Of a stretch of 64,000 nt of DNA, positions 1 to 64,000 are shown piece after piece. Every line of letters starts with the position of its first letter. Positions within the stretch are counted from its first letter, which is position 1. The position numbers and the translations under genes were made by a program. The stretch comes from Saprospiraceae bacterium (lineage in GTDB: Bacteria; Bacteroidota; Bacteroidia; Chitinophagales; Saprospiraceae), in the NCBI GenBank assembly GCA_022844565.1, contig JALHLK010000024.1, positions 1 to 64,000 of the forward strand, written 5' to 3'. The notes under the pieces were generated by a model. The model searched no databases. It worked only from the letters and a program-made list of their open reading frames with translations, and was not told the origin of the DNA.

Positions 1-21
1 GCTTCACAAATCCACCTAAAG

Positions 22-113
22 AAATCGCCGTACACGTAAGTACATACGGTGGTGTGAGAGGACGACAAAGGTTATACTTTTTCTTACTGAAATCTATTAC
101 CTTTGTCTCCTAC
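22..113 (+). ncRNA. 3' end of a group II intron (domains V and VI), degenerate
   Basis: A domain V-like hairpin is visible: CGCCGT (26-31) pairs with ACGGTG (46-51), a GTAA tetraloop caps a short upper stem, and a two-base bulge (44-45) lies on the 3' side. The linker GGTGTGAGAGG follows, as I remember it from Bacteroidota group II introns. A domain VI-like hairpin comes next, GACAAAGGT (64-72) with ACCTTTGTC (99-107), ending in CTCCTACT. Two of the four upper-stem pairs of domain V are mismatched, so this may be a decayed copy. Any reverse transcriptase would lie left of the window. The identification rests on remembered consensus, not on a search. Confidence 0.5.
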
Positions 114-287
114 TTAATAATATTACTCATGTTCCTTCAATTATGATATACACTTTTTTGAAAAGATCTTTTACCAATCACTAGGTTCTTCTTTGTTACT
201 CAATGTCAGATTTACAGCAAGTCTTCCTTATTCAAATCCAAAGTGTACAACCAATTTCTACAAATGCTGTTTAAACTTTAACATAAA

Positions 288-1208
288 ATGGAAATGAATA
301 TAGAAACGATTTGCATCGCAGGAGGAACAGGGTTGGTAGGAAACAGGATGATAGAACGGTGGAGTAAAGATTACAAAATCCATATTTTATCAAGGTCAGC
401 CCAAAAAAACACTGAAAATATTAAGTATTTCAAATGGAATGTTGATAAAGGAGAAATTGATACAGAAGCACTCAAATGTGATCATTTGATTAATCTTACA
501 GGTGCAGGCATTGCAGACAAACGATGGTCGGAAGAACGAAAAGAACTACTCATCTCTAGCAGGGTCAATAGCAATAAAACGCTTTTAGAAGGTCTTGAAA
601 TCTTAGGGCAAAAGCCTAAAACCATTTCCTGTGCTTCCGCTATCGGTTACTATGGCGATCGGAAGGATGAAGTTTTGACAGAAAGCACATCTGCGGGAGA
701 AGGATTCTTGAGTGAATGCTCGATAAAATGGGAAGATTCAAGTGCCCTTTTGGAACCTTACACCGATAAGTTTAGTATTATAAGAATCGGAATCGTACTA
801 TCCACCAAAGATGGTGCCCTTCCCAAGATGTTGATGACAAAAAATTTTGGAACGCTTAGTTACTTTGGAAATGGAGAGCAATATTATTCCTGGATTCATC
901 TTGATGATTTGGTCCAAATATTTGAATCTCTTATCAAAAATAAGTTTTCAGGAGGTATCATTAATGCAGTCGCACCAGAACCTTTAAGTAATAAGGCAAT
1001 GATGCAAGAAATAGCTGCTTCGTTGGGTGGAATTCCTCTAGTCCTTCCCGCACCTGCGTTTGCTTTGAAATTAGTAATGGGTGAGATGGCTGATGTTGTG
1101 CTAAATAGTAATAGAGTTATACCAAAAGTGTTGAAGGAAAGTGGATTTAAATGGCAGTATGACCAAGTTGGACCGGCAGTGAGGGACTTAATTGATAGAG
1201 ATGTTTAA
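288..1208 (+). CDS. TIGR01777-family (SDR39U1/YfcH-like) epimerase
   Basis: Extended short-chain dehydrogenase/reductase of 306 residues, the usual length for this family. An N-terminal Rossmann motif GGTGLVG (residues 12-18) would bind NAD(P). A C-terminal DUF1731 region carries the family's GEMADVVLNSNRV stretch. Eukaryotic and bacterial members are annotated as nucleotide-sugar epimerase-like, but the substrate is not known. It stands alone: no operon partner on the same strand. The ATG at 288 was kept; an ATG two codons on would also work. Family assignment is firm, function is open. Confidence 0.85.
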   Translation: MEMNIETICIAGGTGLVGNRMIERWSKDYKIHILSRSAQKNTENIKYFKWNVDKGEIDTEALKCDHLINLTGAGIADKRWSEERKELLISSRVNSNKTLLEGLEILGQKPKTISCASAIGYYGDRKDEVLTESTSAGEGFLSECSIKWEDSSALLEPYTDKFSIIRIGIVLSTKDGALPKMLMTKNFGTLSYFGNGEQYYSWIHLDDLVQIFESLIKNKFSGGIINAVAPEPLSNKAMMQEIAASLGGIPLVLPAPAFALKLVMGEMADVVLNSNRVIPKVLKESGFKWQYDQVGPAVRDLIDRDV

Positions 1209-1651
1209 AATAGGAAATTAAAATAACCAAATTTCTGTCCCATCCTTAGTAATTTATCTCTTTGTAAAATATAAAATATGGTTCTTGATATTAATGGATA
1301 ATGGTTTTTAAAGCTATTAGCCTTGAGCTTTAAGAAAATGGCTCTGCTATGATTTTAACTTCGTGTGTGTAAATATATAGATTGTACCTGAGGCACTCAA
1401 TAATTATTTTTAGTTTTGTGTCTACGGTTTAAAAACAGCAGTTACAAAATTTGTTAACCCTACGGGTCTTTATTCTCTTACTATGTTTACCTTCAAGTAA
1501 GAAAATTATTTTTTCACCAAGTATCTCGTACTATTGCCCCAAAAGGTCGGAAGATTTTTTAACAAAGGTTTTTAAACCGTGGTTAGTTATAAAAAGCCAC
1601 TTTATTTGATTTCAAAAATTATTACAAATCCATTACGCTGGAAATTTAAAC
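1209..1651. other. Intergenic stretch with one dispersed repeat
   Basis: 443 bases between the convergent epimerase and OmpA-domain genes. No gene or RNA is seen. It holds one copy of a short dispersed repeat at 1310-1328 (listed separately). Confidence 0.6.
1310..1328 (+). repeat. Dispersed 19-base intergenic repeat
   Basis: AAAGCTATTAGCCTTGAGC occurs here and, exactly, in reverse complement at 23095-23113. A close variant lies at 10944-10962. All copies are in gene-free gaps downstream of genes. Confidence 0.7.
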
Positions 1652-2863
1652 CTAAACCGATATAACCCTGAGCTCAACTCGTTGGTTTTTTGTCCTACCT
1701 TGTGGAGTAGTATCGGGGGCAATTTTCTTGCGTTTGCCGTGACCAATATAGGCCATACGCTCTGCTTGTATACCTTGGTTGATCAGATAATCGTAGACAG
1801 ATTTGGCTCGGGCAGTAGATAGTATGTCACAATATTTTGCTTCACATAGGCCATTGGTATGACCACCAATTTCTACTTTTATATTATTATGTGAATTTAA
1901 AAAAGAGACTATTTCATTTAATACATCGATTGATGAACTCGAAAAATTGGAGGAGTCTGCTTTGAAAAACAAATTTTTGATTTCGATTTTACTTCCAGCT
2001 TTTATTTTTTGAATATCTAATTCCTCAAGAATTTTTTTCTTCTGTGTGTCTTGTTTTGGAGCTTCATTGGTAGCTAAATCCTTTTTAGGCTCTTCATTTG
2101 GCTTATTTGGCTGGGAAACATTTGTCGATTTTTTTACTGCATCTTCGACACGTGCACGCTTATGAGGTGGAAGGTTTTGTAATTTTTTGTCGGTAGTTTG
2201 TGCAATTTCTTTATTGCAATCTATTTGATAAAAGTGGGAGAGATTGTCCAATAATATGTGACCGTTGTAAGGCAGGATAACAGGCGTCTTGTAATATGCT
2301 TCTACCAATATGTATCGGTATTCTTCTTTTGGTTTTAAAGTAAAATTATAAGTTTTCCATTCTTCATGGTTGATAGCGCTAGATTCTGCTAACAGTTCTT
2401 TTGTGGTACAAAATCCATTTCCACCCCAAACACGCAGTACACTAGGCCTGATATAGTTTGCTTTATCGTTAGTCAGTTTGGATTGACTCCAATATTTTGG
2501 GGATTGAGCTAAGCTTACAGAAAATTCATAACACTTACCTTTTTCTAAAACACTCGTCAATCTTTGCCCTACACCTTCGTAAGAATCATTGTCTCTTACA
2601 ACCATGCCTATGTAGGTTTTACCATGATTTGCGCTTACTCCATTCTCCCAAAATCCTCCAGGATGTATATCAGGGGGAGTCTCTGAGGGAAATCGCAAAG
2701 CCCCACAATCATACCAGCCACTAATAGGAATACGAAATTCCCCACCGTTTCTAGGTATTTCTTCAAATGACCCATTATTGAGGTAGACGGTGTCAATGTA
2801 TTGAGCATTACACAATCCCGTAGATAATAAAAATATGATATTTAAAAATTGTTTATTTAACAT
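1652..2863 (-). CDS. Secreted protein with carbohydrate-binding-like N-terminal domain and C-terminal OmpA domain
   Basis: 403 residues with a cleavable signal peptide (about 1-20, ending CNAQ). Residues 20-215 form a domain shared with the neighbouring gene at 3147-3800, with motifs NGSFEE, ISGWYDCG and DIHPGGFWENG. That layout recalls beta-sandwich domains that open with an N-G-S-F-E strand. A Lys/Pro-rich linker follows (about 225-280). The last 120 residues are an OmpA/MotB-type peptidoglycan-binding domain, with GGHTN and the TARAKSVYDYLINQGI helix and a final NQRVELRV. It probably sits in the outer membrane or periplasm anchored to peptidoglycan. The ligand of the N-terminal domain is unknown. 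Confidence 0.8.
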   Translation of the reverse strand: MLNKQFLNIIFLLSTGLCNAQYIDTVYLNNGSFEEIPRNGGEFRIPISGWYDCGALRFPSETPPDIHPGGFWENGVSANHGKTYIGMVVRDNDSYEGVGQRLTSVLEKGKCYEFSVSLAQSPKYWSQSKLTNDKANYIRPSVLRVWGGNGFCTTKELLAESSAINHEEWKTYNFTLKPKEEYRYILVEAYYKTPVILPYNGHILLDNLSHFYQIDCNKEIAQTTDKKLQNLPPHKRARVEDAVKKSTNVSQPNKPNEEPKKDLATNEAPKQDTQKKKILEELDIQKIKAGSKIEIKNLFFKADSSNFSSSSIDVLNEIVSFLNSHNNIKVEIGGHTNGLCEAKYCDILSTARAKSVYDYLINQGIQAERMAYIGHGKRKKIAPDTTPQGRTKNQRVELRVISV

Positions 2864-3146
2864 GCACAGATAATAACTAAATAATTTTTTACAAATATAT
2901 AAAAGTTAATTATTAATTTATAAAATTTTGCTTTTCTAACCTTTGATTTTCGTCTAAATACTTGTTTTCAAATACAAAATCACGAGCTAAGATTAAACTA
3001 CTATCTATTAATGCGATAACCGGCTTAATGTATACAGTAGGTAGGGCTATTTAATTTAAAATTAACATTAATAGTCATTTATAAATTTAAAAGTCCACTT
3101 TTTTTCTTTTCATTGTTAACTTAATATTCTCCTAGTCTACTCCAGT

Positions 3147-3800
3147 TTAATAGCAAGCAACTTCATAAAAATGTGATAAATCATCTAGCAAGATATGTCC
3201 ATTATAAGAAACCTTACTATTAGTTTTATAATATGCTTCGACTAAAATATGGCTAAATGTTTGACTAGGTTTGAATGAAAACTTGTAAGTATTCCAATTT
3301 TGATGATTTATAGGGTTTGATTCTGCGAGCAATTCTATCTCTTCGCAAAGACTATTACCGCCCCAAACTCTTAAAACAGTAGGTCTAATATAATTTGCAT
3401 TTTTATTTGTCAATTTAGATCGACTCCAATATTTTGGTGATTGCGCTAGACTGACAGAAAATTCATAACATCTGCCTCTTTCTAACTCACCGTTTAAAAC
3501 TTGACCTACTCCTTCATAAGTGTCATTGTCTCTTACTACCATACCAAGATAAGTTTTGCCATGGTAGGCATTGACCTTATTTTCCCAATATCCTCCAGGG
3601 TGAATATCTGGAGGGTTCTCAGATGGAAATCTCTTTTCTCCACAATCATACCATCCACTTATTGGTTTTCTATCTTCTCCTCCATGTCTTGGTACATCTT
3701 CAAAAGACCCATTAACGATATAAACTGTATCAATATTCTGAGCTTGAAGTAAGCAAGCACAAAATAAAAATACTACATATAGCATTTGTTTTTTTAGCAT
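3147..3800 (-). CDS. Secreted paralogue of the OmpA-domain protein's N-terminal domain
   Basis: 217 residues: signal peptide (about 1-20, ending LQAQ) plus one copy of the domain seen in the first 215 residues of the gene downstream. ISGWYDCG, DIHPGGYWEN, GMVVRDND and SVSLAQSPKYWS are nearly identical in both. It has no OmpA domain. The two genes are tandem, 283 bases apart, and each has its own leader region, so this is a local duplication followed by gain or loss of the anchor. Function unknown; probably a periplasmic or surface beta-sandwich protein. Confidence 0.75.
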   Translation of the reverse strand: MLKKQMLYVVFLFCACLLQAQNIDTVYIVNGSFEDVPRHGGEDRKPISGWYDCGEKRFPSENPPDIHPGGYWENKVNAYHGKTYLGMVVRDNDTYEGVGQVLNGELERGRCYEFSVSLAQSPKYWSRSKLTNKNANYIRPTVLRVWGGNSLCEEIELLAESNPINHQNWNTYKFSFKPSQTFSHILVEAYYKTNSKVSYNGHILLDDLSHFYEVACY

Positions 3801-3928
3801 GAGAAAGTTTTTAAGAATCGTTTTTTACAAATATATAAAACCCAGCATTAAATTTCAATTTTTAAAAAGTCTAATTTTGGAGAATTCCGAAATAAGGAAA
3901 TACTTAGTATTGAATTAAAAACATTTAA

Positions 3929-3968
3929 TAAAAAAAGGAGCTCATTTTACAACGAACTCCTCTTTTTT
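3929..3968 (-). terminator. Intrinsic terminator of the RRM gene
   Basis: On the minus strand an 8-base stem with one wobble (arms at plus-strand 3954-3961 and 3936-3943) and a 10-base loop is followed by seven T (plus-strand A run 3929-3935). It lies just past the RRM gene stop. Confidence 0.75.
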
Positions 3969-3985
3969 GATTTTTGAAGTGTATA

Positions 3986-4381
3986 CTAGTACTTACTTCT
4001 TCTGTCTCCGTAGCTGCTGTTGCCACTACCTCCGCCGCTACCGCCACGGTTGAAGCCACCGCCTCCACCGCCACCACGGTTGAAGCCACCGCCACCACCG
4101 CCACCACGGTTGAAGCCACCTCCTCTAGAGCCACCTTCTTCCTTTGGTTTAGCTACTTTCACTGCGATTGTGCTACCGTCAAGATCTGACTCGTTTAATC
4201 CATTAATGGCATTGTTAGCATCGCTATCATCACCCATTTCAACGAAACCGTAACCTTTCGATCTACCAGTTTCTCGATCCATAATAATTTTTACACTATC
4301 CACTTCACCGTAAGCTTCAAATGCTTCTCTTAAACCGCTTTCGTCAGTCTCGAAATTTAATTTTGCAACAAAAATGTTCAT
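3986..4381 (-). CDS. RRM-domain RNA-binding protein with Gly-rich tail
   Basis: 131 residues. One RNA-recognition motif: RNP2 IFVAKL (3-8) and RNP1 KGYGFVEM (42-49), with the aromatic residues expected for single-stranded RNA contact. From about residue 83 the tail is Gly-rich with three GGGFNRGG units, encoded by about 30-base tandem repeats. This architecture matches the small RRM proteins common in Bacteroidota and cyanobacteria, some linked to cold response or global RNA control. It has its own terminator and a long structured 5' UTR (4413-4507), which suggests autoregulation. The specific RNA targets are unknown. Confidence 0.9.
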   Translation of the reverse strand: MNIFVAKLNFETDESGLREAFEAYGEVDSVKIIMDRETGRSKGYGFVEMGDDSDANNAINGLNESDLDGSTIAVKVAKPKEEGGSRGGGFNRGGGGGGGFNRGGGGGGGFNRGGSGGGSGNSSYGDRRSKY

Positions 4382-4412
4382 TCTAAAAAAATAAAAAAAT
4401 TTAATAATAAAA

Positions 4413-4507
4413 ACTTAGTCCAGAAAATGAGATAAATTATGACAATGAAAAGAACTTAAAGATTAAAAATGAACTGTTGCAAAAAACACTTATCTCAAAA
4501 ACTAAGT
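4413..4507 (-). promoter_or_regulatory. Structured 5' UTR of the RRM gene
   Basis: Two nested arms pair over a distance. ACTTAGT (4413-4419) is the complement of ACTAAGT (4501-4507), and TGAGATAA (4428-4435) of TTATCTCA (4490-4497). That is 15 base pairs enclosing 54 bases in the transcript leader of the RRM gene, which starts at 4381 on the minus strand. Such a leader could be a thermosensor or an autoregulatory target; that is inference. Confidence 0.5.
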
Positions 4508-4628
4508 CTATACCAAATCTTAAACTACCATACTTACATGGACATTTCGGTACAAAGATAAATAATAAATTTGATATATGCGCAAAAATATTTTTTTAAC
4601 CAAAAATTCTAAAAATTAATTAAGCAAA

Positions 4629-4955
4629 TTACTCTGCAACTGGAGCCAATTTCACTATTAAAAACTCAAGTTCTTCTCTAATTTTGATTTGACAACCCAG
4701 CCTACTATTGGGTTTTACGAAAAAAGCTTGATCGAGCATATCTTCTTCGTCATCCGATTTTTCGGGTAAAACATGATCACTTAGTACATAAACATGGCAA
4801 GAGGCGCATAATGCCATCCCACCACATAGACCTTCTACGGGTAATTCATATGATTTACACACTTCCATAAGGCTCATAGCCATGTCGGTTGGTGCTTCCA
4901 AAACATGGTGGACATCTTCACGATCTACTACCGTGATTTCAATAATTTCTTTCAT
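4629..4955 (-). CDS. 2Fe-2S ferredoxin (adrenodoxin type)
   Basis: 108 residues, the usual size. Cluster ligands are Cys44, Cys50, Cys53 and Cys88 in the CX5CX2C...C pattern of adrenodoxin/Isc-type ferredoxins (GLCGGMALCASC and RLGCQI). The acidic segment KSDDEEDMLDQ is typical of the partner-binding region. It would carry electrons in the cytoplasm. The next gene upstream (4964-5404) is on the same strand 8 bases away, so they are probably co-transcribed, but that gene does not reveal the partner. Confidence 0.92.
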   Translation of the reverse strand: MKEIIEITVVDREDVHHVLEAPTDMAMSLMEVCKSYELPVEGLCGGMALCASCHVYVLSDHVLPEKSDDEEDMLDQAFFVKPNSRLGCQIKIREELEFLIVKLAPVAE

Positions 4956-4963
4956 AGAAGGTA

Positions 4964-5404
4964 TTAAAGATCAACCTTCTGGTGCTTTTTCCAAATAGCT
5001 TTAAAACTTTTAGCCATTTTCTCAGCATTCTCAGGAGAAAGTTGGATCACTAAGTTTCCATCCGCAACTGCAGGAGCAGTACAAGCAACAGGTGTTGTAG
5101 ATCCATTGTAAATTGCAACTTCTTGTATGAATGGGTTGAAATCTGTCTTTGGTAGTATCAAAAAATTATTCTTTAAATCTTTTGATGAAAGGTCATACTT
5201 CTTTTGATAGATTTTTAGACTTTTCTTTATTTCTTTTGTTTTGGGTACGATATACTTGTATTTGGTTTTTTCACCTAAATTCACCGATACAATTTCTGAA
5301 AAATCATTATTTTGCGTATCGTAATATAATGAAGGGCTTACAACCCATACTTCAGCGGCATTATCCTCTAGTTTGATTAATTGTTTTATTGTCATTTTTT
5401 TCAT
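4964..5404 (-). CDS. Hypothetical protein, sensor-like domain
   Basis: 146 residues, not recognised with confidence. No signal peptide or membrane segment. The pattern VWVVSPSLYYD, then YKYIVP followed by a Lys-rich helix, resembles effector domains appended to some bacterial regulators that act on phospholipase D-like folds, but no helix-turn-helix is present. Upstream of the ferredoxin and apparently in one operon with it. Function unknown. Confidence 0.6.
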   Translation of the reverse strand: MKKMTIKQLIKLEDNAAEVWVVSPSLYYDTQNNDFSEIVSVNLGEKTKYKYIVPKTKEIKKSLKIYQKKYDLSSKDLKNNFLILPKTDFNPFIQEVAIYNGSTTPVACTAPAVADGNLVIQLSPENAEKMAKSFKAIWKKHQKVDL

Positions 5405-5488
5405 TTAAATGGGCGAAGTTAAAAAAATCTTGTCAATTTTCTTTTAAATGACTTAGGTTTTTCGATGTAAGAGATAAAAATAACTTCT

Positions 5489-7513
5489 TTAGTAAGCAGT
5501 TATCTTCTTTTTTAGTGCGAAAAGTTCATCTCTGAATTGTGCTGCACTGATGAAGTCTAAGTCTTTTGCAGCTTGTTTCATCTTGAACTCCGTATCCAAT
5601 ATCAATTTTTCTAATTGAGGTTTATCTAAAGTATTGGTTATTGGATCTGCGGCAAGCATCGATTCTTCTGGTTCTACATAGTAATTTTTTGACTTTTTAC
5701 CTCGGATATCTAAGATTGATTTTTGGTTGATAATATCTTCTTTGGATTTTGATATGGTAGTCGGAGTGATCTCATTAGCTTTGTTGTATGCAATTTGGAC
5801 AGTCCGTCTTCTGTTGGTCTCGTCAATGGTATTTTGCATACTTTGGGTAGTTTTATCTGCATAAAATATGACTAAGCCGTTTGAATTTCTAGCTGCTCGA
5901 CCAGCAGTCTGGGTAAGTGAACGATTGTTTCGAAGAAAACCCTCTTTGTCTGCGTCTAAAATGGCCACTAAGGACACTTCTGGCATATCTAAACCTTCTC
6001 TCAATAAATTTACACCTACTAATACATCAAAAACACCAAGTCTCAAATCCTTGATGATTTCGACTCTTTCCATCGTATCAACTTCCGAGTGGATATACCT
6101 AACCTTGATATTGAGTTTAACTAAGTATTTTGTTAGTTCCTCAGCCATTCTTTTGGTCAGTGTAGTGACTAAGATTCTTTCGTCAATATTTATTCTTTTA
6201 TTGATCTCATCTAATAGGTCGTCAATCTGATTGATGGAAGATCTAACCTCAATTGGTGGGTCAAGAAGACCAGTAGGCCTTACAATTTGTTCTACAACCA
6301 AACCTTCAGTTTTTTCTAATTCATAATCTCCAGGTGTCGCGCTTACAAAGACTACTTGATTAATTATTTTTTCAAATTCTGGAAATTCTAGTGGTCTATT
6401 GTCCAAAGCTGACGGGAGTCTAAAGCCATGATTGACAAGATTTATTTTTCTAGCCCTATCGCCACCCCACATTCCTCTTACCTGTGGGATAGTGACGTGA
6501 CTCTCATCGATAATTAGCAACCAATCATCTGGGAAGTAATCCAACAAGCAAAAAGGTCTCGTTCCTGGTTTTCGACCATCAAAAAATCTAGAATAATTTT
6601 CTATACCATTACAATATCCCAATTCTCGGATCATTTCGAGGTCAAAAGTGGTACGTTCTTTGATTCTTCTTGCTTCAATGAATCGCTTTTCTGCCTCAAA
6701 AAATTTTTCATGTGCATAAAGTTCATCTTCTATATGATGGATGATCATTTTGAGTTTTTCTTTGGGGGCTACGTATAGATTGGCTGGGAATATAGCAGCA
6801 TGTTCTACTGCAACGATCCTTTTAGATGTTGTGAGTTCGATGGTTTCAATTTCCTCTATTTCATCACCAAAAAAGATGATCCTGTACCCATAGTCGGCAT
6901 ATGGAAGATGTATATCCACAGTGTCGCCTTTAACGCGAAAAGTACCTCTTTTAAAATCAGTTTCTGTTCTACTGTAAAGTACGTCGGTAAGCCTGTAGAG
7001 AAAGCTATTTCTAGATAGGGTCTGTCCTTTTTCAATTCTGATAATTCCAGTAGCAAAGTCTTCGGGATTTCCCATACCATATATACACGAGACCGACGCC
7101 ACGATCAATACATCTCTTCTCCCACTTAGGAGGGAAGAGGTTGCTCTTAGCCTCAGTTTATCTATTTCTTCATTGATAGAAAGATCTTTTTCGATATAGG
7201 TATCAGAATGGGGTAAATACGATTCGGGTTGATAGTAATCATAATAGGAGACAAAAAATTCTACTGCATTATCAGGAAAAAACTCTGTAAACTCTGAATA
7301 AAGCTGAGCAGTCAATGTTTTATTATGTGTCAAAACTAAAGTAGGTCGATCTACTTGTTGTATGACATTTGCCATTGTGAAGGTCTTTCCAGAACCAGTG
7401 ACCCCCAATAAGACCTGATGCTTATCACCTTGATTTAGACCTGCAACTAACTGGTTGATCGCATTGGGTTGATCTCCTGTTGGCTGATAATGAGAAGTAA
7501 GTTTAAAGCTCAT
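5489..7513 (-). CDS. uvrB: Excinuclease ABC subunit B
   Basis: 674 residues, full length. UvrB is the DNA-helicase-like damage-verification subunit of nucleotide excision repair, working with UvrA and UvrC. Visible: Walker A GVTGSGKT (37-44), the damage-probing beta-hairpin around VSYYDYYQPESYLP (about 90-103), the DEAH-like box IIDESH, the helicase motif TLTKRMAEELT, motif VI QTAGRAARN and a C-terminal UVR domain ending KQAAKDLDFISAAQFRDEL. The gene is 30 bases downstream of queD on the same strand. Confidence 0.98.
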   Translation of the reverse strand: MSFKLTSHYQPTGDQPNAINQLVAGLNQGDKHQVLLGVTGSGKTFTMANVIQQVDRPTLVLTHNKTLTAQLYSEFTEFFPDNAVEFFVSYYDYYQPESYLPHSDTYIEKDLSINEEIDKLRLRATSSLLSGRRDVLIVASVSCIYGMGNPEDFATGIIRIEKGQTLSRNSFLYRLTDVLYSRTETDFKRGTFRVKGDTVDIHLPYADYGYRIIFFGDEIEEIETIELTTSKRIVAVEHAAIFPANLYVAPKEKLKMIIHHIEDELYAHEKFFEAEKRFIEARRIKERTTFDLEMIRELGYCNGIENYSRFFDGRKPGTRPFCLLDYFPDDWLLIIDESHVTIPQVRGMWGGDRARKINLVNHGFRLPSALDNRPLEFPEFEKIINQVVFVSATPGDYELEKTEGLVVEQIVRPTGLLDPPIEVRSSINQIDDLLDEINKRINIDERILVTTLTKRMAEELTKYLVKLNIKVRYIHSEVDTMERVEIIKDLRLGVFDVLVGVNLLREGLDMPEVSLVAILDADKEGFLRNNRSLTQTAGRAARNSNGLVIFYADKTTQSMQNTIDETNRRRTVQIAYNKANEITPTTISKSKEDIINQKSILDIRGKKSKNYYVEPEESMLAADPITNTLDKPQLEKLILDTEFKMKQAAKDLDFISAAQFRDELFALKKKITAY

Positions 7514-7543
7514 GAGGCAAAGATAATGGAAACAATCGTATCT

Positions 7544-7951
7544 CTATGCTGGATATTCTACATAATTTCTTGGCGTCTCCCAAAGTTTAATGAAGATGTC
7601 GTATTCCGCTTCGATGTGTGGTCTAAGTGTATTGTAAATAACAAAAGCTATGTGCTCAGCAGAGGGTATTAAAGTTTTGAATTCTTCCACTTCAATATTA
7701 AGGTTTTTGTGATCAAGTTTCTGTTCAACATATGTTTTGATAAGATTGCCTAGTTTTCCTAAATCATAAACGTAACCCGTATCTGGATTTACTTCTCCAA
7801 CTATTTTTACCTCTAACTCATAATTGTGCCCATGAAAATACTGATTATTACACAATCCGAAAACTTCTTTATTCTGTAAATCATTCCATGAGGGATTGTG
7901 TAGACGATGTGCCGCATTAAAATGAGCTTTTCTGTAGACTGCTACTCGCAT
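7544..7951 (-). CDS. queD: 6-carboxytetrahydropterin synthase (QueD/PTPS family)
   Basis: 135 residues. Converts dihydroneopterin triphosphate to 6-carboxy-tetrahydropterin, the second step of queuosine/preQ0 synthesis, if it follows the common bacterial assignment. Zinc ligands His15, His40 and His42 (FNAAHRLHN, FHGHNYEL), catalytic Cys34 (GLCNN) and the substrate-binding ETPRNY near the C terminus are present. No other queuosine gene is near. Eukaryotic-type PTPS activity cannot be excluded from sequence. Confidence 0.9.
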   Translation of the reverse strand: MRVAVYRKAHFNAAHRLHNPSWNDLQNKEVFGLCNNQYFHGHNYELEVKIVGEVNPDTGYVYDLGKLGNLIKTYVEQKLDHKNLNIEVEEFKTLIPSAEHIAFVIYNTLRPHIEAEYDIFIKLWETPRNYVEYPA

Positions 7952-8040
7952 ATGTTATACATCTTGATATGAATCTCAAACAAGTAAAATGTCACAATGT
8001 TTATGATTACGGATTGATACATGGAATAAGCCAAATAAAA

Positions 8041-8105
8041 AGCCTTATAAACATTTGTATTAAATTAGAAATAATTCAAAATTAATATACAATGTCTATA
8101 AGGCT
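8041..8105. repeat. Long imperfect hairpin between yceI-like and queD
   Basis: AGCCTTATA (8041-8049) is the exact complement of TATAAGGCT (8097-8105). Inside, ACATT and GTAT (8051-8060) pair with ATAC and AATGT (8087-8095). The stem is about 18 pairs with single-base bulges. There is no adjoining T run on either strand, so it is not a classical terminator; it may be a processing or mRNA-end hairpin. Confidence 0.55.
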
Positions 8106-8130
8106 AAGTAAATTTACAAACTATTTATAA

Positions 8131-8643
8131 TTAGCTTTTCACCATTTGTATATTCAAAATAAGTTTAACCTCATCACTCACAACAACCCCACCTGCTTCT
8201 GTAATCGCAGACCAAGACAGGCCAAAGTCATGCCTATTTATTTTGCCAATAATCTCAAACCCAGCCTTTGTTTGCCCATAAAAGTCAACCATTGTGCCTC
8301 CATAATCGACATCTAAGACAACTTCTTTACTTGTACCTCGAATGGTCAAGATACCCGTCAATTTGCTACCGTCAAATGCAGAAGATACAAAATTTAATGT
8401 AGGATGATTTTCTGCGTCAAAAAAATCGGCACTTTTTAAATGACCGTCACGCTGCTCGTTTACTGTGCTAATCGAAGCAATATCAGCAGAAAAACTGATT
8501 TTTGCATCGTTCCAATTTGTTTCATCAGTCGTTTCAGCTGTTGCATCATAACTTCCAAAAGTACCTGTTACGGTACTAATCATTAGGTGCTTTACCTTAA
8601 ATTGTACCTCTGAGTGGGAAGGATCTACTTTCCAAATTACCAT
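8131..8643 (-). CDS. YceI-family lipid-binding protein
   Basis: 170 residues from the ATG at 8643; a longer reading frame starts at 8691, but the family begins at VIWKVDPSHSEVQFKVKHLM, so the shorter start was chosen. YceI proteins are lipocalin-like beta-barrels that bind isoprenoid or amphiphilic molecules. Typical motifs: DPSHSEVQFKVKH, the RDGHLKSADFFD segment, and HDFGLSW near the end. No signal peptide, so this is a cytoplasmic member. Ligand and role unknown; it stands alone. Confidence 0.9.
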   Translation of the reverse strand: MVIWKVDPSHSEVQFKVKHLMISTVTGTFGSYDATAETTDETNWNDAKISFSADIASISTVNEQRDGHLKSADFFDAENHPTLNFVSSAFDGSKLTGILTIRGTSKEVVLDVDYGGTMVDFYGQTKAGFEIIGKINRHDFGLSWSAITEAGGVVVSDEVKLILNIQMVKS

Positions 8644-8803
8644 AATTTTATCTTTTTTATTTTTATGAAATAATAATATTTGTTGCAACAAATGTTTTTG
8701 CCAAAAGGTTTAAAATCGTATTACATTTTATCCATTTAATTAAAAAAGTATTATTACCCATATCCGAAAGGGAAATAAATTTTGAAAAATAATTTTTGCT
8801 ATT

Positions 8804-9667
8804 TTACTTAGTTTTACTAATCGTATACACTGCAAATAAGACAGCAGCAAGTATGATGATTGCACCGGATATGATAGCAGGTGTGGGGATTTCACCTACT
8901 AAAAAATATGCGATGATGATTGCTGCTACGGGTTGGGCGCCATTCAAAAGACCCACTTCACCAGCAGTAAAATATTGAAGACTTTTCATTAAAAGAAGAT
9001 GACCAATAGCCGTAGTAAAAATACCCAAACTGGCTAGTGGGATAATATTTTCCGCAATATTTTTTGGTGTCTCACTAAATGCAAATGGCAATAATAAAAT
9101 TCCACTGACCAATACTTGGCTGATGTGCACCGTATTGGCTGAGTATTGCTCCATAAGGGTGCGAGAAAAAATATTTCTCAGAGATAAAGTCAATGCAGAA
9201 AGCAGGCCAAGCAAGAGACCCCAAGTTTGTTGGTTGGCTAAAGAAAAATTAGGACTTAATAAATATACGCCCACTACAACAAAAATACTGCTCACAAAAT
9301 AGCTGCGGTCTAACGCCTTTTTACCCAAAAAAGATTCTAAAAATATAGTTTGAAGAGGATACGTAAAGACAGCTACTATCGCAATAGCCACAGTGCTAAT
9401 TTGAATGGAGTAGAAAAAAAGCACCCAATGTGCACACATTAGAAAACCGGTTAGTACAATATTTTTGTTTTTCAAAGGCAATGTGGGCCAAGTTTTTGTT
9501 GTAAAAAAGTGAATGATGTATAGGGTAATTAACCCAAATAAACATCGAGCCCAAATCACAAATGGCGGGTATAAATCCATAAACTTTGCAATACCACCAC
9601 TCATACCGATCAAAACCGTAGCAAGCAATATAAAGAGATAGGGATAAAGATGTTTTTCCTTTTGCAC
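8804..9667 (-). CDS. EamA/DMT-family transporter
   Basis: 287 residues with about ten hydrophobic segments in two EamA repeats, the standard drug/metabolite transporter (RhaT/RarD-like) layout. The repeat boundary falls near residue 145. Substrate cannot be told from sequence. It is divergent from the BioD-like gene at 9786, sharing a 118-base intergenic region. Confidence 0.88.
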   Translation of the reverse strand: MQKEKHLYPYLFILLATVLIGMSGGIAKFMDLYPPFVIWARCLFGLITLYIIHFFTTKTWPTLPLKNKNIVLTGFLMCAHWVLFFYSIQISTVAIAIVAVFTYPLQTIFLESFLGKKALDRSYFVSSIFVVVGVYLLSPNFSLANQQTWGLLLGLLSALTLSLRNIFSRTLMEQYSANTVHISQVLVSGILLLPFAFSETPKNIAENIIPLASLGIFTTAIGHLLLMKSLQYFTAGEVGLLNGAQPVAAIIIAYFLVGEIPTPAIISGAIIILAAVLFAVYTISKTK

Positions 9668-9785
9668 AAAAAATTTTAAGGACGTAAAAGTCGTAGTAAT
9701 TGAGGATAAATTGTACTTTTAGATGTAGAATTCTATGATTTTGATAATTAAAGAAGGCAGATGATGGTTTTTCAAATACTTATAC

Positions 9786-10892
9786 ATGAAAAAATATAAT
9801 AACTTGTACATTGCGGCTTCGAGCCAACACGTAGGTAAAACTACATCAACGCTGGGAATGGTATCTGCATATATAAAAACAGGATTGAACGTAGGTTACA
9901 GCAAACCAGTAGGTCAAAAAGTTTTAAATTTTAATGATCTAAAGGTTGATAAAGACACGGTTTTATTCGCAGATTTACTGCATTTTGATATTAATCCAGA
10001 ATTGCATAGTCCTGTCATACTAGGTCCTGGAGCTACAGAAAAATTTCTTGAAAATCCTAAAAGTTTTGATCTGCTCAAAAGGATAAAAAACTCAGAAAAA
10101 GCACTGAGTGAAATGCACGAATTAGTCATTTATGAAGGTACAGGACATCCGGGTGTCGGTTCAGTAGCCAACCTCTCGAATGCAAGAGTAGCTAAAATTC
10201 TCAATGCCAATGTCATTATGGTGGTAGAAGGTGGTATTGGGTCAACAATCGATATGCTTAATATGAGTACTGCCCTTTTCAGGGAAAACAAAGTAAACAT
10301 CATGGGTGTAATTGTGAATAAAGTGATCCCTGAAAAAATTGAAAAAATTGAATACTACCTTGGTAAATGGTTTAACAACAACAAGCTTCACCTCTTAGGT
10401 ACCATCCCCTATGAAAAAACCTTAGCTTATCCTATCGTCCGCACCATCGTAGATGCTATAGAAGCAAAAGTTGAATATGGCGAAAAATACATCGACAACA
10501 TGGTAGGCAATATTTTAGCAGGCTCCCTCATCGGATTAAGTGAACTCAAAAGTAATGAAAACCTACTGCTTCTAGTCTCTACCAAGTCATTGACCTCAGC
10601 TTTAAATAAGATAAAATGGCTTACAGATATTTACAATATAAACAATAGTCCATTATCATGTATTGTGATCACAGGTTCGGGTAATATTGATGCCCGTGCC
10701 CGAAAATACATCCGCGATAACAATTTGCCCGTACTCCGCACAGAACTCGACACCTACGGAGCGGTCATCAAGATCAGTAAAATCGAGGTAAAAATCAATA
10801 CCAATACGCCTTGGAAAGTAGAAAAGGCAATCGATTTGATTGAGAAAAATATTGACTTGGATTATATTCTTGACAAAGTGAAGATAAAATAA
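9786..10892 (+). CDS. Stand-alone BioD-like P-loop plus DRTGG-domain protein
   Basis: 368 residues. Residues 1-210 are a dethiobiotin-synthetase-like P-loop NTPase with the deviant Walker A SQHVGKT (13-19) and the EGTGHPGVGS loop. Residues 230-368 correspond to a DRTGG domain (DTYGAVIKIS near the end). The same pair forms the regulatory N-terminal part of long phosphate acetyltransferases, but the Pta catalytic domain is missing here and the length fits a complete stand-alone gene. A regulatory or cobyric-acid/BioD-like ligase role is possible; none is shown. Confidence 0.75.
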   Translation: MKKYNNLYIAASSQHVGKTTSTLGMVSAYIKTGLNVGYSKPVGQKVLNFNDLKVDKDTVLFADLLHFDINPELHSPVILGPGATEKFLENPKSFDLLKRIKNSEKALSEMHELVIYEGTGHPGVGSVANLSNARVAKILNANVIMVVEGGIGSTIDMLNMSTALFRENKVNIMGVIVNKVIPEKIEKIEYYLGKWFNNNKLHLLGTIPYEKTLAYPIVRTIVDAIEAKVEYGEKYIDNMVGNILAGSLIGLSELKSNENLLLLVSTKSLTSALNKIKWLTDIYNINNSPLSCIVITGSGNIDARARKYIRDNNLPVLRTELDTYGAVIKISKIEVKINTNTPWKVEKAIDLIEKNIDLDYILDKVKIK

Positions 10893-10943
10893 ATATTATT
10901 TAAAAAAGGCCCTACAACGATTTTAATAGCTAATGGCTTTATT

Positions 10944-10962
10944 AAGGCTATTAGCCTTTAGC
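10944..10962 (+). repeat. Variant copy of the 19-base dispersed repeat
   Basis: AAGGCTATTAGCCTTTAGC, with further partial copies (TAGCTAATGGC, TTAGCTATTAGC) on each side between 10925 and 10980, in the gap between two convergent genes. Confidence 0.6.
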
Positions 10963-10999
10963 AGTTAGCTATTAGCTTTGAAATAATTATGTATTGAAC

Positions 11000-11587
11000 C
11001 TAAAAAATTAAGAATTTCTTTTTTTCCTTATCATTTTTAGAAGGTTTTTTCTTGTTATCCTTCTTATCTCTATTCCAAAACGCTACTTTTCGCAGTGTTT
11101 TTTTCGTTGCACTCTCCCGCTCAAATAAGACATATCGCACGCCTACACCAGAATTTGAAAAAAATTGAGCCCCATCTACATCGCCTAAAAACATACCGGG
11201 CATAAAATCATAGGTAATGTTGACCCTTCCTACGGTAAATTCACCACCAAAAGTGAGCCCTAATGCAGGCGTACTCTGGATCATCGGTCTTTCTCCCGCC
11301 AAATCTTCACCCCTTAATATCGCTCCTCCACCCATAGAGACATTAAATCTACGCGTTAAAACTGGATAATGCTTTTTGTACATTAATGATGTCTGATGAA
11401 TTGGGGAAAAGAGACCTGATTGATGCTCGAATTGCAACGTTTGTCTCTTTAATATCTGCGCTGCTGCTGAAATGCCTAAATCCCCATTAGCTCGCAGTCC
11501 TACGACGCCATTGTAACTTTGACCAAGTAGAGATTGAGCCGCAAATAGCACCACGAAAGCAGAAAAATACAATTTAATAGCACGCAT
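11000..11587 (-). CDS. Secreted or outer-membrane beta-barrel-like hypothetical protein
   Basis: 195 residues with a signal peptide (about 1-22, ending LLGQ). The mature part has alternating Gly-rich strands (GLRANGDLGISAAAQI, FNVSMGGGAILRGE, VGRVNITYDFMPGMF) like small Bacteroidota beta-barrels. The last 35 residues form a Lys-rich basic tail. It is not assigned to a named family. Convergent with the BioD-like gene. Confidence 0.6.
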   Translation of the reverse strand: MRAIKLYFSAFVVLFAAQSLLGQSYNGVVGLRANGDLGISAAAQILKRQTLQFEHQSGLFSPIHQTSLMYKKHYPVLTRRFNVSMGGGAILRGEDLAGERPMIQSTPALGLTFGGEFTVGRVNITYDFMPGMFLGDVDGAQFFSNSGVGVRYVLFERESATKKTLRKVAFWNRDKKDNKKKPSKNDKEKKKFLIF

Positions 11588-12075
11588 TTTTTTAGATTTT
11601 TGGGTATAACGACAAAATTTGATCCAAAAGTGCTAAGGAAAGATTAAAAGTTTTTAGTATTTGAAAGTGGTGTGGTAAATATGCTTACTAAACATAAATA
11701 ATTCGAAAAACATAAGCTACAGTGCTATATTAAAATGTCAATAAACAAAATCAAAACCTGAATGCTGTTAAAATTCATTCTTACATAATTTTCCTTCTCA
11801 AAAAAAATTGTGAAATAAAAAAAATCTCTACTTTTAATGCTTTAACATAATTTAAATATTTAGAATTAAATATGCGTTTCCCTTATGGAATTGGGACTGG
11901 CGTCGAGCACCACGTAGGATAGATATCAAACGTGGTGAAACTTGAAAAGTTGACGCTTTGCGATCAACTTATTTGATATTTTTTTTCAGGAAGAGAGGAT
12001 TACAAATAAAATGATAAAAATTTCATTAGTCGGGAAAAAAGTATTGGTAGGTGGTATAACGGAAAATAAAATGAA
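11588..12075. other. Intergenic region holding repeat R1
   Basis: 488 bases upstream of the double DinB gene. Two hairpins of repeat R1 lie at 11908-11970 (listed separately); the rest is A/T-rich without a reading frame of note. Confidence 0.6.
11908..11970 (+). repeat. Repeat R1, two-hairpin element (first copy)
   Basis: CACCACGT (11908-11915) pairs with ACGTGGTG (11930-11937). Then AAGTTGACGC (11947-11956) pairs with GCG-A-TCAACTT (11960-11970). A related element with the same order, GTAGGATA...ATCAAACGT.GTGAA followed by a TTGAC...TCAA hairpin, occurs at 26900-27016. Position is just upstream of the accessory gene block. Confidence 0.6.
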
Positions 12076-13248
12076 ATGAAAAATAAACTAACTTTAACAA
12101 TGTTATTCATTGTAATGACTTTCAAAGGCTTACAAAGCCAAAATTTGTGGACTGAATCCGATAGAACTTTTTTAATTGAAAGATTGATAAAGACCGAATC
12201 TGAGTTGCTTTCAGAGATAAAAGACTTAAATGAATTTCAAATATCCTATAAACCTGACTCAATCTCATGGTCGATTGCAGAAGTACTTGAACATTTGGCT
12301 GTATATGAAGAACACCTTTATTGGGATTTGTTTTACCAACAACATACTCCTGAAAGACCAGATTTGGTTGTAAAAGTAAAAGGAAATGACGAAGAACTTC
12401 TTTCATATGCTACTGACCCTGCCAAAGGTAACGCACCTTGGTTAGCCGAACCAATGGGAAGATTTAATACCAAGTCTGAATTGATTCATTATTTTACCAA
12501 ATTTAGGGATGAGGTAATATCCCTGATTAAAGAAACCAAAACAAATTTCAGACTTCATTTTGTTTACAGGCAACCCACCAACAGCATTTGGGATATAAGA
12601 GATCTACATCAATATACATTGGTTTGGATTGCTCATTCAGAACGACACATCAACCAAATAAGGAGAATTAAAAATTCTGATAATTATCCTAAGGTAAACG
12701 AAAAAATTTGGACAGAGGAAGACAGGCAATTCCTTCTAACAGAAATGAAAAGGACAAAAGACAGAATAACGGCTGAAACTGAAAACCTTACTTTGGCTCA
12801 ATGGCATTTCAAACCTTCTCAGGATTCATGGAGTATTGGGCAAGTAGTTGAGCATATTGGATTATACGAGCGAATTGTATTGCAGGAAGCTTGGATAGCA
12901 AATAGTTTACCTCCTCAGCCTCAATTTTTTCAACAATCTAACTCCGACAGTACCTATTTAGCCTGGATGGCAGAGATAAATCCGCATGTTGCTTCAGAAA
13001 ATGCGATTCCTTTAGAATTTATGAAGGGGAAAGATAACTTGGATTACTTTCTTTATGGTAGAGATTTGATTCTTAATTACATAAAAGAAACGAATATAGA
13101 TTTGAAAGTTCATTTTACTCCACGGGAATCAGAACCAAATAATAGAAGAAGTATTCATGGATTGTTTGTTGTTCATTTTGGTCATACTGATAGGCATTTG
13201 AGGCAAATTGAAAGAATAAAGTCAAACCCAAATTATCCAAAGGTTTAA
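12076..13248 (+). CDS. Secreted protein with two DinB-like domains
   Basis: 390 residues: signal peptide (about 1-22) and two tandem DinB/YfiT four-helix-bundle domains of about 180 residues each. Both keep the metal-site histidines: EVLEHLAVYE and HSERHINQI in the first, VVEHIGLYE and FGHTDRHLRQI in the second. Both domains also share a WT.ED/SDR.FL start. DinB-fold enzymes include metal-dependent thiol transferases and DNA-damage-induced proteins of unknown role. A secreted double-domain form is unusual. First gene of the same-strand accessory block. Confidence 0.8.
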   Translation: MKNKLTLTMLFIVMTFKGLQSQNLWTESDRTFLIERLIKTESELLSEIKDLNEFQISYKPDSISWSIAEVLEHLAVYEEHLYWDLFYQQHTPERPDLVVKVKGNDEELLSYATDPAKGNAPWLAEPMGRFNTKSELIHYFTKFRDEVISLIKETKTNFRLHFVYRQPTNSIWDIRDLHQYTLVWIAHSERHINQIRRIKNSDNYPKVNEKIWTEEDRQFLLTEMKRTKDRITAETENLTLAQWHFKPSQDSWSIGQVVEHIGLYERIVLQEAWIANSLPPQPQFFQQSNSDSTYLAWMAEINPHVASENAIPLEFMKGKDNLDYFLYGRDLILNYIKETNIDLKVHFTPRESEPNNRRSIHGLFVVHFGHTDRHLRQIERIKSNPNYPKV

Positions 13249-13267
13249 AATGAATAAATTTGAAGGC

Positions 13268-13335
13268 ACGGTCCTAACGCTATGGAGAATGACAAGCCTC
13301 CTAAACGTCAGCCTGGGCCTCCGTTGGCGTTGTGT
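13268..13335 (+). repeat. attC-like imperfect hairpin 1
   Basis: Nested arms: AACGC (13276-13280)/GCGTT (13327-13331), GGAG (13284-13287)/CTCC (13319-13322), TGAC (13290-13293)/GTCA (13307-13310), separated by unpaired bases. The left end reads CCTAAC, which fits the RYYYAAC box of attC sites. It lies between the stop of one gene and the start of the next. Confidence 0.4.
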
Positions 13336-13362
13336 ACTATTTTACCAAAAATCGTAATAATT

Positions 13363-14985
13363 ATGAACTTTAGACTTCAAATAGTAATATTATTTTTATG
13401 TTTTAGTCAATTTACTAAAGCACAAAAGATTAAACAAAATATCTTGCCTCAACGATGGCAATTTTACGACCTAAAAGAAGATAGTATTTATGGCATAAGT
13501 GCTTTTAAAGCCAAAGAGACAATACTTAAAAGTAATAAACCATTGCGACAAATAATTGTAGCTGTAATAGATGTAGGAATAGAAATTAATCACGACTATT
13601 ATAAAGATTATCTATGGGTTAACAAAAATGAAATACCCAATAACATTATAGATGATGATAATAATGGTTATATAGATGATATCAATGGTTGGAATTTTGT
13701 GGGTAATACACTATCTTCTTGCACAGAAAATATTAGAGATTATATTTTATTGAGACCAAAATTTACACATTTAAAAGACAGTGCAGAAATTAAAAGGCAA
13801 CCTGATTTTGAACGTTGGAAATATGTTGTACAACAAATGGAATTGCTTTATGGTGAAAAAACAATAGCAGAAGATAAAAATTATTGGCAAGAATTTATAA
13901 ACGATTATTTACAACTTTCAAAATACTATAAGGACAAACTTAATATTGATGATGTAGATTTTAAAACACTCAAAGCAAATCCTATTACTGAAAAACATGA
14001 CACTATACTTCTACAAAATTATTTAAAGAGAATGAAGTTTTTAGAAGGAAACCCAGACACACTAAATTTTAGCTTAAACAAAAAAATAAAAGAGAATAAA
14101 GATAGAATTGAAGAAATTGATAATGAAGTAAATTATGTAAATACACTAATTGAAAATTCAAATCCATATTATTATTTTCATAAAGAAAACATATATCCGG
14201 AAAACATAAATCAAAAAAAATACGGTAACAATAATGTAGGCTCAAGAAATGACCACGGAACTGCTTGTGCAGGATTTATCGGAGATTATAATTACTTGAC
14301 TGAAAGCAATAGCATTTTAATAATGCCTATTAAAATATTTGTAGATGTTAATCAAGATCAAAATGATAAAGATTTATACAATGCAATAAAATATGCTATT
14401 GACAATGGTGCAAAAGTTATAAATATGAGTTTTAGTAATGCCACCATCCTTAATAGAAAACTTATAGACAATGCTTTTATATATGCACAAAGAAAAGGAG
14501 TTATCATTGTGCAATCAGCAGGTAATCAATCCATAAATATTGATAATCCTATCAGGTTTCCTTCGGCTGAATTAGCAAATGGCAAAAGAGTAAATAATGT
14601 AATAAGAGTAGGCTCATCAAGCTATTCATCAAAACATCTAGCTTGTAATTTTACAAATTATGGCCAAAAACAAGTAACTTTATTTGCACCAGGAGACAAT
14701 TTACATTACCCAACCCTAAATAATAAATATAAAAATGGGTTTGGAACAAGTTTTTCGACACCAATAGTTGCAGGACTTGTGGCAACACTTTGGAGCTATT
14801 ACCCACAATTGACTTACAAAGAAATTATGAACTGCGTTTTGACACCTATCAAAAAAATAGAAATTGAAACAAATCAACCCAATAGTGAAAAAATAGTTAG
14901 ATTCTCTTCACTTTCCAAATCAGGTGGAATTGTGAATATGTATGAAACATTTAAATTTGCAAAAGGACTATACAATAATAAATAA
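13363..14985 (+). CDS. Secreted S8 (subtilisin-like) serine peptidase
   Basis: 540 residues from the ATG at 13363, chosen because a signal peptide (MNFRLQIVILFLCFSQF..AQ) starts there; an upstream in-frame start would add 27 residues read from the hairpin. The catalytic triad is present: Asp70 (AVIDVG), His298 (NDHGTACAG) and Ser465 (GTSFSTP). About 230 residues between Asp and His hold a long, mostly helical insertion seen in some Bacteroidota subtilases. No type IX sorting domain is visible. Probably exported; substrate unknown. Confidence 0.9.
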   Translation: MNFRLQIVILFLCFSQFTKAQKIKQNILPQRWQFYDLKEDSIYGISAFKAKETILKSNKPLRQIIVAVIDVGIEINHDYYKDYLWVNKNEIPNNIIDDDNNGYIDDINGWNFVGNTLSSCTENIRDYILLRPKFTHLKDSAEIKRQPDFERWKYVVQQMELLYGEKTIAEDKNYWQEFINDYLQLSKYYKDKLNIDDVDFKTLKANPITEKHDTILLQNYLKRMKFLEGNPDTLNFSLNKKIKENKDRIEEIDNEVNYVNTLIENSNPYYYFHKENIYPENINQKKYGNNNVGSRNDHGTACAGFIGDYNYLTESNSILIMPIKIFVDVNQDQNDKDLYNAIKYAIDNGAKVINMSFSNATILNRKLIDNAFIYAQRKGVIIVQSAGNQSINIDNPIRFPSAELANGKRVNNVIRVGSSSYSSKHLACNFTNYGQKQVTLFAPGDNLHYPTLNNKYKNGFGTSFSTPIVAGLVATLWSYYPQLTYKEIMNCVLTPIKKIEIETNQPNSEKIVRFSSLSKSGGIVNMYETFKFAKGLYNNK

Positions 14986-15041
14986 ACAGCATTCAAAAAT
15001 TGTATTGGTGAAGTACATCAAATGATAGGGATAAATGGGAA

Positions 15042-15122
15042 TTTGGAAATTTTGATAAGGGGACGTATCTTTACTTTTGAAATGCAGGCCATGGTGGCGT
15101 ATTGCGAGATGTCACAGGTAAT
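15042..15122 (+). promoter_or_regulatory. Promoter-bearing repeat P1 (first copy)
   Basis: TTTG at 15042-15045, a 20-base spacer, then TATCTTTA at 15066-15073. This fits the Bacteroidota promoter pattern (-33 TTTG, -7 TAnnTTTG) with one change in the last base. The 57 bases from 15066 match 44 of 57 with 62093-62149, where the same motif and the same 20-base spacer occur. Both copies lie directly upstream of a gene with a non-ATG start. Confidence 0.6.
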
Positions 15123-15137
15123 TAAAAAAAACTCAAT

Positions 15138-16574
15138 TTGAAAAAAATTTATTTTCTTCTTTTCTTACTCACTCTGGCTAGTAATTGTTTGGCTCAAGTT
15201 GACAAGGAAATCCTATCAGAGATAAATTTTATTGAAAATGGCTTGATTAAGAATATCCAAATTAAAGGGGATTCTGTTCATAGGTTTAACATTCAAGAAC
15301 GAATGGATCATTATAAAGTTCCTGGAGTAAGTATAGCCGTTGTAGAAAACGGAAAGATAAGGTGGGCAAAAGGTTATGGATATGCAAATACTGAAACAGG
15401 AACAAAAGTGGACGTCAATACTCTTTTCCAAGCAGGTTCAATAAGTAAACCGTTAGCTGCTTTGTCTGCTTTAAAACTTTTTGAGAATGGCAGTTTAGAA
15501 TTAAATAAAGATGTCAATTACTACTTAAAAGATTGGCAGATTCCAGAAAACAAGTTTACTCTTACTGAAAAAGTAACGATTGAAAAACTACTAACGCATA
15601 CTGCAGGAATGACAGTGCATGGCTTTCCCGGTTACAAACAAACAGACAAATTTCCAGATATTATAGATGTTTTAAACGGAAATGGAAATACACCAAAAAT
15701 AGTAGTCGATACTTTACCTGGAAGTATTTGGCGATATTCGGGCGGTGGCTACTCGGTAATGGAAAAAGTAGTTGAAGATGTTAGTGGACTAAAGCTTGAT
15801 GAGTATATGTCTAAAAACATACTGTTGCCAATCGGAATGAAAAAAAGTACATATCAACAGCCAATATCTAAAGAATGGCAGAACAACATAAGTGCTGCAT
15901 ATAATTCGGATGGAAAATTAATCGACGGTTTATGGAATAACTACCCTGAGCAAGCAGCCGCGGGTTTATGGACAACTCCATCAGACTTAGCCTTGTATTG
16001 CATAGAAATTCAAAATATAGCACAGGGCAAAAAAGATGGTTTATTAAAGAAAGAAACGGTTCAGAAAATGCTCACTAAACATAAAAATGATTGGGGACTT
16101 GGACCTTCTTTAAAAAACGAAAAAGATTCCTTAATTTTCGGTCATGGCGGCAAAAATGCTGGCTTTACTAATGATATGAGTGCTTACGCTTATCATGGTA
16201 ACGCGGTTATAGTTATGACTAATGCTGATAATGGTGGCATGATAATATCAGAAATTAAAAATGCAGTATCTAAATTCTATAATTGGTCGCTAAGCCAACC
16301 GAAAATTATAGAAGTTATCAAATTATCAGAAGTAGAATTAAAACAATTTGTGGGTAAGTATGAACTTAAAGGACAAAATTTAATTTTTGAAGTTCAATTG
16401 CAGAATAATCAACTTATCTTAACTAATACACCCTCAGGTAATTTAAATTTATTACCTATGGCAAATAATAAATTTATCGACCTAGAAAGTGGTACTTTAA
16501 TTGAATTTTTAATTGATGAAAAAGTCAGCGGAATTATGATAAACAATCGTTTTAAGTTTGCAAAAATAGATTAA
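15138..16574 (+). CDS. Secreted serine hydrolase, beta-lactamase (class C-like) fold
   Basis: 478 residues. The start is TTG at 15138; no upstream ATG is in frame and the TTG opens a good signal peptide ending CLAQ (residue 20). Catalytic SxxK is Ser101-I-S-Lys104, the second motif is the YSGGGYS stretch near residue 200, and HGG near residue 336 replaces KTG. The last 90 residues match the small C-terminal domain often fused to these enzymes. Family members are penicillin-binding-protein-like carboxypeptidases and esterases; an antibiotic-resistance role is not implied. Sits 16 bases downstream of repeat P1. Confidence 0.88.
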   Translation: MKKIYFLLFLLTLASNCLAQVDKEILSEINFIENGLIKNIQIKGDSVHRFNIQERMDHYKVPGVSIAVVENGKIRWAKGYGYANTETGTKVDVNTLFQAGSISKPLAALSALKLFENGSLELNKDVNYYLKDWQIPENKFTLTEKVTIEKLLTHTAGMTVHGFPGYKQTDKFPDIIDVLNGNGNTPKIVVDTLPGSIWRYSGGGYSVMEKVVEDVSGLKLDEYMSKNILLPIGMKKSTYQQPISKEWQNNISAAYNSDGKLIDGLWNNYPEQAAAGLWTTPSDLALYCIEIQNIAQGKKDGLLKKETVQKMLTKHKNDWGLGPSLKNEKDSLIFGHGGKNAGFTNDMSAYAYHGNAVIVMTNADNGGMIISEIKNAVSKFYNWSLSQPKIIEVIKLSEVELKQFVGKYELKGQNLIFEVQLQNNQLILTNTPSGNLNLLPMANNKFIDLESGTLIEFLIDEKVSGIMINNRFKFAKID

Positions 16575-16582
16575 TAACTACC

Positions 16583-16711
16583 TACAAAATTGGCTATAAG
16601 CAATTAGGGTTTATGGGCTTAATTGAAAATAAATGAGTAAAATAAATGACGGTGCTAAACCGAAAAATAAGGGCAAGAAATCCTCAACTACTCATAGCCA
16701 AAACGTATGTA
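16583..16711 (+). repeat. attC-like imperfect hairpin 2
   Basis: TTGGCTAT (16590-16597) is the exact complement of ATAGCCAA (16694-16701), with outer TACA/TGTA (16583, 16708) and an alternative inner pair ATGAGTA (16633-16639)/TACTCAT (16689-16695). I remember similar elements with a TTTATGGGCTTAATTG core after accessory genes in Bacteroidota. It fills the gap between two same-strand genes. Confidence 0.45.
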
Positions 16712-16747
16712 ACCCTCTATTTGGGATAAAACAAAAAACTAAATAGT

Positions 16748-17413
16748 ATGATGAATTTTTTAAAAAGACTATTTGGAAAATCTAAAAAACCAGTGACCAA
16801 AGAATTTACAGAGCAAGAACACGAACTGGACTATGAATTGAAATCTCAAGGACTTGAAAACGTTCTTGGAAAAATGCACGACTTGGTTGGACATGCAATT
16901 ATTCCATTTTCTGTCGGTGGAGCGGTTGATATGTATTATTTTCCAAATCATATTAAGGGGACTGGTTTTGCAACTATGGAACTTTTAGAACCAGACGGGA
17001 CAGGACCATTACCCAACAGACTTGGAACCTATGAACTTGTAGCATTTACAAAACACGACTATAACACCAGCGAAGACACTCAGACAGCATTTAATCTTAT
17101 TGAAAGGAAAATATGTGGCATTTTTACAACAATTGGATTTTTCTCAAAAGAAGCAGTTTTAAATCCTAACGAGACTTGTGAAATTCCAAACGGAGAAGGT
17201 GAAGAAAATTCTTGTTTAGTGTTTGACCTTTACCAACCAGACAACAAAGAATTTAAAATTGGAAATAGAAAGCACCACTTATTATTATGCTTGGAAGTTT
17301 TCAGAAGCGAAATGGAATTTGCGAGAGAAAATGGAAGTGAAAAACTTTTGATAAAACTAAAACAAGCTGGACACTATCCTTATAGTGACCTAGACAGACA
17401 ACCAGTTGCATAA
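16748..17413 (+). CDS. Suppressor-of-fused (SUFU) domain protein
   Basis: 221 residues. The bacterial SUFU-family pattern is present: the DMYYFPNHIKGTGFATMEL strand, GTYELVAFTKHD, a central IERKICGIFTTIGFFS segment and FDLYQPD near the end. Bacterial SUFU proteins often act as immunity proteins in toxin loci, but no toxin is adjacent here. Cytoplasmic, no signal peptide. Bordered on both sides by attC-like hairpins, which suggests a single-gene cassette. Confidence 0.82.
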   Translation: MMNFLKRLFGKSKKPVTKEFTEQEHELDYELKSQGLENVLGKMHDLVGHAIIPFSVGGAVDMYYFPNHIKGTGFATMELLEPDGTGPLPNRLGTYELVAFTKHDYNTSEDTQTAFNLIERKICGIFTTIGFFSKEAVLNPNETCEIPNGEGEENSCLVFDLYQPDNKEFKIGNRKHHLLLCLEVFRSEMEFARENGSEKLLIKLKQAGHYPYSDLDRQPVA

Positions 17414-17437
17414 ACAAAGTAAATAGGATGGCTAAAT

Positions 17438-17544
17438 ATAACGCGGGTTTTGCTTCGGGGGGGTGACGTAGAAACTTGGAGCTTTGTGCTTCTATTCAAG
17501 TTCAGTCCTGGTTGACAGTTTTGTGCTCCGAAACCCGCCCTAAC
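17438..17544 (+). repeat. attC-like imperfect hairpin 3
   Basis: GCGGGTTT (17443-17450) pairs exactly with AAACCCGC (17531-17538), extended by CGG/CCG (17456, 17528). The right end reads CCCTAAC and the left ATAACGC. The loop holds a further AACTTG/CAAGTT pair. This is the clearest attC-like site in the window. Confidence 0.5.
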
Positions 17545-17611
17545 TCAAAGTCCGAAAACATTAGTGGTCATTGGAAGACATCATAGACGAAACAACACAA
17601 ACAATTTAAGA

Positions 17612-18163
17612 ATGAAAATAATAATTTATGCTTTTCTTTTTTTACTATTAGGCAGTTGTAATCAATCGCCTGAAAAATCTTTGACCCAAATTAGTGAGCA
17701 AACGAAGCAAGAGGCAATTGCCACTTTAAAAAATTTTGCAAAAGTACGGACTGCTATACCACCAACCCCAAAAACATATTTAAATCTTTTTGCAAACGAT
17801 GAAAGATTTGTTATGGCAAGTGATTTTGGCTTTGAAACCGGTTATCAACAGTATTACGACAAGCGAAAAAATGACACAAATTACGCCCAACGATTAAATC
17901 CAGATTGGATAACTCTATTTGATTTAGATATTCATGATTTTAAAGTTAGCAAGCTTAATGACAATATACTACTCTACACTGCATTTTATGATGAATTTGT
18001 AGTTGCAAAATCAGGAGATACGCTCAAAACCAAAAACAACGTTATGCACGGAACACTTATCAGAATAAAAGGAGAATGGAAAATACTTAGTATGATGAAT
18101 GCACATCCAGGTGAAAACGAAAAAAGTGACTCTGAATTTGACGAGCGGAATCAAAAAAAGTAA
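17612..18163 (+). CDS. Small lipoprotein, SnoaL/DUF4440-like
   Basis: 183 residues from the ATG at 17612. A GTG 48 bases upstream is in frame, but the lipoprotein signal (FLFLLLGSC, Cys at about residue 16) begins at the ATG. The mature part (TLKNFAKVRTAIPP, then strands LNDNILLYTAFYDEF and RIKGEWKILSMMNAH) fits the NTF2-like cone of the SnoaL/DUF4440 superfamily, which often carries stress or immunity roles of unknown chemistry. It lies between attC-like hairpins 3 and 4. Confidence 0.65.
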   Translation: MKIIIYAFLFLLLGSCNQSPEKSLTQISEQTKQEAIATLKNFAKVRTAIPPTPKTYLNLFANDERFVMASDFGFETGYQQYYDKRKNDTNYAQRLNPDWITLFDLDIHDFKVSKLNDNILLYTAFYDEFVVAKSGDTLKTKNNVMHGTLIRIKGEWKILSMMNAHPGENEKSDSEFDERNQKK

Positions 18164-18214
18164 CATAATTCATGACTAATAATGACTAAACCAAATAAGA
18201 TGAAACAACGAACC

Positions 18215-18342
18215 GCTAACATGTGCTTTAATGAAGGTGTGGCAGCGTCACAACCTAGGAAGAGAGTCACTTATAGGAAGTTCAGTGCAACGTATGAGAT
18301 TCATTACAAAAATTCCACTCCATCATAAAGCACAACAACGTT
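18215..18342 (+). repeat. attC-like imperfect hairpin 4
   Basis: GTGCTTTA (18223-18230) pairs with TAAAGCAC (18326-18333). The stem continues TGA/TCA, GG/CC and GTGG/CCAC with single mismatches, about 17 pairs in all, enclosing about 70 bases. The left flank is CGCTAAC and the right AACAACGTT, so the terminal boxes are complementary (AAC/GTT). Confidence 0.5.
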
Positions 18343-18405
18343 CTCACCAATAAAATAAATTTGATCATGTGCTAACAATATAATAACTTTGAAAAAAATA
18401 TTCCC

Positions 18406-18645
18406 ATACAAACCAAAATAATACATATAGGAAATTCAAAGGGACTTCGGTGAAGTAAAACTATTTTGGAGGAGTATAATATTGGAGATACTGTAAATAT
18501 AAGAATGGAAGAAAAATTCATAATTATAGAACCAATTTCAAAACCACGATCCGATTGGGCTACATCTTTCAAAGAAATGAGAAAAAATGGACATGACGAA
18601 TTGGTAATTGATGACATTTTCGAAGAAGAAACAAATTGGGAATGA
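18406..18645 (+). pseudogene. MazE-type antitoxin with an in-frame TGA
   Basis: The frame reads TKIIHIGNSKGLR, stop, SKTILEEYNIGDTVNIR and on to a 46-residue acidic tail that ends at 18645. MazE/AbrB antitoxins read GNSKGLRIPKTIL here, so TGA at 18451-18453 replaces the Ile or Pro codon in the DNA-binding swapped hairpin. No ATG lies in frame upstream. The ATG at 18505 would give only the toxin-binding tail (MEEKFIIIEP...EETNWE). The stop overlaps the toxin start (ATGA), as in live mazEF pairs. Possibly a truncated antitoxin that still neutralises the toxin without DNA binding. Confidence 0.65.
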
Positions 18646-19028
18646 AAATTCGTCAAATCGAAATAGTACATGTCAATGTAGAACCAACATTGGGAAGTGA
18701 AATAAATAAGACGGTACCATATGTTGTAATAGCACCAGATGAAATGAATCATTATTTAAAGACTAACATAATTATTCCAATTACCTCAATGCTTAAAAAA
18801 ATATCCAACAAGAATAAGTATTCGTCTCAAAACGTAAAAGGAGTGGCAGCAGTTGATCAAATAAGAACTATTGATAAACTAAGAATTGTTAAAATCATTG
18901 GAAGCCTTGAAACCGATACAATAGTACAATTAAAGAAAACTATTGATGAAACGTATGTTAGTAAAAATATTGGTGGCAACAATCCACTGGACGTTACCAT
19001 GCAGTCTAAAAGGATAACCGTAACATGA
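18642..19028 (+). CDS. mazF: MazF/PemK-family endoribonuclease toxin
   Basis: 128 residues from the ATG at 18642; a TTG two codons earlier is in frame but less likely. The PemK/MazF core is present: VNVEPTLGSEINKTVPYVVIAPDEMN, IIIPITS and GVAAVDQIRTIDKLR. MazF toxins cut single-stranded RNA at short motifs and are neutralised by MazE. The ATG overlaps the antitoxin stop. The toxin stop (19026-19028) in turn overlaps the ATG of the DUF2339 gene, so toxin and envelope genes appear translationally coupled. Confidence 0.88.
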   Translation: MKIRQIEIVHVNVEPTLGSEINKTVPYVVIAPDEMNHYLKTNIIIPITSMLKKISNKNKYSSQNVKGVAAVDQIRTIDKLRIVKIIGSLETDTIVQLKKTIDETYVSKNIGGNNPLDVTMQSKRITVT

Positions 19029-21397
19029 TAGACAATAGCGATAAAATAAACCAACTCCTTGACAAGTTGAACATACTCTTGAAAAGACAAGACGACTTTA
19101 CTAGAGAAATTACCAATTTACAAACGGAGATTTATCGACTTAAAACACCCGAAACAGAGCAGATAACTAAGAAAGAAGCAGTAAAGCAGGACCTATCTAT
19201 TGTCGACACAGAAGTTGACATTAATATAGAAAAGATGACTGTTGAATACCAAACAACTCAACCACAAAAAGAACCACTCGAACAACCTTTCCCTCCAATA
19301 AACAAACCACCAAAAGGAAAATCTGACCTTGAAAAATTCATTGGAGAAAATTTAATCAACAAAATTGGCATTGCAATTACGGTCATCGGTGTTGCCATTG
19401 GAGCTAAATATTCCATTGAAAATGAATTAATAAGCCCATTAACAAGAATTATTCTAGGCTATTTGTTTGGGCTAGGATTGCTAGGATTTGGCATTAAATT
19501 AAAAAACAAGTACGAAAACTATAGTGCTGTACTAGTAAGTGGTGCAATGGCTATTATGTACTTTATAACATACTCAGCTTATGGTTTCTATAATTTGATT
19601 CCACAAGTAATGGCTTTTGCACTCATGGTAATTTTTACTGTGTTTACGGTAATAGCAGCCATCAATTACAATAGACAAATAATTGCACTTATCGGACTGG
19701 TTGGTGCATATGCTGTTCCATTCTTACTCAGTGAAGGCTCAGGAAAAGTAGCTGTTTTATTTACCTATATGGCAATAATAAACATTGGAATTCTTGCCAT
19801 TGCGTTTAAAAAATATTGGAAGCCGCTTTATTATGTTTCATTTGGTGTAACATGGCTCATATTCCTATCATGGTATGTTACAAACTATCAAACAAATCAA
19901 CATTTAGGCTTGGCTTTGGTATTTAGTTCTGTATTCTATGTCATATTCTATCTAACCTTTCTTGCTTACAAACTTCTTCAGAAAGAGAAATTTGTAATGA
20001 GCGACATTATTTTTTTAATGATTAATTCATTTGTCTTTTATGGAATAGGTTATACGATCCTAGATAGTCACCAAACAGGTCGACAGCTATTAGGACTGTT
20101 TACCTTGCTTAATGCTGTAGTTCATTTTGTAGCAAGTGTTGTAATTTATAGACAAAAACTAGACGACAAAAACATTCATTATTTGATTGCAGGATTGGTG
20201 CTTATTTTCATTACCATAGCGGTGCCTGTGCAACTAGATGGTAATTGGGTTACATTAATGTGGGCTGGTGAAGCGGCACTATTATTTTGGATTGGGAGAA
20301 CTAAAAATGTTACGTTTTATGAAAAACTTTCATACCCCTTAATGATTTTGGCTTTTTTTAGTATATTACAAGATTGGGGTAATGTCTATGGCTTTTACAA
20401 TCCTGAAAATCCTTCGTCAAGAATTACACCTATTTTAAATGTAAATTTTCTTACCTCCCTATTATTTATTGCAGCTTTCGTGTTTATCAATGTGCTGAAT
20501 CAGAAAAAGCAATATGCTTCATATTTAGCAACTCCAAAAGGAATTTTTAAAATTATTTCTTTTGCTATTCCAGCTATTCTGATCTTTGCAATTTACTACA
20601 CATTTAGAATGGAAATTGCTAATTACTGGGATCAACTCTATACCGATTCGGCAATTAAAATTAATCCAGAAAATCAAGAGTACCCTACCTATTACTGGAA
20701 TAATGACTTAACGTGGTTCAAAGAAATTTGGGTAATTAATTACTCTTTGCTTTTCGTTTCCATTTTGACCTTTGTTAATCTTAAAAAATTAAAAAATCAG
20801 CAATTGGGGTTGATTAACCTTGGCTTAATTGTATTAGCTCTTGTTGTCTTTTTAACCCAAGGACTATATAATCTAAGCGAGCTTCGCAATAACTATTTGG
20901 GACAAATTTTATCAGATTATTACCAAAGAGGACCACTTAATTTGTGGATGAGATACATTTCATTTTCATTTGTTGCATTGACACTTTATTCCAGTTATAA
21001 ATACATCAAAGAAGTGTCTACGCAAAGCAATGTTACGGTAGCGTTTGAACTCCTTTTGCATATGACTATCCTATGGATTGCAAGTAGTGAATTAATAAAC
21101 TGGATGGATATTTTCAAATCAGAACAATCTAATAAACTTGGATTGAGTATACTATGGGGTATATATTCACTATTCTTAATTGCTTTTGGAATTTGGAAAA
21201 AGAATAGGCTTTTGCGAATAGGAGCAATAGCCTTGTTTGGTATTACCCTTATCAAGCTATTTTTCTACGATATTTCACATCTTAACACTATAGCAAAGAC
21301 AATCGTGTTCGTATCCTTGGGTATATTGCTTTTAATTATCTCATTTTTATATAACAAGTACAAAATCCTTATATCAGATGATGAAGCCGATAACTAA
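19025..21397 (+). CDS. DUF2339 polytopic membrane protein
   Basis: 790 residues. A coiled-coil-like N-terminal segment (about 1-60, INQLLDKLNILLKRQDDFTREI) precedes a linker and then more than twenty hydrophobic segments from about residue 105. The motif LEKFIGENLINKIGIAI opens the membrane part in DUF2339 proteins. These very large membrane proteins of unknown function often pair with DUF3999 proteins, as here: the next gene starts 20 bases inside this one. Upstream overlap with the mazF stop (ATGA) suggests one transcript. Inner membrane. Confidence 0.85.
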   Translation: MIDNSDKINQLLDKLNILLKRQDDFTREITNLQTEIYRLKTPETEQITKKEAVKQDLSIVDTEVDINIEKMTVEYQTTQPQKEPLEQPFPPINKPPKGKSDLEKFIGENLINKIGIAITVIGVAIGAKYSIENELISPLTRIILGYLFGLGLLGFGIKLKNKYENYSAVLVSGAMAIMYFITYSAYGFYNLIPQVMAFALMVIFTVFTVIAAINYNRQIIALIGLVGAYAVPFLLSEGSGKVAVLFTYMAIINIGILAIAFKKYWKPLYYVSFGVTWLIFLSWYVTNYQTNQHLGLALVFSSVFYVIFYLTFLAYKLLQKEKFVMSDIIFLMINSFVFYGIGYTILDSHQTGRQLLGLFTLLNAVVHFVASVVIYRQKLDDKNIHYLIAGLVLIFITIAVPVQLDGNWVTLMWAGEAALLFWIGRTKNVTFYEKLSYPLMILAFFSILQDWGNVYGFYNPENPSSRITPILNVNFLTSLLFIAAFVFINVLNQKKQYASYLATPKGIFKIISFAIPAILIFAIYYTFRMEIANYWDQLYTDSAIKINPENQEYPTYYWNNDLTWFKEIWVINYSLLFVSILTFVNLKKLKNQQLGLINLGLIVLALVVFLTQGLYNLSELRNNYLGQILSDYYQRGPLNLWMRYISFSFVALTLYSSYKYIKEVSTQSNVTVAFELLLHMTILWIASSELINWMDIFKSEQSNKLGLSILWGIYSLFLIAFGIWKKNRLLRIGAIALFGITLIKLFFYDISHLNTIAKTIVFVSLGILLLIISFLYNKYKILISDDEADN

Positions 21398-22613
21398 AGT
21401 ACTTAGCATACTGTCAATCCTGTATTGTTCCAATTGCTATGGACAAATGGAAGCATACAATTTTAAGCGTGAATTAAAAGGAATTTCAGAACAATGGCAC
21501 AAAATTATTCTTCCTGACGAAGTTTTCGGAAAAATTTCACAGGAGTTAACCGACATTAGAATTTTTGGAGTAACAGCAAGCAAAGATACTATTGAAGCTC
21601 CTTATATTCTTCGATTAGCAAGTGAGAAAACATACAGCAAAGACGTTCCGTTTAAAACCAGCAACATTGCTCATACTGACATGGGTCATTATTTCACTTT
21701 TGAAATCCCAACTATTGAATCCATTAATCAAATCAAACTCGATTTTAAGCAGAAAAATTTTGACTGGCGAGTTAAACTGGAAGGAAGTCAAAATCAGCGT
21801 GAATTGTATACTGTTTTAGAGAATTATCGAATTTTATCTATAAAAAACGAAATGACGGACTATCAATTCACCAAATTAACTTTTCCTAGTTCTAAATATC
21901 GTTATTTCAGACTGTTCATTGACACTAAAGAAAAACCTGAATTGATTTCAGCAAGTATTACACAACAAGAAATTTCAAACGGAACTTTCAGAAATTATAG
22001 CATTAAGAGATTTAATAAACAGGAAAAAAAGGAAACTAAACAAACCGAAATTGATATTGAATTACAAATGTCTGTTCCGATAAGTTATTTAAAAATAAAT
22101 ATTAAAGATTCATTCGACTACTACCGACCAATAACTATTAAATATCTCAATGACAGCACCAAAACAGAACAAGGTTGGAAGTATAATTATAACACATTGA
22201 CATCTGGGACACTAAATTCGGTTGAAAAAAATGAATTTAAGTTCAGTAGTAAGACTGTGAGGAAATTAAAAATACTCATTCACAATCAAGACAATCAACC
22301 CTTGACTTTAGGCACTTTAAATGTAAAGGGATATGAACATGAAATACTTGCTCGATTTACTGAACAAGCCTCTTACTTTTTGGCATACGGAAGTATAATA
22401 GCAGCAAGACCTAACTATGACATTGACCGGTTTACTGACAAAGTTCCAATGACACTAACAACATTAGACATAGGTGACGAATTGATCATTGAAAAAGACC
22501 AGGTTTCTGAAATAACCCCACTTTTTCAAAACAAAACTTGGCTGTGGGGAATCATAAGTTTGACAATTTTTGTACTAGGATGGTTTACGATAAAAATGAT
22601 GAGAAAAGTATAG
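21378..22613 (+). CDS. DUF3999-family exported protein
   Basis: 411 residues with a signal peptide (about 1-22, ending CYGQ), a large exported region and one C-terminal membrane anchor (WGIISLTIFVLGWFTIKMM). The order fits DUF3999: strands with IRIFGVTASKDTIEAPYIL early and DIGDELIIEKDQ before the anchor. It is the standard partner of DUF2339; the two probably form an envelope complex of unknown role. Starts 20 bases upstream of the DUF2339 stop. Last gene of the accessory block. Confidence 0.8.
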   Translation: MMKPITKVLSILSILYCSNCYGQMEAYNFKRELKGISEQWHKIILPDEVFGKISQELTDIRIFGVTASKDTIEAPYILRLASEKTYSKDVPFKTSNIAHTDMGHYFTFEIPTIESINQIKLDFKQKNFDWRVKLEGSQNQRELYTVLENYRILSIKNEMTDYQFTKLTFPSSKYRYFRLFIDTKEKPELISASITQQEISNGTFRNYSIKRFNKQEKKETKQTEIDIELQMSVPISYLKINIKDSFDYYRPITIKYLNDSTKTEQGWKYNYNTLTSGTLNSVEKNEFKFSSKTVRKLKILIHNQDNQPLTLGTLNVKGYEHEILARFTEQASYFLAYGSIIAARPNYDIDRFTDKVPMTLTTLDIGDELIIEKDQVSEITPLFQNKTWLWGIISLTIFVLGWFTIKMMRKV

Positions 22614-22922
22614 CAATGTGTGGTAATATTAGTGCTTCTAATTATTGGGGTTAGTAAATTGTACAGCTCGTATATATTGTATCAATGTCCTTTATTAACC
22701 AAAATCGTGATTCGCTTTTTATGTTTTCGCTAATTTCGGTAAGACAAACAGGATTACAAACTTTTGGACTTGCTTTTGCTTAAGAATTTTAGTTTTTGCC
22801 TTAATTTCATTATTTAAAAATTAAAAAGTTCTGGAAAGAAATTACTATCCGATTTTCTATAATTTTATTCTACATTTTGTACCGTTAAGATAGACTTAAC
22901 TACAGAATGTCAAAGTTTTTCT

Positions 22923-22972
22923 ATTATAAATAAGTCATTAATATCGTTGGCAACGATATAGATATTTATAAT
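22923..22972. repeat. Nested dyad symmetry, about 19 pairs
   Basis: ATTATAAATA (22923-22932) pairs with TATTTATAAT (22963-22972). Inside, ATATCGTTG (22941-22949) pairs with CAACGATAT (22951-22959) around a single G. Unpaired spacers are 8 and 3 bases. No T run follows. Confidence 0.6.
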
Positions 22973-23094
22973 TGGAGGTTCTACTATAAATTTAATAGAA
23001 AGATCAGAAATTAAGGGACAAAACATAAACCACTTTACGAGACCCTTTTGAACAATTTAAAAGGTACACTTTTTTTTAGAGCTAATAGCTCACC

Positions 23095-23113
23095 GCTCAA
23101 GGCTAATAGCTTT
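23095..23113 (-). repeat. Dispersed 19-base repeat (inverted copy)
   Basis: Exact reverse complement of the sequence at 1310-1328. A second half-copy, AGAGCTAATAGCTC, lies just before it. Confidence 0.7.
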
Positions 23114-23125
23114 AAACCGATCACC

Positions 23126-25081
23126 CTATTTAAACTTCCACCTTACAAACGCCTCCATCGCCTCATATTCTGCAAGCCCTAATTGATTGTACAATAAGGC
23201 TGTGTCTCTGTTTCTGTCCTCTGCACGCTGCCAAAACTCTCTTTCATCATCACCTGGGAAAACAGGTTGATCTTTTTGAGATTGGTGCATAAAGATGGCT
23301 TTTCTTTTCTTAAGTACTTCGTCAGGACTGATAGGCACTGCCATCTCAATTTCGTCAACTGGCCATTCATGCCATGCACCACGGTACATCCATAAGTAGC
23401 AGTCGTTCCACCATTTTTCTGACCTGGTTCTTTCAAAAGCTTCAAATATCGCGTCTAAACATACTCTATGGGTACCATGTGGATCTGCCAAATCTCCGGC
23501 AGCATATACTTGATGTGGCTTTACTTCGTTGAGTAAATCCATGATGATATTGATGTCTTGGTCTGTAATGTTATTCTTTCTTACCCCACCAGTCTCATAA
23601 AATGGCATATCCAAAAAGTGAATATTCTTTGGAGATACCCCACAGTACAATGCTCCACTCCTTGCTTCTTGTCTTCTGATGAGGCCTTTTACCATTCGCA
23701 ATTCTTTGATATCCTTGTCATTTGAAGACTTTTTATCTAAAAACTTTGAGATTTTATTGACAGCAGTATCTACATCTGTACTGTCTAATCCACTCGCTTG
23801 CACGTATTCCTGCATGAAGGAGGCATATCGCCATGCATCTACATCATGTACTGCAATATTGCCAGATACTTGGTATGCGATATGGACTTCATGACCTTGT
23901 TGTACCAATCTTAGTAAGGTACCCCCCATCGATATTACGTCATCATCGGGATGTGGACTGAAGATGATCACTCTTTTCTTAGCGGGCTGGGCTCTTTCTG
24001 GTCGGTTGGTATCGTCAGCATTGGGTTTACCACCCGGCCAACCTGTGATGGTATGTTGGAGTTTATTAAAGATTTTGATATTGAGTTGATAGCAGGTTGT
24101 GTGTAATGCTATTAACTCCGAAAGACCATTTTTAATATAATCATCGTCTCTCAATTTTAAGATTGGCTTATTTATTTTTAACGACAACCAGATGATCGCT
24201 TTGGCCGTTAGATTGTCGTCCCAATTGCAAATACCTGCCAGCCAAGGTGTATTAATTTTTGTTAAATCTGAGGCCGCAGCATGATCTAAGTAATATTTTA
24301 CATTAGGATGAGATTGAAGAAATGTTGCAGGGATGATCTCTGTCACTTCTCCTTCAATAGCCTGTTGACTTATTTCAGATTTATGACTACCCCAAGCCAT
24401 GATAAATATCTGCTTTGCCTTTAGGATGGTACTTATACCCATCGTGATAGCTCTATAAGGCACATCATCTTCCTTACCAAAGTCTTTGATCGCATCACGT
24501 CTTGTCAGGTGGTCCAATTTGACGAGCCGAGTCTTTGAACTCAGCCAAGAACCAGGCTCATTAAAACCTATATGCCCCGTGCGACCAATACCTAAAATTT
24601 GGACATCAATCCCTCCGTAAAAATCAATTTTTTTATCATATTCTTGGCAAAAAGCCTCTACGTATTCTATCGGTAAATCACCATTTGGAATATGGATGTT
24701 TTCTTTTTTAATATCAATGTGATTGAAAAGATATTCATTCATAAACTTTACATACGATTGCTCGGAGTCAGGTTTCATGGGGTAATATTCATCCAAATTA
24801 AATGTTATTACGTTATAAAACGAAAGTCCTTCTTCCTTGTGCATTCTCACCAATTCATTATATACTTTAATAGGTGACGAACCTGTGGCTAAACCAAGGA
24901 CAATATGATCATTGTCTTGTTGCTTATGTTTGATTCTTAAAGCTATGTAATGTGCTATATTGATGGCACCATCGTCTGCATTATCCCATATTTTAATTGG
25001 AATTTTCTCAAAGGTCTTTAATTGATACTTTAGAGTTCCCGCTGACTCTACTGGATTAACATTTTTTGTTTTTGTTGCCAT
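23126..25081 (-). CDS. nagB: Glucosamine-6-phosphate deaminase fused to a PIG-L (LmbE-like) domain
   Basis: 651 residues. Residues 1-310 are NagB: it converts glucosamine-6-phosphate to fructose-6-phosphate and ammonia. Motifs: LGLATGSSPIKVYNEL, FNLDEYYPM, GIGRTGHIGFNEPGS and the TMGISTI loop. Residues 370-651 are a PIG-L/LmbE metal-dependent deacetylase-like domain with SPHPDDD near residue 375 and HGTHR later. The fusion is a recurrent Bacteroidota architecture, where the second domain could remove acetyl groups from amino-sugar substrates; that is inference. It stands alone here. Confidence 0.93.
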   Translation of the reverse strand: MATKTKNVNPVESAGTLKYQLKTFEKIPIKIWDNADDGAINIAHYIALRIKHKQQDNDHIVLGLATGSSPIKVYNELVRMHKEEGLSFYNVITFNLDEYYPMKPDSEQSYVKFMNEYLFNHIDIKKENIHIPNGDLPIEYVEAFCQEYDKKIDFYGGIDVQILGIGRTGHIGFNEPGSWLSSKTRLVKLDHLTRRDAIKDFGKEDDVPYRAITMGISTILKAKQIFIMAWGSHKSEISQQAIEGEVTEIIPATFLQSHPNVKYYLDHAAASDLTKINTPWLAGICNWDDNLTAKAIIWLSLKINKPILKLRDDDYIKNGLSELIALHTTCYQLNIKIFNKLQHTITGWPGGKPNADDTNRPERAQPAKKRVIIFSPHPDDDVISMGGTLLRLVQQGHEVHIAYQVSGNIAVHDVDAWRYASFMQEYVQASGLDSTDVDTAVNKISKFLDKKSSNDKDIKELRMVKGLIRRQEARSGALYCGVSPKNIHFLDMPFYETGGVRKNNITDQDINIIMDLLNEVKPHQVYAAGDLADPHGTHRVCLDAIFEAFERTRSEKWWNDCYLWMYRGAWHEWPVDEIEMAVPISPDEVLKKRKAIFMHQSQKDQPVFPGDDEREFWQRAEDRNRDTALLYNQLGLAEYEAMEAFVRWKFK

Positions 25082-25361
25082 ATTTCCCTTTTTAAATATC
25101 TATCTTTGATTTAGTCCTGCAAAAATAGTGCTAAAATTTGATATTTTTAACGTGTGCGTGCACATATTCAATTAAATCTTCAAATTTTGCTTCTATTTGG
25201 CTTGTTTTTATCAAAATATCGTAAATAATTAATAAATTGGCAATCTATAGTACTCAAATTTTGAGCTTAAAAAACAAATTCCTAATGTGACTCATGTAAC
25301 CAAATCATCACTAAAATAGTAATTACTTTTGTGCTATTAAATAATTATAAAATCGTATACC

Positions 25362-26768
25362 ATGCAAGTAGAACAAATTTATACCGGGTGCCTAGCACAT
25401 GCTGCCTATTATCTTGAAAATAATGGTGAAGCTGCAATTTTTGACCCATTGAGAGAAGTACAACCCTATATCGATAGAGCCATTGCCTCGAATGCAAAGA
25501 TAAAATATGTTTTTTTGACCCATTTTCATGCTGACTTTGTGAGTGGTCATTTGGATTTAGCTAAGAAAACAGGTGCTCAAATAGTTTATGGCCCCACTGC
25601 AAAACCAGCGTATGAGATCATCAGCGCAGAAGATAATCAAATATTTAAAGTAGGTGACTATAGTGTAAAGGTGATCCACACTCCTGGGCACACAATGGAA
25701 AGTACAACCTATATGTTGATAGATGAAAATCAAAAAGAATATGGCTTAATCACAGGTGATACCCTATTCATTGGTGATGTAGGAAGGCCTGACCTAGCGC
25801 AGCATGTGATCGCTGATCTTACTGAAGAAAAATTAGCTAGGCATTTATACAAATCATTGACAAATAAGATTTTGCCTTTGAGTGATGACTTGATTGTATA
25901 TCCAAATCATGGTGCAGGTAGTGCTTGTGGCAAAAATATGAGTAAAGAGACCACTGACACTTTAGGTAATCAGAAGAAAGTAAATTATGCATTACAGCCA
26001 ATGTCTGAAGACGAGTTTGTAAAACAAATTCTGACAGGTCTTACTGCACCTCCGCAATATTTCCCTCAAAATGTGCTCATGAATATCAAAGGATATGAAA
26101 GCCTAGATACGGTAATGTCTAAAGGACAATCTCCCCTTAGCCCGTTGGCGTTTGAACTTTTGGCCAATGAACACAACGCACTTGTATTGGATACGAGAGA
26201 TGCGGAAGTTTTTGCACGAGGATTTATCCCAAATAGTATTAATATTGGTTTAAATGGAAGTTTTGCCCCATGGATAGGTGAGATGATTCCTGATATAAAG
26301 CAAGAAATATTGCTCGTTACCGATCCAGGTCATGAAGAAGAGACGATGATCAGGTTGTCTAGAATTGGATATGATGGTACAATTGGATATCTTGAAGGAG
26401 GCTTTGAAGCTTGGAAATCTGCAGGTAAAGAATTTGATGTAGTCAATCGTATTTCTGAAGACGATTTTGAGCAAAAATTTTCTGAACAATTACTTATTGA
26501 TGTTAGAAAGAAAAGTGAATTCGATAGCGAACACATTATTGGTGCAATCAATGTGCCTTTAAATCAAATCAACCAAAATTTATCTCAGTTTCCAAAAGAC
26601 AAACCTTTTGTAATCCATTGTGCAGGCGGATATAGAAGCATGATCGCAGCTTCCATTTTAAAACAAAGAGGATGGGACAATTTCGTAGATGTAAATACCG
26701 GCTTTGTAGGCCTAGCTAAAACCAAACTTGCAAAGTCAGAATTTGTTTGTCCAACTACGATGTTGTAG
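25362..26768 (+). CDS. ETHE1-like metallo-beta-lactamase-fold persulfide dioxygenase with two rhodanese domains
   Basis: 468 residues. Residues 1-230 are an MBL-fold domain with the HFHADFVSGH metal motif (His54, His56, Asp58, His63), HTPGHTMES and GDTLFIGDVGRPDL, the pattern of ETHE1/PRF persulfide dioxygenases that oxidise glutathione persulfide to sulfite. Two rhodanese domains follow. The first (about 265-355) has no Cys in its active loop (TDPGHEEET) and is probably inactive. The second has Cys near residue 421 (HCAGGYRS). Stand-alone transcription unit with a terminator downstream. Role: sulfide and sulfane-sulfur handling. Confidence 0.88.
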   Translation: MQVEQIYTGCLAHAAYYLENNGEAAIFDPLREVQPYIDRAIASNAKIKYVFLTHFHADFVSGHLDLAKKTGAQIVYGPTAKPAYEIISAEDNQIFKVGDYSVKVIHTPGHTMESTTYMLIDENQKEYGLITGDTLFIGDVGRPDLAQHVIADLTEEKLARHLYKSLTNKILPLSDDLIVYPNHGAGSACGKNMSKETTDTLGNQKKVNYALQPMSEDEFVKQILTGLTAPPQYFPQNVLMNIKGYESLDTVMSKGQSPLSPLAFELLANEHNALVLDTRDAEVFARGFIPNSINIGLNGSFAPWIGEMIPDIKQEILLVTDPGHEEETMIRLSRIGYDGTIGYLEGGFEAWKSAGKEFDVVNRISEDDFEQKFSEQLLIDVRKKSEFDSEHIIGAINVPLNQINQNLSQFPKDKPFVIHCAGGYRSMIAASILKQRGWDNFVDVNTGFVGLAKTKLAKSEFVCPTTML

Positions 26769-26805
26769 AATAATTGATTTATTAAAATTATTGGTTTTTT
26801 TTTTG

Positions 26806-26846
26806 TTCCTATAGTAGTTATTGATGACTGCTATAGGAATTTTTTT
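26806..26846 (+). terminator. Intrinsic terminator of the MBL-rhodanese gene
   Basis: TTCCTATAG (26806-26814) pairs exactly with CTATAGGAA (26831-26839), with an inner AGT/ACT, followed by TTTTTTT. Confidence 0.85.
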
Positions 26847-26899
26847 TCACCCATTTTTGAAAAGGTGTTAAAACCCGAATTACGCATTAGAAATTTACC

Positions 26900-27016
26900 G
26901 TGTAGGATAACATCAAACGTTGTGAACTGAAAGAAAATATAAACTACCTTACTTACAGTTGTAATAGCTGTGACGGGGTGCCACAGTTCAAAACTAAATT
27001 GACTTGCGGTCAATTT
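26900..27016 (+). repeat. Repeat R1 (second copy)
   Basis: GTAGGATA..CATCAAACGTTGTGAA (26902-26926) matches the first half of R1 at 11914-11939 with a few changes. A TGAACTG/CAGTTCA pair follows, then the hairpin AAATTGAC (26996-27003)/GTCAATTT (27009-27016) around TTGCG, equivalent to the second R1 hairpin. It lies between the terminator above and the minus-strand gene at 27196. Confidence 0.55.
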
Positions 27017-27120
27017 TTAACGTTTTTCATGTCCTCAATGCAGCTTTGGCAGCTAAAATTATTGGAGGAGCTAAAATCCAGTTGGTTTTAGTTCGCAGCT
27101 AAATTGATATTTCGTATATC

Positions 27121-27183
27121 GGTTAGTATATGAAGCGTAGCGACCGAATGGGAGCTATGATTTCATATACATTGTTGTATGCA
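27121..27183. repeat. attC-like hairpin 5 with 12-base terminal arm
   Basis: GTATATGAA (27126-27134) pairs exactly with TTCATATAC (27162-27170). Next to it, TTGTTGTATGCA (27172-27183) is the exact complement of TGCATACAACAA at 28532-28543, on the other side of the minus-strand gene. In the gene's orientation the right edge reads CTAACCGATATACG. Confidence 0.5.
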
Positions 27184-27195
27184 GTTTTCATTATC

Positions 27196-28500
27196 TTAAT
27201 TCCAAAAATTATATAATCCCCAATATCCAAATCCCAAAACTAGAATGAAGTACACCATATTATTTAATACTAACGTTGATTTAATCCAGAACTTCGCTTT
27301 ATCTGACTTCAGTCTGTTTACTGTATAGACTAAAATAGGTAAGAATGATAGCAAAAGTAAAAATGGCGTATAAGAGGAAGTACTTATTAAGCTTGAACTG
27401 TGATGTTTATACGGAACATCAAAATAGAAAATACTCTGATTTGTAATTAACACGTATATATAAGCAATAAGAACCAAGTTTAAAAATGAAATTACTACAA
27501 CTGATTTTGGTGAAACAAAAGTGGATTTATTCTTCCATAATAGTGAAATAATCAAAGCAAATGAAAATACAGCTAATAACCCTGCAAGTATTACAAGAAA
27601 GATTCTTAATTCGACAGTATTTGACGGAGTTTTGAAGCTGACAAGTCTTTCAAATTCAGAATTCTTCGGAAATATTTCAGTAAAATTTAGAATATGGTCT
27701 CCCTTTGATAGCTCATCTGTTAAGCTATACTGCACTAAGGTATCAAAGTTGTGGTAAAAGTAGAGGCTTACTATTTTTTCTTTGGTGTCAAAAATAGAAG
27801 TAATTAATGTACCATCTCCATTTCTGGTTCTACAAACTGACATTGTATCTGAGAGCGTAGTACAAAAGTCGAGCGTAGCAATTGCTTTATTGGTTCTTAA
27901 AAAATCCTCTCCATTCCGGTATCTTTCAAGTTTTCTAGCTTGTTTGTTATCTGTTATTGAAGGACAAAAATTAGCCAAAACATAATTAGGGTTATTACCT
28001 TCTATAAGCTTGTAAGGCTCTACAATTAAATAATCCCCGAAACTGTCAATATATATAAATACATCATTCAAAAAGAAGCTATGGTCATATTGTTCAATGT
28101 GTTTTTTCACCTCTTTTATAGTTGCACATTTATGAAGTATCTCTGATAAGTAGTCAGCTTCACTTGTTATTTTTAGTCTGTTTGAAAATGGATTGTTTTG
28201 AACTGGGTAATATGAAGTCAAACGTGAAAATGAAAGACCCTCGGTGTTCATACCTGATTGTGGAGCTGTTCTGGTTGGAGAAACTTCTCTTGACCCTGTA
28301 AAAACAGTTCCATACTCATTTTTATGTTTGGCAGTCTCAAACCATATTTTGGGTGTAGTCAACCAAGCATCGTGATTACAACCCACCATTGTATTTCCAT
28401 CAACGGTTATTTTGTAAATACTGCAAGCTATTATCTTGTTTTGAAATATTGTCAAAGCAAGAGTCACAAGTAGAATTAAATGGGATTTTTTAATTATCAT
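27196..28500 (-). CDS. Ntn-hydrolase (linear amide hydrolase-like) domain fused to a membrane domain
   Basis: 434 residues. Signal peptide to about residue 25, with Cys26 directly after it: Cys-S-I-Y at the mature N terminus fits the nucleophile of the choloylglycine hydrolase/C45 penicillin acylase-like Ntn family. Further family features are GCNHDAW and the PQSGMNTEGLSFSR loop. Residues 305-434 contain about four membrane segments, an unusual extension. It is probably an inner-membrane amidase facing the periplasm; the substrate is unknown. Flanked by a 12-base inverted repeat, alone in its orientation between his and MBL genes. Confidence 0.65.
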   Translation of the reverse strand: MIIKKSHLILLVTLALTIFQNKIIACSIYKITVDGNTMVGCNHDAWLTTPKIWFETAKHKNEYGTVFTGSREVSPTRTAPQSGMNTEGLSFSRLTSYYPVQNNPFSNRLKITSEADYLSEILHKCATIKEVKKHIEQYDHSFFLNDVFIYIDSFGDYLIVEPYKLIEGNNPNYVLANFCPSITDNKQARKLERYRNGEDFLRTNKAIATLDFCTTLSDTMSVCRTRNGDGTLITSIFDTKEKIVSLYFYHNFDTLVQYSLTDELSKGDHILNFTEIFPKNSEFERLVSFKTPSNTVELRIFLVILAGLLAVFSFALIISLLWKNKSTFVSPKSVVVISFLNLVLIAYIYVLITNQSIFYFDVPYKHHSSSLISTSSYTPFLLLLSFLPILVYTVNRLKSDKAKFWIKSTLVLNNMVYFILVLGFGYWGLYNFWN

Positions 28501-28531
28501 TTTTTGTAAACGGCATTACGGTTGTTTTAAT

Positions 28532-28543
28532 TGCATACAACAA
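28532..28543. repeat. 12-base arm matching 27172-27183 in inverted orientation
   Basis: TGCATACAACAA, 32 bases upstream of the Ntn-hydrolase start, is the exact reverse complement of the arm at 27172-27183. Together they bracket the single gene. Confidence 0.7.
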
Positions 28544-28681
28544 TTTTTTACGCTGCTCATGTACATCACAACTTTTTTGTCATATTTCTTCTCGCAACAA
28601 AGTCTAATGCCTAATTCGGGTTAAATTTTGGGTAACTTCAAATTTTCCCCTCAATATGCATGATATAAAAATATTTTCACT

Positions 28682-28689
28682 TAGCTTTG
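28682..28689 (+). promoter_or_regulatory. -7 promoter element of the his operon
   Basis: TAGCTTTG matches the Bacteroidota -7 consensus TAnnTTTG exactly and lies 18 bases before the leader peptide start. No clear TTTG is found about 20 bases upstream, so the -33 element is weak. Confidence 0.5.
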
Positions 28690-28707
28690 CCCTTAATATT
28701 TAAAAGT

Positions 28708-28764
28708 ATGAATTTTACATTCCATCATCACACACATCATCATCACTTGCATAAAGTGGGGTAG
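28708..28764 (+). CDS. hisL: Histidine operon leader peptide
   Basis: An 18-residue open frame, MNFTFHHHTHHHHLHKVG, with eight His codons; seven of the eight codons from 6 to 13 encode His. It starts 18 bases after a -7 element and ends 50 bases before an intrinsic terminator that precedes hisG. Low charged His-tRNA would stall the ribosome within codons 6-13; otherwise it reads to the stop at 28762. The stop codon lies next to AAAGTGGG (28753-28760), which can pair with the 5' arm of the terminator. This is the classical logic of hisL attenuation, seen directly in sequence. Confidence 0.88.
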   Translation: MNFTFHHHTHHHHLHKVG

Positions 28765-28840
28765 ATTTGTATTGGATGGATTTTAAATATTAAAGTAAAA
28801 TCAAAACAAAACGGCCCGCTTTTAGTGGGCTTTTTTGTTT
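28753..28840 (+). terminator. his attenuator: intrinsic terminator with competing antiterminator
   Basis: Terminator: GCCCGC (28814-28819) pairs with GTGGGC (28825-28830) around TTTTA, followed by TTTTTTGTTTTT. Antiterminator: AAAGTGGG (28753-28760) can pair with CCCGCTTT (28815-28822), eight pairs with one G-U, which would destroy the terminator stem. A ribosome that reaches the leader stop covers 28753-28760 and leaves the terminator free to form; a ribosome stalled on upstream His codons leaves the antiterminator free. Confidence 0.85.
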
Positions 28841-28906
28841 TTAGTGATTAAGATAAAAAAAGTTAGCACAAAGCCAGCGGATAAAAATTTAAAAACTTAG
28901 GAAAAA

Positions 28907-29758
28907 ATGATAAAAATAGCAATTCAAAAATCAGGTAGATTATACGAAGACAGTCTTCGCTTATTGAAGGATTGTGGACTTTCTATTGAAGATGGTCTAG
29001 ACACTTTAAAGGCAGAAGTTCGCAATTTTAATGCGGAGATATTGTTTCTCCGCAATTCTGATATCCCTCAGTATTTAGAAGATGGCGTAGCAGATGTGGC
29101 CATCTTGGGTGAAAATGTTTTGATAGAAAAAGGAGTAAATATTGAGATTGTAGAGCGCCTCGGTTTTTCTAAATGTCGCCTATCAGTAGCCATGCCTAAG
29201 GGTAATGAATATGATGGTCCTCAATCTTTAGAAGGATTAAAAATAGCTACTTCTTATCCAAAAACGTTGCAAGGATTTCTCGATGAAAATGGGGTAACAG
29301 CTAGCATACATCTCATCAGTGGGTCAGTAGAAATCGCACCAAATATTGGTTTAGCACATGCTATCTGTGATTTGGTAAGTAGCGGGAGCACTCTTTTCAA
29401 AAATGGACTTGAGGAAAAACAAATTATTTTAAAATCTGAAGCAGTATTAGCCGTAAATAAAAAATCATTGGTGCAATTTGGTGACATCATCAACGAATTA
29501 TCCTTTAGAATCAATGCAGTACTTAAGGCAAGGAAAAACAAATATATCTTATTTAATGTTCCTAACGAAAAGATAGCGGAAGCCAGTAAAATTCTTCCAG
29601 TACTCAAAAGCCCTACCGTTCTTCCTTTGATAGAAGAAGGCTGGAGCAGCATGCATTCTGTAATCTCGGATGATGATTTTTGGGATGTGATCGCTAGATT
29701 AAAGGCTATTGGGGCTGAGGGTATATTGGTAGTCCCTATAGAAAAAATGGTAGTTTAA
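28907..29758 (+). CDS. hisG: ATP phosphoribosyltransferase (long form)
   Basis: 283 residues, the long HisG with a C-terminal ACT-like regulatory domain, which binds histidine for feedback inhibition. Catalyses the first step, ATP plus PRPP to phosphoribosyl-ATP. Visible: IAIQKSGRLYEDS at the N terminus, the LISGSVEIAPNIGLAHAICDLVSSGSTL PRPP loop, and the regulatory strand PTVLPLIEEGWSSMHSVISDDDFWDVI. First structural gene after the attenuator; 1 base from hisD. Confidence 0.97.
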   Translation: MIKIAIQKSGRLYEDSLRLLKDCGLSIEDGLDTLKAEVRNFNAEILFLRNSDIPQYLEDGVADVAILGENVLIEKGVNIEIVERLGFSKCRLSVAMPKGNEYDGPQSLEGLKIATSYPKTLQGFLDENGVTASIHLISGSVEIAPNIGLAHAICDLVSSGSTLFKNGLEEKQIILKSEAVLAVNKKSLVQFGDIINELSFRINAVLKARKNKYILFNVPNEKIAEASKILPVLKSPTVLPLIEEGWSSMHSVISDDDFWDVIARLKAIGAEGILVVPIEKMVV

Positions 29759-29759
29759 C

Positions 29760-31043
29760 ATGATAAGAATACACAAAGATTGCTCATTTGACGATTTGAT
29801 TAATATTACTCATCGGCCTATGATTGATGCTGCTGATCTTCAGAAAGTGATCGCTGATATTTACCAAGGTATTATTACTTCAGGAGATGCACATCTCATA
29901 GATTTGACTAAAAAATTTGATAAAACAGATATTTTATCCGTAAAAGTTGATGAAACGTCTATCGATCAAGCGTATGAAACCTTAGACAGTGAATTGAAAG
30001 TTGCAATAATTAAGGCACAACAAAATATTATAAAATTTCATACTGCTCAATTACCAAATGTGGTGAAGGTAGAGACCATGTCGGGTGTGTACTGTTATCA
30101 AAAAGCCAAAGCCATTGAGCGTATAGGTATTTACATACCCGGAGGTACTGCTCCCTTATTTTCTACCATATTGATGCTTGCGATCCCAGCAAAAATAGCT
30201 GGAGTAAAAGAAATTGTTTTGTGTAGCCCTCCAACGTTTAAGGGTGGCATTCATCCTACTATTCTAGCAACTGCTAAGATTTGTGGCATTGATCAAGTCT
30301 TTCAAGTAGGTGGTGCACAAGCGATAGCAGCCATGGCTGTCGGTACAGATGCTATCCCGAAAGTTAGTAAGATTTTTGGTCCGGGCAACCAATACGTCAC
30401 TGCTGCCAAAGAAAATGCACAGAAATATGGAGTAGCTATAGATATGCCTGCAGGCCCATCAGAAGTATTGGTTTATGCTGACGACACGTGTGTACCTGCA
30501 TATGTAGCTGCTGATTTACTTTCTCAAGCGGAGCACGGTATCGATAGCCAAGTAGTAGCAGTGGTGACAAATCAGGTCATTGCTGATGCAATAAATGAGG
30601 CCGTAATTGACCAATTAGAAGTACTCCCACGTAAAGATATTGCTATCAAAGCACTCCAAAATAGCCATATCATCATCGAACCCGACCGCTCAAAAGCATT
30701 TAAATACATCAATGCGTATGGTCCCGAACATTTTATCATTGCCTCAGATCATGCAGAAGATTTATCAGAACTTACCATCAACGCTGGTTCAGTTTTTCTG
30801 GGTAACCTATGTCCTGAAGCAGTTGGCGATTATGCATCAGGTACCAATCATACCTTGCCGACGTATGGATGGGCTAAGTCCTACAGTGGTGTGAATATCG
30901 ATACCTTCATGAGAAAAATAACCTTTCAAAAACTTACAAAAGAAGGTATGAGTAATTTGGGACCAATCGTTGTGAAAATGGCAGAAGCAGAGCAATTGCA
31001 AGGTCATGCCAATGCCGTAAAAATTAGATTAAAAGACTTGTAA
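29760..31043 (+). CDS. hisD: Histidinol dehydrogenase
   Basis: 427 residues, full length. Oxidises L-histidinol to L-histidine in two NAD-dependent steps, zinc enzyme. Motifs: [68 protein letters not shown] and YGPEHF. Follows hisG by 1 base and precedes hisC by 1 base. Confidence 0.98.
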
Positions 31044-31044
31044 T

Positions 31045-32109
31045 ATGAACCAAATCGATATACAAAATCTAGTAAGACAAAATGTAAAGAAACTGAAGCC
31101 GTACAGCTCTGCACGTGATGAATTCAAAGGCTCAGCGGATGTTTTTATAGATGCCAATGAGAATCCCTACGACAATGGTTACAATAGATATCCTGACCCA
31201 AGGCAGATAAAATTAAAGGAAAAAATCAGTCACTGGAGAAATGTACCATTAGAAAATATCTTTGTGGGTAATGGTTCGGATGAGGTGATTGACTTAGTGA
31301 TTAGAGCATTTTGCATCCCAGGGGTAGATAATGTTGTTGGTTTTAATCCCAGTTATGGTATGTATGATGTATCTGCTGGCATAAACGATGTAGAACTCAT
31401 AAAAGTAGACTTAAAACCTGATTTTACACTTGATTTTGAAGCTTTGAAAAGGGCCATTACTTCTCATACCAAAGTTGTTTTCTTATGTAGTCCAAATAAC
31501 CCATCTGGAAATGAGCTGCCGTACTCGGAAGTCATTAATTTTATAGAAGGAGTGAATGCTATTGTTGTTATCGACGAAGCCTATATAGATTTTGCAGACC
31601 AAAAGTCAATGATCACAAAGATTAATGACCATCCAAATTTGATTGTTATGCAGACCTTATCCAAGGCAATGGGCTCTGCTGCACTGCGCATAGGTATGGG
31701 ATTTGCACAGCAACCACTCATTAATATTTTGAATAAAATCAAACCACCGTACAACATTAGCTCAGCTGCCCAAGCTGAAGCTATAAAAATATTTGAAAAC
31801 ATCGATCAATTAACAACTCAAACCCAAAAGATCAAATCCGAAAGAGAAAGATTGAAAATGGAATTGACTCGATACAAACAAGTATCTGAAATTTTTCCCT
31901 CTGCAGCCAACTTTATATTGATACGAGTAGACGATGCAAATAAATTATACAATTTTCTCACATCCGAAGGTATCATCGTGCGCAATCGTCATGGTCAAAA
32001 GCATTGTGACAATTGTCTTCGCATCACTGTAGGCACTCCCGATGAAAACGATTTATTAATTTACAAATTAGATGAGTATTACTATGCAGAAAATATTGTT
32101 TCTCGATAG
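31045..32109 (+). CDS. hisC: Histidinol-phosphate aminotransferase
   Basis: 354 residues, class II-type fold I aminotransferase. Converts imidazole-acetol phosphate to histidinol phosphate. PLP site: TLSKAMGSAALRIGM with the Schiff-base lysine; NPSYGMYD, CSPNNPSGN and IDEAYIDF are also present. Its 3' end overlaps the start of hisB. Confidence 0.97.
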   Translation: MNQIDIQNLVRQNVKKLKPYSSARDEFKGSADVFIDANENPYDNGYNRYPDPRQIKLKEKISHWRNVPLENIFVGNGSDEVIDLVIRAFCIPGVDNVVGFNPSYGMYDVSAGINDVELIKVDLKPDFTLDFEALKRAITSHTKVVFLCSPNNPSGNELPYSEVINFIEGVNAIVVIDEAYIDFADQKSMITKINDHPNLIVMQTLSKAMGSAALRIGMGFAQQPLINILNKIKPPYNISSAAQAEAIKIFENIDQLTTQTQKIKSERERLKMELTRYKQVSEIFPSAANFILIRVDDANKLYNFLTSEGIIVRNRHGQKHCDNCLRITVGTPDENDLLIYKLDEYYYAENIVSR

Positions 32110-33193
32110 AGATGGTGTGATGGTTTATGAACCTGAAGACCAACAAGTAGATTCATTAGCTAAGGTTAAGTTTGTTAAAGGTCTTTTCACTAATCTAGGT
32201 GAAATTGCTTCCAAATTAGATTATATCCTTGTAATGGTGACCAATCAAGATGGCTTGGGTTCGGACATTTTTCCAGAGAGCACGTTTTGGCCTGTTCAAA
32301 ATTTGATTGTTGATACCCTTGCGGGTGAAGGAATAAAGTTTGAAGAGATCTGTATCGATAGGCATTTCGAAAAAGACAATTCACCCAACAGAAAGCCGGG
32401 CACGGGTATGCTTACTAAATATTTTGACAAGTCTAGGTACGACTTAACCAATTCTATCGTGATTGGAGATAGAGTGTCTGATATGGTCTTGGCCAAAAAC
32501 CTGGGTTGTAAGGGTATAAGAATAAACGGATGGCAAGATATGCCAGAAGAACTTAAAGAACACATCATACTTGATACCAATAATTGGTCAGATATCAAGA
32601 CGCATTTATTCAAAATGGATCGTAAAGCCAATGCGATCAGAAATACAAGCGAAACTAAAATTTCAGGTGCCATTAATTTAGATGGTAGTGGCATAGCAGA
32701 AATCAAAACTGGACTTGGTTTTTTTGACCACATGCTCGATCAGATAGCAAGACATGCATCAATAGATTTATTCATCGAGACCAAAGGTGATCTACACATT
32801 GACGAACATCATACGGTAGAAGATACTGCTATACTTTTAGGTACATTATTTCACCAAGCGCTAGGCAAAAAGGCGGGAATAAAACGATATGGATTTTCGC
32901 TACCAATGGATGAGGCTGAAGCCCAGGTTTTATTAGATTTTGGAGGAAGACCTTGGTTGGTGTGGGACGTACCTTTCACACGTGAGTATGTGGGCGATGT
33001 CCCGACGGAGATGTTTCACCACTTCTTCAAAAGCTGGAGTGATGCTGCAAAAGCCAATATCAACATCAAGGCAAGAGCAAGCAATGACCATCATTTGATC
33101 GAGTCTGTATTCAAAGCATTTGCCAAAGCAATTAAGATGGCTAAGACGAATGAAGGGCACAATGATATTCCGAGTACAAAAGGAACTTTATAA
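32084..33193 (+). CDS. hisB: Bifunctional histidinol-phosphatase / imidazoleglycerol-phosphate dehydratase
   Basis: 369 residues from the ATG at 32084; an ATG four codons earlier is also in frame but FLDRDG starts closer to the second. N-terminal HAD phosphatase (FLDRDG, VTNQDG, NRKPGTGML, GDRVSDM). C-terminal IGP dehydratase from about residue 185, with the DHMLDQIARHASIDL and HHTVEDTAILLG metal motifs. Overlaps hisC by 26 bases, or 38 with the earlier start. Confidence 0.95.
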   Translation: MQKILFLDRDGVMVYEPEDQQVDSLAKVKFVKGLFTNLGEIASKLDYILVMVTNQDGLGSDIFPESTFWPVQNLIVDTLAGEGIKFEEICIDRHFEKDNSPNRKPGTGMLTKYFDKSRYDLTNSIVIGDRVSDMVLAKNLGCKGIRINGWQDMPEELKEHIILDTNNWSDIKTHLFKMDRKANAIRNTSETKISGAINLDGSGIAEIKTGLGFFDHMLDQIARHASIDLFIETKGDLHIDEHHTVEDTAILLGTLFHQALGKKAGIKRYGFSLPMDEAEAQVLLDFGGRPWLVWDVPFTREYVGDVPTEMFHHFFKSWSDAAKANINIKARASNDHHLIESVFKAFAKAIKMAKTNEGHNDIPSTKGTL

Positions 33194-33210
33194 TCTACAT
33201 TTTTGTTTAG

Positions 33211-33228
33211 CTAAGTAAACTAAGTAAG
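33211..33228 (+). promoter_or_regulatory. 9-base direct repeat before the phd-like antitoxin
   Basis: CTAAGTAAA CTAAGTAAG abuts the antitoxin ATG. GTTTA/TAAAC symmetry overlaps it at 33205-33220. It may be the operator for Phd-type autorepression or just the initiation region. Confidence 0.35.
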
Positions 33229-33489
33229 ATGGAAATAGTAAATATGCACGAGGCAAAGACCAACCTTTCTAAATTAGCACAAAAAGTGATCAAAGGTGAA
33301 AGGGTAATTATTAGCAAAAATAATGAACCGATTATGGAATTAGTGCCATATACAAAAGAACCTAAGAAACGAGGGTTCGGGACATTGAAAGGACAGATTT
33401 CTTTTACTGATGATTTCTGGGAAGCTGATGAAGAAATTATTAAACTATTCGAAAATAGTAAATTATTTCCAAATGAGGATAATAGTTGA
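33229..33489 (+). CDS. Phd/YefM-family antitoxin
   Basis: 86 residues. N-terminal Phd/YefM fold MEIVNMHEAKTNLSKLAQKVIKGERVIISKNNEPIMELVPY (key motif AKTNLSKL, then ERVIISKNN), followed by an acidic toxin-binding tail (TDDFWEADEEIIKLFENS). Binds operator DNA and the toxin. It starts 35 bases after hisB and overlaps the toxin gene by 17 bases. Its location inside the his operon is discussed under findings. Confidence 0.88.
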   Translation: MEIVNMHEAKTNLSKLAQKVIKGERVIISKNNEPIMELVPYTKEPKKRGFGTLKGQISFTDDFWEADEEIIKLFENSKLFPNEDNS

Positions 33490-33847
33490 TACACATATCT
33501 TAATTTGGTTTACCGATGATAATCCTAGATTAAAAAGCAAACATAGAGATTTAATTATCAATGGTGAAAATGTGATTTTTTATAGTTCAATTTCATTAGT
33601 TGAGTTAAGCATAAAGATACAAAAACAGAAGTTAATTATGGGTGATAAATATATTGAAGAATTTGATAATCTTCTTTTTACTTGTTTACCATTTAATAAA
33701 AATCATGCCAAGGAATTTTCTAACCTTCCTGATTATCATTCTGATCCTTTTGATAAAATGATAATCTCTCAAGCAATAAGTGAGAAAATCCCTATAATAT
33801 CATATAACAGTAATTTTAAACATTACAAAAACCTAACATTACTATGA
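33473..33847 (+). CDS. VapC-like PIN-domain toxin
   Basis: 124 residues from the ATG at 33473; the longer frame back to 33410 reads across the antitoxin. PIN-domain signature: MRIIVDTHILIWF with Asp6, an SLVELSIK glutamate, and YHSDPFDKMIISQAI with the acidic pair, completed by the conserved IPIISYN strand. PIN toxins are magnesium-dependent ribonucleases, often acting on tRNA or rRNA. The stop codon TGA overlaps the ATG of hisH (ATGA). Confidence 0.88.
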   Translation: MRIIVDTHILIWFTDDNPRLKSKHRDLIINGENVIFYSSISLVELSIKIQKQKLIMGDKYIEEFDNLLFTCLPFNKNHAKEFSNLPDYHSDPFDKMIISQAISEKIPIISYNSNFKHYKNLTLL

Positions 33848-34428
33848 ATCTGGCCATAATAGACTACAATGCCGGCAATACCAAATCTGTCATCAACGCG
33901 CTTCGCAGATTAGGAATAGAGCCTGTCCTTACCGCTGATGCTGACTTAATTTTAAAAGCAGATAAAGTTATTTTACCAGGGGTAGGGCATGCTGGTAGTG
34001 CTATGGCGGAGTTGCATAAGCGAAATTTAGTAGACATATGCAAAGCCGTCACAGTGCCTTTTTTAGGCGTATGTGTAGGTATGCAATTGATGATGGATTG
34101 GTCAGAAGAAGGGGATACACAATGTCTAGGTTTAGCAGAAGGTGATATCATCAGATTTCAAAGTAATGAATACAAAATCCCACAAATAGGTTGGAATACG
34201 GTCAAGCATAATGACTCCCCACTTTTCAAAGATATACCTCAAAATAGTTACTTTTATTTTGTGCATAGTTACTATTTAGCATTGAATAAAAATGGCATTG
34301 CTACCACCAATTATATACAACCCTTCCATGTCGCCATAGCAAAAGACAATCTTTTTGGGGTACAGTTTCACCCAGAAAAAAGTGCACAATGGGGCGAAAA
34401 ATTGTTAGAAAACTTTTTAAATATCTAA
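33844..34428 (+). CDS. hisH: Imidazole glycerol phosphate synthase, glutaminase subunit
   Basis: 194 residues, class I glutamine amidotransferase. Supplies ammonia to HisF. Nucleophile Cys77 (GVCVGMQLM), catalytic His/Glu in QFHPEKS near the end. Starts within the toxin stop (ATGA), so translation may be coupled to VapC. Confidence 0.97.
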   Translation: MNLAIIDYNAGNTKSVINALRRLGIEPVLTADADLILKADKVILPGVGHAGSAMAELHKRNLVDICKAVTVPFLGVCVGMQLMMDWSEEGDTQCLGLAEGDIIRFQSNEYKIPQIGWNTVKHNDSPLFKDIPQNSYFYFVHSYYLALNKNGIATTNYIQPFHVAIAKDNLFGVQFHPEKSAQWGEKLLENFLNI

Positions 34429-34440
34429 AATAATTTAAGA

Positions 34441-34505
34441 TGCATTTTTATACTTTCCTTCATTCACGCATTCTCCCATTCCCGCATTCATGCATTCAAG
34501 AATTA
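34441..34505 (+). repeat. CATTC-type short repeats between hisH and hisA
   Basis: Several overlapping units of CATTC and CGCATTC (TTCATTCACGCATTCTC then CCCGCATTCATGCATTC) fill the 83-base gap. The reverse complement GAATGC units recur in the array at 38.9-39.7 kb. Confidence 0.6.
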
Positions 34506-34511
34506 TAAAAT

Positions 34512-35222
34512 ATGATACAAATCCTACCTGCAATAGATATGATCAATGGTCGATGTGTACGCCTGACCAAAGGAGATTATAGCACTGAAAAAGTATACCA
34601 CGAAGATCCGGTCGAGATGGCTCAATCTTTTGAAAGAGCTGGTGCAAAATTCATTCATCTTGTAGATCTTGATGCCGCAAAAAAGCAAGGAAACAATTAT
34701 GATGTTATCTCAAAAATTGCATCGTCTACCAATCTAACAGTACAGATGGGCGGAGGTATCAGAGATACGGACACCCTAAAGCAAGTGCTCGATTTTGGGG
34801 TGAGTAGGGCCATCATTGGCAGTTTAGCTGTAAAGGACCCTCAATTGGTTTTTGACTGGATAAAAGAATTTGGCCCAGAAAAAATAGTAATAGGCACCGA
34901 CGTCATGAATGGTTACATAGCCACAGATGGCTGGCATGTCACATCTGACAAAGATATCAATAGTTTTGTGTCTACTTACATGAAAAATGGTGCCACTACC
35001 TTCTTATGTACCGATATCAGCCGCGATGGGATGTTGCAAGGCATAGCTGGAGACTTGTATCAAGATCTACAGAATACACATAAAGGAATACAATTAATCG
35101 CCTCAGGTGGTGTAAAAGACATGACAGATGTGGTCAAAGCAAAAGACCTTGACATGTTTGGCATCGTCATAGGAAAAGCCATTTATGAAGGCAATATCTC
35201 ATTAGAACAACTTTTCAATTAA
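34512..35222 (+). CDS. hisA: Phosphoribosylformimino-5-aminoimidazole carboxamide ribotide isomerase
   Basis: 236 residues, TIM barrel. Isomerises ProFAR to PRFAR. Catalytic Asp9 (PAIDMI) and the second Asp in GTDVMNG are present, with phosphate-binding loops MGGGIR and ASGGV. Paralogous to the next gene, hisF. Confidence 0.97.
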
Positions 35223-35227
35223 GAATC

Positions 35228-35983
35228 ATGCTTACAAAACGAATCATACCTTGCCTCGATATAAAAGATGGCCGTACGGTCAAAGGCACCAACTTTGTCA
35301 ATTTACGCGATGCTGGTGACCCTGTAGAACTCGCCAAAGTCTATGCCAAGGAAGGTGCTGATGAGTTGGTTTTTCTCGATATCAGCGCTACGAATGAAGG
35401 TCGCACAACTTTGTTAGACTTAGTGAAGCGGGTAGGTGAAGCGATTAATATTCCATTTTCAGTAGGCGGTGGGATCAATAGCCTAGAAGTAGCATACAAT
35501 ATTCTTCAAAATGGTGCAGACAAAATCTCTGTAAATTCTTCGGCCATTGCCCGACCCGAACTTATTAGCGAATTGTCAGAAGCATTTGGTGCGCAATGTG
35601 TCATCGTAGCCATTGATGCCAAAAAAGAAGAAGGAATGTGGTATGTACACACGCATGGAGGACGTCGCAATACAGGTATAGACCTCTTTGAGTGGGCCAA
35701 AAAAGCACAAGATCTGGGGGCTGGAGAAATCCTCTTTACCTCCATGGACCATGATGGCACCAAAGATGGTTACGCCCTTGAAGCCTTAAGTCATATGAAT
35801 AGTCTGCTTTCTATACCCATCATAGCTTCAGGTGGTGCTGGCAAAATGGAGCATTTTGCAGAAGCTTTACGTGATGGAGTAGCTGAAGCAGCGCTAGCAG
35901 CGAGTGTTTTTCATTTTCAAGAGATGACAATACCAGGGTTGAAAGAGTATTTGAAGGGAGAGGGGATTGAGGTTAGGATTTAA
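35228..35983 (+). CDS. hisF: Imidazole glycerol phosphate synthase, cyclase subunit
   Basis: 251 residues, TIM barrel. Cyclises PRFAR with ammonia to IGP and AICAR. Catalytic Asp11 ([12 protein letters not shown]) and Asp in VAIDAKK, phosphate loops VGGGI and ASGGAG. Last his gene in the window: no hisI/hisIE follows within the 176 bases before glgA. Confidence 0.97.
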
Positions 35984-36159
35984 AATAATTAACATTAGAT
36001 TTTAGATAATCCATCTAAAAAAACATCCGTACATAACTTTTAAAATCTACTTCACTTAATCTGTTAACTTCTTTTTTTAAAAAAAAACCTCATAACAGTT
36101 GGGCAATATCAAATAATGGCATATTTTGGCTGTATATTTTTTAAAGCCCGATTTCAATA

Positions 36160-37599
36160 ATGAAAATTCACTTTCTTTCAGCAGAATGTTATCCCGCAGC
36201 AAAAACAGGGGGCCTCGCAGATGTAGTGGGTGCGTTGCCTAAATATCTGAATGCGCTCGGATGTGAGGTCTCGGTATTTATGCCAAAATATCACATGCCT
36301 TGGTTTTTTGAACAACAATATGTTTCTGAGTATATTGGAAATTTCAATCTTGGAAATGAATATGTAAGCTTTCATGTAGAGCGAATTGATAAAGAAAAAC
36401 TAGGCTTTTACCTTTATGTAATCGATATCCCTGGCAAATTCGACAGAAATGGTGTTTATGCAGATGCGAGTACTGGCATATTTTTTGGTGACGAAGTAGA
36501 ACGAAATATTGCCTTCCAACGTGCCTATCTTGACTTTGTCAATACTTGGACAGATCTTCCTGATGTCATTCACAATCACGATCATCACACAGGTTTGGTT
36601 CCTTTTTTAGCAGGAAATTGTCCTCAATATCAAAGATTAAAAAATATTCCTACAGTTTTTACTATACACAATCAAGCGTACCAAGGTTCATTTGATTGGA
36701 ATAGACAAAACTTATTACCTAGATATGACTCTTGGAAATCTGGAATGATGGATTGGCAAGGAAGAATTAATCCTTTGGCATCTTCTGTAAAGTGCTCTTG
36801 GAAGTTGACTACCGTTTCTCCTTCTTACATGGAGGAATTAAAAGTTAAAAGTTTTGGTCTCGAATGGCTATTTAACTCTGAAGCTTTTAAATCTGTGGGT
36901 ATACTCAATGGTATCGATACAGTCGTTTGGAATCCAAAAACAGACTCATATTTGGATCATCATTTAAAAAAAGATATTCATGCGTTTAAACTCCATCATA
37001 AAAAGTCATTACTAGAAGGTACAGGACTTGATTTTACCCAACCATTGATGACCTTCATTGGTCGTTTTGCTGCGGAGAAAGGAGCTGATTTATTACCCCA
37101 AATTATGGAGCAGTCTATCTTAAATGGACAACATATCAACTTTATCATACTTGGCACAGGAGATAAAGGTGTAGAGTATCAAATTAAAGCCTTAGCTGCT
37201 CGATATCCAAACAGAGTTATAGCGCATATTATGTATAATGAAGCTTTATCGCGCAAGATTTATTCAGGAAGCGATTTCTTAATCATGCCTTCTAGAGTGG
37301 AGCCTTGTGGTCTTAATCAAATGTACGCATTAAGGTATGGTACCATTCCCGTTGTTCATAATATTGGTGGACTAAAAGATAGTGTTTTTGAATTCGATGG
37401 CAAAACAGGCTGTGGCTTTAAATTCAAAAACTTAGAGTTGGGCGAAATCCTTTATGCTACACACAAAGCAAAAGAAGCTTACTATAGTCCTGCAACATTT
37501 AAAACCTTAGTGAAGAATGCTTTGAATATGGATTATAGCTGGGAAAAAAGTGCTAAATCATATTACGAAGTTTACAAACAAGTCATCAAGGATGAATAA
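36160..37599 (+). CDS. glgA: Glycogen synthase (ADP-glucose type)
   Basis: 479 residues, GT5 family. Transfers glucose from ADP-glucose to the non-reducing end of glycogen. N-terminal KTGGLADVVG (Lys15) and C-terminal MPSRVEPCGLNQMYALRYGTIPVV are diagnostic. It is followed by glgC 30 bases downstream: synthase and precursor supply in one unit. Confidence 0.95.
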   Translation: MKIHFLSAECYPAAKTGGLADVVGALPKYLNALGCEVSVFMPKYHMPWFFEQQYVSEYIGNFNLGNEYVSFHVERIDKEKLGFYLYVIDIPGKFDRNGVYADASTGIFFGDEVERNIAFQRAYLDFVNTWTDLPDVIHNHDHHTGLVPFLAGNCPQYQRLKNIPTVFTIHNQAYQGSFDWNRQNLLPRYDSWKSGMMDWQGRINPLASSVKCSWKLTTVSPSYMEELKVKSFGLEWLFNSEAFKSVGILNGIDTVVWNPKTDSYLDHHLKKDIHAFKLHHKKSLLEGTGLDFTQPLMTFIGRFAAEKGADLLPQIMEQSILNGQHINFIILGTGDKGVEYQIKALAARYPNRVIAHIMYNEALSRKIYSGSDFLIMPSRVEPCGLNQMYALRYGTIPVVHNIGGLKDSVFEFDGKTGCGFKFKNLELGEILYATHKAKEAYYSPATFKTLVKNALNMDYSWEKSAKSYYEVYKQVIKDE

Positions 37600-37629
37600 A
37601 TTTACATTAAAAAATAAAGACGTAATCAA

Positions 37630-38919
37630 ATGAAGTACAGTAAATCCGTAGTCTCAAGGTTTATAACTTTTATCTTGGGTGGGGGCCAAGGCTCTAGACT
37701 TTATCCACTAACAAAAGGTAGATCAAAACCAGCTGTTCCGATAGGTGCAAAATATAGGTTGATTGACATTCCTATTTCCAATTGTTTGAATTCTGGCATT
37801 AATAAAATTTTTGTTTTAACTCAGTTTAATTCAGCTTCTTTAAATAGGCATATTAAAAATGCATATCACTTTGACCATTTTACCAATGGTTTTGTTGATA
37901 TTCTTGCAGCTGAACAGTTTGATGGCAATACTGAATGGTTTCAGGGTACAGCCGATGCAGTAAGACAATCAGTGAGAAATATTACCATCAATGATTTTGA
38001 TTATGTGTTGATTTTATCGGGCGATCAATTGTATCAGATGGATTTTGAAGTTGTGGCTAATTACCATATTTCTCAAAATGCTGATGTCACTATTGCAACC
38101 ATACCGGTAGGTCCAAAAGATGCCACTTCTTTTGGTATAATGAAAGTAGCTGAAAATGGTCTGATCAGCAGTTTTTACGAAAAACCAAATAAAGATATTT
38201 TACACGAATGGACCTCACCTGTAGATGACCATATCAAAGCAGAAGGTAGAGAATACCTAGCATCTATGGGTATATATATCTTTAATAGATCCGTGCTTAA
38301 ACGTTTATTAAATGAGAACCCTACTGCTACTGATTTTGGTAAAGAGCTGATCCCTGTTGCTTTAGAATCAGGACTGACCGTAGCAAGTTATTTGTATGAT
38401 GGCTATTGGACAGATATAGGAAACATCGAATCATTCTTCGAGGCCAATATCGAATTAGCAAGTGAACTCCCAAGATTCAATCTTTTTGATAATATCAATA
38501 AAATTTATACTCGACCTCGTCAGTTACCTCCATCAAAACTCTCTGGTAATTGCGAAAGATCCATCATTGCAGAAGGTTGTATTATTCACGCCAAATCAAT
38601 AACCAATTCTTTGATTGGCATACGTTCAAGAATAGACCAAAATACGGTAATTAATAATTGCTATATCATGGGCAATGACTTTTTTGAAACAATCGATGAA
38701 TTAATCAATGTAGAGGTTCCAATAGGTATTGGCAAAAACTGTTTTATCGAAAATGCTATTGTCGATAAACAAGCGAAAATCGGTAATAATGTGACCATCA
38801 GAGGTGACAAATCTCTTCCTGATGAGAAGACTGATAGATATGTGATCAGAGATGGGATTATTGTCATCAATAAATGGGCTGTTTTTACAGAAGGCGAGGT
38901 TATTGGTTTGGTGGATTAA
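37630..38919 (+). CDS. glgC: Glucose-1-phosphate adenylyltransferase
   Basis: 429 residues. Makes ADP-glucose, the committed step of glycogen synthesis. N-terminal GGGQGSRLYPLTKGRSKPAVP, ISGN-type middle replaced by SGDQLYQMD, EKPNKD loop, and left-handed beta-helix repeats in the C-terminal third. The gene is directly followed by the repeat array at 38.9-39.7 kb. Confidence 0.95.
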   Translation: MKYSKSVVSRFITFILGGGQGSRLYPLTKGRSKPAVPIGAKYRLIDIPISNCLNSGINKIFVLTQFNSASLNRHIKNAYHFDHFTNGFVDILAAEQFDGNTEWFQGTADAVRQSVRNITINDFDYVLILSGDQLYQMDFEVVANYHISQNADVTIATIPVGPKDATSFGIMKVAENGLISSFYEKPNKDILHEWTSPVDDHIKAEGREYLASMGIYIFNRSVLKRLLNENPTATDFGKELIPVALESGLTVASYLYDGYWTDIGNIESFFEANIELASELPRFNLFDNINKIYTRPRQLPPSKLSGNCERSIIAEGCIIHAKSITNSLIGIRSRIDQNTVINNCYIMGNDFFETIDELINVEVPIGIGKNCFIENAIVDKQAKIGNNVTIRGDKSLPDEKTDRYVIRDGIIVINKWAVFTEGEVIGLVD

Positions 38920-38929
38920 ATGATTGAAT

Positions 38930-39735
38930 GCGAGAATGCAAGATGACTGAGTGTTTGCGACTTTGGAGCAAATCGAGTGAAAGATTTCACTCGATAACGA
39001 AGGAACCGAGCAAAACTTTGCGAGGCTACTCCATATGCTAATCTTTAATGGAAGGCTTCACTCGATAACGAAGGAACCGAGCAAAACCTTGCGAGGCTTC
39101 TTCATATGCTAAACTGTAATGAAAGATTTCACTCGATAACGAAGGAACCGAGCAAAACCTTGCGAGGCTTCTTCATTTGCTAACCAGAACAAAATAATGC
39201 TTAATGCATGAATGATTGAATGCAAGATACTGAGTGGTTGCGACGAAAGGAGCAAATCGAGTGAAAGATTTCACTCGATAACGAAGGAACCGAGCAAAAC
39301 CTTGCGAGGCTTCTTCATATGCTAACCAGAACAAAATAATGCTTAATGCATGAATGATTGAATGCAAGATGCTGAGTGGTTGCGACTTTGGAGCAAATCG
39401 AGTGAAAGATTTCACTCGATAACGAAGGAACCGAGCAAAACCTTGCGAGGCTACTTCATATGCTAATCAGAACAAAATAATGCGAGAATGCAAGATGCTG
39501 ATTGTTTGCGACTTAGGAGCAAATCGAGTGAAAGATTTCACTCGATAACGAAGGAACAGAGCATAACTTTGCGAGGCTTCTTCATATGCTAATCAGAACA
39601 AAATAATGCGATAACGAAGGAACCGAGCAAAACTTTGCGAGGCTACTTCATATGCTAATCTTTAATGAAAGATTTCACTCGATAACGAAGGAACCGAGCA
39701 AAACTTTGTGAGGCTTCTTCATATGCTAGTCTGTA
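38930..39735. repeat. Eight-copy tandem repeat array, period 71/142
   Basis: The core CACTCGATAACGAAGGAACC...GAGCAAAACNTTGNGAGGCT starts at 38988, 39059, 39130, 39272, 39413, 39539, 39609 (truncated start) and 39676. Spacings are 71, 71, 142, 141, 126, 70 and 67. Longer units add a TTGCGACTTTGGAGCAAATC segment and a perfect palindrome ATCGAGTGAAA-GA-TTTCACTCGAT. The copies are near-identical but not uniform, so it is not a CRISPR array. Nothing in it codes for protein: frames break between copies. Confidence 0.9.
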
Positions 39736-39808
39736 TTACTATCTTATTAGCAATGAATTGATGGACTTCATCAGAATGATTCCAATTTGTATTTTTTCAA
39801 TATCATAG

Positions 39809-41359
39809 TTATTTTAGCTTATTTGTCCTTATGTTCTCTTGAATCACCATTTCAATTGGTTTATCTTGAATTTTACAGTCCAGCCATGCGATAATATCAA
39901 GGTATAAAAAAGCCCGCCTTTCAAAGACATCTTCACGGTATTTTACCAGTTTGTTTCTTAAAGAAATGAACTCGTTTTTGAGTTGCTCATTGACCATATT
40001 TGGAATTTTACGTAAGAAAGAGAAAACTTCTTTCTGCACCATTTGTAATTCTTCCATTTTGATTAGAAATTTGAAGACTGATTTGATCTGATAGCTGATA
40101 AGAAGTTTATTGCCTAATTCATAATGGGCGATTAGATTAAGGATTCTAGCAAAGCATTGTATATCGTTGCGCACATCAATGACTGGTTGATTGATAATGG
40201 TATTGAGGTAGTCTATACAGCGGCTATGATCTCCTGCCCCGAAGTGTACACAAGCAAGTTTGTAGTAAAAGTTTAGTTTTCTATTGGCATCCCAATCATG
40301 TTTTTCGCGTTCTAATGCTACTTCAATGGGTTCTATCATTTTTACGCCATTGGTATATTCACCCGTCAAAAAAATGTAATTTAATAGATGTGTACCGTTG
40401 GCAATTTCAAATATCGACTTATCATTAAAATTAAAATTTGTCTCATTAAGTTTGCCAAAGTGCGATAACTTATAAAAATTGGGTTCAAATTTATCAATAC
40501 GATTTGCCATATAGGAAGCACTTAACACATTGTGCAGACCTTTGATATAAAGGACATAATTTTGCCCTTTCCATTCAGGATTACTATCAAACAAATCTAC
40601 CCACCTTTGTGCAAATCTATAATTATTGGCAAAATCTTGCATCATGTAGTAGTACCACGTATATGACTGATAGAGGTATACCTTATCATAGAAACCAAGT
40701 TGTTTATCTTTGATATCAGGTAAGTGAGATTTAAAAAATTCTTCTATCAATACACTATCCCTTTTACTCCTTACATAACCATATTTTAGGTACATGGCAT
40801 ATGTTTTTACCGATAGATTAGCAAGTGCGTTGTTTAAACTTGTTTTTTCCAGATAGGTATTACTTTCCTTTTCCATAATATCAGCCTTTATAGCAATACT
40901 ACCCGTGACATATTGATTCTCAATTACTCTTTCATATTCTAAAGAGATAAAAGCCAAGGAATAATCTTCGTGTGAAAGCGCATTTTGCTTAGCTTTATTG
41001 AGCATATCAAGGGAAGCCTTGTACATGCCTTTAGAATTGAGCACAGTAGCAAAATCTATAATCTCTCGTGTTTTGATATCTTCATTTTTTTTTCTGTACA
41101 GCAACCTTAAATTTGTTAATAATTGGCTATAGAGATTGGCCTTTATATTTGGCAATTGAATCTTTTGAAGTTGCGGATTTTTTTTAAGAATGTCGGCTTC
41201 ATCAAGATAACCGTGTTTGTCAATATATTCAAAAACGATCATAAACAATTTATCCTCTTGATCTCCTTGTCTATTTGTATAAATGTTAAAGCTTCTTTTT
41301 TCTGCTTTTGTAAGACGCCTGATAAGCTCTGTTAAATGTTCTGTTTGCTGCTTGGGCAT
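39809..41359 (-). CDS. Hypothetical protein, helical-repeat-like, Bacteroidota type
   Basis: 516 residues, not recognised by family. No signal peptide or membrane segment. The N terminus (HLTELIRRLTKAEKRSFNIYTNR) is a type I have seen in Saprospiraceae-like proteins. The rest is regularly spaced helices with aromatic residues (LDMLNKAKQNALSHEDYSLAFI, YYKLACVHFGAGDHSRCIDYL), suggesting a TPR-like solenoid. No catalytic motif is seen. It is convergent with glgC, with the repeat array in between. Confidence 0.65.
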   Translation of the reverse strand: MPKQQTEHLTELIRRLTKAEKRSFNIYTNRQGDQEDKLFMIVFEYIDKHGYLDEADILKKNPQLQKIQLPNIKANLYSQLLTNLRLLYRKKNEDIKTREIIDFATVLNSKGMYKASLDMLNKAKQNALSHEDYSLAFISLEYERVIENQYVTGSIAIKADIMEKESNTYLEKTSLNNALANLSVKTYAMYLKYGYVRSKRDSVLIEEFFKSHLPDIKDKQLGFYDKVYLYQSYTWYYYMMQDFANNYRFAQRWVDLFDSNPEWKGQNYVLYIKGLHNVLSASYMANRIDKFEPNFYKLSHFGKLNETNFNFNDKSIFEIANGTHLLNYIFLTGEYTNGVKMIEPIEVALEREKHDWDANRKLNFYYKLACVHFGAGDHSRCIDYLNTIINQPVIDVRNDIQCFARILNLIAHYELGNKLLISYQIKSVFKFLIKMEELQMVQKEVFSFLRKIPNMVNEQLKNEFISLRNKLVKYREDVFERRAFLYLDIIAWLDCKIQDKPIEMVIQENIRTNKLK

Positions 41360-41495
41360 TGTATATTAATATTATTTAAACTATTGAATTACAAATATAT
41401 AAAAAATTTAAAATAGATTTAAAAATCGTATAAGATTTTATAGAAAGGATAAAAAAGAATTAAACAACTAGACTAATAATTGGTTGAAATCTCTA

Positions 41496-41503
41496 TAAAT
41501 TTG
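41496..41503 (+). promoter_or_regulatory. -7 promoter element upstream of leuA
   Basis: TAAATTTG fits TAnnTTTG. It lies 79 bases before the leuA ATG. No good -33 match was found, so this is tentative. Confidence 0.35.
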
Positions 41504-41582
41504 TTGTAGCAAAAGTTTGTTAATAAACTAAGTTCCAAAAATTACCATGAGGTATCATTTCAAAAATCGAATTTTTATATAA

Positions 41583-42740
41583 ATGAGCAGTAATAAAGTT
41601 TTTATTTTCGACACTACCCTTAGGGATGGCGAGCAAGTCCCAGGATGCAAATTAAAGCAATCTCAAAAGTTAGAACTGGCCGAGCTTCTTGATCAATTAG
41701 GAGTAGACATCATCGAGGCTGGTTTTCCAATATCAAGTCCTGGGGATTTTCAATCTGTCTCAGAAGTAGCTAAAATAGTGAAAAATGCTACCGTATGTGG
41801 CCTTTCGAGATCTGTAGAAAAAGACATCAAGGCTGCAGCCGACGCTTTAGTTCATGCAAAAAAGCCAAGAATACATACAGGCATCGGTACTTCTGAAAAC
41901 CACATGAAATTCAAATTTAATTGTGGGCCAGAAGAAATAATAAGAAGAGCCGTGGCCGCTGTGAAATATGCCAAATCATTTGTCGAAGACGTTGAGTTTT
42001 TTGCGGAAGATGCTGGAAGAAGCGATAATGCTTTCTTAGCTAAAGTTTGTGAAGAAGTCATCAAAGCAGGTGCTACCGTATTGAATATTCCTGATACTAC
42101 AGGTTATTGTCTGCCTGATGAATATGGAGCAAAAATCAAATACCTGGCTGAAAATGTCAAAGGTATACACAAAGCTGTACTGTCTACGCATTGTCACAAT
42201 GATCTAGGTCTTGCTACGGCCAACTCCATTGCAGGTGTAATCAGTGGTGCTAGACAAGTAGAATGTACCATCAATGGCGTAGGTGAAAGAGCAGGTAATA
42301 CCTCTTTGGAAGAAGTGGTGATGATCCTTAAGCAGAAACTAAGTGACCAATATTATACTGATATCAATACAAAATTACTTAAACCAACGAGCGAGCGCGT
42401 TTCTTTTGAAATGGGTATGCCTGTCCAAGCCAATAAGGCGATCGTTGGGGATAATGCTTTTGCACATTCATCAGGTATACATCAGGATGGTGTGATCAAA
42501 AATAGAGAAACTTATGAAATCATTGACCCATTAGATGTAGGTGTCCCTAAGAGTTCGATCATCCTTACAGCAAGGTCAGGTAGAGCCGCTTTGGCCTTTC
42601 GCGCAAAAGAAATTGGGTACAATCTTACTAAAGACGAATTAGATATTGCCTATCAAAGTTTCTTGATATTGGCTGATGCTCAGAAAGAAGTCCGAGACAA
42701 TGATTTAGAAAAATTACTAAAACAAAAAGTTTTTGCATAA
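41583..42740 (+). CDS. leuA: 2-isopropylmalate synthase (short form)
   Basis: 385 residues. Condenses 2-ketoisovalerate with acetyl-CoA in leucine synthesis. Motifs: [11 protein letters not shown] (Arg14, Asp15), [11 protein letters not shown] metal histidines, NGVGERAGN and the LeuA-diagnostic [16 protein letters not shown]. The C-terminal allosteric LeuA dimer domain of long forms (over 500 residues) is absent, so leucine inhibition by that domain is unlikely. Starts the leuA-ilvDBNC operon; leuB, leuC and leuD are not in the window. Confidence 0.93.
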
Positions 42741-42783
42741 TTATTGCAGTAGGTATATTTCATCACATTATTTATAATATTAT

Positions 42784-44451
42784 ATGGAACTTAATAAATA
42801 TAGCAAACACGTAACCCAAGATCCTACACAACCTGCAGCTCAAGCTATGCTTCATGCTATTGGTTTGACTAATGAGGATTTAAAAAAGCCACAAATAGGG
42901 ATAGCAAGTACGGGATGGGAAGGCAATCCATGCAATATGCACTTAAATGACTTATCAAAATTGATCAAAGGCTCAGTAAAAGAGCAAGATCTCATTCCTT
43001 TGATTTTTAATACAATAGGTGTAAGTGATGGTATATCTATGGGTACAAGTGGTATGCGTTTTTCACTACCCTCTCGAGATATTATTGCAGATTCGATAGA
43101 GACGGTCATGAGTGCACAGTGGTACGACGGTGTAATTTCCGTAGTAGGTTGTGATAAGAATATGCCTGGAGCTTTGATGGCTTTAGGTCGTCTCAATCGT
43201 CCAGGAATCATCGTATATGGTGGTACCATAGCACCTGGATGTCATGCAGGAAAAAAATTAGATGTAGTTTCTGCTTTTGAAGCATTAGGACAAAAAATAA
43301 GTGGGGAAATAAATCAGGAAGAATTTGATCAAATTGTGAAAAATTCTTGCCCAGGTCCTGGTGCTTGTGGTGGGATGTATACAGCCAATACCATGGCATC
43401 AGCAATAGAAGCATTAGGGATGTGTTTACCTCACAATTCTTCAAATCCTGCAGCTAATGAAATAAAACAAAGTGAAACCCAAAAATTAGGACCAGCTATC
43501 AGAAACTTGTTAGAAAAAGATATCAAACCAAGAGATATTGTGACCATGAAGTCTATGGAAAACGCTGTAAGGCTGATCACAGTACTTGGAGGTAGTACTA
43601 ATGCGGTGATGCACTTGATAGCGGTTGCAAAAGCTTATGATTTACCTTTAGATCTAACATTATTTCAAAAATGGAGTGATTCTACCCCGTTTTTAGCAGA
43701 CTTAAAGCCAAGTGGCAAATACTTAATGGAAGACTTACATCTTGTGGGCGGTATACCTGGTGTATTAAAAATGATGCTCGAAAATGGTATGCTACATGGT
43801 GATTGTATGACGGTGACAGGCAAGACAATGGCGGAGAATTTAGCAGAATCTGCACACCTAGACAGTGGGCAGTCTGTAATAAAACCACTTAGCAATCCTA
43901 TAAAACCTAACGGACATATCCAAATACTTTTCGGCAATTTAGCTACTGAAGGGGCTGTAGCAAAAATCACAGGCAAGGAAGGTGAATACTTCAAAGGTCC
44001 TGCCAAAGTATATGATGGCGAAGAACAATGCAATAAAGCGATACAAGAAAGAAAAATAGTAGCTGGTGACGTAGTAGTCATTAGGTATTCTGGCCCAAAA
44101 GGTGGACCCGGTATGCCCGAAATGCTAAAACCTACCTCTTCTATCATTGGAGCAGGTCTGGGCAATTCAGTAGCGTTAATCACTGATGGAAGATTTTCTG
44201 GTGGTACGCATGGGTTTGTAGTAGGACACATTACACCAGAAGCTTATGATGGCGGAGTCATAGCATTGGTAGAAGAGGGTGATATTATTACGATAGATTC
44301 TAAAAACAACATCATCGCCGTAGATCTTTCCGACGAAACAATAGCTGAAAGAAAATCAAGATGGGTACAGCCAAATCATCCACTTACTGGGTTTTTAAGC
44401 AAATATAGAAAAACTGTTTCCTCTGCAAGCGAGGGATGTGTAACTTGTTAA
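42784..44451 (+). CDS. ilvD: Dihydroxy-acid dehydratase
   Basis: 555 residues, full length. Dehydrates dihydroxy-isovalerate and its methylvalerate homologue. Fe-S cluster cysteines in [10 protein letters not shown] (Cys50), [10 protein letters not shown] and [16 protein letters not shown]. Substrate-loop motif [25 protein letters not shown] is split here only by description. Gene spacing to leuA is 43 bases, to ilvB 26. Confidence 0.97.
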
Positions 44452-44477
44452 CATAAGTACATTAATTTTAATGAAAA

Positions 44478-46217
44478 ATGGAAGTAAAGACTAAAAATAT
44501 AGACACCGCAGATCGTAATGAAGTAAAAACAAGAAGACTCACTGGTTCTCAAGCTGTTTTAGAATGTTTCTTAGCAGAGGGTGTAGATACTATTTTTGGA
44601 TATCCAGGGGGTGCGATCATGCCAATTTATGATGCCCTTTATGATTATCAAGATCGGTTGAAGCATATCCTACCAAGACATGAGCAAGGCGGAATACATG
44701 CAGCACAAGGATATGCGCGAGTAAGAAGAAGTATCGGTGTGGCAATGGCAACGTCTGGACCAGGCGCTACCAATCTTGTCACTGGTCTGGCAGATGCATT
44801 GATGGATTCTACGCCTTTGGTATGTATCACGGGTCAAGTATTCAGTACTTTATTGGGTTCTGATGCTTTTCAAGAGGTAGATGTGATCGGTTGTACTACA
44901 GCTGTCACTAAGTGGAATATTCAAGTCACAAAAGCCAAAGATATACCCATCGCGATGGCAAAAGCTTTTAAGATCGCAAACTCGGGAAGACCTGGGCCCG
45001 TATTGATCGACATTACCAAAGATGCTCAACTGGAAGAATTTGACTTTGCTTATGATAATAATGTCATCATCAGAAGTTATAGACCTTTGCCAGCTTTAGA
45101 TGTTTATATGGTGCAAGAAGCTGCAGAATTGATCAATAATGCCAAAATGCCGCTGATATTAGCCGGTCATGGCATACATATCAGTAGAGCACAACAAGAA
45201 TTGCTAACATTTGTAGAAAAATCTGGAATACCTGTAGCCACAACAATACATGGATTATCTGCTATATCGACAGATCATCCTTTGAGTGTTGGCATGCTGG
45301 GTATGCATGGCAATATTGCACCCAATATTTTAACCAATACCTGCGACGTTTTGATCGCAATAGGTATGCGATTTGATGATAGGGTGACGGGCAAGTTGAC
45401 AAAATATGCCAAACAAGCTAAAGTAATTCATATCGAGATTGATTCGTCAGAGATAGATAAGAATGTACTTTGCGAAGTTGCTATTCATGCTGACGCCAAA
45501 GAAGCTTTGACACTTCTTACAGAGAAAGTTCAATCTAAGTCTTATCCAGAATGGTTAGCAAAGTTTCATGACTACGACAATATTGAAGATAAGCGAATCA
45601 TCTCTAAGGTGTTAGAAAAAAGAGAAGATGGCACCTTGACTATGGCAAGGGTAGTAAGAAAGATATCAGAAATGACCAAAGGTCAAGCCATCGTTGCTAC
45701 CGATGTAGGTCAGCATCAGATGATTGCTGCACGATATTACGAATACCTCGGCCACGATCAATGGGTCTCTTCAGGTGGTGCGGGTACCATGGGCTTTGGT
45801 CTGCCTGCTGCGATAGGTGCTGCGATTGGGGCTCCAGATAGAACTGTGATAGCTTTCATTGGTGATGGCGGTTTTCAAATGACTTTGCAAGAATTGGGTG
45901 TTTGTACACAATGGAAGGTTCCCATAAAAATTGTAATCTTAGATAATGAATTCTTAGGAATGGTCAGGCAATGGCAAGAATTATTTCATGAAAAAAGATA
46001 TTCTGTAGTCGAATTGCAAAATCCAAATTTTGTGATGATCGCGGAAGGTTTTGGTGTGAAAGCACATAGAATAGATCACGAATCGCAGTTGGAAGAAGGC
46101 ATTAGAACAATGTTGGAATATGATGGAGCTTATTTACTCCATGTTATGGTCCATAAAGAAGAAAATGTATTTCCAATGATTCCTTCGGGAAAAGCTGTTG
46201 ATGAAATCGTTTATTAA
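44478..46217 (+). CDS. ilvB: Acetolactate synthase, large subunit
   Basis: 579 residues, thiamine-diphosphate enzyme with FAD. Forms acetolactate and acetohydroxybutyrate. Motifs: [26 protein letters not shown] with the catalytic Glu, and the TPP motif [13 protein letters not shown]...ILDNE. Works with the small subunit encoded 18 bases downstream. Confidence 0.97.
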
Positions 46218-46235
46218 TCAGAAGATAAAAATACA

Positions 46236-46790
46236 ATGGATAAAGATACGATTCAGGAATTTACACTGACCATATTTTGCGAAAACATAACAGGACTCTT
46301 ATCGAGAATTGTTTCTGTTATCACCAGAAGACATTATAATATAGAAAGTCTCACAGGCTCACCTTCTGCAATAGAAGGAATCTTTAGATTTACGCTTGTG
46401 GTAAATATTACCCACGAGCAAGTGAGAAAGTTGGTAGGACAAATCGAAAAACAAATTGATGTCCTTAAAGTATTCTATTACACCAATGATGAAATCATTT
46501 ACCAAGAAGTAGCACTCTATAAAATTCCCACGGAAGTATTCTATGGCAGTAACTCTGTAGAGAAAATTGTAAGAAAACACAATGCTCGTGTACTGGCTAT
46601 TGAGCAAGAATATATCGTGATCGAAAAAACAGGGCACCTTCAGGACACAGAAGACCTCCTTGAAGAATTTAAAAAGGTCGGCATCTACGAATTCGTACGG
46701 TCAGGACGAGTGGCCATTGTAAAACCTATGGAAAGATTGAATAAATACCTCAAATCACTAGAAGAAGACTTTTCACCAGTGTATAATTAA
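46236..46790 (+). CDS. ilvN: Acetolactate synthase, small regulatory subunit
   Basis: 184 residues. An N-terminal ACT domain ([31 protein letters not shown]) binds valine for feedback control; the C-terminal part is the usual ALS small-subunit domain ([15 protein letters not shown]). Makes the holoenzyme with IlvB. Confidence 0.95.
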
Positions 46791-46831
46791 TATTTTCTAA
46801 AATCAAAATACAGACAAAAACTTATAATCGA

Positions 46832-48313
46832 ATGGCTAATTATTTTAATACTTTACCCTTAAGAGAACAACTCAACCAATTAGGTGTATGCGAATTTATG
46901 AACTCTGATGAGTTTAAAGATGGCGTACAAGCATTAAAAGGCAAAAAAATTGTGATCGTAGGATGCGGTGCACAAGGTCTTAATCAAGGACTCAACATGA
47001 GAGACTCAGGTCTTGATATTTCTTACACATTGAGAAAAGAGGCCATAGAGACCAAAAGAAAATCTTTTTTAAATGCATCGGAGAATGGATTTCATGTAGG
47101 TACTTACGAAGCGTTGATCCCTATAGCAGATTTAGTAATCAATCTTACACCTGACAAGCAGCATACTTCAGTAGTGAGTGCAGTAATGCCATTAATGAAG
47201 CAAGGTGCGGCACTTTCTTACTCTCACGGATTTAACATCGTAGAAGAAGGTATGCAGATCAGAAAAGATATCACAGTACTGATGGTAGCTCCTAAATCTC
47301 CTGGCTCTGAAGTAAGAGAAGAGTACAAAAGAGGTTTTGGTGTGCCTACTTTGATCGCAGTACACCCTGAGAATGATCCTGAAGGCAAAGGTTGGGCTTA
47401 TGCCAAAGCTTATGCTGTAGCCACAGGTGGTGACAAAGCTGGTGTATTAAAATCATCTTTTGTAGCAGAGGTCAAATCTGATCTTATGGGAGAACAAACC
47501 ATTCTTTGTGGTCTTTTACAGACAGGTTCGCTACTTTGTTATGACAAAATGATTCAAGAAGGTATCGATGCGGGGTTTGCATCTAAGTTGATACAGTATG
47601 GCTGGGAGACGATCACAGAATCACTCAAACACGGTGGTGTAGTAGGTATGATGGATAGACTGAGTAATCCTGCAAAAGTTAAAGCATTCCATTTGAGCGA
47701 AGACCTTAAAAACATCATGCGCTCATTATTCCAAAAACATCAAGACGATATCATGTCAGGCCATTTTTCTAAAACGATGATGGAAGATTGGGCAAATGAC
47801 GATATCAACCTATTGACATGGAGAGCAGCAACCGGAGAGACCGCATTCGAAAAGTCTACGCCTACATCTGACAAAATAGAAGAACAAGAATATTACGACC
47901 ACGGCTTATTGATGGTAGCCATGGTGAGAGCAGGGGTAGAACTCGCATATGAGACTATGGTAGAAGCGGGCATCAAACCAGAATCTGCCTACTACGAATC
48001 TCTACATGAAACGCCACTTATCGCCAACACCATCGCGCGTAAAAAATTGTATGAAATGAATGCTACCATATCTGATACCGCAGAGTACGGTTGCTATTTA
48101 TTCGATCACGCATGCCGCCCTCTTCTCAAGGACTTTATGTCGAAAATCAAATCTGATGTCATTGGCAGTGATTACAACACCTCAGCAAATAAAAATGTAG
48201 ATAATATCGAGCTGATACAAATCAACAGAGTACTCAGAAGTCACTCTATCGAAGCTGTAGGAACAGTATTAAGAGATGCTATGAAGTCGATGAAGCAGAT
48301 AGCGGTAGGGTAG
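46832..48313 (+). CDS. ilvC: Ketol-acid reductoisomerase, class II
   Basis: 493 residues, the long plant/E. coli-like class II form with a duplicated C-terminal knotted domain. Converts acetolactate to dihydroxy-isovalerate with NADPH. NADP loop [31 protein letters not shown] and the Mg-site [11 protein letters not shown] are present. Last gene of the operon. Its last codons have a diverged copy at 50198-50224. Confidence 0.97.
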
Positions 48314-48347
48314 AATTCTCCTATTCACTGTAAAATTAAAATATTTG

Positions 48348-48390
48348 AAGCCATAGGTTGTTTTAAAAAACACTTATGGCTTTTGTATTT
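48348..48390 (+). terminator. Intrinsic terminator of the leuA-ilvC operon
   Basis: AAGCCATA (48348-48355) pairs with TATGGCTT (48375-48382), with inner GTTGTTTT/AAAACAC pairing, followed by TTGTATTT. Confidence 0.8.
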
Positions 48391-48606
48391 AAATAGAGAA
48401 ATGATTTGTTGTAATATCATGTCATTAGTTTTCCCATTGGTCATTCTAATTATAACAAGCTCGTGTTCGTTAAAATAAAAATTATTATTTATACTTATAA
48501 CGCAATCTTTATTTTGAGGCGTTTCATTATAGATTTTTAGGTTTTAAGTTAAGACCAAAGAAATATCAACCTCCAATTTTTTTAAATTCATAATCTAATA
48601 GTGTAT

Positions 48607-49419
48607 ATGAAGCTAATTAAAGTTTTATTCGTTTTCTTCTTTGGATGTTCTCTTGCTAACTTGAGTTGCAAAAATGAAGAGGTTGTCACAAGAACCATAC
48701 CTTGGTATATTTCCTTGAGTGATAGCGCTTTGGTTAAGCTTAAAGTGGATAGTACAAATAATGAATTATCTAAATTAAGAAATGCCAATAAAGTTGATGA
48801 TTCAAATTTATTGTGCTACTTATCGGATATCAATTATATCAAGGGAAATTTTAATATTTCTAGAGATTTATTTAATAAATCCTTTAAAGCAGATTCTTTA
48901 GTCGTAGTTGAAAACTACCTTTTACCAATATACAAATATTTAATTAAAGAAAGACCACAAAGGTTGACCTCTATTCCTCCGATTATCCATCATGATTTTG
49001 ACCATTTTGTGAGCCTCGTCTACGAGCACTTGTAGGATGAAGTGAATGAACCAAATAAAGATAAATTGTATTTGAATTTAACGTTAGCAAGATTAAATTT
49101 ATACGATCAATGGTATAGAGTACCTAATCGCAATTTTAATTTACCAAATCAGGACACTTACGATTCGCTATGCCAATCAATAATGGATAAATATTTTTAT
49201 AATGTAAATTTAACTAATTATGAAGAAAGACAAGAATTGTTTTTAGTTATAATACTGCATTCCAAAAACTGTTTTTGGGTTGAAAAGTGGATTCATAAAT
49301 ACGTTACAGATTTTCGAGATAGTAAGTTTTTGAAAAGTCATTTATCAGCTTTTATGCATAGAAGCGAATGTAATAAAGTTATTACCATAAGAGATTTTGT
49401 TAAAAGTCAGCTAAATTAA
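48607..49419 (+). pseudogene. Lipoprotein-like gene interrupted by TAG
   Basis: The frame from the ATG at 48607 runs to TAG at 49033-49035, then continues in the same frame (DEVNEPNKDKLYLNL...) to a stop at 49417. The joined 270-residue product would be one protein: lipoprotein signal (FFFGCSLANLSC), helical body with SDINYIKGNFNISRDLFNKSF and then LNLTLARLNLYDQWYRVPN. The amber codon makes this a probable recent pseudogene; readthrough or a sequencing error would restore it. Function unknown. A GTG at 48601 is an alternative start. Confidence 0.65.
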
Positions 49420-49678
49420 AATAAGCGGGAAGCCCGTATATTACTAACGTCAATAGCATTACTTAAAATAGCTTGTGTTGTACGTCGCTCTTTTTAGTCA
49501 ACTTGAACTCCATCAAGTTGTTTGAAATTTGCAATTTCTACCTTCCTTTCGCATCACCCCTAAATCTCAATTATATCACAAAATATTTTAATAGCAATAA
49601 CTTTATTTACACCGATTCAAATAAGTTTGGTTTTAAAATGCAATAATTATTATCTTTGTTGAGATAAAAAAGTATACT
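49420..49678. other. Gap with hairpin CAACTTGA/TCAAGTTG
   Basis: CAACTTGA (49499-49506) pairs with TCAAGTTG (49513-49520). A CGGG-AAG-CCCG mini-hairpin lies near 49425. The 37 bases from 49525 match those from 50163 at 27 of 37 positions, a direct repeat around the next toxin-antitoxin pair. Confidence 0.5.
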
Positions 49679-49885
49679 ATGACAAAGACGTTTGCGGAAG
49701 TTGTTGAAATGATTTATCATTTACCTCATCATGAAAAGTTACATATTGCTGAACTACTAGAGAAAAATATTTCTGAAGAACGGAGAAATGAAATTAATAA
49801 AAATTTTTTAAAGGCTAAAAGAGAAGAAAAGTTGAAATCCCTTGATTTTAGTGAAGATATACATAAACTTCGACAACTATTATAA
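49679..49885 (+). CDS. Antitoxin of a RelE-type module
   Basis: 68 residues, helical, acidic-basic mixed (EVVEMIYHLPHHEKLHIAELLEKNISEERRNEINKNF). Small helical antitoxins of this sort (RelB-like or addiction-component type) neutralise the adjacent toxin; no firm family is claimed. Stop TAA overlaps the toxin ATG by one base. Confidence 0.7.
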   Translation: MTKTFAEVVEMIYHLPHHEKLHIAELLEKNISEERRNEINKNFLKAKREEKLKSLDFSEDIHKLRQLL

Positions 49886-50154
49886 TGGAAGTAGCCTTTA
49901 GTTCAAGTTTCAAAAAATCATTTAGAAAAAAATTTAAAGACGCTGAGTTGAGTATTTTGTTCTGGGATGCGGTTACTGTTTTTATAGAAAATCCATTTCA
50001 TCCATCTTTAAAAACACATAAACTTTCTGGTAAGTTAAAAAATTTATTTAGTTTTTCAGTAACATTTAGTTTTCGTGTCATTTTTTATTTCACTTCAGAC
50101 AAACCTCCAAAAGCTGTATTTATTGATATTGGCTCACATGATGAAGTTTATTAA
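49885..50154 (+). CDS. RelE/YafQ-family toxin
   Basis: 89 residues. RelE/ParE-fold pattern: FSSSFKKSFRKKFKD, then ENPFHPSLKTHKLSGKLKNLFSFSVTFSFRVIFYF. The THKLSGKLKN...FSFRVIF combination is typical of RelE/YafQ ribosome-dependent mRNA interferases. Overlaps the antitoxin stop by one base (TAATG). Confidence 0.85.
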   Translation: MEVAFSSSFKKSFRKKFKDAELSILFWDAVTVFIENPFHPSLKTHKLSGKLKNLFSFSVTFSFRVIFYFTSDKPPKAVFIDIGSHDEVY

Positions 50155-50197
50155 TCTAATGTGAAATTTGCAACTTCAAACTACAATTAGTATCACC

Positions 50198-50224
50198 GAG
50201 ATGCAATGAAGTCAATGAAGCAGA
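50198..50224 (+). repeat. Diverged copy of the ilvC 3' end
   Basis: 27 bases match 48273-48299 at 25 positions. Both differences fall at third codon positions in the ilvC frame, so DAMKSMKQ is kept. This lies 1.9 kb downstream of the real gene. Confidence 0.7.
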
Positions 50225-50480
50225 GCTCAGAAACAGAAATACCATTGAGTTTTTAGGAATTTGGGAAAGCGTTTATAATCCTAATTTTAATTATGGCGAA
50301 TTCGACATAATTAAAAGTCAAGCGGGCTTAAATAGCTATAGATTAAGTGTAAAAGAATGGGTAGAAAAAACAAACGCAATAGGACTCAGAGCAACAACAG
50401 GCCGATATGGTGGTTCATTTGCCCATTCTGACATTGCCTTTGAATTTGGTATGTGGATTTCTGCCGAATTCAAAGTATAA
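50223..50480 (+). pseudogene. KilA-N domain remnant
   Basis: The frame ELRNRNTIEFLGIWE...NPNFNYGEFD, SGLNSY-like AGLNSYRLSVKEW, then GRYGGSFAHSDIAFEFGMWISAEFK ends at TAA 50478. Those are the signature elements of KilA-N phage-type DNA-binding domains. No start codon is in frame, and after EFK the family normally continues LYLIKE..., here broken. A degraded phage- or mobile-element-derived fragment. Confidence 0.7.
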
Positions 50481-50820
50481 CTAATCTGGAGTAGCGATAT
50501 AAGCAATCCCTCACAGCCATAGAACAAGAATTATTTTTAAACGAATACCAATGAATTTCAAAATCCACAAAACGTTTCCAACCTTTTAATTAGATAAATT
50601 TGTATACTTGCACAGAATATAACGTTTACTTTATATAAATGTCATTTTCTAATAATATTGAGTACAAAAACATGGATGTCAACTTTCTATACTATCATTT
50701 ACTATATGAAAATTAAAACTGCAATTTTTTTTTCCACTCGATATGTAGGTATAAAAGCCGCTTGTAACCCAACAAGTCTATTTATAAAATTAGATAGTGT
50801 ACTAAAATTATTTTAAACTT
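50481..50820. other. Gene-free gap
   Basis: 340 bases of A/T-rich sequence before the VTC gene. A 25-codon frame at 50640 lacks support. No structured element is evident. Confidence 0.5.
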
Positions 50821-51561
50821 ATGGACCTCTACGGCTTACAAAATTTTCAAATCACTAATCTAGAGTCTATAAAGGCCGTAAGTCTTACGAATAGAGTAGA
50901 ATCTAAATACATGGTCCAATTGAGTCATTTGCCTACTTTTCTTGAATCCTTATCTGCAAGTTTTTTATTGCTCAATATTGATGATGAAGCCATTTGTAAT
51001 TACCATACTTCCTACTTAGACACGATAAATCTGAATATGTACTTAGACCACCATAGAGGAAAGGTCAATAGATTCAAAATAAGATTACGACGGTATAACA
51101 ATACAAAATCAGCTTTTTTAGAAATAAAAAGAAAAGATAATAAAGGAAAAACACATAAGAATAGAGTAATTATTCCTTTTGACACCAAGGATAGTTTTGA
51201 TACATCTACAGAAGAATTTGTTCACGCTAACTCACCTTATCATTTAAGTACGGTAGTTCCTATCTTAGAAACCAATTATGATCGAATAGCTTTAGTAGAT
51301 TACCAAAACCTCATAAGGATAACCATCGACACTAACTTAACCATTACGCACAAAGGTAATTCAAAGCAATTGAGTGAATTTTGCATTATCGAAATCAAGA
51401 AAGAAGGTAACGGGACTACCTCTGTAGAGGCCATACTACATCAACTGGGATATCATAAATTTTCAATTAGTAAATATTGTCTGGGGGTCTACCATTTTCT
51501 TGATGTCAAAAAAAATAAATTCAAAACTAAATTTAGAAAACTTGAAAAATTAATGGTATGA
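50821..51561 (+). CDS. VTC-domain polyphosphate polymerase-like protein
   Basis: 246 residues, one VTC domain, the tunnel-shaped fold that makes polyphosphate from ATP in yeast Vtc4. The expected charged motifs are visible: NRVESKYMV, RFKIRLRRYNNTKSAFLEIKRKDNKGKTHKNRV and FCIIEIKKEG. Overlaps the following DUF4956 gene by four bases (ATGA). The VTC-DUF4956 pair recurs in bacteria, and a polyphosphate or related polymer role is likely but unproven. Confidence 0.85.
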   Translation: MDLYGLQNFQITNLESIKAVSLTNRVESKYMVQLSHLPTFLESLSASFLLLNIDDEAICNYHTSYLDTINLNMYLDHHRGKVNRFKIRLRRYNNTKSAFLEIKRKDNKGKTHKNRVIIPFDTKDSFDTSTEEFVHANSPYHLSTVVPILETNYDRIALVDYQNLIRITIDTNLTITHKGNSKQLSEFCIIEIKKEGNGTTSVEAILHQLGYHKFSISKYCLGVYHFLDVKKNKFKTKFRKLEKLMV

Positions 51562-52181
51562 CCAATTTCTTCTTTCAGATAATTGAATCAAATGCGCTAG
51601 ATAACAGGTTGAGTGGGGAGACTTTATTATTCCTTATAAGACTGGGTATTAATCTTTTATCTGTTTTTATACTTATACGATTAATATATTACCGCCAATA
51701 CAAGAGGTCAGATCAATTCCTGACATTTTTTGGAGTAAATATTGTTATCTTCTTTGTGACTTATTTACTCAATAAAGTAGAAATGAGTATGGGAGCTGCT
51801 TTTGGATTATTTGCAGTCTTTTCTATGCTTAGATACCGCACAGAAGGTATATCTACCAAGGACATGACATACCTTTTTCTTGTGATCGCCATAGGCCTCA
51901 TCTCTGCAATAAGTATGGGAAGTTGGTATGATTTAAGTTTGATTTGTGGTGTAATAATCCTTATTATTTGGCTTCTTGAAAGTAATATACTCATAAAAAA
52001 AGAAGCTGCAAAGCAAATTATTTATGACAAAATTGAGCTTGTTAATGCCTCCAAAAATGATGAACTCATTGCCGACTTACAACAAAGATTGGGATTGCCC
52101 ATAAACAGAGTAGAGATCAATGATGTAGACCTGTTAAAAGATTCTGCTATTATTACCATCTTTTACTATATTGAAAATTGA
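51558..52181 (+). CDS. DUF4956 membrane protein
   Basis: 207 residues, three to four membrane segments (about 24-175) and a C-terminal cytoplasmic ferredoxin-like tail. The DUF4956 core MGAAFGLFAVFSMLRYRTEGISTKDMTYLFLVIAIG is split here into its clear halves. It may serve as a transport or anchor partner for the VTC enzyme. The downstream gene starts 32 bases after its stop. Confidence 0.85.
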   Translation: MTNFFFQIIESNALDNRLSGETLLFLIRLGINLLSVFILIRLIYYRQYKRSDQFLTFFGVNIVIFFVTYLLNKVEMSMGAAFGLFAVFSMLRYRTEGISTKDMTYLFLVIAIGLISAISMGSWYDLSLICGVIILIIWLLESNILIKKEAAKQIIYDKIELVNASKNDELIADLQQRLGLPINRVEINDVDLLKDSAIITIFYYIEN

Positions 52182-52212
52182 CACATTATCTTGTAACTAT
52201 AGACATAAAAAC

Positions 52213-52857
52213 ATGAGGACAATTACCATTTTACTATTATTGATTATACAGACTTTCGTCTTTGGCCAATCAGACCCCGCATTTTGGGTCAAAACCGGAT
52301 TATCTAAAAAGGTCAATAAAAAATTTGACATTGATTTATCCTTGGAGAATAGATGGACTGAAGGACTAGCATTTCACCAGACCTATTTTGGGGAAATTGG
52401 CTTAAGCTTCAATCCAAATAAACAATTTACGCTTTCAGGATTTTATAGACTTATCAATAGACGAAAAAATGAGACGTCACCTTATAATACTAGGCATCGC
52501 TTTTTTGCTGACCTCTCCTACAGTAAAAAATTTGGCATCCTTAAGCTTAAAAACAGAGTTAGGTATCAAAATCAATTTAGAGATACCGACAACGAAATAG
52601 CCTTTGATAAAAGTTATTTGCGAAACAAACTTGAATTTGGATTAGACAATAAATCTATTTTCGAACCTTACATCTCTGCTGATTTATTTTATCAAATGGG
52701 TGGTGGCTTTGAAGAAATACGTTGGAAAGTAGGGTCAGATATAAAACTTACCAAATCACATAGGTTGGATATTGGAGGTTTTTTAAGCCAACCAATAGGT
52801 CTAAATTTTGGTAATAGAAGGTTTGTAATAGATGTTAGTTACAAGTATAGGTTTTAG
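52213..52857 (+). CDS. DUF2490 outer-membrane-like protein
   Basis: 214 residues from the ATG at 52213, which begins a signal peptide (TILLLLIIQTFVFGQ). Mature part is a run of amphipathic strands with NRWTEG, YNTRHRFFADLSYSKKF and a final aromatic VDVSYKYRF, as in DUF2490 barrels. Third gene of the VTC-DUF4956 unit, giving a cytoplasmic enzyme, an inner-membrane partner and an outer-membrane barrel in one operon. Confidence 0.8.
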   Translation: MRTITILLLLIIQTFVFGQSDPAFWVKTGLSKKVNKKFDIDLSLENRWTEGLAFHQTYFGEIGLSFNPNKQFTLSGFYRLINRRKNETSPYNTRHRFFADLSYSKKFGILKLKNRVRYQNQFRDTDNEIAFDKSYLRNKLEFGLDNKSIFEPYISADLFYQMGGGFEEIRWKVGSDIKLTKSHRLDIGGFLSQPIGLNFGNRRFVIDVSYKYRF

Positions 52858-52903
52858 AGTAGGTTTTAGGGATTAGAGGTTAGGTTTTAGAGGTTAAATA
52901 CAC

Positions 52904-53905
52904 TTACCTTATGTGAAAACTTGTTTCTTCTATTATATTATCTTTGTAAATTGTTTTCCTCCAACTACTATTATCATTTAAGGGAATCCACCTTTTTTCT
53001 TCAGTTCTGTAGTGCCAATCTTTATCTTTTTGATAATATAATTTAACATCCACACCTTCAATAATTTTAAGAATTTCATTATCGTGATAATTTAACTCAT
53101 CAAAGTCAGTATAAGCTAACTGTGCCATTTCAGAGTAAAGTTCATTAAGTTGAAACAATTGATCATTTATTATATTGTCTAACTCCTCGACATTAAGACC
53201 AATTTTTTTTGCTTCATGAATTGTAATAGGATACGAATGAGATGGATAATCAGAATTTAGGGAATTGCTAATTTTTTCGGCTTTACTTTTATCTTTTAAA
53301 TGGTAAGATAAAATTTCGGTTGTTAATTTAATTGACAATGAAGTGGCTCTATCAACTGACCCAATGACCAGTGGATGTATAAAATTATAAATTTCTGAGA
53401 AAGGATTTTTGTTTTTTTCAACTTTATTTTCATTCCACAATTTTATAACCCTACTTAATTCATTTTGACTCACGCTAACTAGATCATGATTAACATCAAT
53501 TGGTGACAAATCATGCGTTATTGAAGTATCTATTGCAGATAAATATGCTAATGGCCCCATTTTAATTGTATCTGCTCCTAAAGCCAACATTGTGGCGGCT
53601 GATGCGCAATCTAATGGTACAAAAGCTATTATTTTTTTATAGTACTTTCTTAAAAGATTAACTATCCTCAGAGAGGACTCTCCAGATCCACCATCACTTT
53701 TTAAAAACAGGTATAGAATATCTTTTTTATTCCTATTTTTGAATACCTCATAAAATGCAATAATATCGTCACCAGTAATCCGACTATTTCTAGATATCCA
53801 ATAAGTAATAAAATCACCATCTAATTTTTGAGCAATTTCCGCTACAATCGTTTGTGTCTCTTTAAAAAGCTTGGGTGGCTTTTTGACTTCTATTTTCTTT
53901 GCCAT
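52904..53905 (-). CDS. SDH-family serine peptidase (ClpP/SppA clan)
   Basis: 333 residues. Matches the serine dehydrogenase proteinase family (PF01972): LYLFLKSDGGSGESSLRIVNLLRK, then CASAATMLALGADTIKMGPLAYLSAIDTSI with the nucleophile Ser in CASAATM, and the NELSRVIKLW segment. Cytoplasmic, no signal peptide. The last 70 residues form an extra C-terminal region with no recognised domain. Function in bacteria is not settled. Convergent with the VTC operon. Confidence 0.8.
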   Translation of the reverse strand: MAKKIEVKKPPKLFKETQTIVAEIAQKLDGDFITYWISRNSRITGDDIIAFYEVFKNRNKKDILYLFLKSDGGSGESSLRIVNLLRKYYKKIIAFVPLDCASAATMLALGADTIKMGPLAYLSAIDTSITHDLSPIDVNHDLVSVSQNELSRVIKLWNENKVEKNKNPFSEIYNFIHPLVIGSVDRATSLSIKLTTEILSYHLKDKSKAEKISNSLNSDYPSHSYPITIHEAKKIGLNVEELDNIINDQLFQLNELYSEMAQLAYTDFDELNYHDNEILKIIEGVDVKLYYQKDKDWHYRTEEKRWIPLNDNSSWRKTIYKDNIIEETSFHIR

Positions 53906-53945
53906 ATTTTATGATTACAAAATTCAAAATATCAAATTCATAAAG

Positions 53946-54110
53946 CTAGTGCTCCGTCTAAATAAAAAATTAAATAATTTGTGGCTCTTTTTGAAAATCT
54001 CTTCGTTAAAAAGCCTCGCTGAACTAGCCAGTTCAACTACGTTTTTCGCCTTGATCTATCCAGAAATAACTCACAACTTAATTTAAAAAATTAATTAGAC
54101 GCAGCACTAG
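53946..54110. mobile_element. MITE-like element with terminal inverted repeats
   Basis: The 16 bases CTAGTGCTCCGTCTAA (53946-53961) match the complement of TTAGACGCAGCACTAG (54095-54110) at 15 of 16 positions. A second inverted pair lies inside (53970-53983 and 54072-54086). The total length is 165 bases and no gene is inside. Middle contains GAACT-AGCC-AGTTC. No clear target duplication beyond the palindromic CTAG at each end. Confidence 0.7.
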
Positions 54111-54312
54111 TTATTTGCAAACTTAACAATTTTTTATAATTTTACCCAACAGTTATTAATCTAAAAAATTACTTTTGCTTTTATATTATTTGAATATTTG
54201 TAGTTATAATTATACGTTATTTGAAAACTACATTTTACTTTTCTTTCATAATTTCAAGCACACACTTAAAATTTACCTTATCTTTGCATTATCATAAACA
54301 GCAACATCAAAA

Positions 54313-54474
54313 ATGCTTAAATACCTACTTATCACTATAGTTATTTTTTACATTTTCAGAAACTACATTTCTGTTAAAGTCAATATAGGTAATGATGCCC
54401 ATAAAGCTGATCCTCCAAAGAAAAAAGAGGAAAAGGATGTACCAGGCTATTCTGATTATGAAGAGATAAAATAA
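54313..54474 (+). CDS. DUF4834-like small membrane protein
   Basis: 53 residues. One N-terminal membrane segment (KYLLITIVIFYIFRNY), a Lys/Pro-rich middle and the terminal GYSDYEEIK, which is the ending typical of the DUF4834 proteins of Bacteroidota. Located 36 bases before the RluA-like gene on the same strand. Confidence 0.75.
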   Translation: MLKYLLITIVIFYIFRNYISVKVNIGNDAHKADPPKKKEEKDVPGYSDYEEIK

Positions 54475-54509
54475 GCTGTTTACGTTACTATAATATCTAA
54501 AATTAAGTC

Positions 54510-55124
54510 TTGGAAGAAATTAAAATTGTTTTTGAAGATAAAGCAATCATTGTTTTGTCAAAACCCCACGGTGTAGCTAGCCAATCGGCTGAAGGAGAAA
54601 GTCTTACTACGATGTATCCTGATTATCATTTTATTACAAGATTGGATCAACCCGCGGCAGGTTTGATATTGATGACTAAGTCTGAAATCGCCTCCATGAA
54701 TATGACGAAGTTATTAAATACGGGTGGTATTGAAAAAAGTTATTTGTGTCTCGTGGAAGGGTTGGTTCCTGTAGATAGTGGTCAAGTATCACATCTTCTT
54801 ATAAAAAATGGTGCAAAATCTTATATCAATGAGAAAGGTAAACAAAGTGATTTGAGTTACACGGTACATAAAAGGCTTGATAAATATACCTTCTTGAATG
54901 TAGAAATAAAACAAGGTCGTTTTCATCAAATCAGATGTCAATTGGCCCAAATAGGATATCCTATCAAAGGTGACCTCAAATATGGCAGCAAAAGAAGTAA
55001 CAAGGAGGGTGGTATATACCTCTGTTGTAATAAAATATCTTTTGAACACCCTTTAAGTGGAGAGGTCATTGATTTAAAACTTGACCCTTCGGAGTTTCAT
55101 TTGCCACTTTGGAAATTGGCTTAG
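54510..55124 (+). CDS. RluA-family RNA pseudouridine synthase
   Basis: 204 residues from a TTG start at 54510; no nearby ATG is in frame. Contains the catalytic RLDQPAAG motif (usually HRLD-TSG), LSKPHGV at the N terminus and FHQIRCQLAQIGYPIKGDLKYG. Short RluA-like proteins modify uridines in tRNA or rRNA; the target cannot be told. Downstream of the DUF4834-like gene, convergent with the A-type carrier gene. Confidence 0.85.
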   Translation: MEEIKIVFEDKAIIVLSKPHGVASQSAEGESLTTMYPDYHFITRLDQPAAGLILMTKSEIASMNMTKLLNTGGIEKSYLCLVEGLVPVDSGQVSHLLIKNGAKSYINEKGKQSDLSYTVHKRLDKYTFLNVEIKQGRFHQIRCQLAQIGYPIKGDLKYGSKRSNKEGGIYLCCNKISFEHPLSGEVIDLKLDPSEFHLPLWKLA

Positions 55125-55150
55125 CCACTTTAATTACAATTTGCTAAAAT

Positions 55151-55501
55151 CTAGGTAGCAAAGCTAGTCCCGCACCCACAACTTTCTGAGGCATTCGGGT
55201 TATTAAATGTAAAACCTCTGTTGTTTAGTCCTTCTAACCAATCAACCTCCATTCCTAATAAATATAAACCATGGGCCTTTTCCATTAAAACTTTCATACC
55301 AGCAACTTCATAGACCTCATCTTTATCTTTTTGCTCATCGAATCCTAATATATAAGAAAATCCTGAACATCCACCACCTTTGACGCCCACACGTAATCCA
55401 TAATGAGCGGGAACATTCTGGTCTACCCAAATTTTTTTGAGTTGTTTTACAGCACCTTCTGTAAGTAAAATGGGTTGTGTTTGATTAATTGTTTCTGTCA
55501 T
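55151..55501 (-). CDS. A-type iron-sulfur carrier (IscA/ErpA/SufA family)
   Basis: 116 residues from the ATG at 55501; an earlier in-frame ATG adds ten residues. Ligand cysteines in GGGCSGF and SCGCG near the C terminus. Assembles or carries Fe-S clusters to apoproteins. The wider Isc or Suf set is not in the window. Confidence 0.92.
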   Translation of the reverse strand: MTETINQTQPILLTEGAVKQLKKIWVDQNVPAHYGLRVGVKGGGCSGFSYILGFDEQKDKDEVYEVAGMKVLMEKAHGLYLLGMEVDWLEGLNNRGFTFNNPNASESCGCGTSFAT

Positions 55502-55585
55502 TTGATAAAAATTATACGATTCTAAACGCAAAATTAGTTATATAAGTTCGTAAATTGCATCACGAATTAAAAAAATTGATTTTAT

Positions 55586-56098
55586 ATGGAAATTTGGGAA
55601 GTTGTCAAGTATTGTATTCCTGCATTAGTAGTATTTATCACAGTGTATTACCTTTTCGATTCATACCTAAAAAACCAAATTAAATTGAAAAATTTGGAAC
55701 TCCAAGCCCAAAGTAAGGATAATGTTGTCATAGCCAAAATGCAAGCATACGAACGACTTATGCTCTTCTGTGAGAGAATTAATCCATATCAAATGAAGCT
55801 GAGGCTTGAGCTCCCTGAAATGAGTGGCAAACAATTAGCGGCAAGTATGATCATCGCAGCAATGCAAGAATTTGAACATAATGTCTCCCAGCAACTATAT
55901 GTCACCCCCACACTTTGGAAGATTATCCAAACGGTGAAAGATCAAACTTTGGAAATCATAGGTAAATCAGCCGAAAGTTTAGGAACAAATGCCTCTATAG
56001 ATGATTTTATGAAAAACCTAGATCAAGCCATCTACAAAATTGGCAATTTACCTACAGAAAATGGGAAACAGGCTATCAAGCGTGAAGCAGGGTTGTAA
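55586..56098 (+). CDS. Hypothetical single-pass membrane protein
   Basis: 170 residues with one N-terminal membrane helix (VVKYCIPALVVFITVYYLF) and a cytoplasmic helical body (AYERLMLFCERINPYQM). A Bacteroidota-type small protein; no named domain is claimed. Followed by a 23-base direct repeat at 56126-56171. Confidence 0.65.
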   Translation: MEIWEVVKYCIPALVVFITVYYLFDSYLKNQIKLKNLELQAQSKDNVVIAKMQAYERLMLFCERINPYQMKLRLELPEMSGKQLAASMIIAAMQEFEHNVSQQLYVTPTLWKIIQTVKDQTLEIIGKSAESLGTNASIDDFMKNLDQAIYKIGNLPTENGKQAIKREAGL

Positions 56099-56125
56099 GA
56101 TGAGCGTTTTTAAAAGTTGATGAAA

Positions 56126-56208
56126 GTTAAGTTTACAAGTTAAGGGTGGTTAAGTTTTCAAGTTAAGGGAGGTTAAGTTTTTTCCAAGGGCTTAACTTTT
56201 TTAAATGT
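56126..56208 (+). repeat. 23-base tandem repeat and terminator-like hairpin
   Basis: Two full units of 23 bases (56126-56148 and 56149-56171, differing at two positions) and a third partial. The last GTTAAG can pair with CTTAAC just before a T run, which may end the upstream transcript. Confidence 0.65.
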
Positions 56209-56293
56209 TGATCAAATAATCCTTAAAAAAGGAGAACCTTGCAAATATTTTAAATATTTTTGTAACTTTTATACCACAAATTTCTATCGTCAA

Positions 56294-57517
56294 ATGAAAG
56301 ATATTTTCGAAAGAGCAATCCAAAATCCAGGACCATTAGGCCAACATGCTGAAGAAGCAGAGGGATACTTTGTTTTTCCCAAACTGACAGGAGAACTTGG
56401 AAGCAGGATGCAATTTAATGGTAAAGAAATAATCAATTGGTCTATCAACGACTATCTTGGTTTGGCCAATCATCCCGAAGTAAGAATTGCAGATGGAGCT
56501 GCAGCAGTTGATTGGGGGCTTGCTTATCCTATGGGTTCTCGATTGATGTCAGGAAATACAGATATACACGATGAATTAGAAGCTCAACTAGCTGCTTTTG
56601 TACATAAAGAAGATGCCGTCTTGCTCAATTTTGGATATCAAGGTATCATGTCTGCCATCGATTGTCTATTGACTAGGCGAGATGTAGTAGTATACGATGC
56701 AGAGAGCCATGCATGTATCATAGACGGGTTGAGAATGCACAACGGCAAACGTATTTCATATAGACATAATGATGTAGACAGTCTAAGAAAACATTTGATC
56801 ACCGCTACTCGAATTGCCCAAGAAAATGATGGCGGTGTTATGGTCATCAGTGAAGGCGTATTCGGTATGCAAGGTGATCAAGGTATATTAAAAGAAATCG
56901 TTGAACTTAAAAAGGAGTTTAGTTTTAGATTTTTGGCAGATGATGCACATGGATTTGGCACACTTGGGGCAACTGGAGCAGGTGCTGGCGAAGAGCAAGG
57001 CGTTCAAGATGGTATTGACCTTTATTTTTCGACATTTGCCAAGTCTATGGCAAGTATAGGTGCTTTTTTGGCTGCTGATAAAGGGATTATCAAATTTCTA
57101 AAGTACAATATGCGGTCCCAAATATACGCTAAATCATTGCCCACGCCTATCGTACTTGGCATACTTAAAAGGCTAGAATTGATAAAAACAAATCCTTCCC
57201 TCAAAGCAAAATTATGGGAAAATGTAACTCTTTTGCAAAGTGGATTAAAAGATGCTGGTTTTAATTTAGGCAAAACAAATTCTTGTGTGACACCCGTCTT
57301 TTTGGAAGGGAGCGTCTATCAAGCGATGAATCTAGTAAAAGATTTGCGTGAAAACTATAGAATATTTTGCAGCATCGTCGTCTATCCCGTTATTCCTAAA
57401 GGTATGATCTTGTTGAGATTAATTCCTACAGCTTCGCACACAGTACAAGATATAGAGGAGACTTTAGCAGCATTTAGTGCTATCTCCAGTAAACTCAAAG
57501 ATGGGTTTTATGACTAG
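56294..57517 (+). CDS. Alpha-oxoamine synthase (serine palmitoyltransferase-like)
   Basis: 407 residues, PLP fold type I. Belongs to the KBL/BioF/SPT group: INDYLGLANHPEV, PMGSRLMSGN, DDAHGFGTLG and the Schiff-base Lys about residue 249 in TFAKSMASIGAF. Bacteroidota use such enzymes for sphingolipids (SPT) or sulfonolipids (cysteate acyltransferase). The sequence does not decide between these, nor rule out a KBL role. Stands alone. Confidence 0.85.
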   Translation: MKDIFERAIQNPGPLGQHAEEAEGYFVFPKLTGELGSRMQFNGKEIINWSINDYLGLANHPEVRIADGAAAVDWGLAYPMGSRLMSGNTDIHDELEAQLAAFVHKEDAVLLNFGYQGIMSAIDCLLTRRDVVVYDAESHACIIDGLRMHNGKRISYRHNDVDSLRKHLITATRIAQENDGGVMVISEGVFGMQGDQGILKEIVELKKEFSFRFLADDAHGFGTLGATGAGAGEEQGVQDGIDLYFSTFAKSMASIGAFLAADKGIIKFLKYNMRSQIYAKSLPTPIVLGILKRLELIKTNPSLKAKLWENVTLLQSGLKDAGFNLGKTNSCVTPVFLEGSVYQAMNLVKDLRENYRIFCSIVVYPVIPKGMILLRLIPTASHTVQDIEETLAAFSAISSKLKDGFYD

Positions 57518-57536
57518 TGCTCTGACTATTAGTTAA

Positions 57537-58643
57537 TTACACTTTATAAGTTAATTCTACGACATCAGACTCCGGTCTAGCCTGACAAGTCAAGATATAC
57601 CCTGCTTCTACCTCATCATCATCGAGTGCATAACAGACTTCCATCGTTACTTTTCCACTGGTTACTTTCGCCATACAACTTGAGCAAGCCCCACTCGTGC
57701 AAGAATAAGGTGGATTCTTTTTCATAGCGATCAATTCATCAAGGATGGGCTTCTTCCCATCTGTTGTAAATTCAATCAACTCACCATCTAAGGATACTTT
57801 GACTAAAGATAAGCCCGATTTTGTTGCTTTGGCGTTTTCTGGAACATCTACAGGTGTAGTTTTTGTTGAGAAATATTCTTTATGGATATCTTTTTCTGAT
57901 ATTCCATTTGATATTAACACTTTTGTAGTGCTTTCTATCATTTCTCCTGGCCCACAAATGTAAAAATTGACTTGATCGTGTTTAGATTTGTGATTGGCTA
58001 GAAAAGATTTAACTTTTTCATTATTGATACGACCTTTTTCCCCTTTCCACGAAGACGATTCCTTTTTAAAAAACTTTAATAAACCTTTTTTCTTTTCACT
58101 CTGCGGTCTTGAAAGGGTATAAACTACTTCAAGTTGCCCTGCATATTTGATAAGTAATTCATCAAACTCCTCTTTGAAGATGATATTCTCTTCATCTCTA
58201 TTTCCGTATAAAAGATAGCATTTACTAAGTGGCTCTTCCTCTAGTGTTTGCTTGATCATAGAAAGAATAGGTGTAATGCCACTACCAGCTGCAAAAAAGT
58301 AATAGGTCTTTGGCTTAAAAGGCTCTGCTAGTAAAACAAATTTGCCCTCAGGAGTAGCAACTCTTATCTTTTTACCAATTTTATAATTTGAATGGGCATA
58401 AGTAGAGAACAAGCCTCCTGGTAATCTTTTGATCGTAGTTGCTAAAGTACCTTCAAAAGGTGCTGTACATATAGAATATGATCTGCGCACTTCCTTACCA
58501 TCAATTTCTTCACTCAATGTAAGGTATTGACCAGATTTAAATTCAAACTTAGATTTTAGATCTTCTGGAACTTTAAAGTAAATTGTAATTGTGTCTGAAG
58601 TTTCTAATTCTTTGTTTGAAATCTCTAATTCGTAAAAATTCAT
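57537..58643 (-). CDS. PaaE-like ferredoxin-NAD(P) reductase with C-terminal 2Fe-2S domain
   Basis: 368 residues. FAD site RRSYSICTAP (about 54-63), NAD(P) loop AAGSGITPILSMIK, C-terminal plant-type ferredoxin with CTSGACSSCMAK and a later Cys. This is the reductase architecture of PaaE and flavohemoglobin-type oxygenase partners. No oxygenase is adjacent, so it may serve other electron acceptors. Convergent with the synthase gene, divergent from the glycosyltransferase. Confidence 0.88.
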   Translation of the reverse strand: MNFYELEISNKELETSDTITIYFKVPEDLKSKFEFKSGQYLTLSEEIDGKEVRRSYSICTAPFEGTLATTIKRLPGGLFSTYAHSNYKIGKKIRVATPEGKFVLLAEPFKPKTYYFFAAGSGITPILSMIKQTLEEEPLSKCYLLYGNRDEENIIFKEEFDELLIKYAGQLEVVYTLSRPQSEKKKGLLKFFKKESSSWKGEKGRINNEKVKSFLANHKSKHDQVNFYICGPGEMIESTTKVLISNGISEKDIHKEYFSTKTTPVDVPENAKATKSGLSLVKVSLDGELIEFTTDGKKPILDELIAMKKNPPYSCTSGACSSCMAKVTSGKVTMEVCYALDDDEVEAGYILTCQARPESDVVELTYKV

Positions 58644-58760
58644 ATGTCCGTTATTTCTTTAAACTTTAAGGCTACCTTGTAAATATTACAATTTTTACCC
58701 CTATTTGTTTTAAATATTTTAGCTTTGAGGCACAAATTTAAGAATCTTTTTAGAAACTAC

Positions 58761-59486
58761 ATGTTAATAAGTAAACTATCCATTATTATTCCAGCATACA
58801 ATGAAGAAAGGACTATTCACTTTATCCTAAATAAGGTGAAGGATGTCCAGTTGGACCACGGTATATCTAAAGAAGTGATCGTTGTAGATGATTGCTCCAA
58901 AGACAACACCGTAGTAGCAATTGAAAATTATGCAGCTTCCAATCCAACGTTAGGTATTAAAATCTATAAACACGAGGTAAATAAAGGGAAAGGTGCTGCC
59001 CTCCATACTGGGATAGCCAAGGCAAGTGGTGACTTTCTTGTCATTCAAGACGCTGACTTAGAGTATGACCCAAATGAATACAATCTGCTGTTAAAACCAA
59101 TTATCGAAGGCTATGCAGATGTTGTATACGGATCTAGATTTATCGGAGGAAAGCCACATAGAATTTTATTTTTTTGGCACTCCATTGGAAATAAAACTTT
59201 GACATTCATCTCCAACGCTCTCACTAACCTGAATCTAACGGACATGGAGACTTGCTATAAAATATTTAAAACTAGCGACATACAATCTCTACAGCTCAAA
59301 GAAAAACGTTTTGGATTCGAACCTGAAGTTACAGCAAAGATCAGTCGTATTCCCAATATCAGGATTTATGAAGTAGGAATTTCTTACTATGGCAGAACCT
59401 ATGCCGAAGGCAAAAAAATCAATTGGAAGGATGGATTTAGAGCCATTTACTGCATTTTGAAGTATAATTTGTGGGCTAAGAAATAA
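58761..59486 (+). CDS. Glycosyltransferase family 2
   Basis: 241 residues from the ATG at 58761; a TTG twelve codons upstream is also in frame. GT2 pattern SIIIPAYNEERTI at the N terminus and QDADLEYDPNEYN (DxD-type metal site). The ETCYKIFKT and RFGFEPEVTAKI segments match dolichol/undecaprenyl-phosphate sugar transferases (DPM1-like). Product probably a lipid-linked sugar donor. No membrane helices, so a soluble or peripheral enzyme. Confidence 0.88.
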   Translation: MLISKLSIIIPAYNEERTIHFILNKVKDVQLDHGISKEVIVVDDCSKDNTVVAIENYAASNPTLGIKIYKHEVNKGKGAALHTGIAKASGDFLVIQDADLEYDPNEYNLLLKPIIEGYADVVYGSRFIGGKPHRILFFWHSIGNKTLTFISNALTNLNLTDMETCYKIFKTSDIQSLQLKEKRFGFEPEVTAKISRIPNIRIYEVGISYYGRTYAEGKKINWKDGFRAIYCILKYNLWAKK

Positions 59487-59648
59487 GTGAAAGCAAAAAA
59501 AAATATAAATTTTGTATTAAAATTCATAACTTTGACATGAAAAGTAACGCTTTTGCTAATCAAAACAGTTGATAGCATCGCTAAGTACCTAAGTGAAAAT
59601 ACTTTAGAATGGAATATTTCGTTCAAAATGAAAAAAATTAATTTTAAA

Positions 59649-60707
59649 ATGAAAAAAATTATTCTCCCACTTTCTTTGCTTGTTTTCGCTTCATTTAATT
59701 CTTTTGCTCAGACCATTTCTGAAAAACAATTTTTCTTAATCAGCAAAATTACAGCCGATTGGTGCCCAAAATGTGGTGATTATGGCTGGAGTATTTTCAA
59801 GGATTTAGAGAAAGAATATACGAACAAAGATGTTTTAGTTTTAGCTATTCATAAGAGTTCAAGTGGTATAAAAACCAAATCTTCAGAAAAGATTGCAGAA
59901 ACATTTGGAGGATTTGGGCAGCCTTTATTCTTTATTAATGATGCTGAAAAAGAGGGAGTTAACTCTGACAATTGGAAAACAAAGCTTGCAGAACTTAAAG
60001 ATGATGTAAATTTATTATCCTTGGGGGCAGCACCATTTTTAGGGGTTAATTCCATTGTACAACTACAAGCTAATGGAAAGTATAAAATCATTGTGAAGGC
60101 AAAGGCTTTTGATAATATAAATGTAGGTGAATACTATGCCGGGGTATATCTTATTAATGATAATCTCATAGCACCTCAATCCTCGCAGTCGAGCATGGCT
60201 AAACATACAGGAGTACTCCGTGAGAATCTACTTGGAGAAGAAAATACGTTTGGGGTCAAAATGTTGACTACTCCACTTGTGAAAGGTAAAGAAGCAACAT
60301 TTGAAAAAAGCGATGTTGAGATAAAAATCGGTAGTCAAAGTGCAAAAGATTTTAGAATTGCAACGATTTTATGGAATAAGCGCGGCGATAAGTTTGTATT
60401 TAATAATGCGGCAGTAGTTCCACTCCAAACACTGCTTTCGAGCGATAAAGAAATTGCGGAAGAAAGTAGCTTAATGGTCAGATATGATGCTGGTCAAAAG
60501 ATAATTGAAGTCAAAGATTCTCAGTATCCCATCACAGCGTTGACTTTGTTCAACCAACAAGGCCAAGTGGTAAGTATTAAAACAATGGCAAATAATGAAT
60601 TTGAAGGAAAAATTAGCCTTACTAATCATATACAAGGTATGTATTTCTTAAGAGTGGGAAGTAATGATGGCAGGATACAAACCAAATCTGTGTTAGTTTT
60701 AGAATAA
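59649..60707 (+). CDS. Secreted thioredoxin-fold protein with type IX-type tail
   Basis: 352 residues from the ATG at 59649, where a signal peptide starts (KKIILPLSLLVFASFNSFAQ); an ATG 21 bases upstream is an alternative. A thioredoxin-fold segment follows with Cys-Pro-Lys-Cys in ADWCPKCGDYGW. The last 75 residues (ITALTLFNQQGQVVS and GMYFLRVGSNDGRIQTKS) resemble Por-secretion sorting domains of the type IX system. Likely exported; redox or scaffold role unknown. Confidence 0.75.
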   Translation: MKKIILPLSLLVFASFNSFAQTISEKQFFLISKITADWCPKCGDYGWSIFKDLEKEYTNKDVLVLAIHKSSSGIKTKSSEKIAETFGGFGQPLFFINDAEKEGVNSDNWKTKLAELKDDVNLLSLGAAPFLGVNSIVQLQANGKYKIIVKAKAFDNINVGEYYAGVYLINDNLIAPQSSQSSMAKHTGVLRENLLGEENTFGVKMLTTPLVKGKEATFEKSDVEIKIGSQSAKDFRIATILWNKRGDKFVFNNAAVVPLQTLLSSDKEIAEESSLMVRYDAGQKIIEVKDSQYPITALTLFNQQGQVVSIKTMANNEFEGKISLTNHIQGMYFLRVGSNDGRIQTKSVLVLE

Positions 60708-60741
60708 TATTGAAATCAAAGTTTGTCGATAAATCGTAATA

Positions 60742-61974
60742 ATGGATAAAATCCAAGGCCAAAAATTTAGTTTTGATGACTTTTTTACCAAAGGTCAATT
60801 TCAGATTCAAGAAGAAAGGTTGGCAGTAGCCCAATCTAAAAAGGATCTAACGATTGGGTTGCCCAATGATAGCGGACTCACAGAGACAAGAGTACCTTTG
60901 GTTCCTAACTCTATTAGGTCATTGATCGGTTGCGGGTACAGTGTGATCGTAGAAAGTGGTGCGGGATTAAAATCCAATTTTACAGATAATGATTTTGCAG
61001 AAGCAGGAGCTGAAATAAAATATAGTCGCAAAGAAGTATTGGGTGCACATTTTGTAATCAAGATGTCTCCACCCTCATTAGACGACCTAGATGATATGCC
61101 TGGCAATCAAACCTTACTTTCACCCCTTCACATTCCTAGATTAAGTAAGGAAATACTGGAGAGCATAGCTCGTAAGAAGATTGTTGCTTTGGCCATGGAA
61201 TACTTGAAGACAGAGCGAGGAGACTTCCCCGTAGTCCGTATTCTGAGTGAGATCGCTGGTATGTACGCTATCATCAAAGCTGGAGAATTACTAAGCAGTA
61301 CCAATGGGAGCAGAGGTATTTTGCTAGGTGGTATATCAGGTGTCCCTCCTGCAAAAATTGTGATCCTTGGAGCGGGTGTAGTGGGTGAGTATGCTGCAAA
61401 GACAGCCATCGGTTTTGGTGCTTCGCTACGCATATTTGACAATGATATTCATAAGCTCATGCGTCTACAGACCAATGTAGGCAGGCAATTGCACACTTCT
61501 TCTATTAATCCCGTGTATTTAGCCTATCAATTGACAAGCGCAGATGTTGTAATCGGAGCGATACATTCTAAGACAGGTAGGTCACCCATCATCGTCACGG
61601 AAGACATGGTGAGCAATATGAAAGAAGGGAGTATCATCATGGATATCAGCATAGACCAAGGCGGCTGTTTCGAAACATCACAAATGACCACTATAGACAA
61701 ACCCACTTTTATCAAACACGGCGTCATTCACTACTGTGTTCCAAATATCGCTTCTCAAGTGCCACGTACCTCATCCATTGGTATAAGCAATACGTTGACT
61801 CCAATCATCGTAAATATGGGAGAATCCTTATCCATCGAAGATTTACTCTACAACAACCAAGGTCTCCGCAACGGATGCTACGCATTCAAAGGGCATATTA
61901 CTAATGAATACCTTGCGCGAAGATTTGATATGAAGTATACGAATTTGGATTTGGTGTTGACGAGTGGGATGTAG
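60742..61974 (+). CDS. ald: Alanine dehydrogenase
   Basis: 410 residues, with about 30 extra N-terminal residues compared with the usual 370. Interconverts L-alanine and pyruvate with NAD. Motifs: SGLTETRVPLVP near the start, the NAD loop LGAGVVGEYAAK, and MDISIDQGGCFETS. Pyridine nucleotide transhydrogenase alpha is related but this has the Ald C-terminal HYCVPNIASQVPRTSS segment. The protein may have been annotated here as Ald by several family signatures together. Confidence 0.9.
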   Translation: MDKIQGQKFSFDDFFTKGQFQIQEERLAVAQSKKDLTIGLPNDSGLTETRVPLVPNSIRSLIGCGYSVIVESGAGLKSNFTDNDFAEAGAEIKYSRKEVLGAHFVIKMSPPSLDDLDDMPGNQTLLSPLHIPRLSKEILESIARKKIVALAMEYLKTERGDFPVVRILSEIAGMYAIIKAGELLSSTNGSRGILLGGISGVPPAKIVILGAGVVGEYAAKTAIGFGASLRIFDNDIHKLMRLQTNVGRQLHTSSINPVYLAYQLTSADVVIGAIHSKTGRSPIIVTEDMVSNMKEGSIIMDISIDQGGCFETSQMTTIDKPTFIKHGVIHYCVPNIASQVPRTSSIGISNTLTPIIVNMGESLSIEDLLYNNQGLRNGCYAFKGHITNEYLARRFDMKYTNLDLVLTSGM

Positions 61975-62068
61975 GGTATTTTAATTAGTACAATAATTTA
62001 GAAACTACCCAAATTTATACACATTTGACAGATCGTATGGGGAAAGATACTAAAAGGCCAATAAATGA

Positions 62069-62150
62069 TTTGGATGTATAGATTTTTTAGTTTAGTTTTA
62101 CTTCTGAAATATATGCCATGGTGGTGAATAGCGAGATGTTACCTGTAAAT
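62069..62150 (+). promoter_or_regulatory. Promoter-bearing repeat P1 (second copy)
   Basis: TTTG at 62069-62072, 20-base spacer, TAGTTTTA at 62093-62100: the same promoter layout as at 15042-15073. The following stretch, with GCCATGGTGG and GCGAGATGT, matches the first copy (44 of 57 bases). It ends 20 bases before the GTG of the ATPase gene. Confidence 0.6.
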
Positions 62151-62169
62151 AATAAAAAATGAAAACTGA

Positions 62170-64000
62170 GTGGAAATAATATTCTTATGGATTAGAGATT
62201 ATCCTCCCTTTGAGGAAAATAAATTTACTTTTAATGGTAGATTCAATGCGGATTTTAATAAAGATGAAGAGGCTAAGACAATAGCAATAAATATTACTGA
62301 AAATCTATCTTTCCCTCAGAACTTCTTTGGGAATACTATTTCAAATATCAGTTGTCTAATAGGGAAAAACGGTTCTGGAAAAACAAGACTTATTGATTTC
62401 TTAAAATCAGTAAAGACAAAACAGTGGTATTCTATTCATGACTATTTACAAATCACTTTCGATAAAGTACGAAATGAATTTGAAGTACGACACAACATGT
62501 ATGAAGAATCAATCAATAGATTTCCAAATCAAATTATTGCTGGAGATGAATCGTACGATTTAAATGTAAACCTACCAGATGGGTTTGGCTTTGCAACCAA
62601 AGGATACTATAAAGAATCTCAAATTGTATACTATACACCTTTCTTAGATTTAAAGAATTTTCCTACAAGATTTGATACTAAGGCATACGTAGATGTTTCT
62701 ACCGATTTTCTTGTCCTTAAAGACAAAGACTCAAGTTCAAAAGACAACCCAGATGTTCTAGAAATACATCGTTTTAAGAACATAGAAAGGCAATTCGAAT
62801 TTGTTCATAGGTTTCAAGAAAACCATGCAATTAATAAAATTATCACGATTCCCGAGGGTATAGAAGTTTATTCTTTAGAGCAACGACCCGATCAGAATTG
62901 GGGATATAACCTCTCTTACTACGCACAAGAAGTTAGAGCATATTTTATAGGTGATGGCACACTTGAACGAAGAGGAGTTATTTTCGATAGACTATATGAT
63001 TTAGAAGGTAAGATTTATCAACTAAATCAAGAAGGACGTGCAGACTCTGATGAATACAGGACATTAGAGTTTGAAAAAAGGAGATGGTTCTTCTTGGAAG
63101 GTTTTATACATCACTATTTCGCTGCATGGAATTCTCAGAATTATTGGTTGGACTTAAATATTGGTATTGGCCTAAATGAATTTGAAGGAATGGATCCTTG
63201 GGATGCATGTCGTCACTTTGTTATCAGAGAACAATGGACACTTGACAATGGAGCAACCGCATTAGAATTTTTAAATATGATTGATGAATTGTTAACCACT
63301 AACAATTCAAAGGTTTCATCTTCAACAGATAACAGAAGAATTCAAACTAATAATCAAACATTAGTTTTAAATATTCTTAGGATTCAAGAAAATTACTTCA
63401 AAACTCTTCCAAGCAATTCTGTAGCATTTAAAACCTATGACGTGATTCAGATAGACTGGAGAAATCTAAGCTCTGGAGAAAAGGCATATTTGGATATCTT
63501 TTCAAGATTGAATTATGCATACACAGAATTAAAGAATCGAGAAATGAATAAGTATACTCAAGAGGTTACCCTTACTGAGTGGCTTTATTTATTTATTGAT
63601 GAAGGTGAAATTGGTTTTCACCCTGAATGGCAGAAGAATTACATTGATTTATTGTATAAAATGGTTCCAATTATATTTACTGACCTAAAGATTCAAATTA
63701 TTCTAACATCACATTCTCCTTTTATAGCCTCTGATATACCGCTTCAGAATATTATTTTTTTGGACAAGATGGAAGGAAAAGTAATAGTAAACAAAGAGCT
63801 AAATTTCCAAAATACTTTCGCAGCAAACATCCATACATTACTCGCAGATGGCTTTTTTCTCAACAATGGCTTGATAGGTGATTTTGCAAAGAAAAAGATT
63901 CAAACAGTTATTGACTGGATAAATAACGATGAAGCAGACTTAACTTTAGGAGATGAAATGAAGAAGGTGCTAGGACTCATTGGAGAGCCTATTGTGAGAA
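62170..64000 (+). CDS. AAA/ABC-type ATPase, right end outside the window
   Basis: At least 610 codons from a GTG at 62170, which follows an in-frame TGA; the frame stays open to the window edge. Walker A GKNGSGKT (65-72), ABC signature LSSGE (433-437), Walker B ending IDEGE (Asp about 477) with EIGFHPEWQKNYIDLL, and a TSHSPFIASD H-loop stretch near residue 515. That is the SMC/OLD/RecF-like layout found in many phage-defence ATPases. A helical insertion fills the span between Walker A and the signature. Any effector partner would lie right of the window. Nothing in the visible part shows a nuclease. Confidence 0.8.
   Translation, partial: MEIIFLWIRDYPPFEENKFTFNGRFNADFNKDEEAKTIAINITENLSFPQNFFGNTISNISCLIGKNGSGKTRLIDFLKSVKTKQWYSIHDYLQITFDKVRNEFEVRHNMYEESINRFPNQIIAGDESYDLNVNLPDGFGFATKGYYKESQIVYYTPFLDLKNFPTRFDTKAYVDVSTDFLVLKDKDSSSKDNPDVLEIHRFKNIERQFEFVHRFQENHAINKIITIPEGIEVYSLEQRPDQNWGYNLSYYAQEVRAYFIGDGTLERRGVIFDRLYDLEGKIYQLNQEGRADSDEYRTLEFEKRRWFFLEGFIHHYFAAWNSQNYWLDLNIGIGLNEFEGMDPWDACRHFVIREQWTLDNGATALEFLNMIDELLTTNNSKVSSSTDNRRIQTNNQTLVLNILRIQENYFKTLPSNSVAFKTYDVIQIDWRNLSSGEKAYLDIFSRLNYAYTELKNREMNKYTQEVTLTEWLYLFIDEGEIGFHPEWQKNYIDLLYKMVPIIFTDLKIQIILTSHSPFIASDIPLQNIIFLDKMEGKVIVNKELNFQNTFAANIHTLLADGFFLNNGLIGDFAKKKIQTVIDWINNDEADLTLGDEMKKVLGLIGEPIVR

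Follow-up and report, generated by a model that had tools for sequence, protein, structure and literature searches.

A probable histidine leader-peptide attenuator upstream of hisG in a Saprospiraceae genome, and its counterparts in Bacteroidota

The stretch of DNA analysed here, 64,000 nucleotides of a Saprospiraceae genome (contig JALHLK010000024.1; hereafter the window), contains a histidine operon preceded by a short frame rich in His codons. The question raised by this locus is whether the region between the two is a leader-peptide attenuator and, if so, how many alternative RNA pairings it would use. A reading made from the sequence alone (the sequence-only reading) had proposed a compact attenuator with two-state logic. 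We consider it very probable, from the sequence and modelled folds, that the region is a ribosome-mediated transcription attenuator of hisGDCB-HAF, sensing charged tRNA-His via three alternative RNA pairings. The evidence is computational throughout and consists of the parts, their conservation, the pairing in relatives and the folds computed for three states, from which we infer ribosome stalling on the leader and a response to histidine. The features concerned are as follows.

28682–28689, forward strand: candidate -7 promoter box TAGCTTTG, TAnnTTTG type (pattern match)
28708–28764, forward strand: leader frame MNFTFHHHTHHHHLHKVG, with ATG at 28708 and stop TAG at 28762–28764 (ORF translation, scan for His frames)
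28721–28726, forward strand: 5' base of the protector hairpin, TCCATC, overlapping the first His codons and pairing with 28775–28780 (folds)
28743–28748, forward strand: 5' tip of the protector hairpin, TCACTT, pairing with 28754–28759 inside the antiterminator arm (folds)
28753–28760, forward strand: antiterminator arm AAAGTGGG, the last codons of the leader, pairing with CCCGCTTT at 28815–28822 (folds; relatives)
28775–28780, forward strand: 3' base of the protector hairpin, GATGGA, after the leader stop (folds)
28813–28836, forward strand: intrinsic terminator, stem-loop 28813–28831 and U-tract 28831–28836 (folding, terminator scan, covariation in relatives)
28876–28880, forward strand: weak vestige of arm Z, which follows the terminator in relatives, with AGCGG facing CCGCT in the terminator (pairing not significant here)
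28907–29758, forward strand: hisG, first gene of the operon presumed to be controlled (PF01634, 3e-47)
29760–35983, forward strand: rest of the his operon, hisD, hisC, hisB, a Phd/YefM and PIN pair, hisH, hisA and hisF (Pfam domains)

A short translatable frame with tandem cognate codons ahead of the cognate operon, as expected of a leader-peptide his attenuator, was found in the window. The leader peptide MNFTFHHHTHHHHLHKVG has 18 codons, eight of which encode His (28723–28731, 28735–28746 and 28750–28752), and translation and simulated windows confirmed the eight-His leader at 28708–28764 described by the sequence-only reading. No other ATG-started frame of 8–45 aa in the window reaches five His in ten codons, and 60 simulated 64-kb windows (first-order Markov) yielded two comparable His frames altogether, the best of them with six His. 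The names of the operon genes were assigned from Pfam domains and gene order, and the closest named relative is a Saprospiraceae MAG (81% HisG identity). The operon includes a Phd/YefM-type antitoxin gene (PF02604) and a gene for a PIN-domain protein (PF01850) in the hisB–hisH interval (33229–33847). There is no hisIE behind hisF (35983–36160), the next frame being glycogen synthase-like by eye; a PRA-CH-family gene is located on another contig of the same genome (C45, L277), and no His leader was seen ahead of this PRA-CH-family/hisIE gene when its upstream region was read by eye.

Similarity to the HisG of the window yielded 260 hisG loci, which, after the removal of two with less than 250 nt upstream and of 12 duplicates, gave 246 distinct upstream regions, the window included. 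Besides the loci from the search, 40 of the 252 genomes of the phylum with a hisG match were hand-picked for diversity, as were 40 of the 175 such genomes of the family. The sequence-only reading had named the leaders upstream of hisG in related genomes as a check, and this comparison came out in its favour: a frame with at least four His in ten codons was present in 208 of the 246 upstream regions and in four on the reverse strand. Leu ranked second among the forward codon-rich frames (102/246), but reached 105 on the reverse strand. A leader (at least three His) with an intrinsic terminator was found in 213/246 regions, the median distance from leader stop to terminator being 32 nt, and in 24 of the 40 hand-picked phylum-wide loci (16 misses), although these are counts of related loci, with Chryseobacterium over-represented, and not of independent events. 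Three loci scored as leaderless (L069, L071 and L131) proved, on reading by eye, to contain a frame that resembles a leader and has two His codons. The TAnnTTTG pattern, which we take to be the Bacteroidetes -7 consensus, was present in the 70 nt preceding the leader ATG at 134/210 loci, versus 32/210, 5/210 and 7/207 when the search was shifted 100, 150 and 200 nt further 5' as a control. In the window the box TAGCTTTG lies 18 nt 5' of the ATG, and transcription presumably starts from this box at 28682. The distribution of the leaders indicates that a putative histidine leader-peptide switch is common in Bacteroidota. Leader-peptide amino-acid sensing would then be a common his-operon arrangement in a major phylum, although no family of this kind was recovered from Rfam release 15 in our searches.

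Some loci differ in their architecture. In L195–L198, L120, L135, L136, L200 and L202 there is a His leader and no intrinsic terminator was called; in L120, L136, L195, L197, L198, L200 and L202 a short hairpin extends across the leader stop, lies next to it or draws on the His codons (for example, TTCCTC..GAGGAA and CACCAC..GTGGTG), a sequence arrangement that hints at another output. A tRNA-Phe (GAA) gene was located near the his leader or hisG in 15 of 19 selected loci scanned (L099, L100, L103, L104, L106–L110, L112, L113, L119, L126, L231 and L236), in several just before the leader, so that the leader RNA may be co-transcribed with the tRNA in such loci.

Folds were tested for 210 of the 213 loci with leader and terminator (209 in some tests), L057, L203 and L205 being excluded because leader and terminator are more than 60 nt apart. 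Swap controls, with median z values of −0.7 to −1.2, were weaker than the shuffle controls, which gave −1.1 to −2.6; relatedness among the loci would lead one to expect this. Covariation was assessed in the Flavobacteriales-type loci (L013–L088 without L019, L023, L032, L036 and L037, plus L162–L188), which come mostly from Flavobacteriales and also from Bacteroidales and Cytophagales, and 92 of which have leader and terminator. Thinning at 87% identity left 45 sequences, and two with long inserts (L051 and L062) were dropped, resulting in the 43 rows of alignment A1. Double changes were counted on the branches of the HisG tree, with partners slid 1–3 columns as controls.

The intrinsic terminator between the leader and the first gene, the second part of a leader-peptide his attenuator, reads GGCCCGC-TTTTA-GTGGGC-TTTTTT. 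A terminator scan of 28400–29000 found one site versus a mean of 0.1 in shuffles, which bears out, as 28813–28836, the terminator previously placed at 28814–28836. Covariation of the terminator stem, another check named by the sequence-only reading, is clear in A1, with 98.7% of cells paired and the pair kept in all ten double changes, whereas the slid partners keep none.

The antiterminator pairing AAAGTGGG:CCCGCTTT, which includes one G-U, is exclusive with the terminator, as in a leader-peptide his attenuator. Complementarity in the window alone was not above chance against dinucleotide shuffles (p = 0.12), and the support for this arm therefore comes from the relatives. In A1, 89.3% of its cells are paired, versus at most 44.2% when slid, and the pair is kept in five of seven double changes and in none with slid partners. 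The covariation score (0.123) exceeds all 500 shuffles (0.092), but sliding by +1 yields 0.128, albeit with only 36.8% of cells paired. Thus, the arm at 28753–28760 pairing with the 5' arm of the terminator, as previously claimed, is upheld by pairing kept in relatives, and of the covariation expected for it the pairing and double changes stood, whereas the score was matched by one slid version. The claim that the end of the leader is itself the antiterminator arm also held beyond the window: of 209 loci, 120 have their best-pairing arm within the leader frame, 86 have it overlapping the stop and three have it beyond the stop.

The mechanism that we propose would work as follows. On a leader free of ribosomes, the run of His codons would pair with the bases surrounding the leader stop and those beyond it, and this protector would hide the antiterminator arm, allowing the terminator to form. 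With ample His-tRNA, a ribosome at the stop codon would cover the arm and the terminator would form again. With scarce His-tRNA, a ribosome would stall at the first His codon, the protector would be broken, and the free AAAGTGGG would capture the emerging 5' arm of the terminator, such that RNA polymerase would continue into hisG. One feature counts against this model: the last His codon abuts the antiterminator arm, and a ribosome stalled there would hide the arm.

The folds computed for the window are in line with these three states. Without the terminator (28700–28812), the RNA folds as a long protector hairpin, 28721–28780 (−20.6 versus −12.4 in shuffles, z = −3.3), which takes up all but one of the eight bases in the antiterminator arm (28754–28760). 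With the terminator and no ribosome, protector and terminator form together (−39.9 kcal/mol, z −5.3; −30.7 without the U-tract). Masking to 28739, for a ribosome at the first His codon, with the U-tract not yet out, yields the antiterminator (−22.7, z −3.2), and masking to 28776, for a ribosome at the stop, yields the terminator. The probability of the terminator core in the window is 0.97, 0.54 and 0.97 with no ribosome, a stalled ribosome and a ribosome at the stop, respectively; an earlier version of the model, keeping U-tract pairs in the stem, gave 0.97, 0.95 and 0.97, almost no drop, and with the complete terminator including U-tract pairing (28745–28842) the minimum free energy structure remains the terminator even with the His codons masked.

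Across the loci, six or more pairs join the His stretch to the sequence on its 3' side in 205/209, and in the naked leaders of 184/209 half or more of the antiterminator arm is paired. Stalling lowers the terminator probability by at least 0.3 in 41/210 loci, with an equal rise in none, and brings it below 0.5 in 36/210, versus 0 with shuffled leader tails (means of eight shuffles); clean three-state switching at equilibrium was obtained for 34/210. At equilibrium the terminator still wins in most loci in the stalled state, which implies that, on these models, switching of the attenuator must be kinetic and not at equilibrium. The 5' side of the protector is fixed by the His codons, and the fold energies, in the window and its relatives, are what argues for a protector (1:2) hairpin favouring termination without translation. 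As modelled, the switch looks like the classical three-helix kind, with protector, antiterminator and terminator.

Alignment A1 also revealed an unexpected segment after the terminator, Z (consensus TTTACTCAGAC), which is complementary to the 5' arm and loop of the terminator (GTCTGAGTAAA) and, over GTTTACTC, also to the hisG start (ATGAGTAAAC). Z was spotted by eye in the loci in which it was later tested, so the test is not independent, and in it the Z:terminator pairing had 93.5% of cells paired, five pairs with changes on both sides and a covariation score of 0.240 (0.159 in shuffles, at most 0.071 slid), the pair being kept in seven of nine double changes on branches (0–1 slid). The corresponding values for Z:hisG were 90.9%, 0.208 (0.125 in shuffles, at most 0.085 slid) and four of five double changes (0–1 slid). 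One-sided changes keep the Z:terminator pair in 39/73 cases and the Z:hisG pair in only 20/56; they therefore break the hisG pairing more often than they keep it. In the 32 cells that distinguish loop from hisG, Z can pair with the loop alone in ten, with hisG alone in 12, with both in eight, one of the two pairs then being G-U, and with neither in two. Without L187 and L188, which contribute eight cells and have no clear Z, the figures are nine, seven, eight and zero (24 cells). Z tracks the loop in L165 and L167, and hisG in L021, L049 and L058. In the 39 rows that remain when L183, L185, L187 and L188 are left out for want of a clear Z, it lies 13–19 nt before the hisG ATG in 35 and 30–34 nt before it in four, and its distance from the terminator varies from 14 to 48 nt.

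By shuffles, the Z:terminator pairing is significant in 85 of the 92 Flavobacteriales-type loci, in four of the five members of the window clade (the window and L009–L012; p 0.01–0.02 in L009–L012) and in 24 of 113 other loci. The window itself is the sole exception in its clade (p = 0.45), and Z-type pairing at its hisG start was not significant either (p = 1.0; start region unpaired 0.89); Z was rejected as a supported part of the window on both counts. The computed gain in accessibility of the hisG start from Z is modest, the mean rising from 0.33 to 0.43, with a gain above 0.1 in 39/89 loci and a loss in three, and for L011 the accessibility model gave no Z:terminator pairing at all.

RNA polymerase reaches Z only after the terminator, so Z cannot influence termination itself; its complementarities suggest a check on the translation of hisG, a second translational gate. 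It is possible, with our judgement leaning slightly against it, that the Bacteroidota his leader is a double gate in which Z tests whether the terminator has formed and then blocks or frees the hisG start. A formed terminator would hold its own 5' arm, so that Z would be available to the hisG start codon, pairing with it and blocking the translation of leaky read-through; if the terminator were prevented, Z would capture its 5' arm and loop and hisG would be open. The ribosome on the leader peptide would, if this were true, control both transcription and translation of the same gene via one shared strand, and the covariation-supported fourth arm of the relatives makes such a dual gate directly testable.

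Other explanations of the locus have to be weighed against the three-pairing attenuator. In the compact two-state attenuator of the sequence-only reading, only antiterminator and terminator would compete, the ribosome at the end of the leader would decide, and read-through would be the default without translation. The two pairings are indeed present, the arm is formed by the leader's last codons, and the protector shows little covariation in A1, where it is not convincing: 82.7% of cells paired versus 81.7% in shuffles, a score of 0.088, below that of the slid version (0.100), and one of two double changes keeping the pair. However, the naked leader of the window folds as the protector; strong leader structure without the terminator (z < −1.65) is general, being found in 185/210 loci versus 32/210 for a stretch of equal length 5' of the leader, and a specific His-region duplex is significant in 133/210. 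With the antiterminator arm hidden, the element should terminate without translation rather than read through, and without a ribosome the terminator probability is indeed below 0.5 in only 2/210 loci. A third pairing is thus present, contrary to the claim that two mutually exclusive ones suffice; compact two-state logic was rejected, and we regard this account as improbable.

The leader might instead act mainly on hisG translation or RNA stability, with the hairpin as only a weak terminator. The near-constant distance of the post-terminator arm from the hisG start in many relatives, and its capacity to pair with that start, would fit such an action, as would the lineages with a His leader and no terminator called, such as L195–L198, L200 and L202. 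However, the terminator hairpin of the window is stable and has a U-tract, and the hisG start of the window has no significant pairing, which makes this account very improbable. A histidine T-box or riboswitch in place of a leader peptide would share the terminator/antiterminator arrangement upstream of an amino-acid operon. The His codons, however, form a conserved frame, and the Rfam covariance-model search of the window returned no family at gathering score, nor any T-box among the 25 sub-threshold matches of 28640–28960; T-box membership was rejected, and we give almost no credence to this alternative. Those 25 matches were to unrelated small RNAs and leader-peptide families, the latter including Phe_leader (26.4 of 55 bits), Trp_leader (21.5 of 41) and His_leader (20.5 of 49), and membership of RF00514 His_leader was rejected on this last score. 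A search of 20 relatives yielded three tRNA matches only.

The same genome contains other candidate leaders. The leader MINQNWWWHIELTYNGNR precedes a trpE-like gene of the chorismate-binding family (L269, contig C5) and MIINNSNFFYSPFFFYHK precedes a prephenate dehydratase family gene (L273, contig C42), each with a terminator-like hairpin behind it by eye; from their sequences they look like attenuators for Trp and Phe. In contrast to his, trp and phe in this genome, the operon starting at 41583, which holds an ILVD_EDD-family gene and which we take to be leuA/ilv, had no leader or terminator seen by eye in its upstream region (41340–41582).

In the hisL attenuator of Gammaproteobacteria, protector, antiterminator and terminator helices alternate and the position of the ribosome decides between them. 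The window element resembles it in having a His-rich leader before hisG and, in the computed folds, three alternating helices, but is not recognised by the RF00514 model, and its antiterminator arm falls inside the leader frame or at its end. Attenuators of Bacteroidetes/Chlorobi, from a few early genomes, are reportedly treated by Vitreschak et al. (2004) and Lopatovskaya et al. (2010) and possibly belong to the same class as the window element. A statement from 2010, in the available part of PMC2965389, that to its authors' knowledge no leader-peptide system existed outside Proteobacteria and Actinobacteria sits badly with these attenuators; the same part describes Firmicutes hisS/hisZ leaders. 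In the available text of PMC9413887, his attenuators are assigned to Proteobacteria and Firmicutes, and the word Bacteroidetes is absent; the Firmicutes examples, with His leader, terminator and antiterminator and no RF00514 match reported, have the same parts as the window element in another phylum.

The closest precedent concerns the same gene and phylum. In its available part, the Flavobacterium psychrophilum transcriptome study (PMC9723704) reports clues to leader-peptide attenuation of amino-acid operons, together with a structured element 5' of hisG that is shared across Flavobacteriaceae and, like the window element, has no Rfam match. The suggestion that such a leader was worth documenting in Bacteroidota was thus partly anticipated by this element and these clues. 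Neither helices nor a third or fourth arm of the hisG element are described in that text. In the portion available of a paper on the his genes of this superphylum (PMC8305728), attenuation is mentioned once, for S. enterica and E. coli, and no word starting with 'leader' occurs; that of the Bacteroides thetaiotaomicron transcriptome map (PMC7366714) mentions frames reminiscent of leader peptides, and neither 'hisG' nor 'histidine'. Among the titles and abstract openings of the open-access literature, no paper on the helices of the Bacteroidota his leader or on the Z arm was recognised. The trp operon of Bacillus subtilis combines TRAP attenuation with a hairpin blocking the trpE start, and resembles the relatives with a Z arm in that one leader would carry a transcriptional and a translational gate; its sensor is the TRAP protein, whereas here the sensor would be the ribosome on the leader peptide. 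The window element very probably belongs to a known class, the leader-peptide his attenuators, and the candidate for novelty is the Z arm of its relatives.
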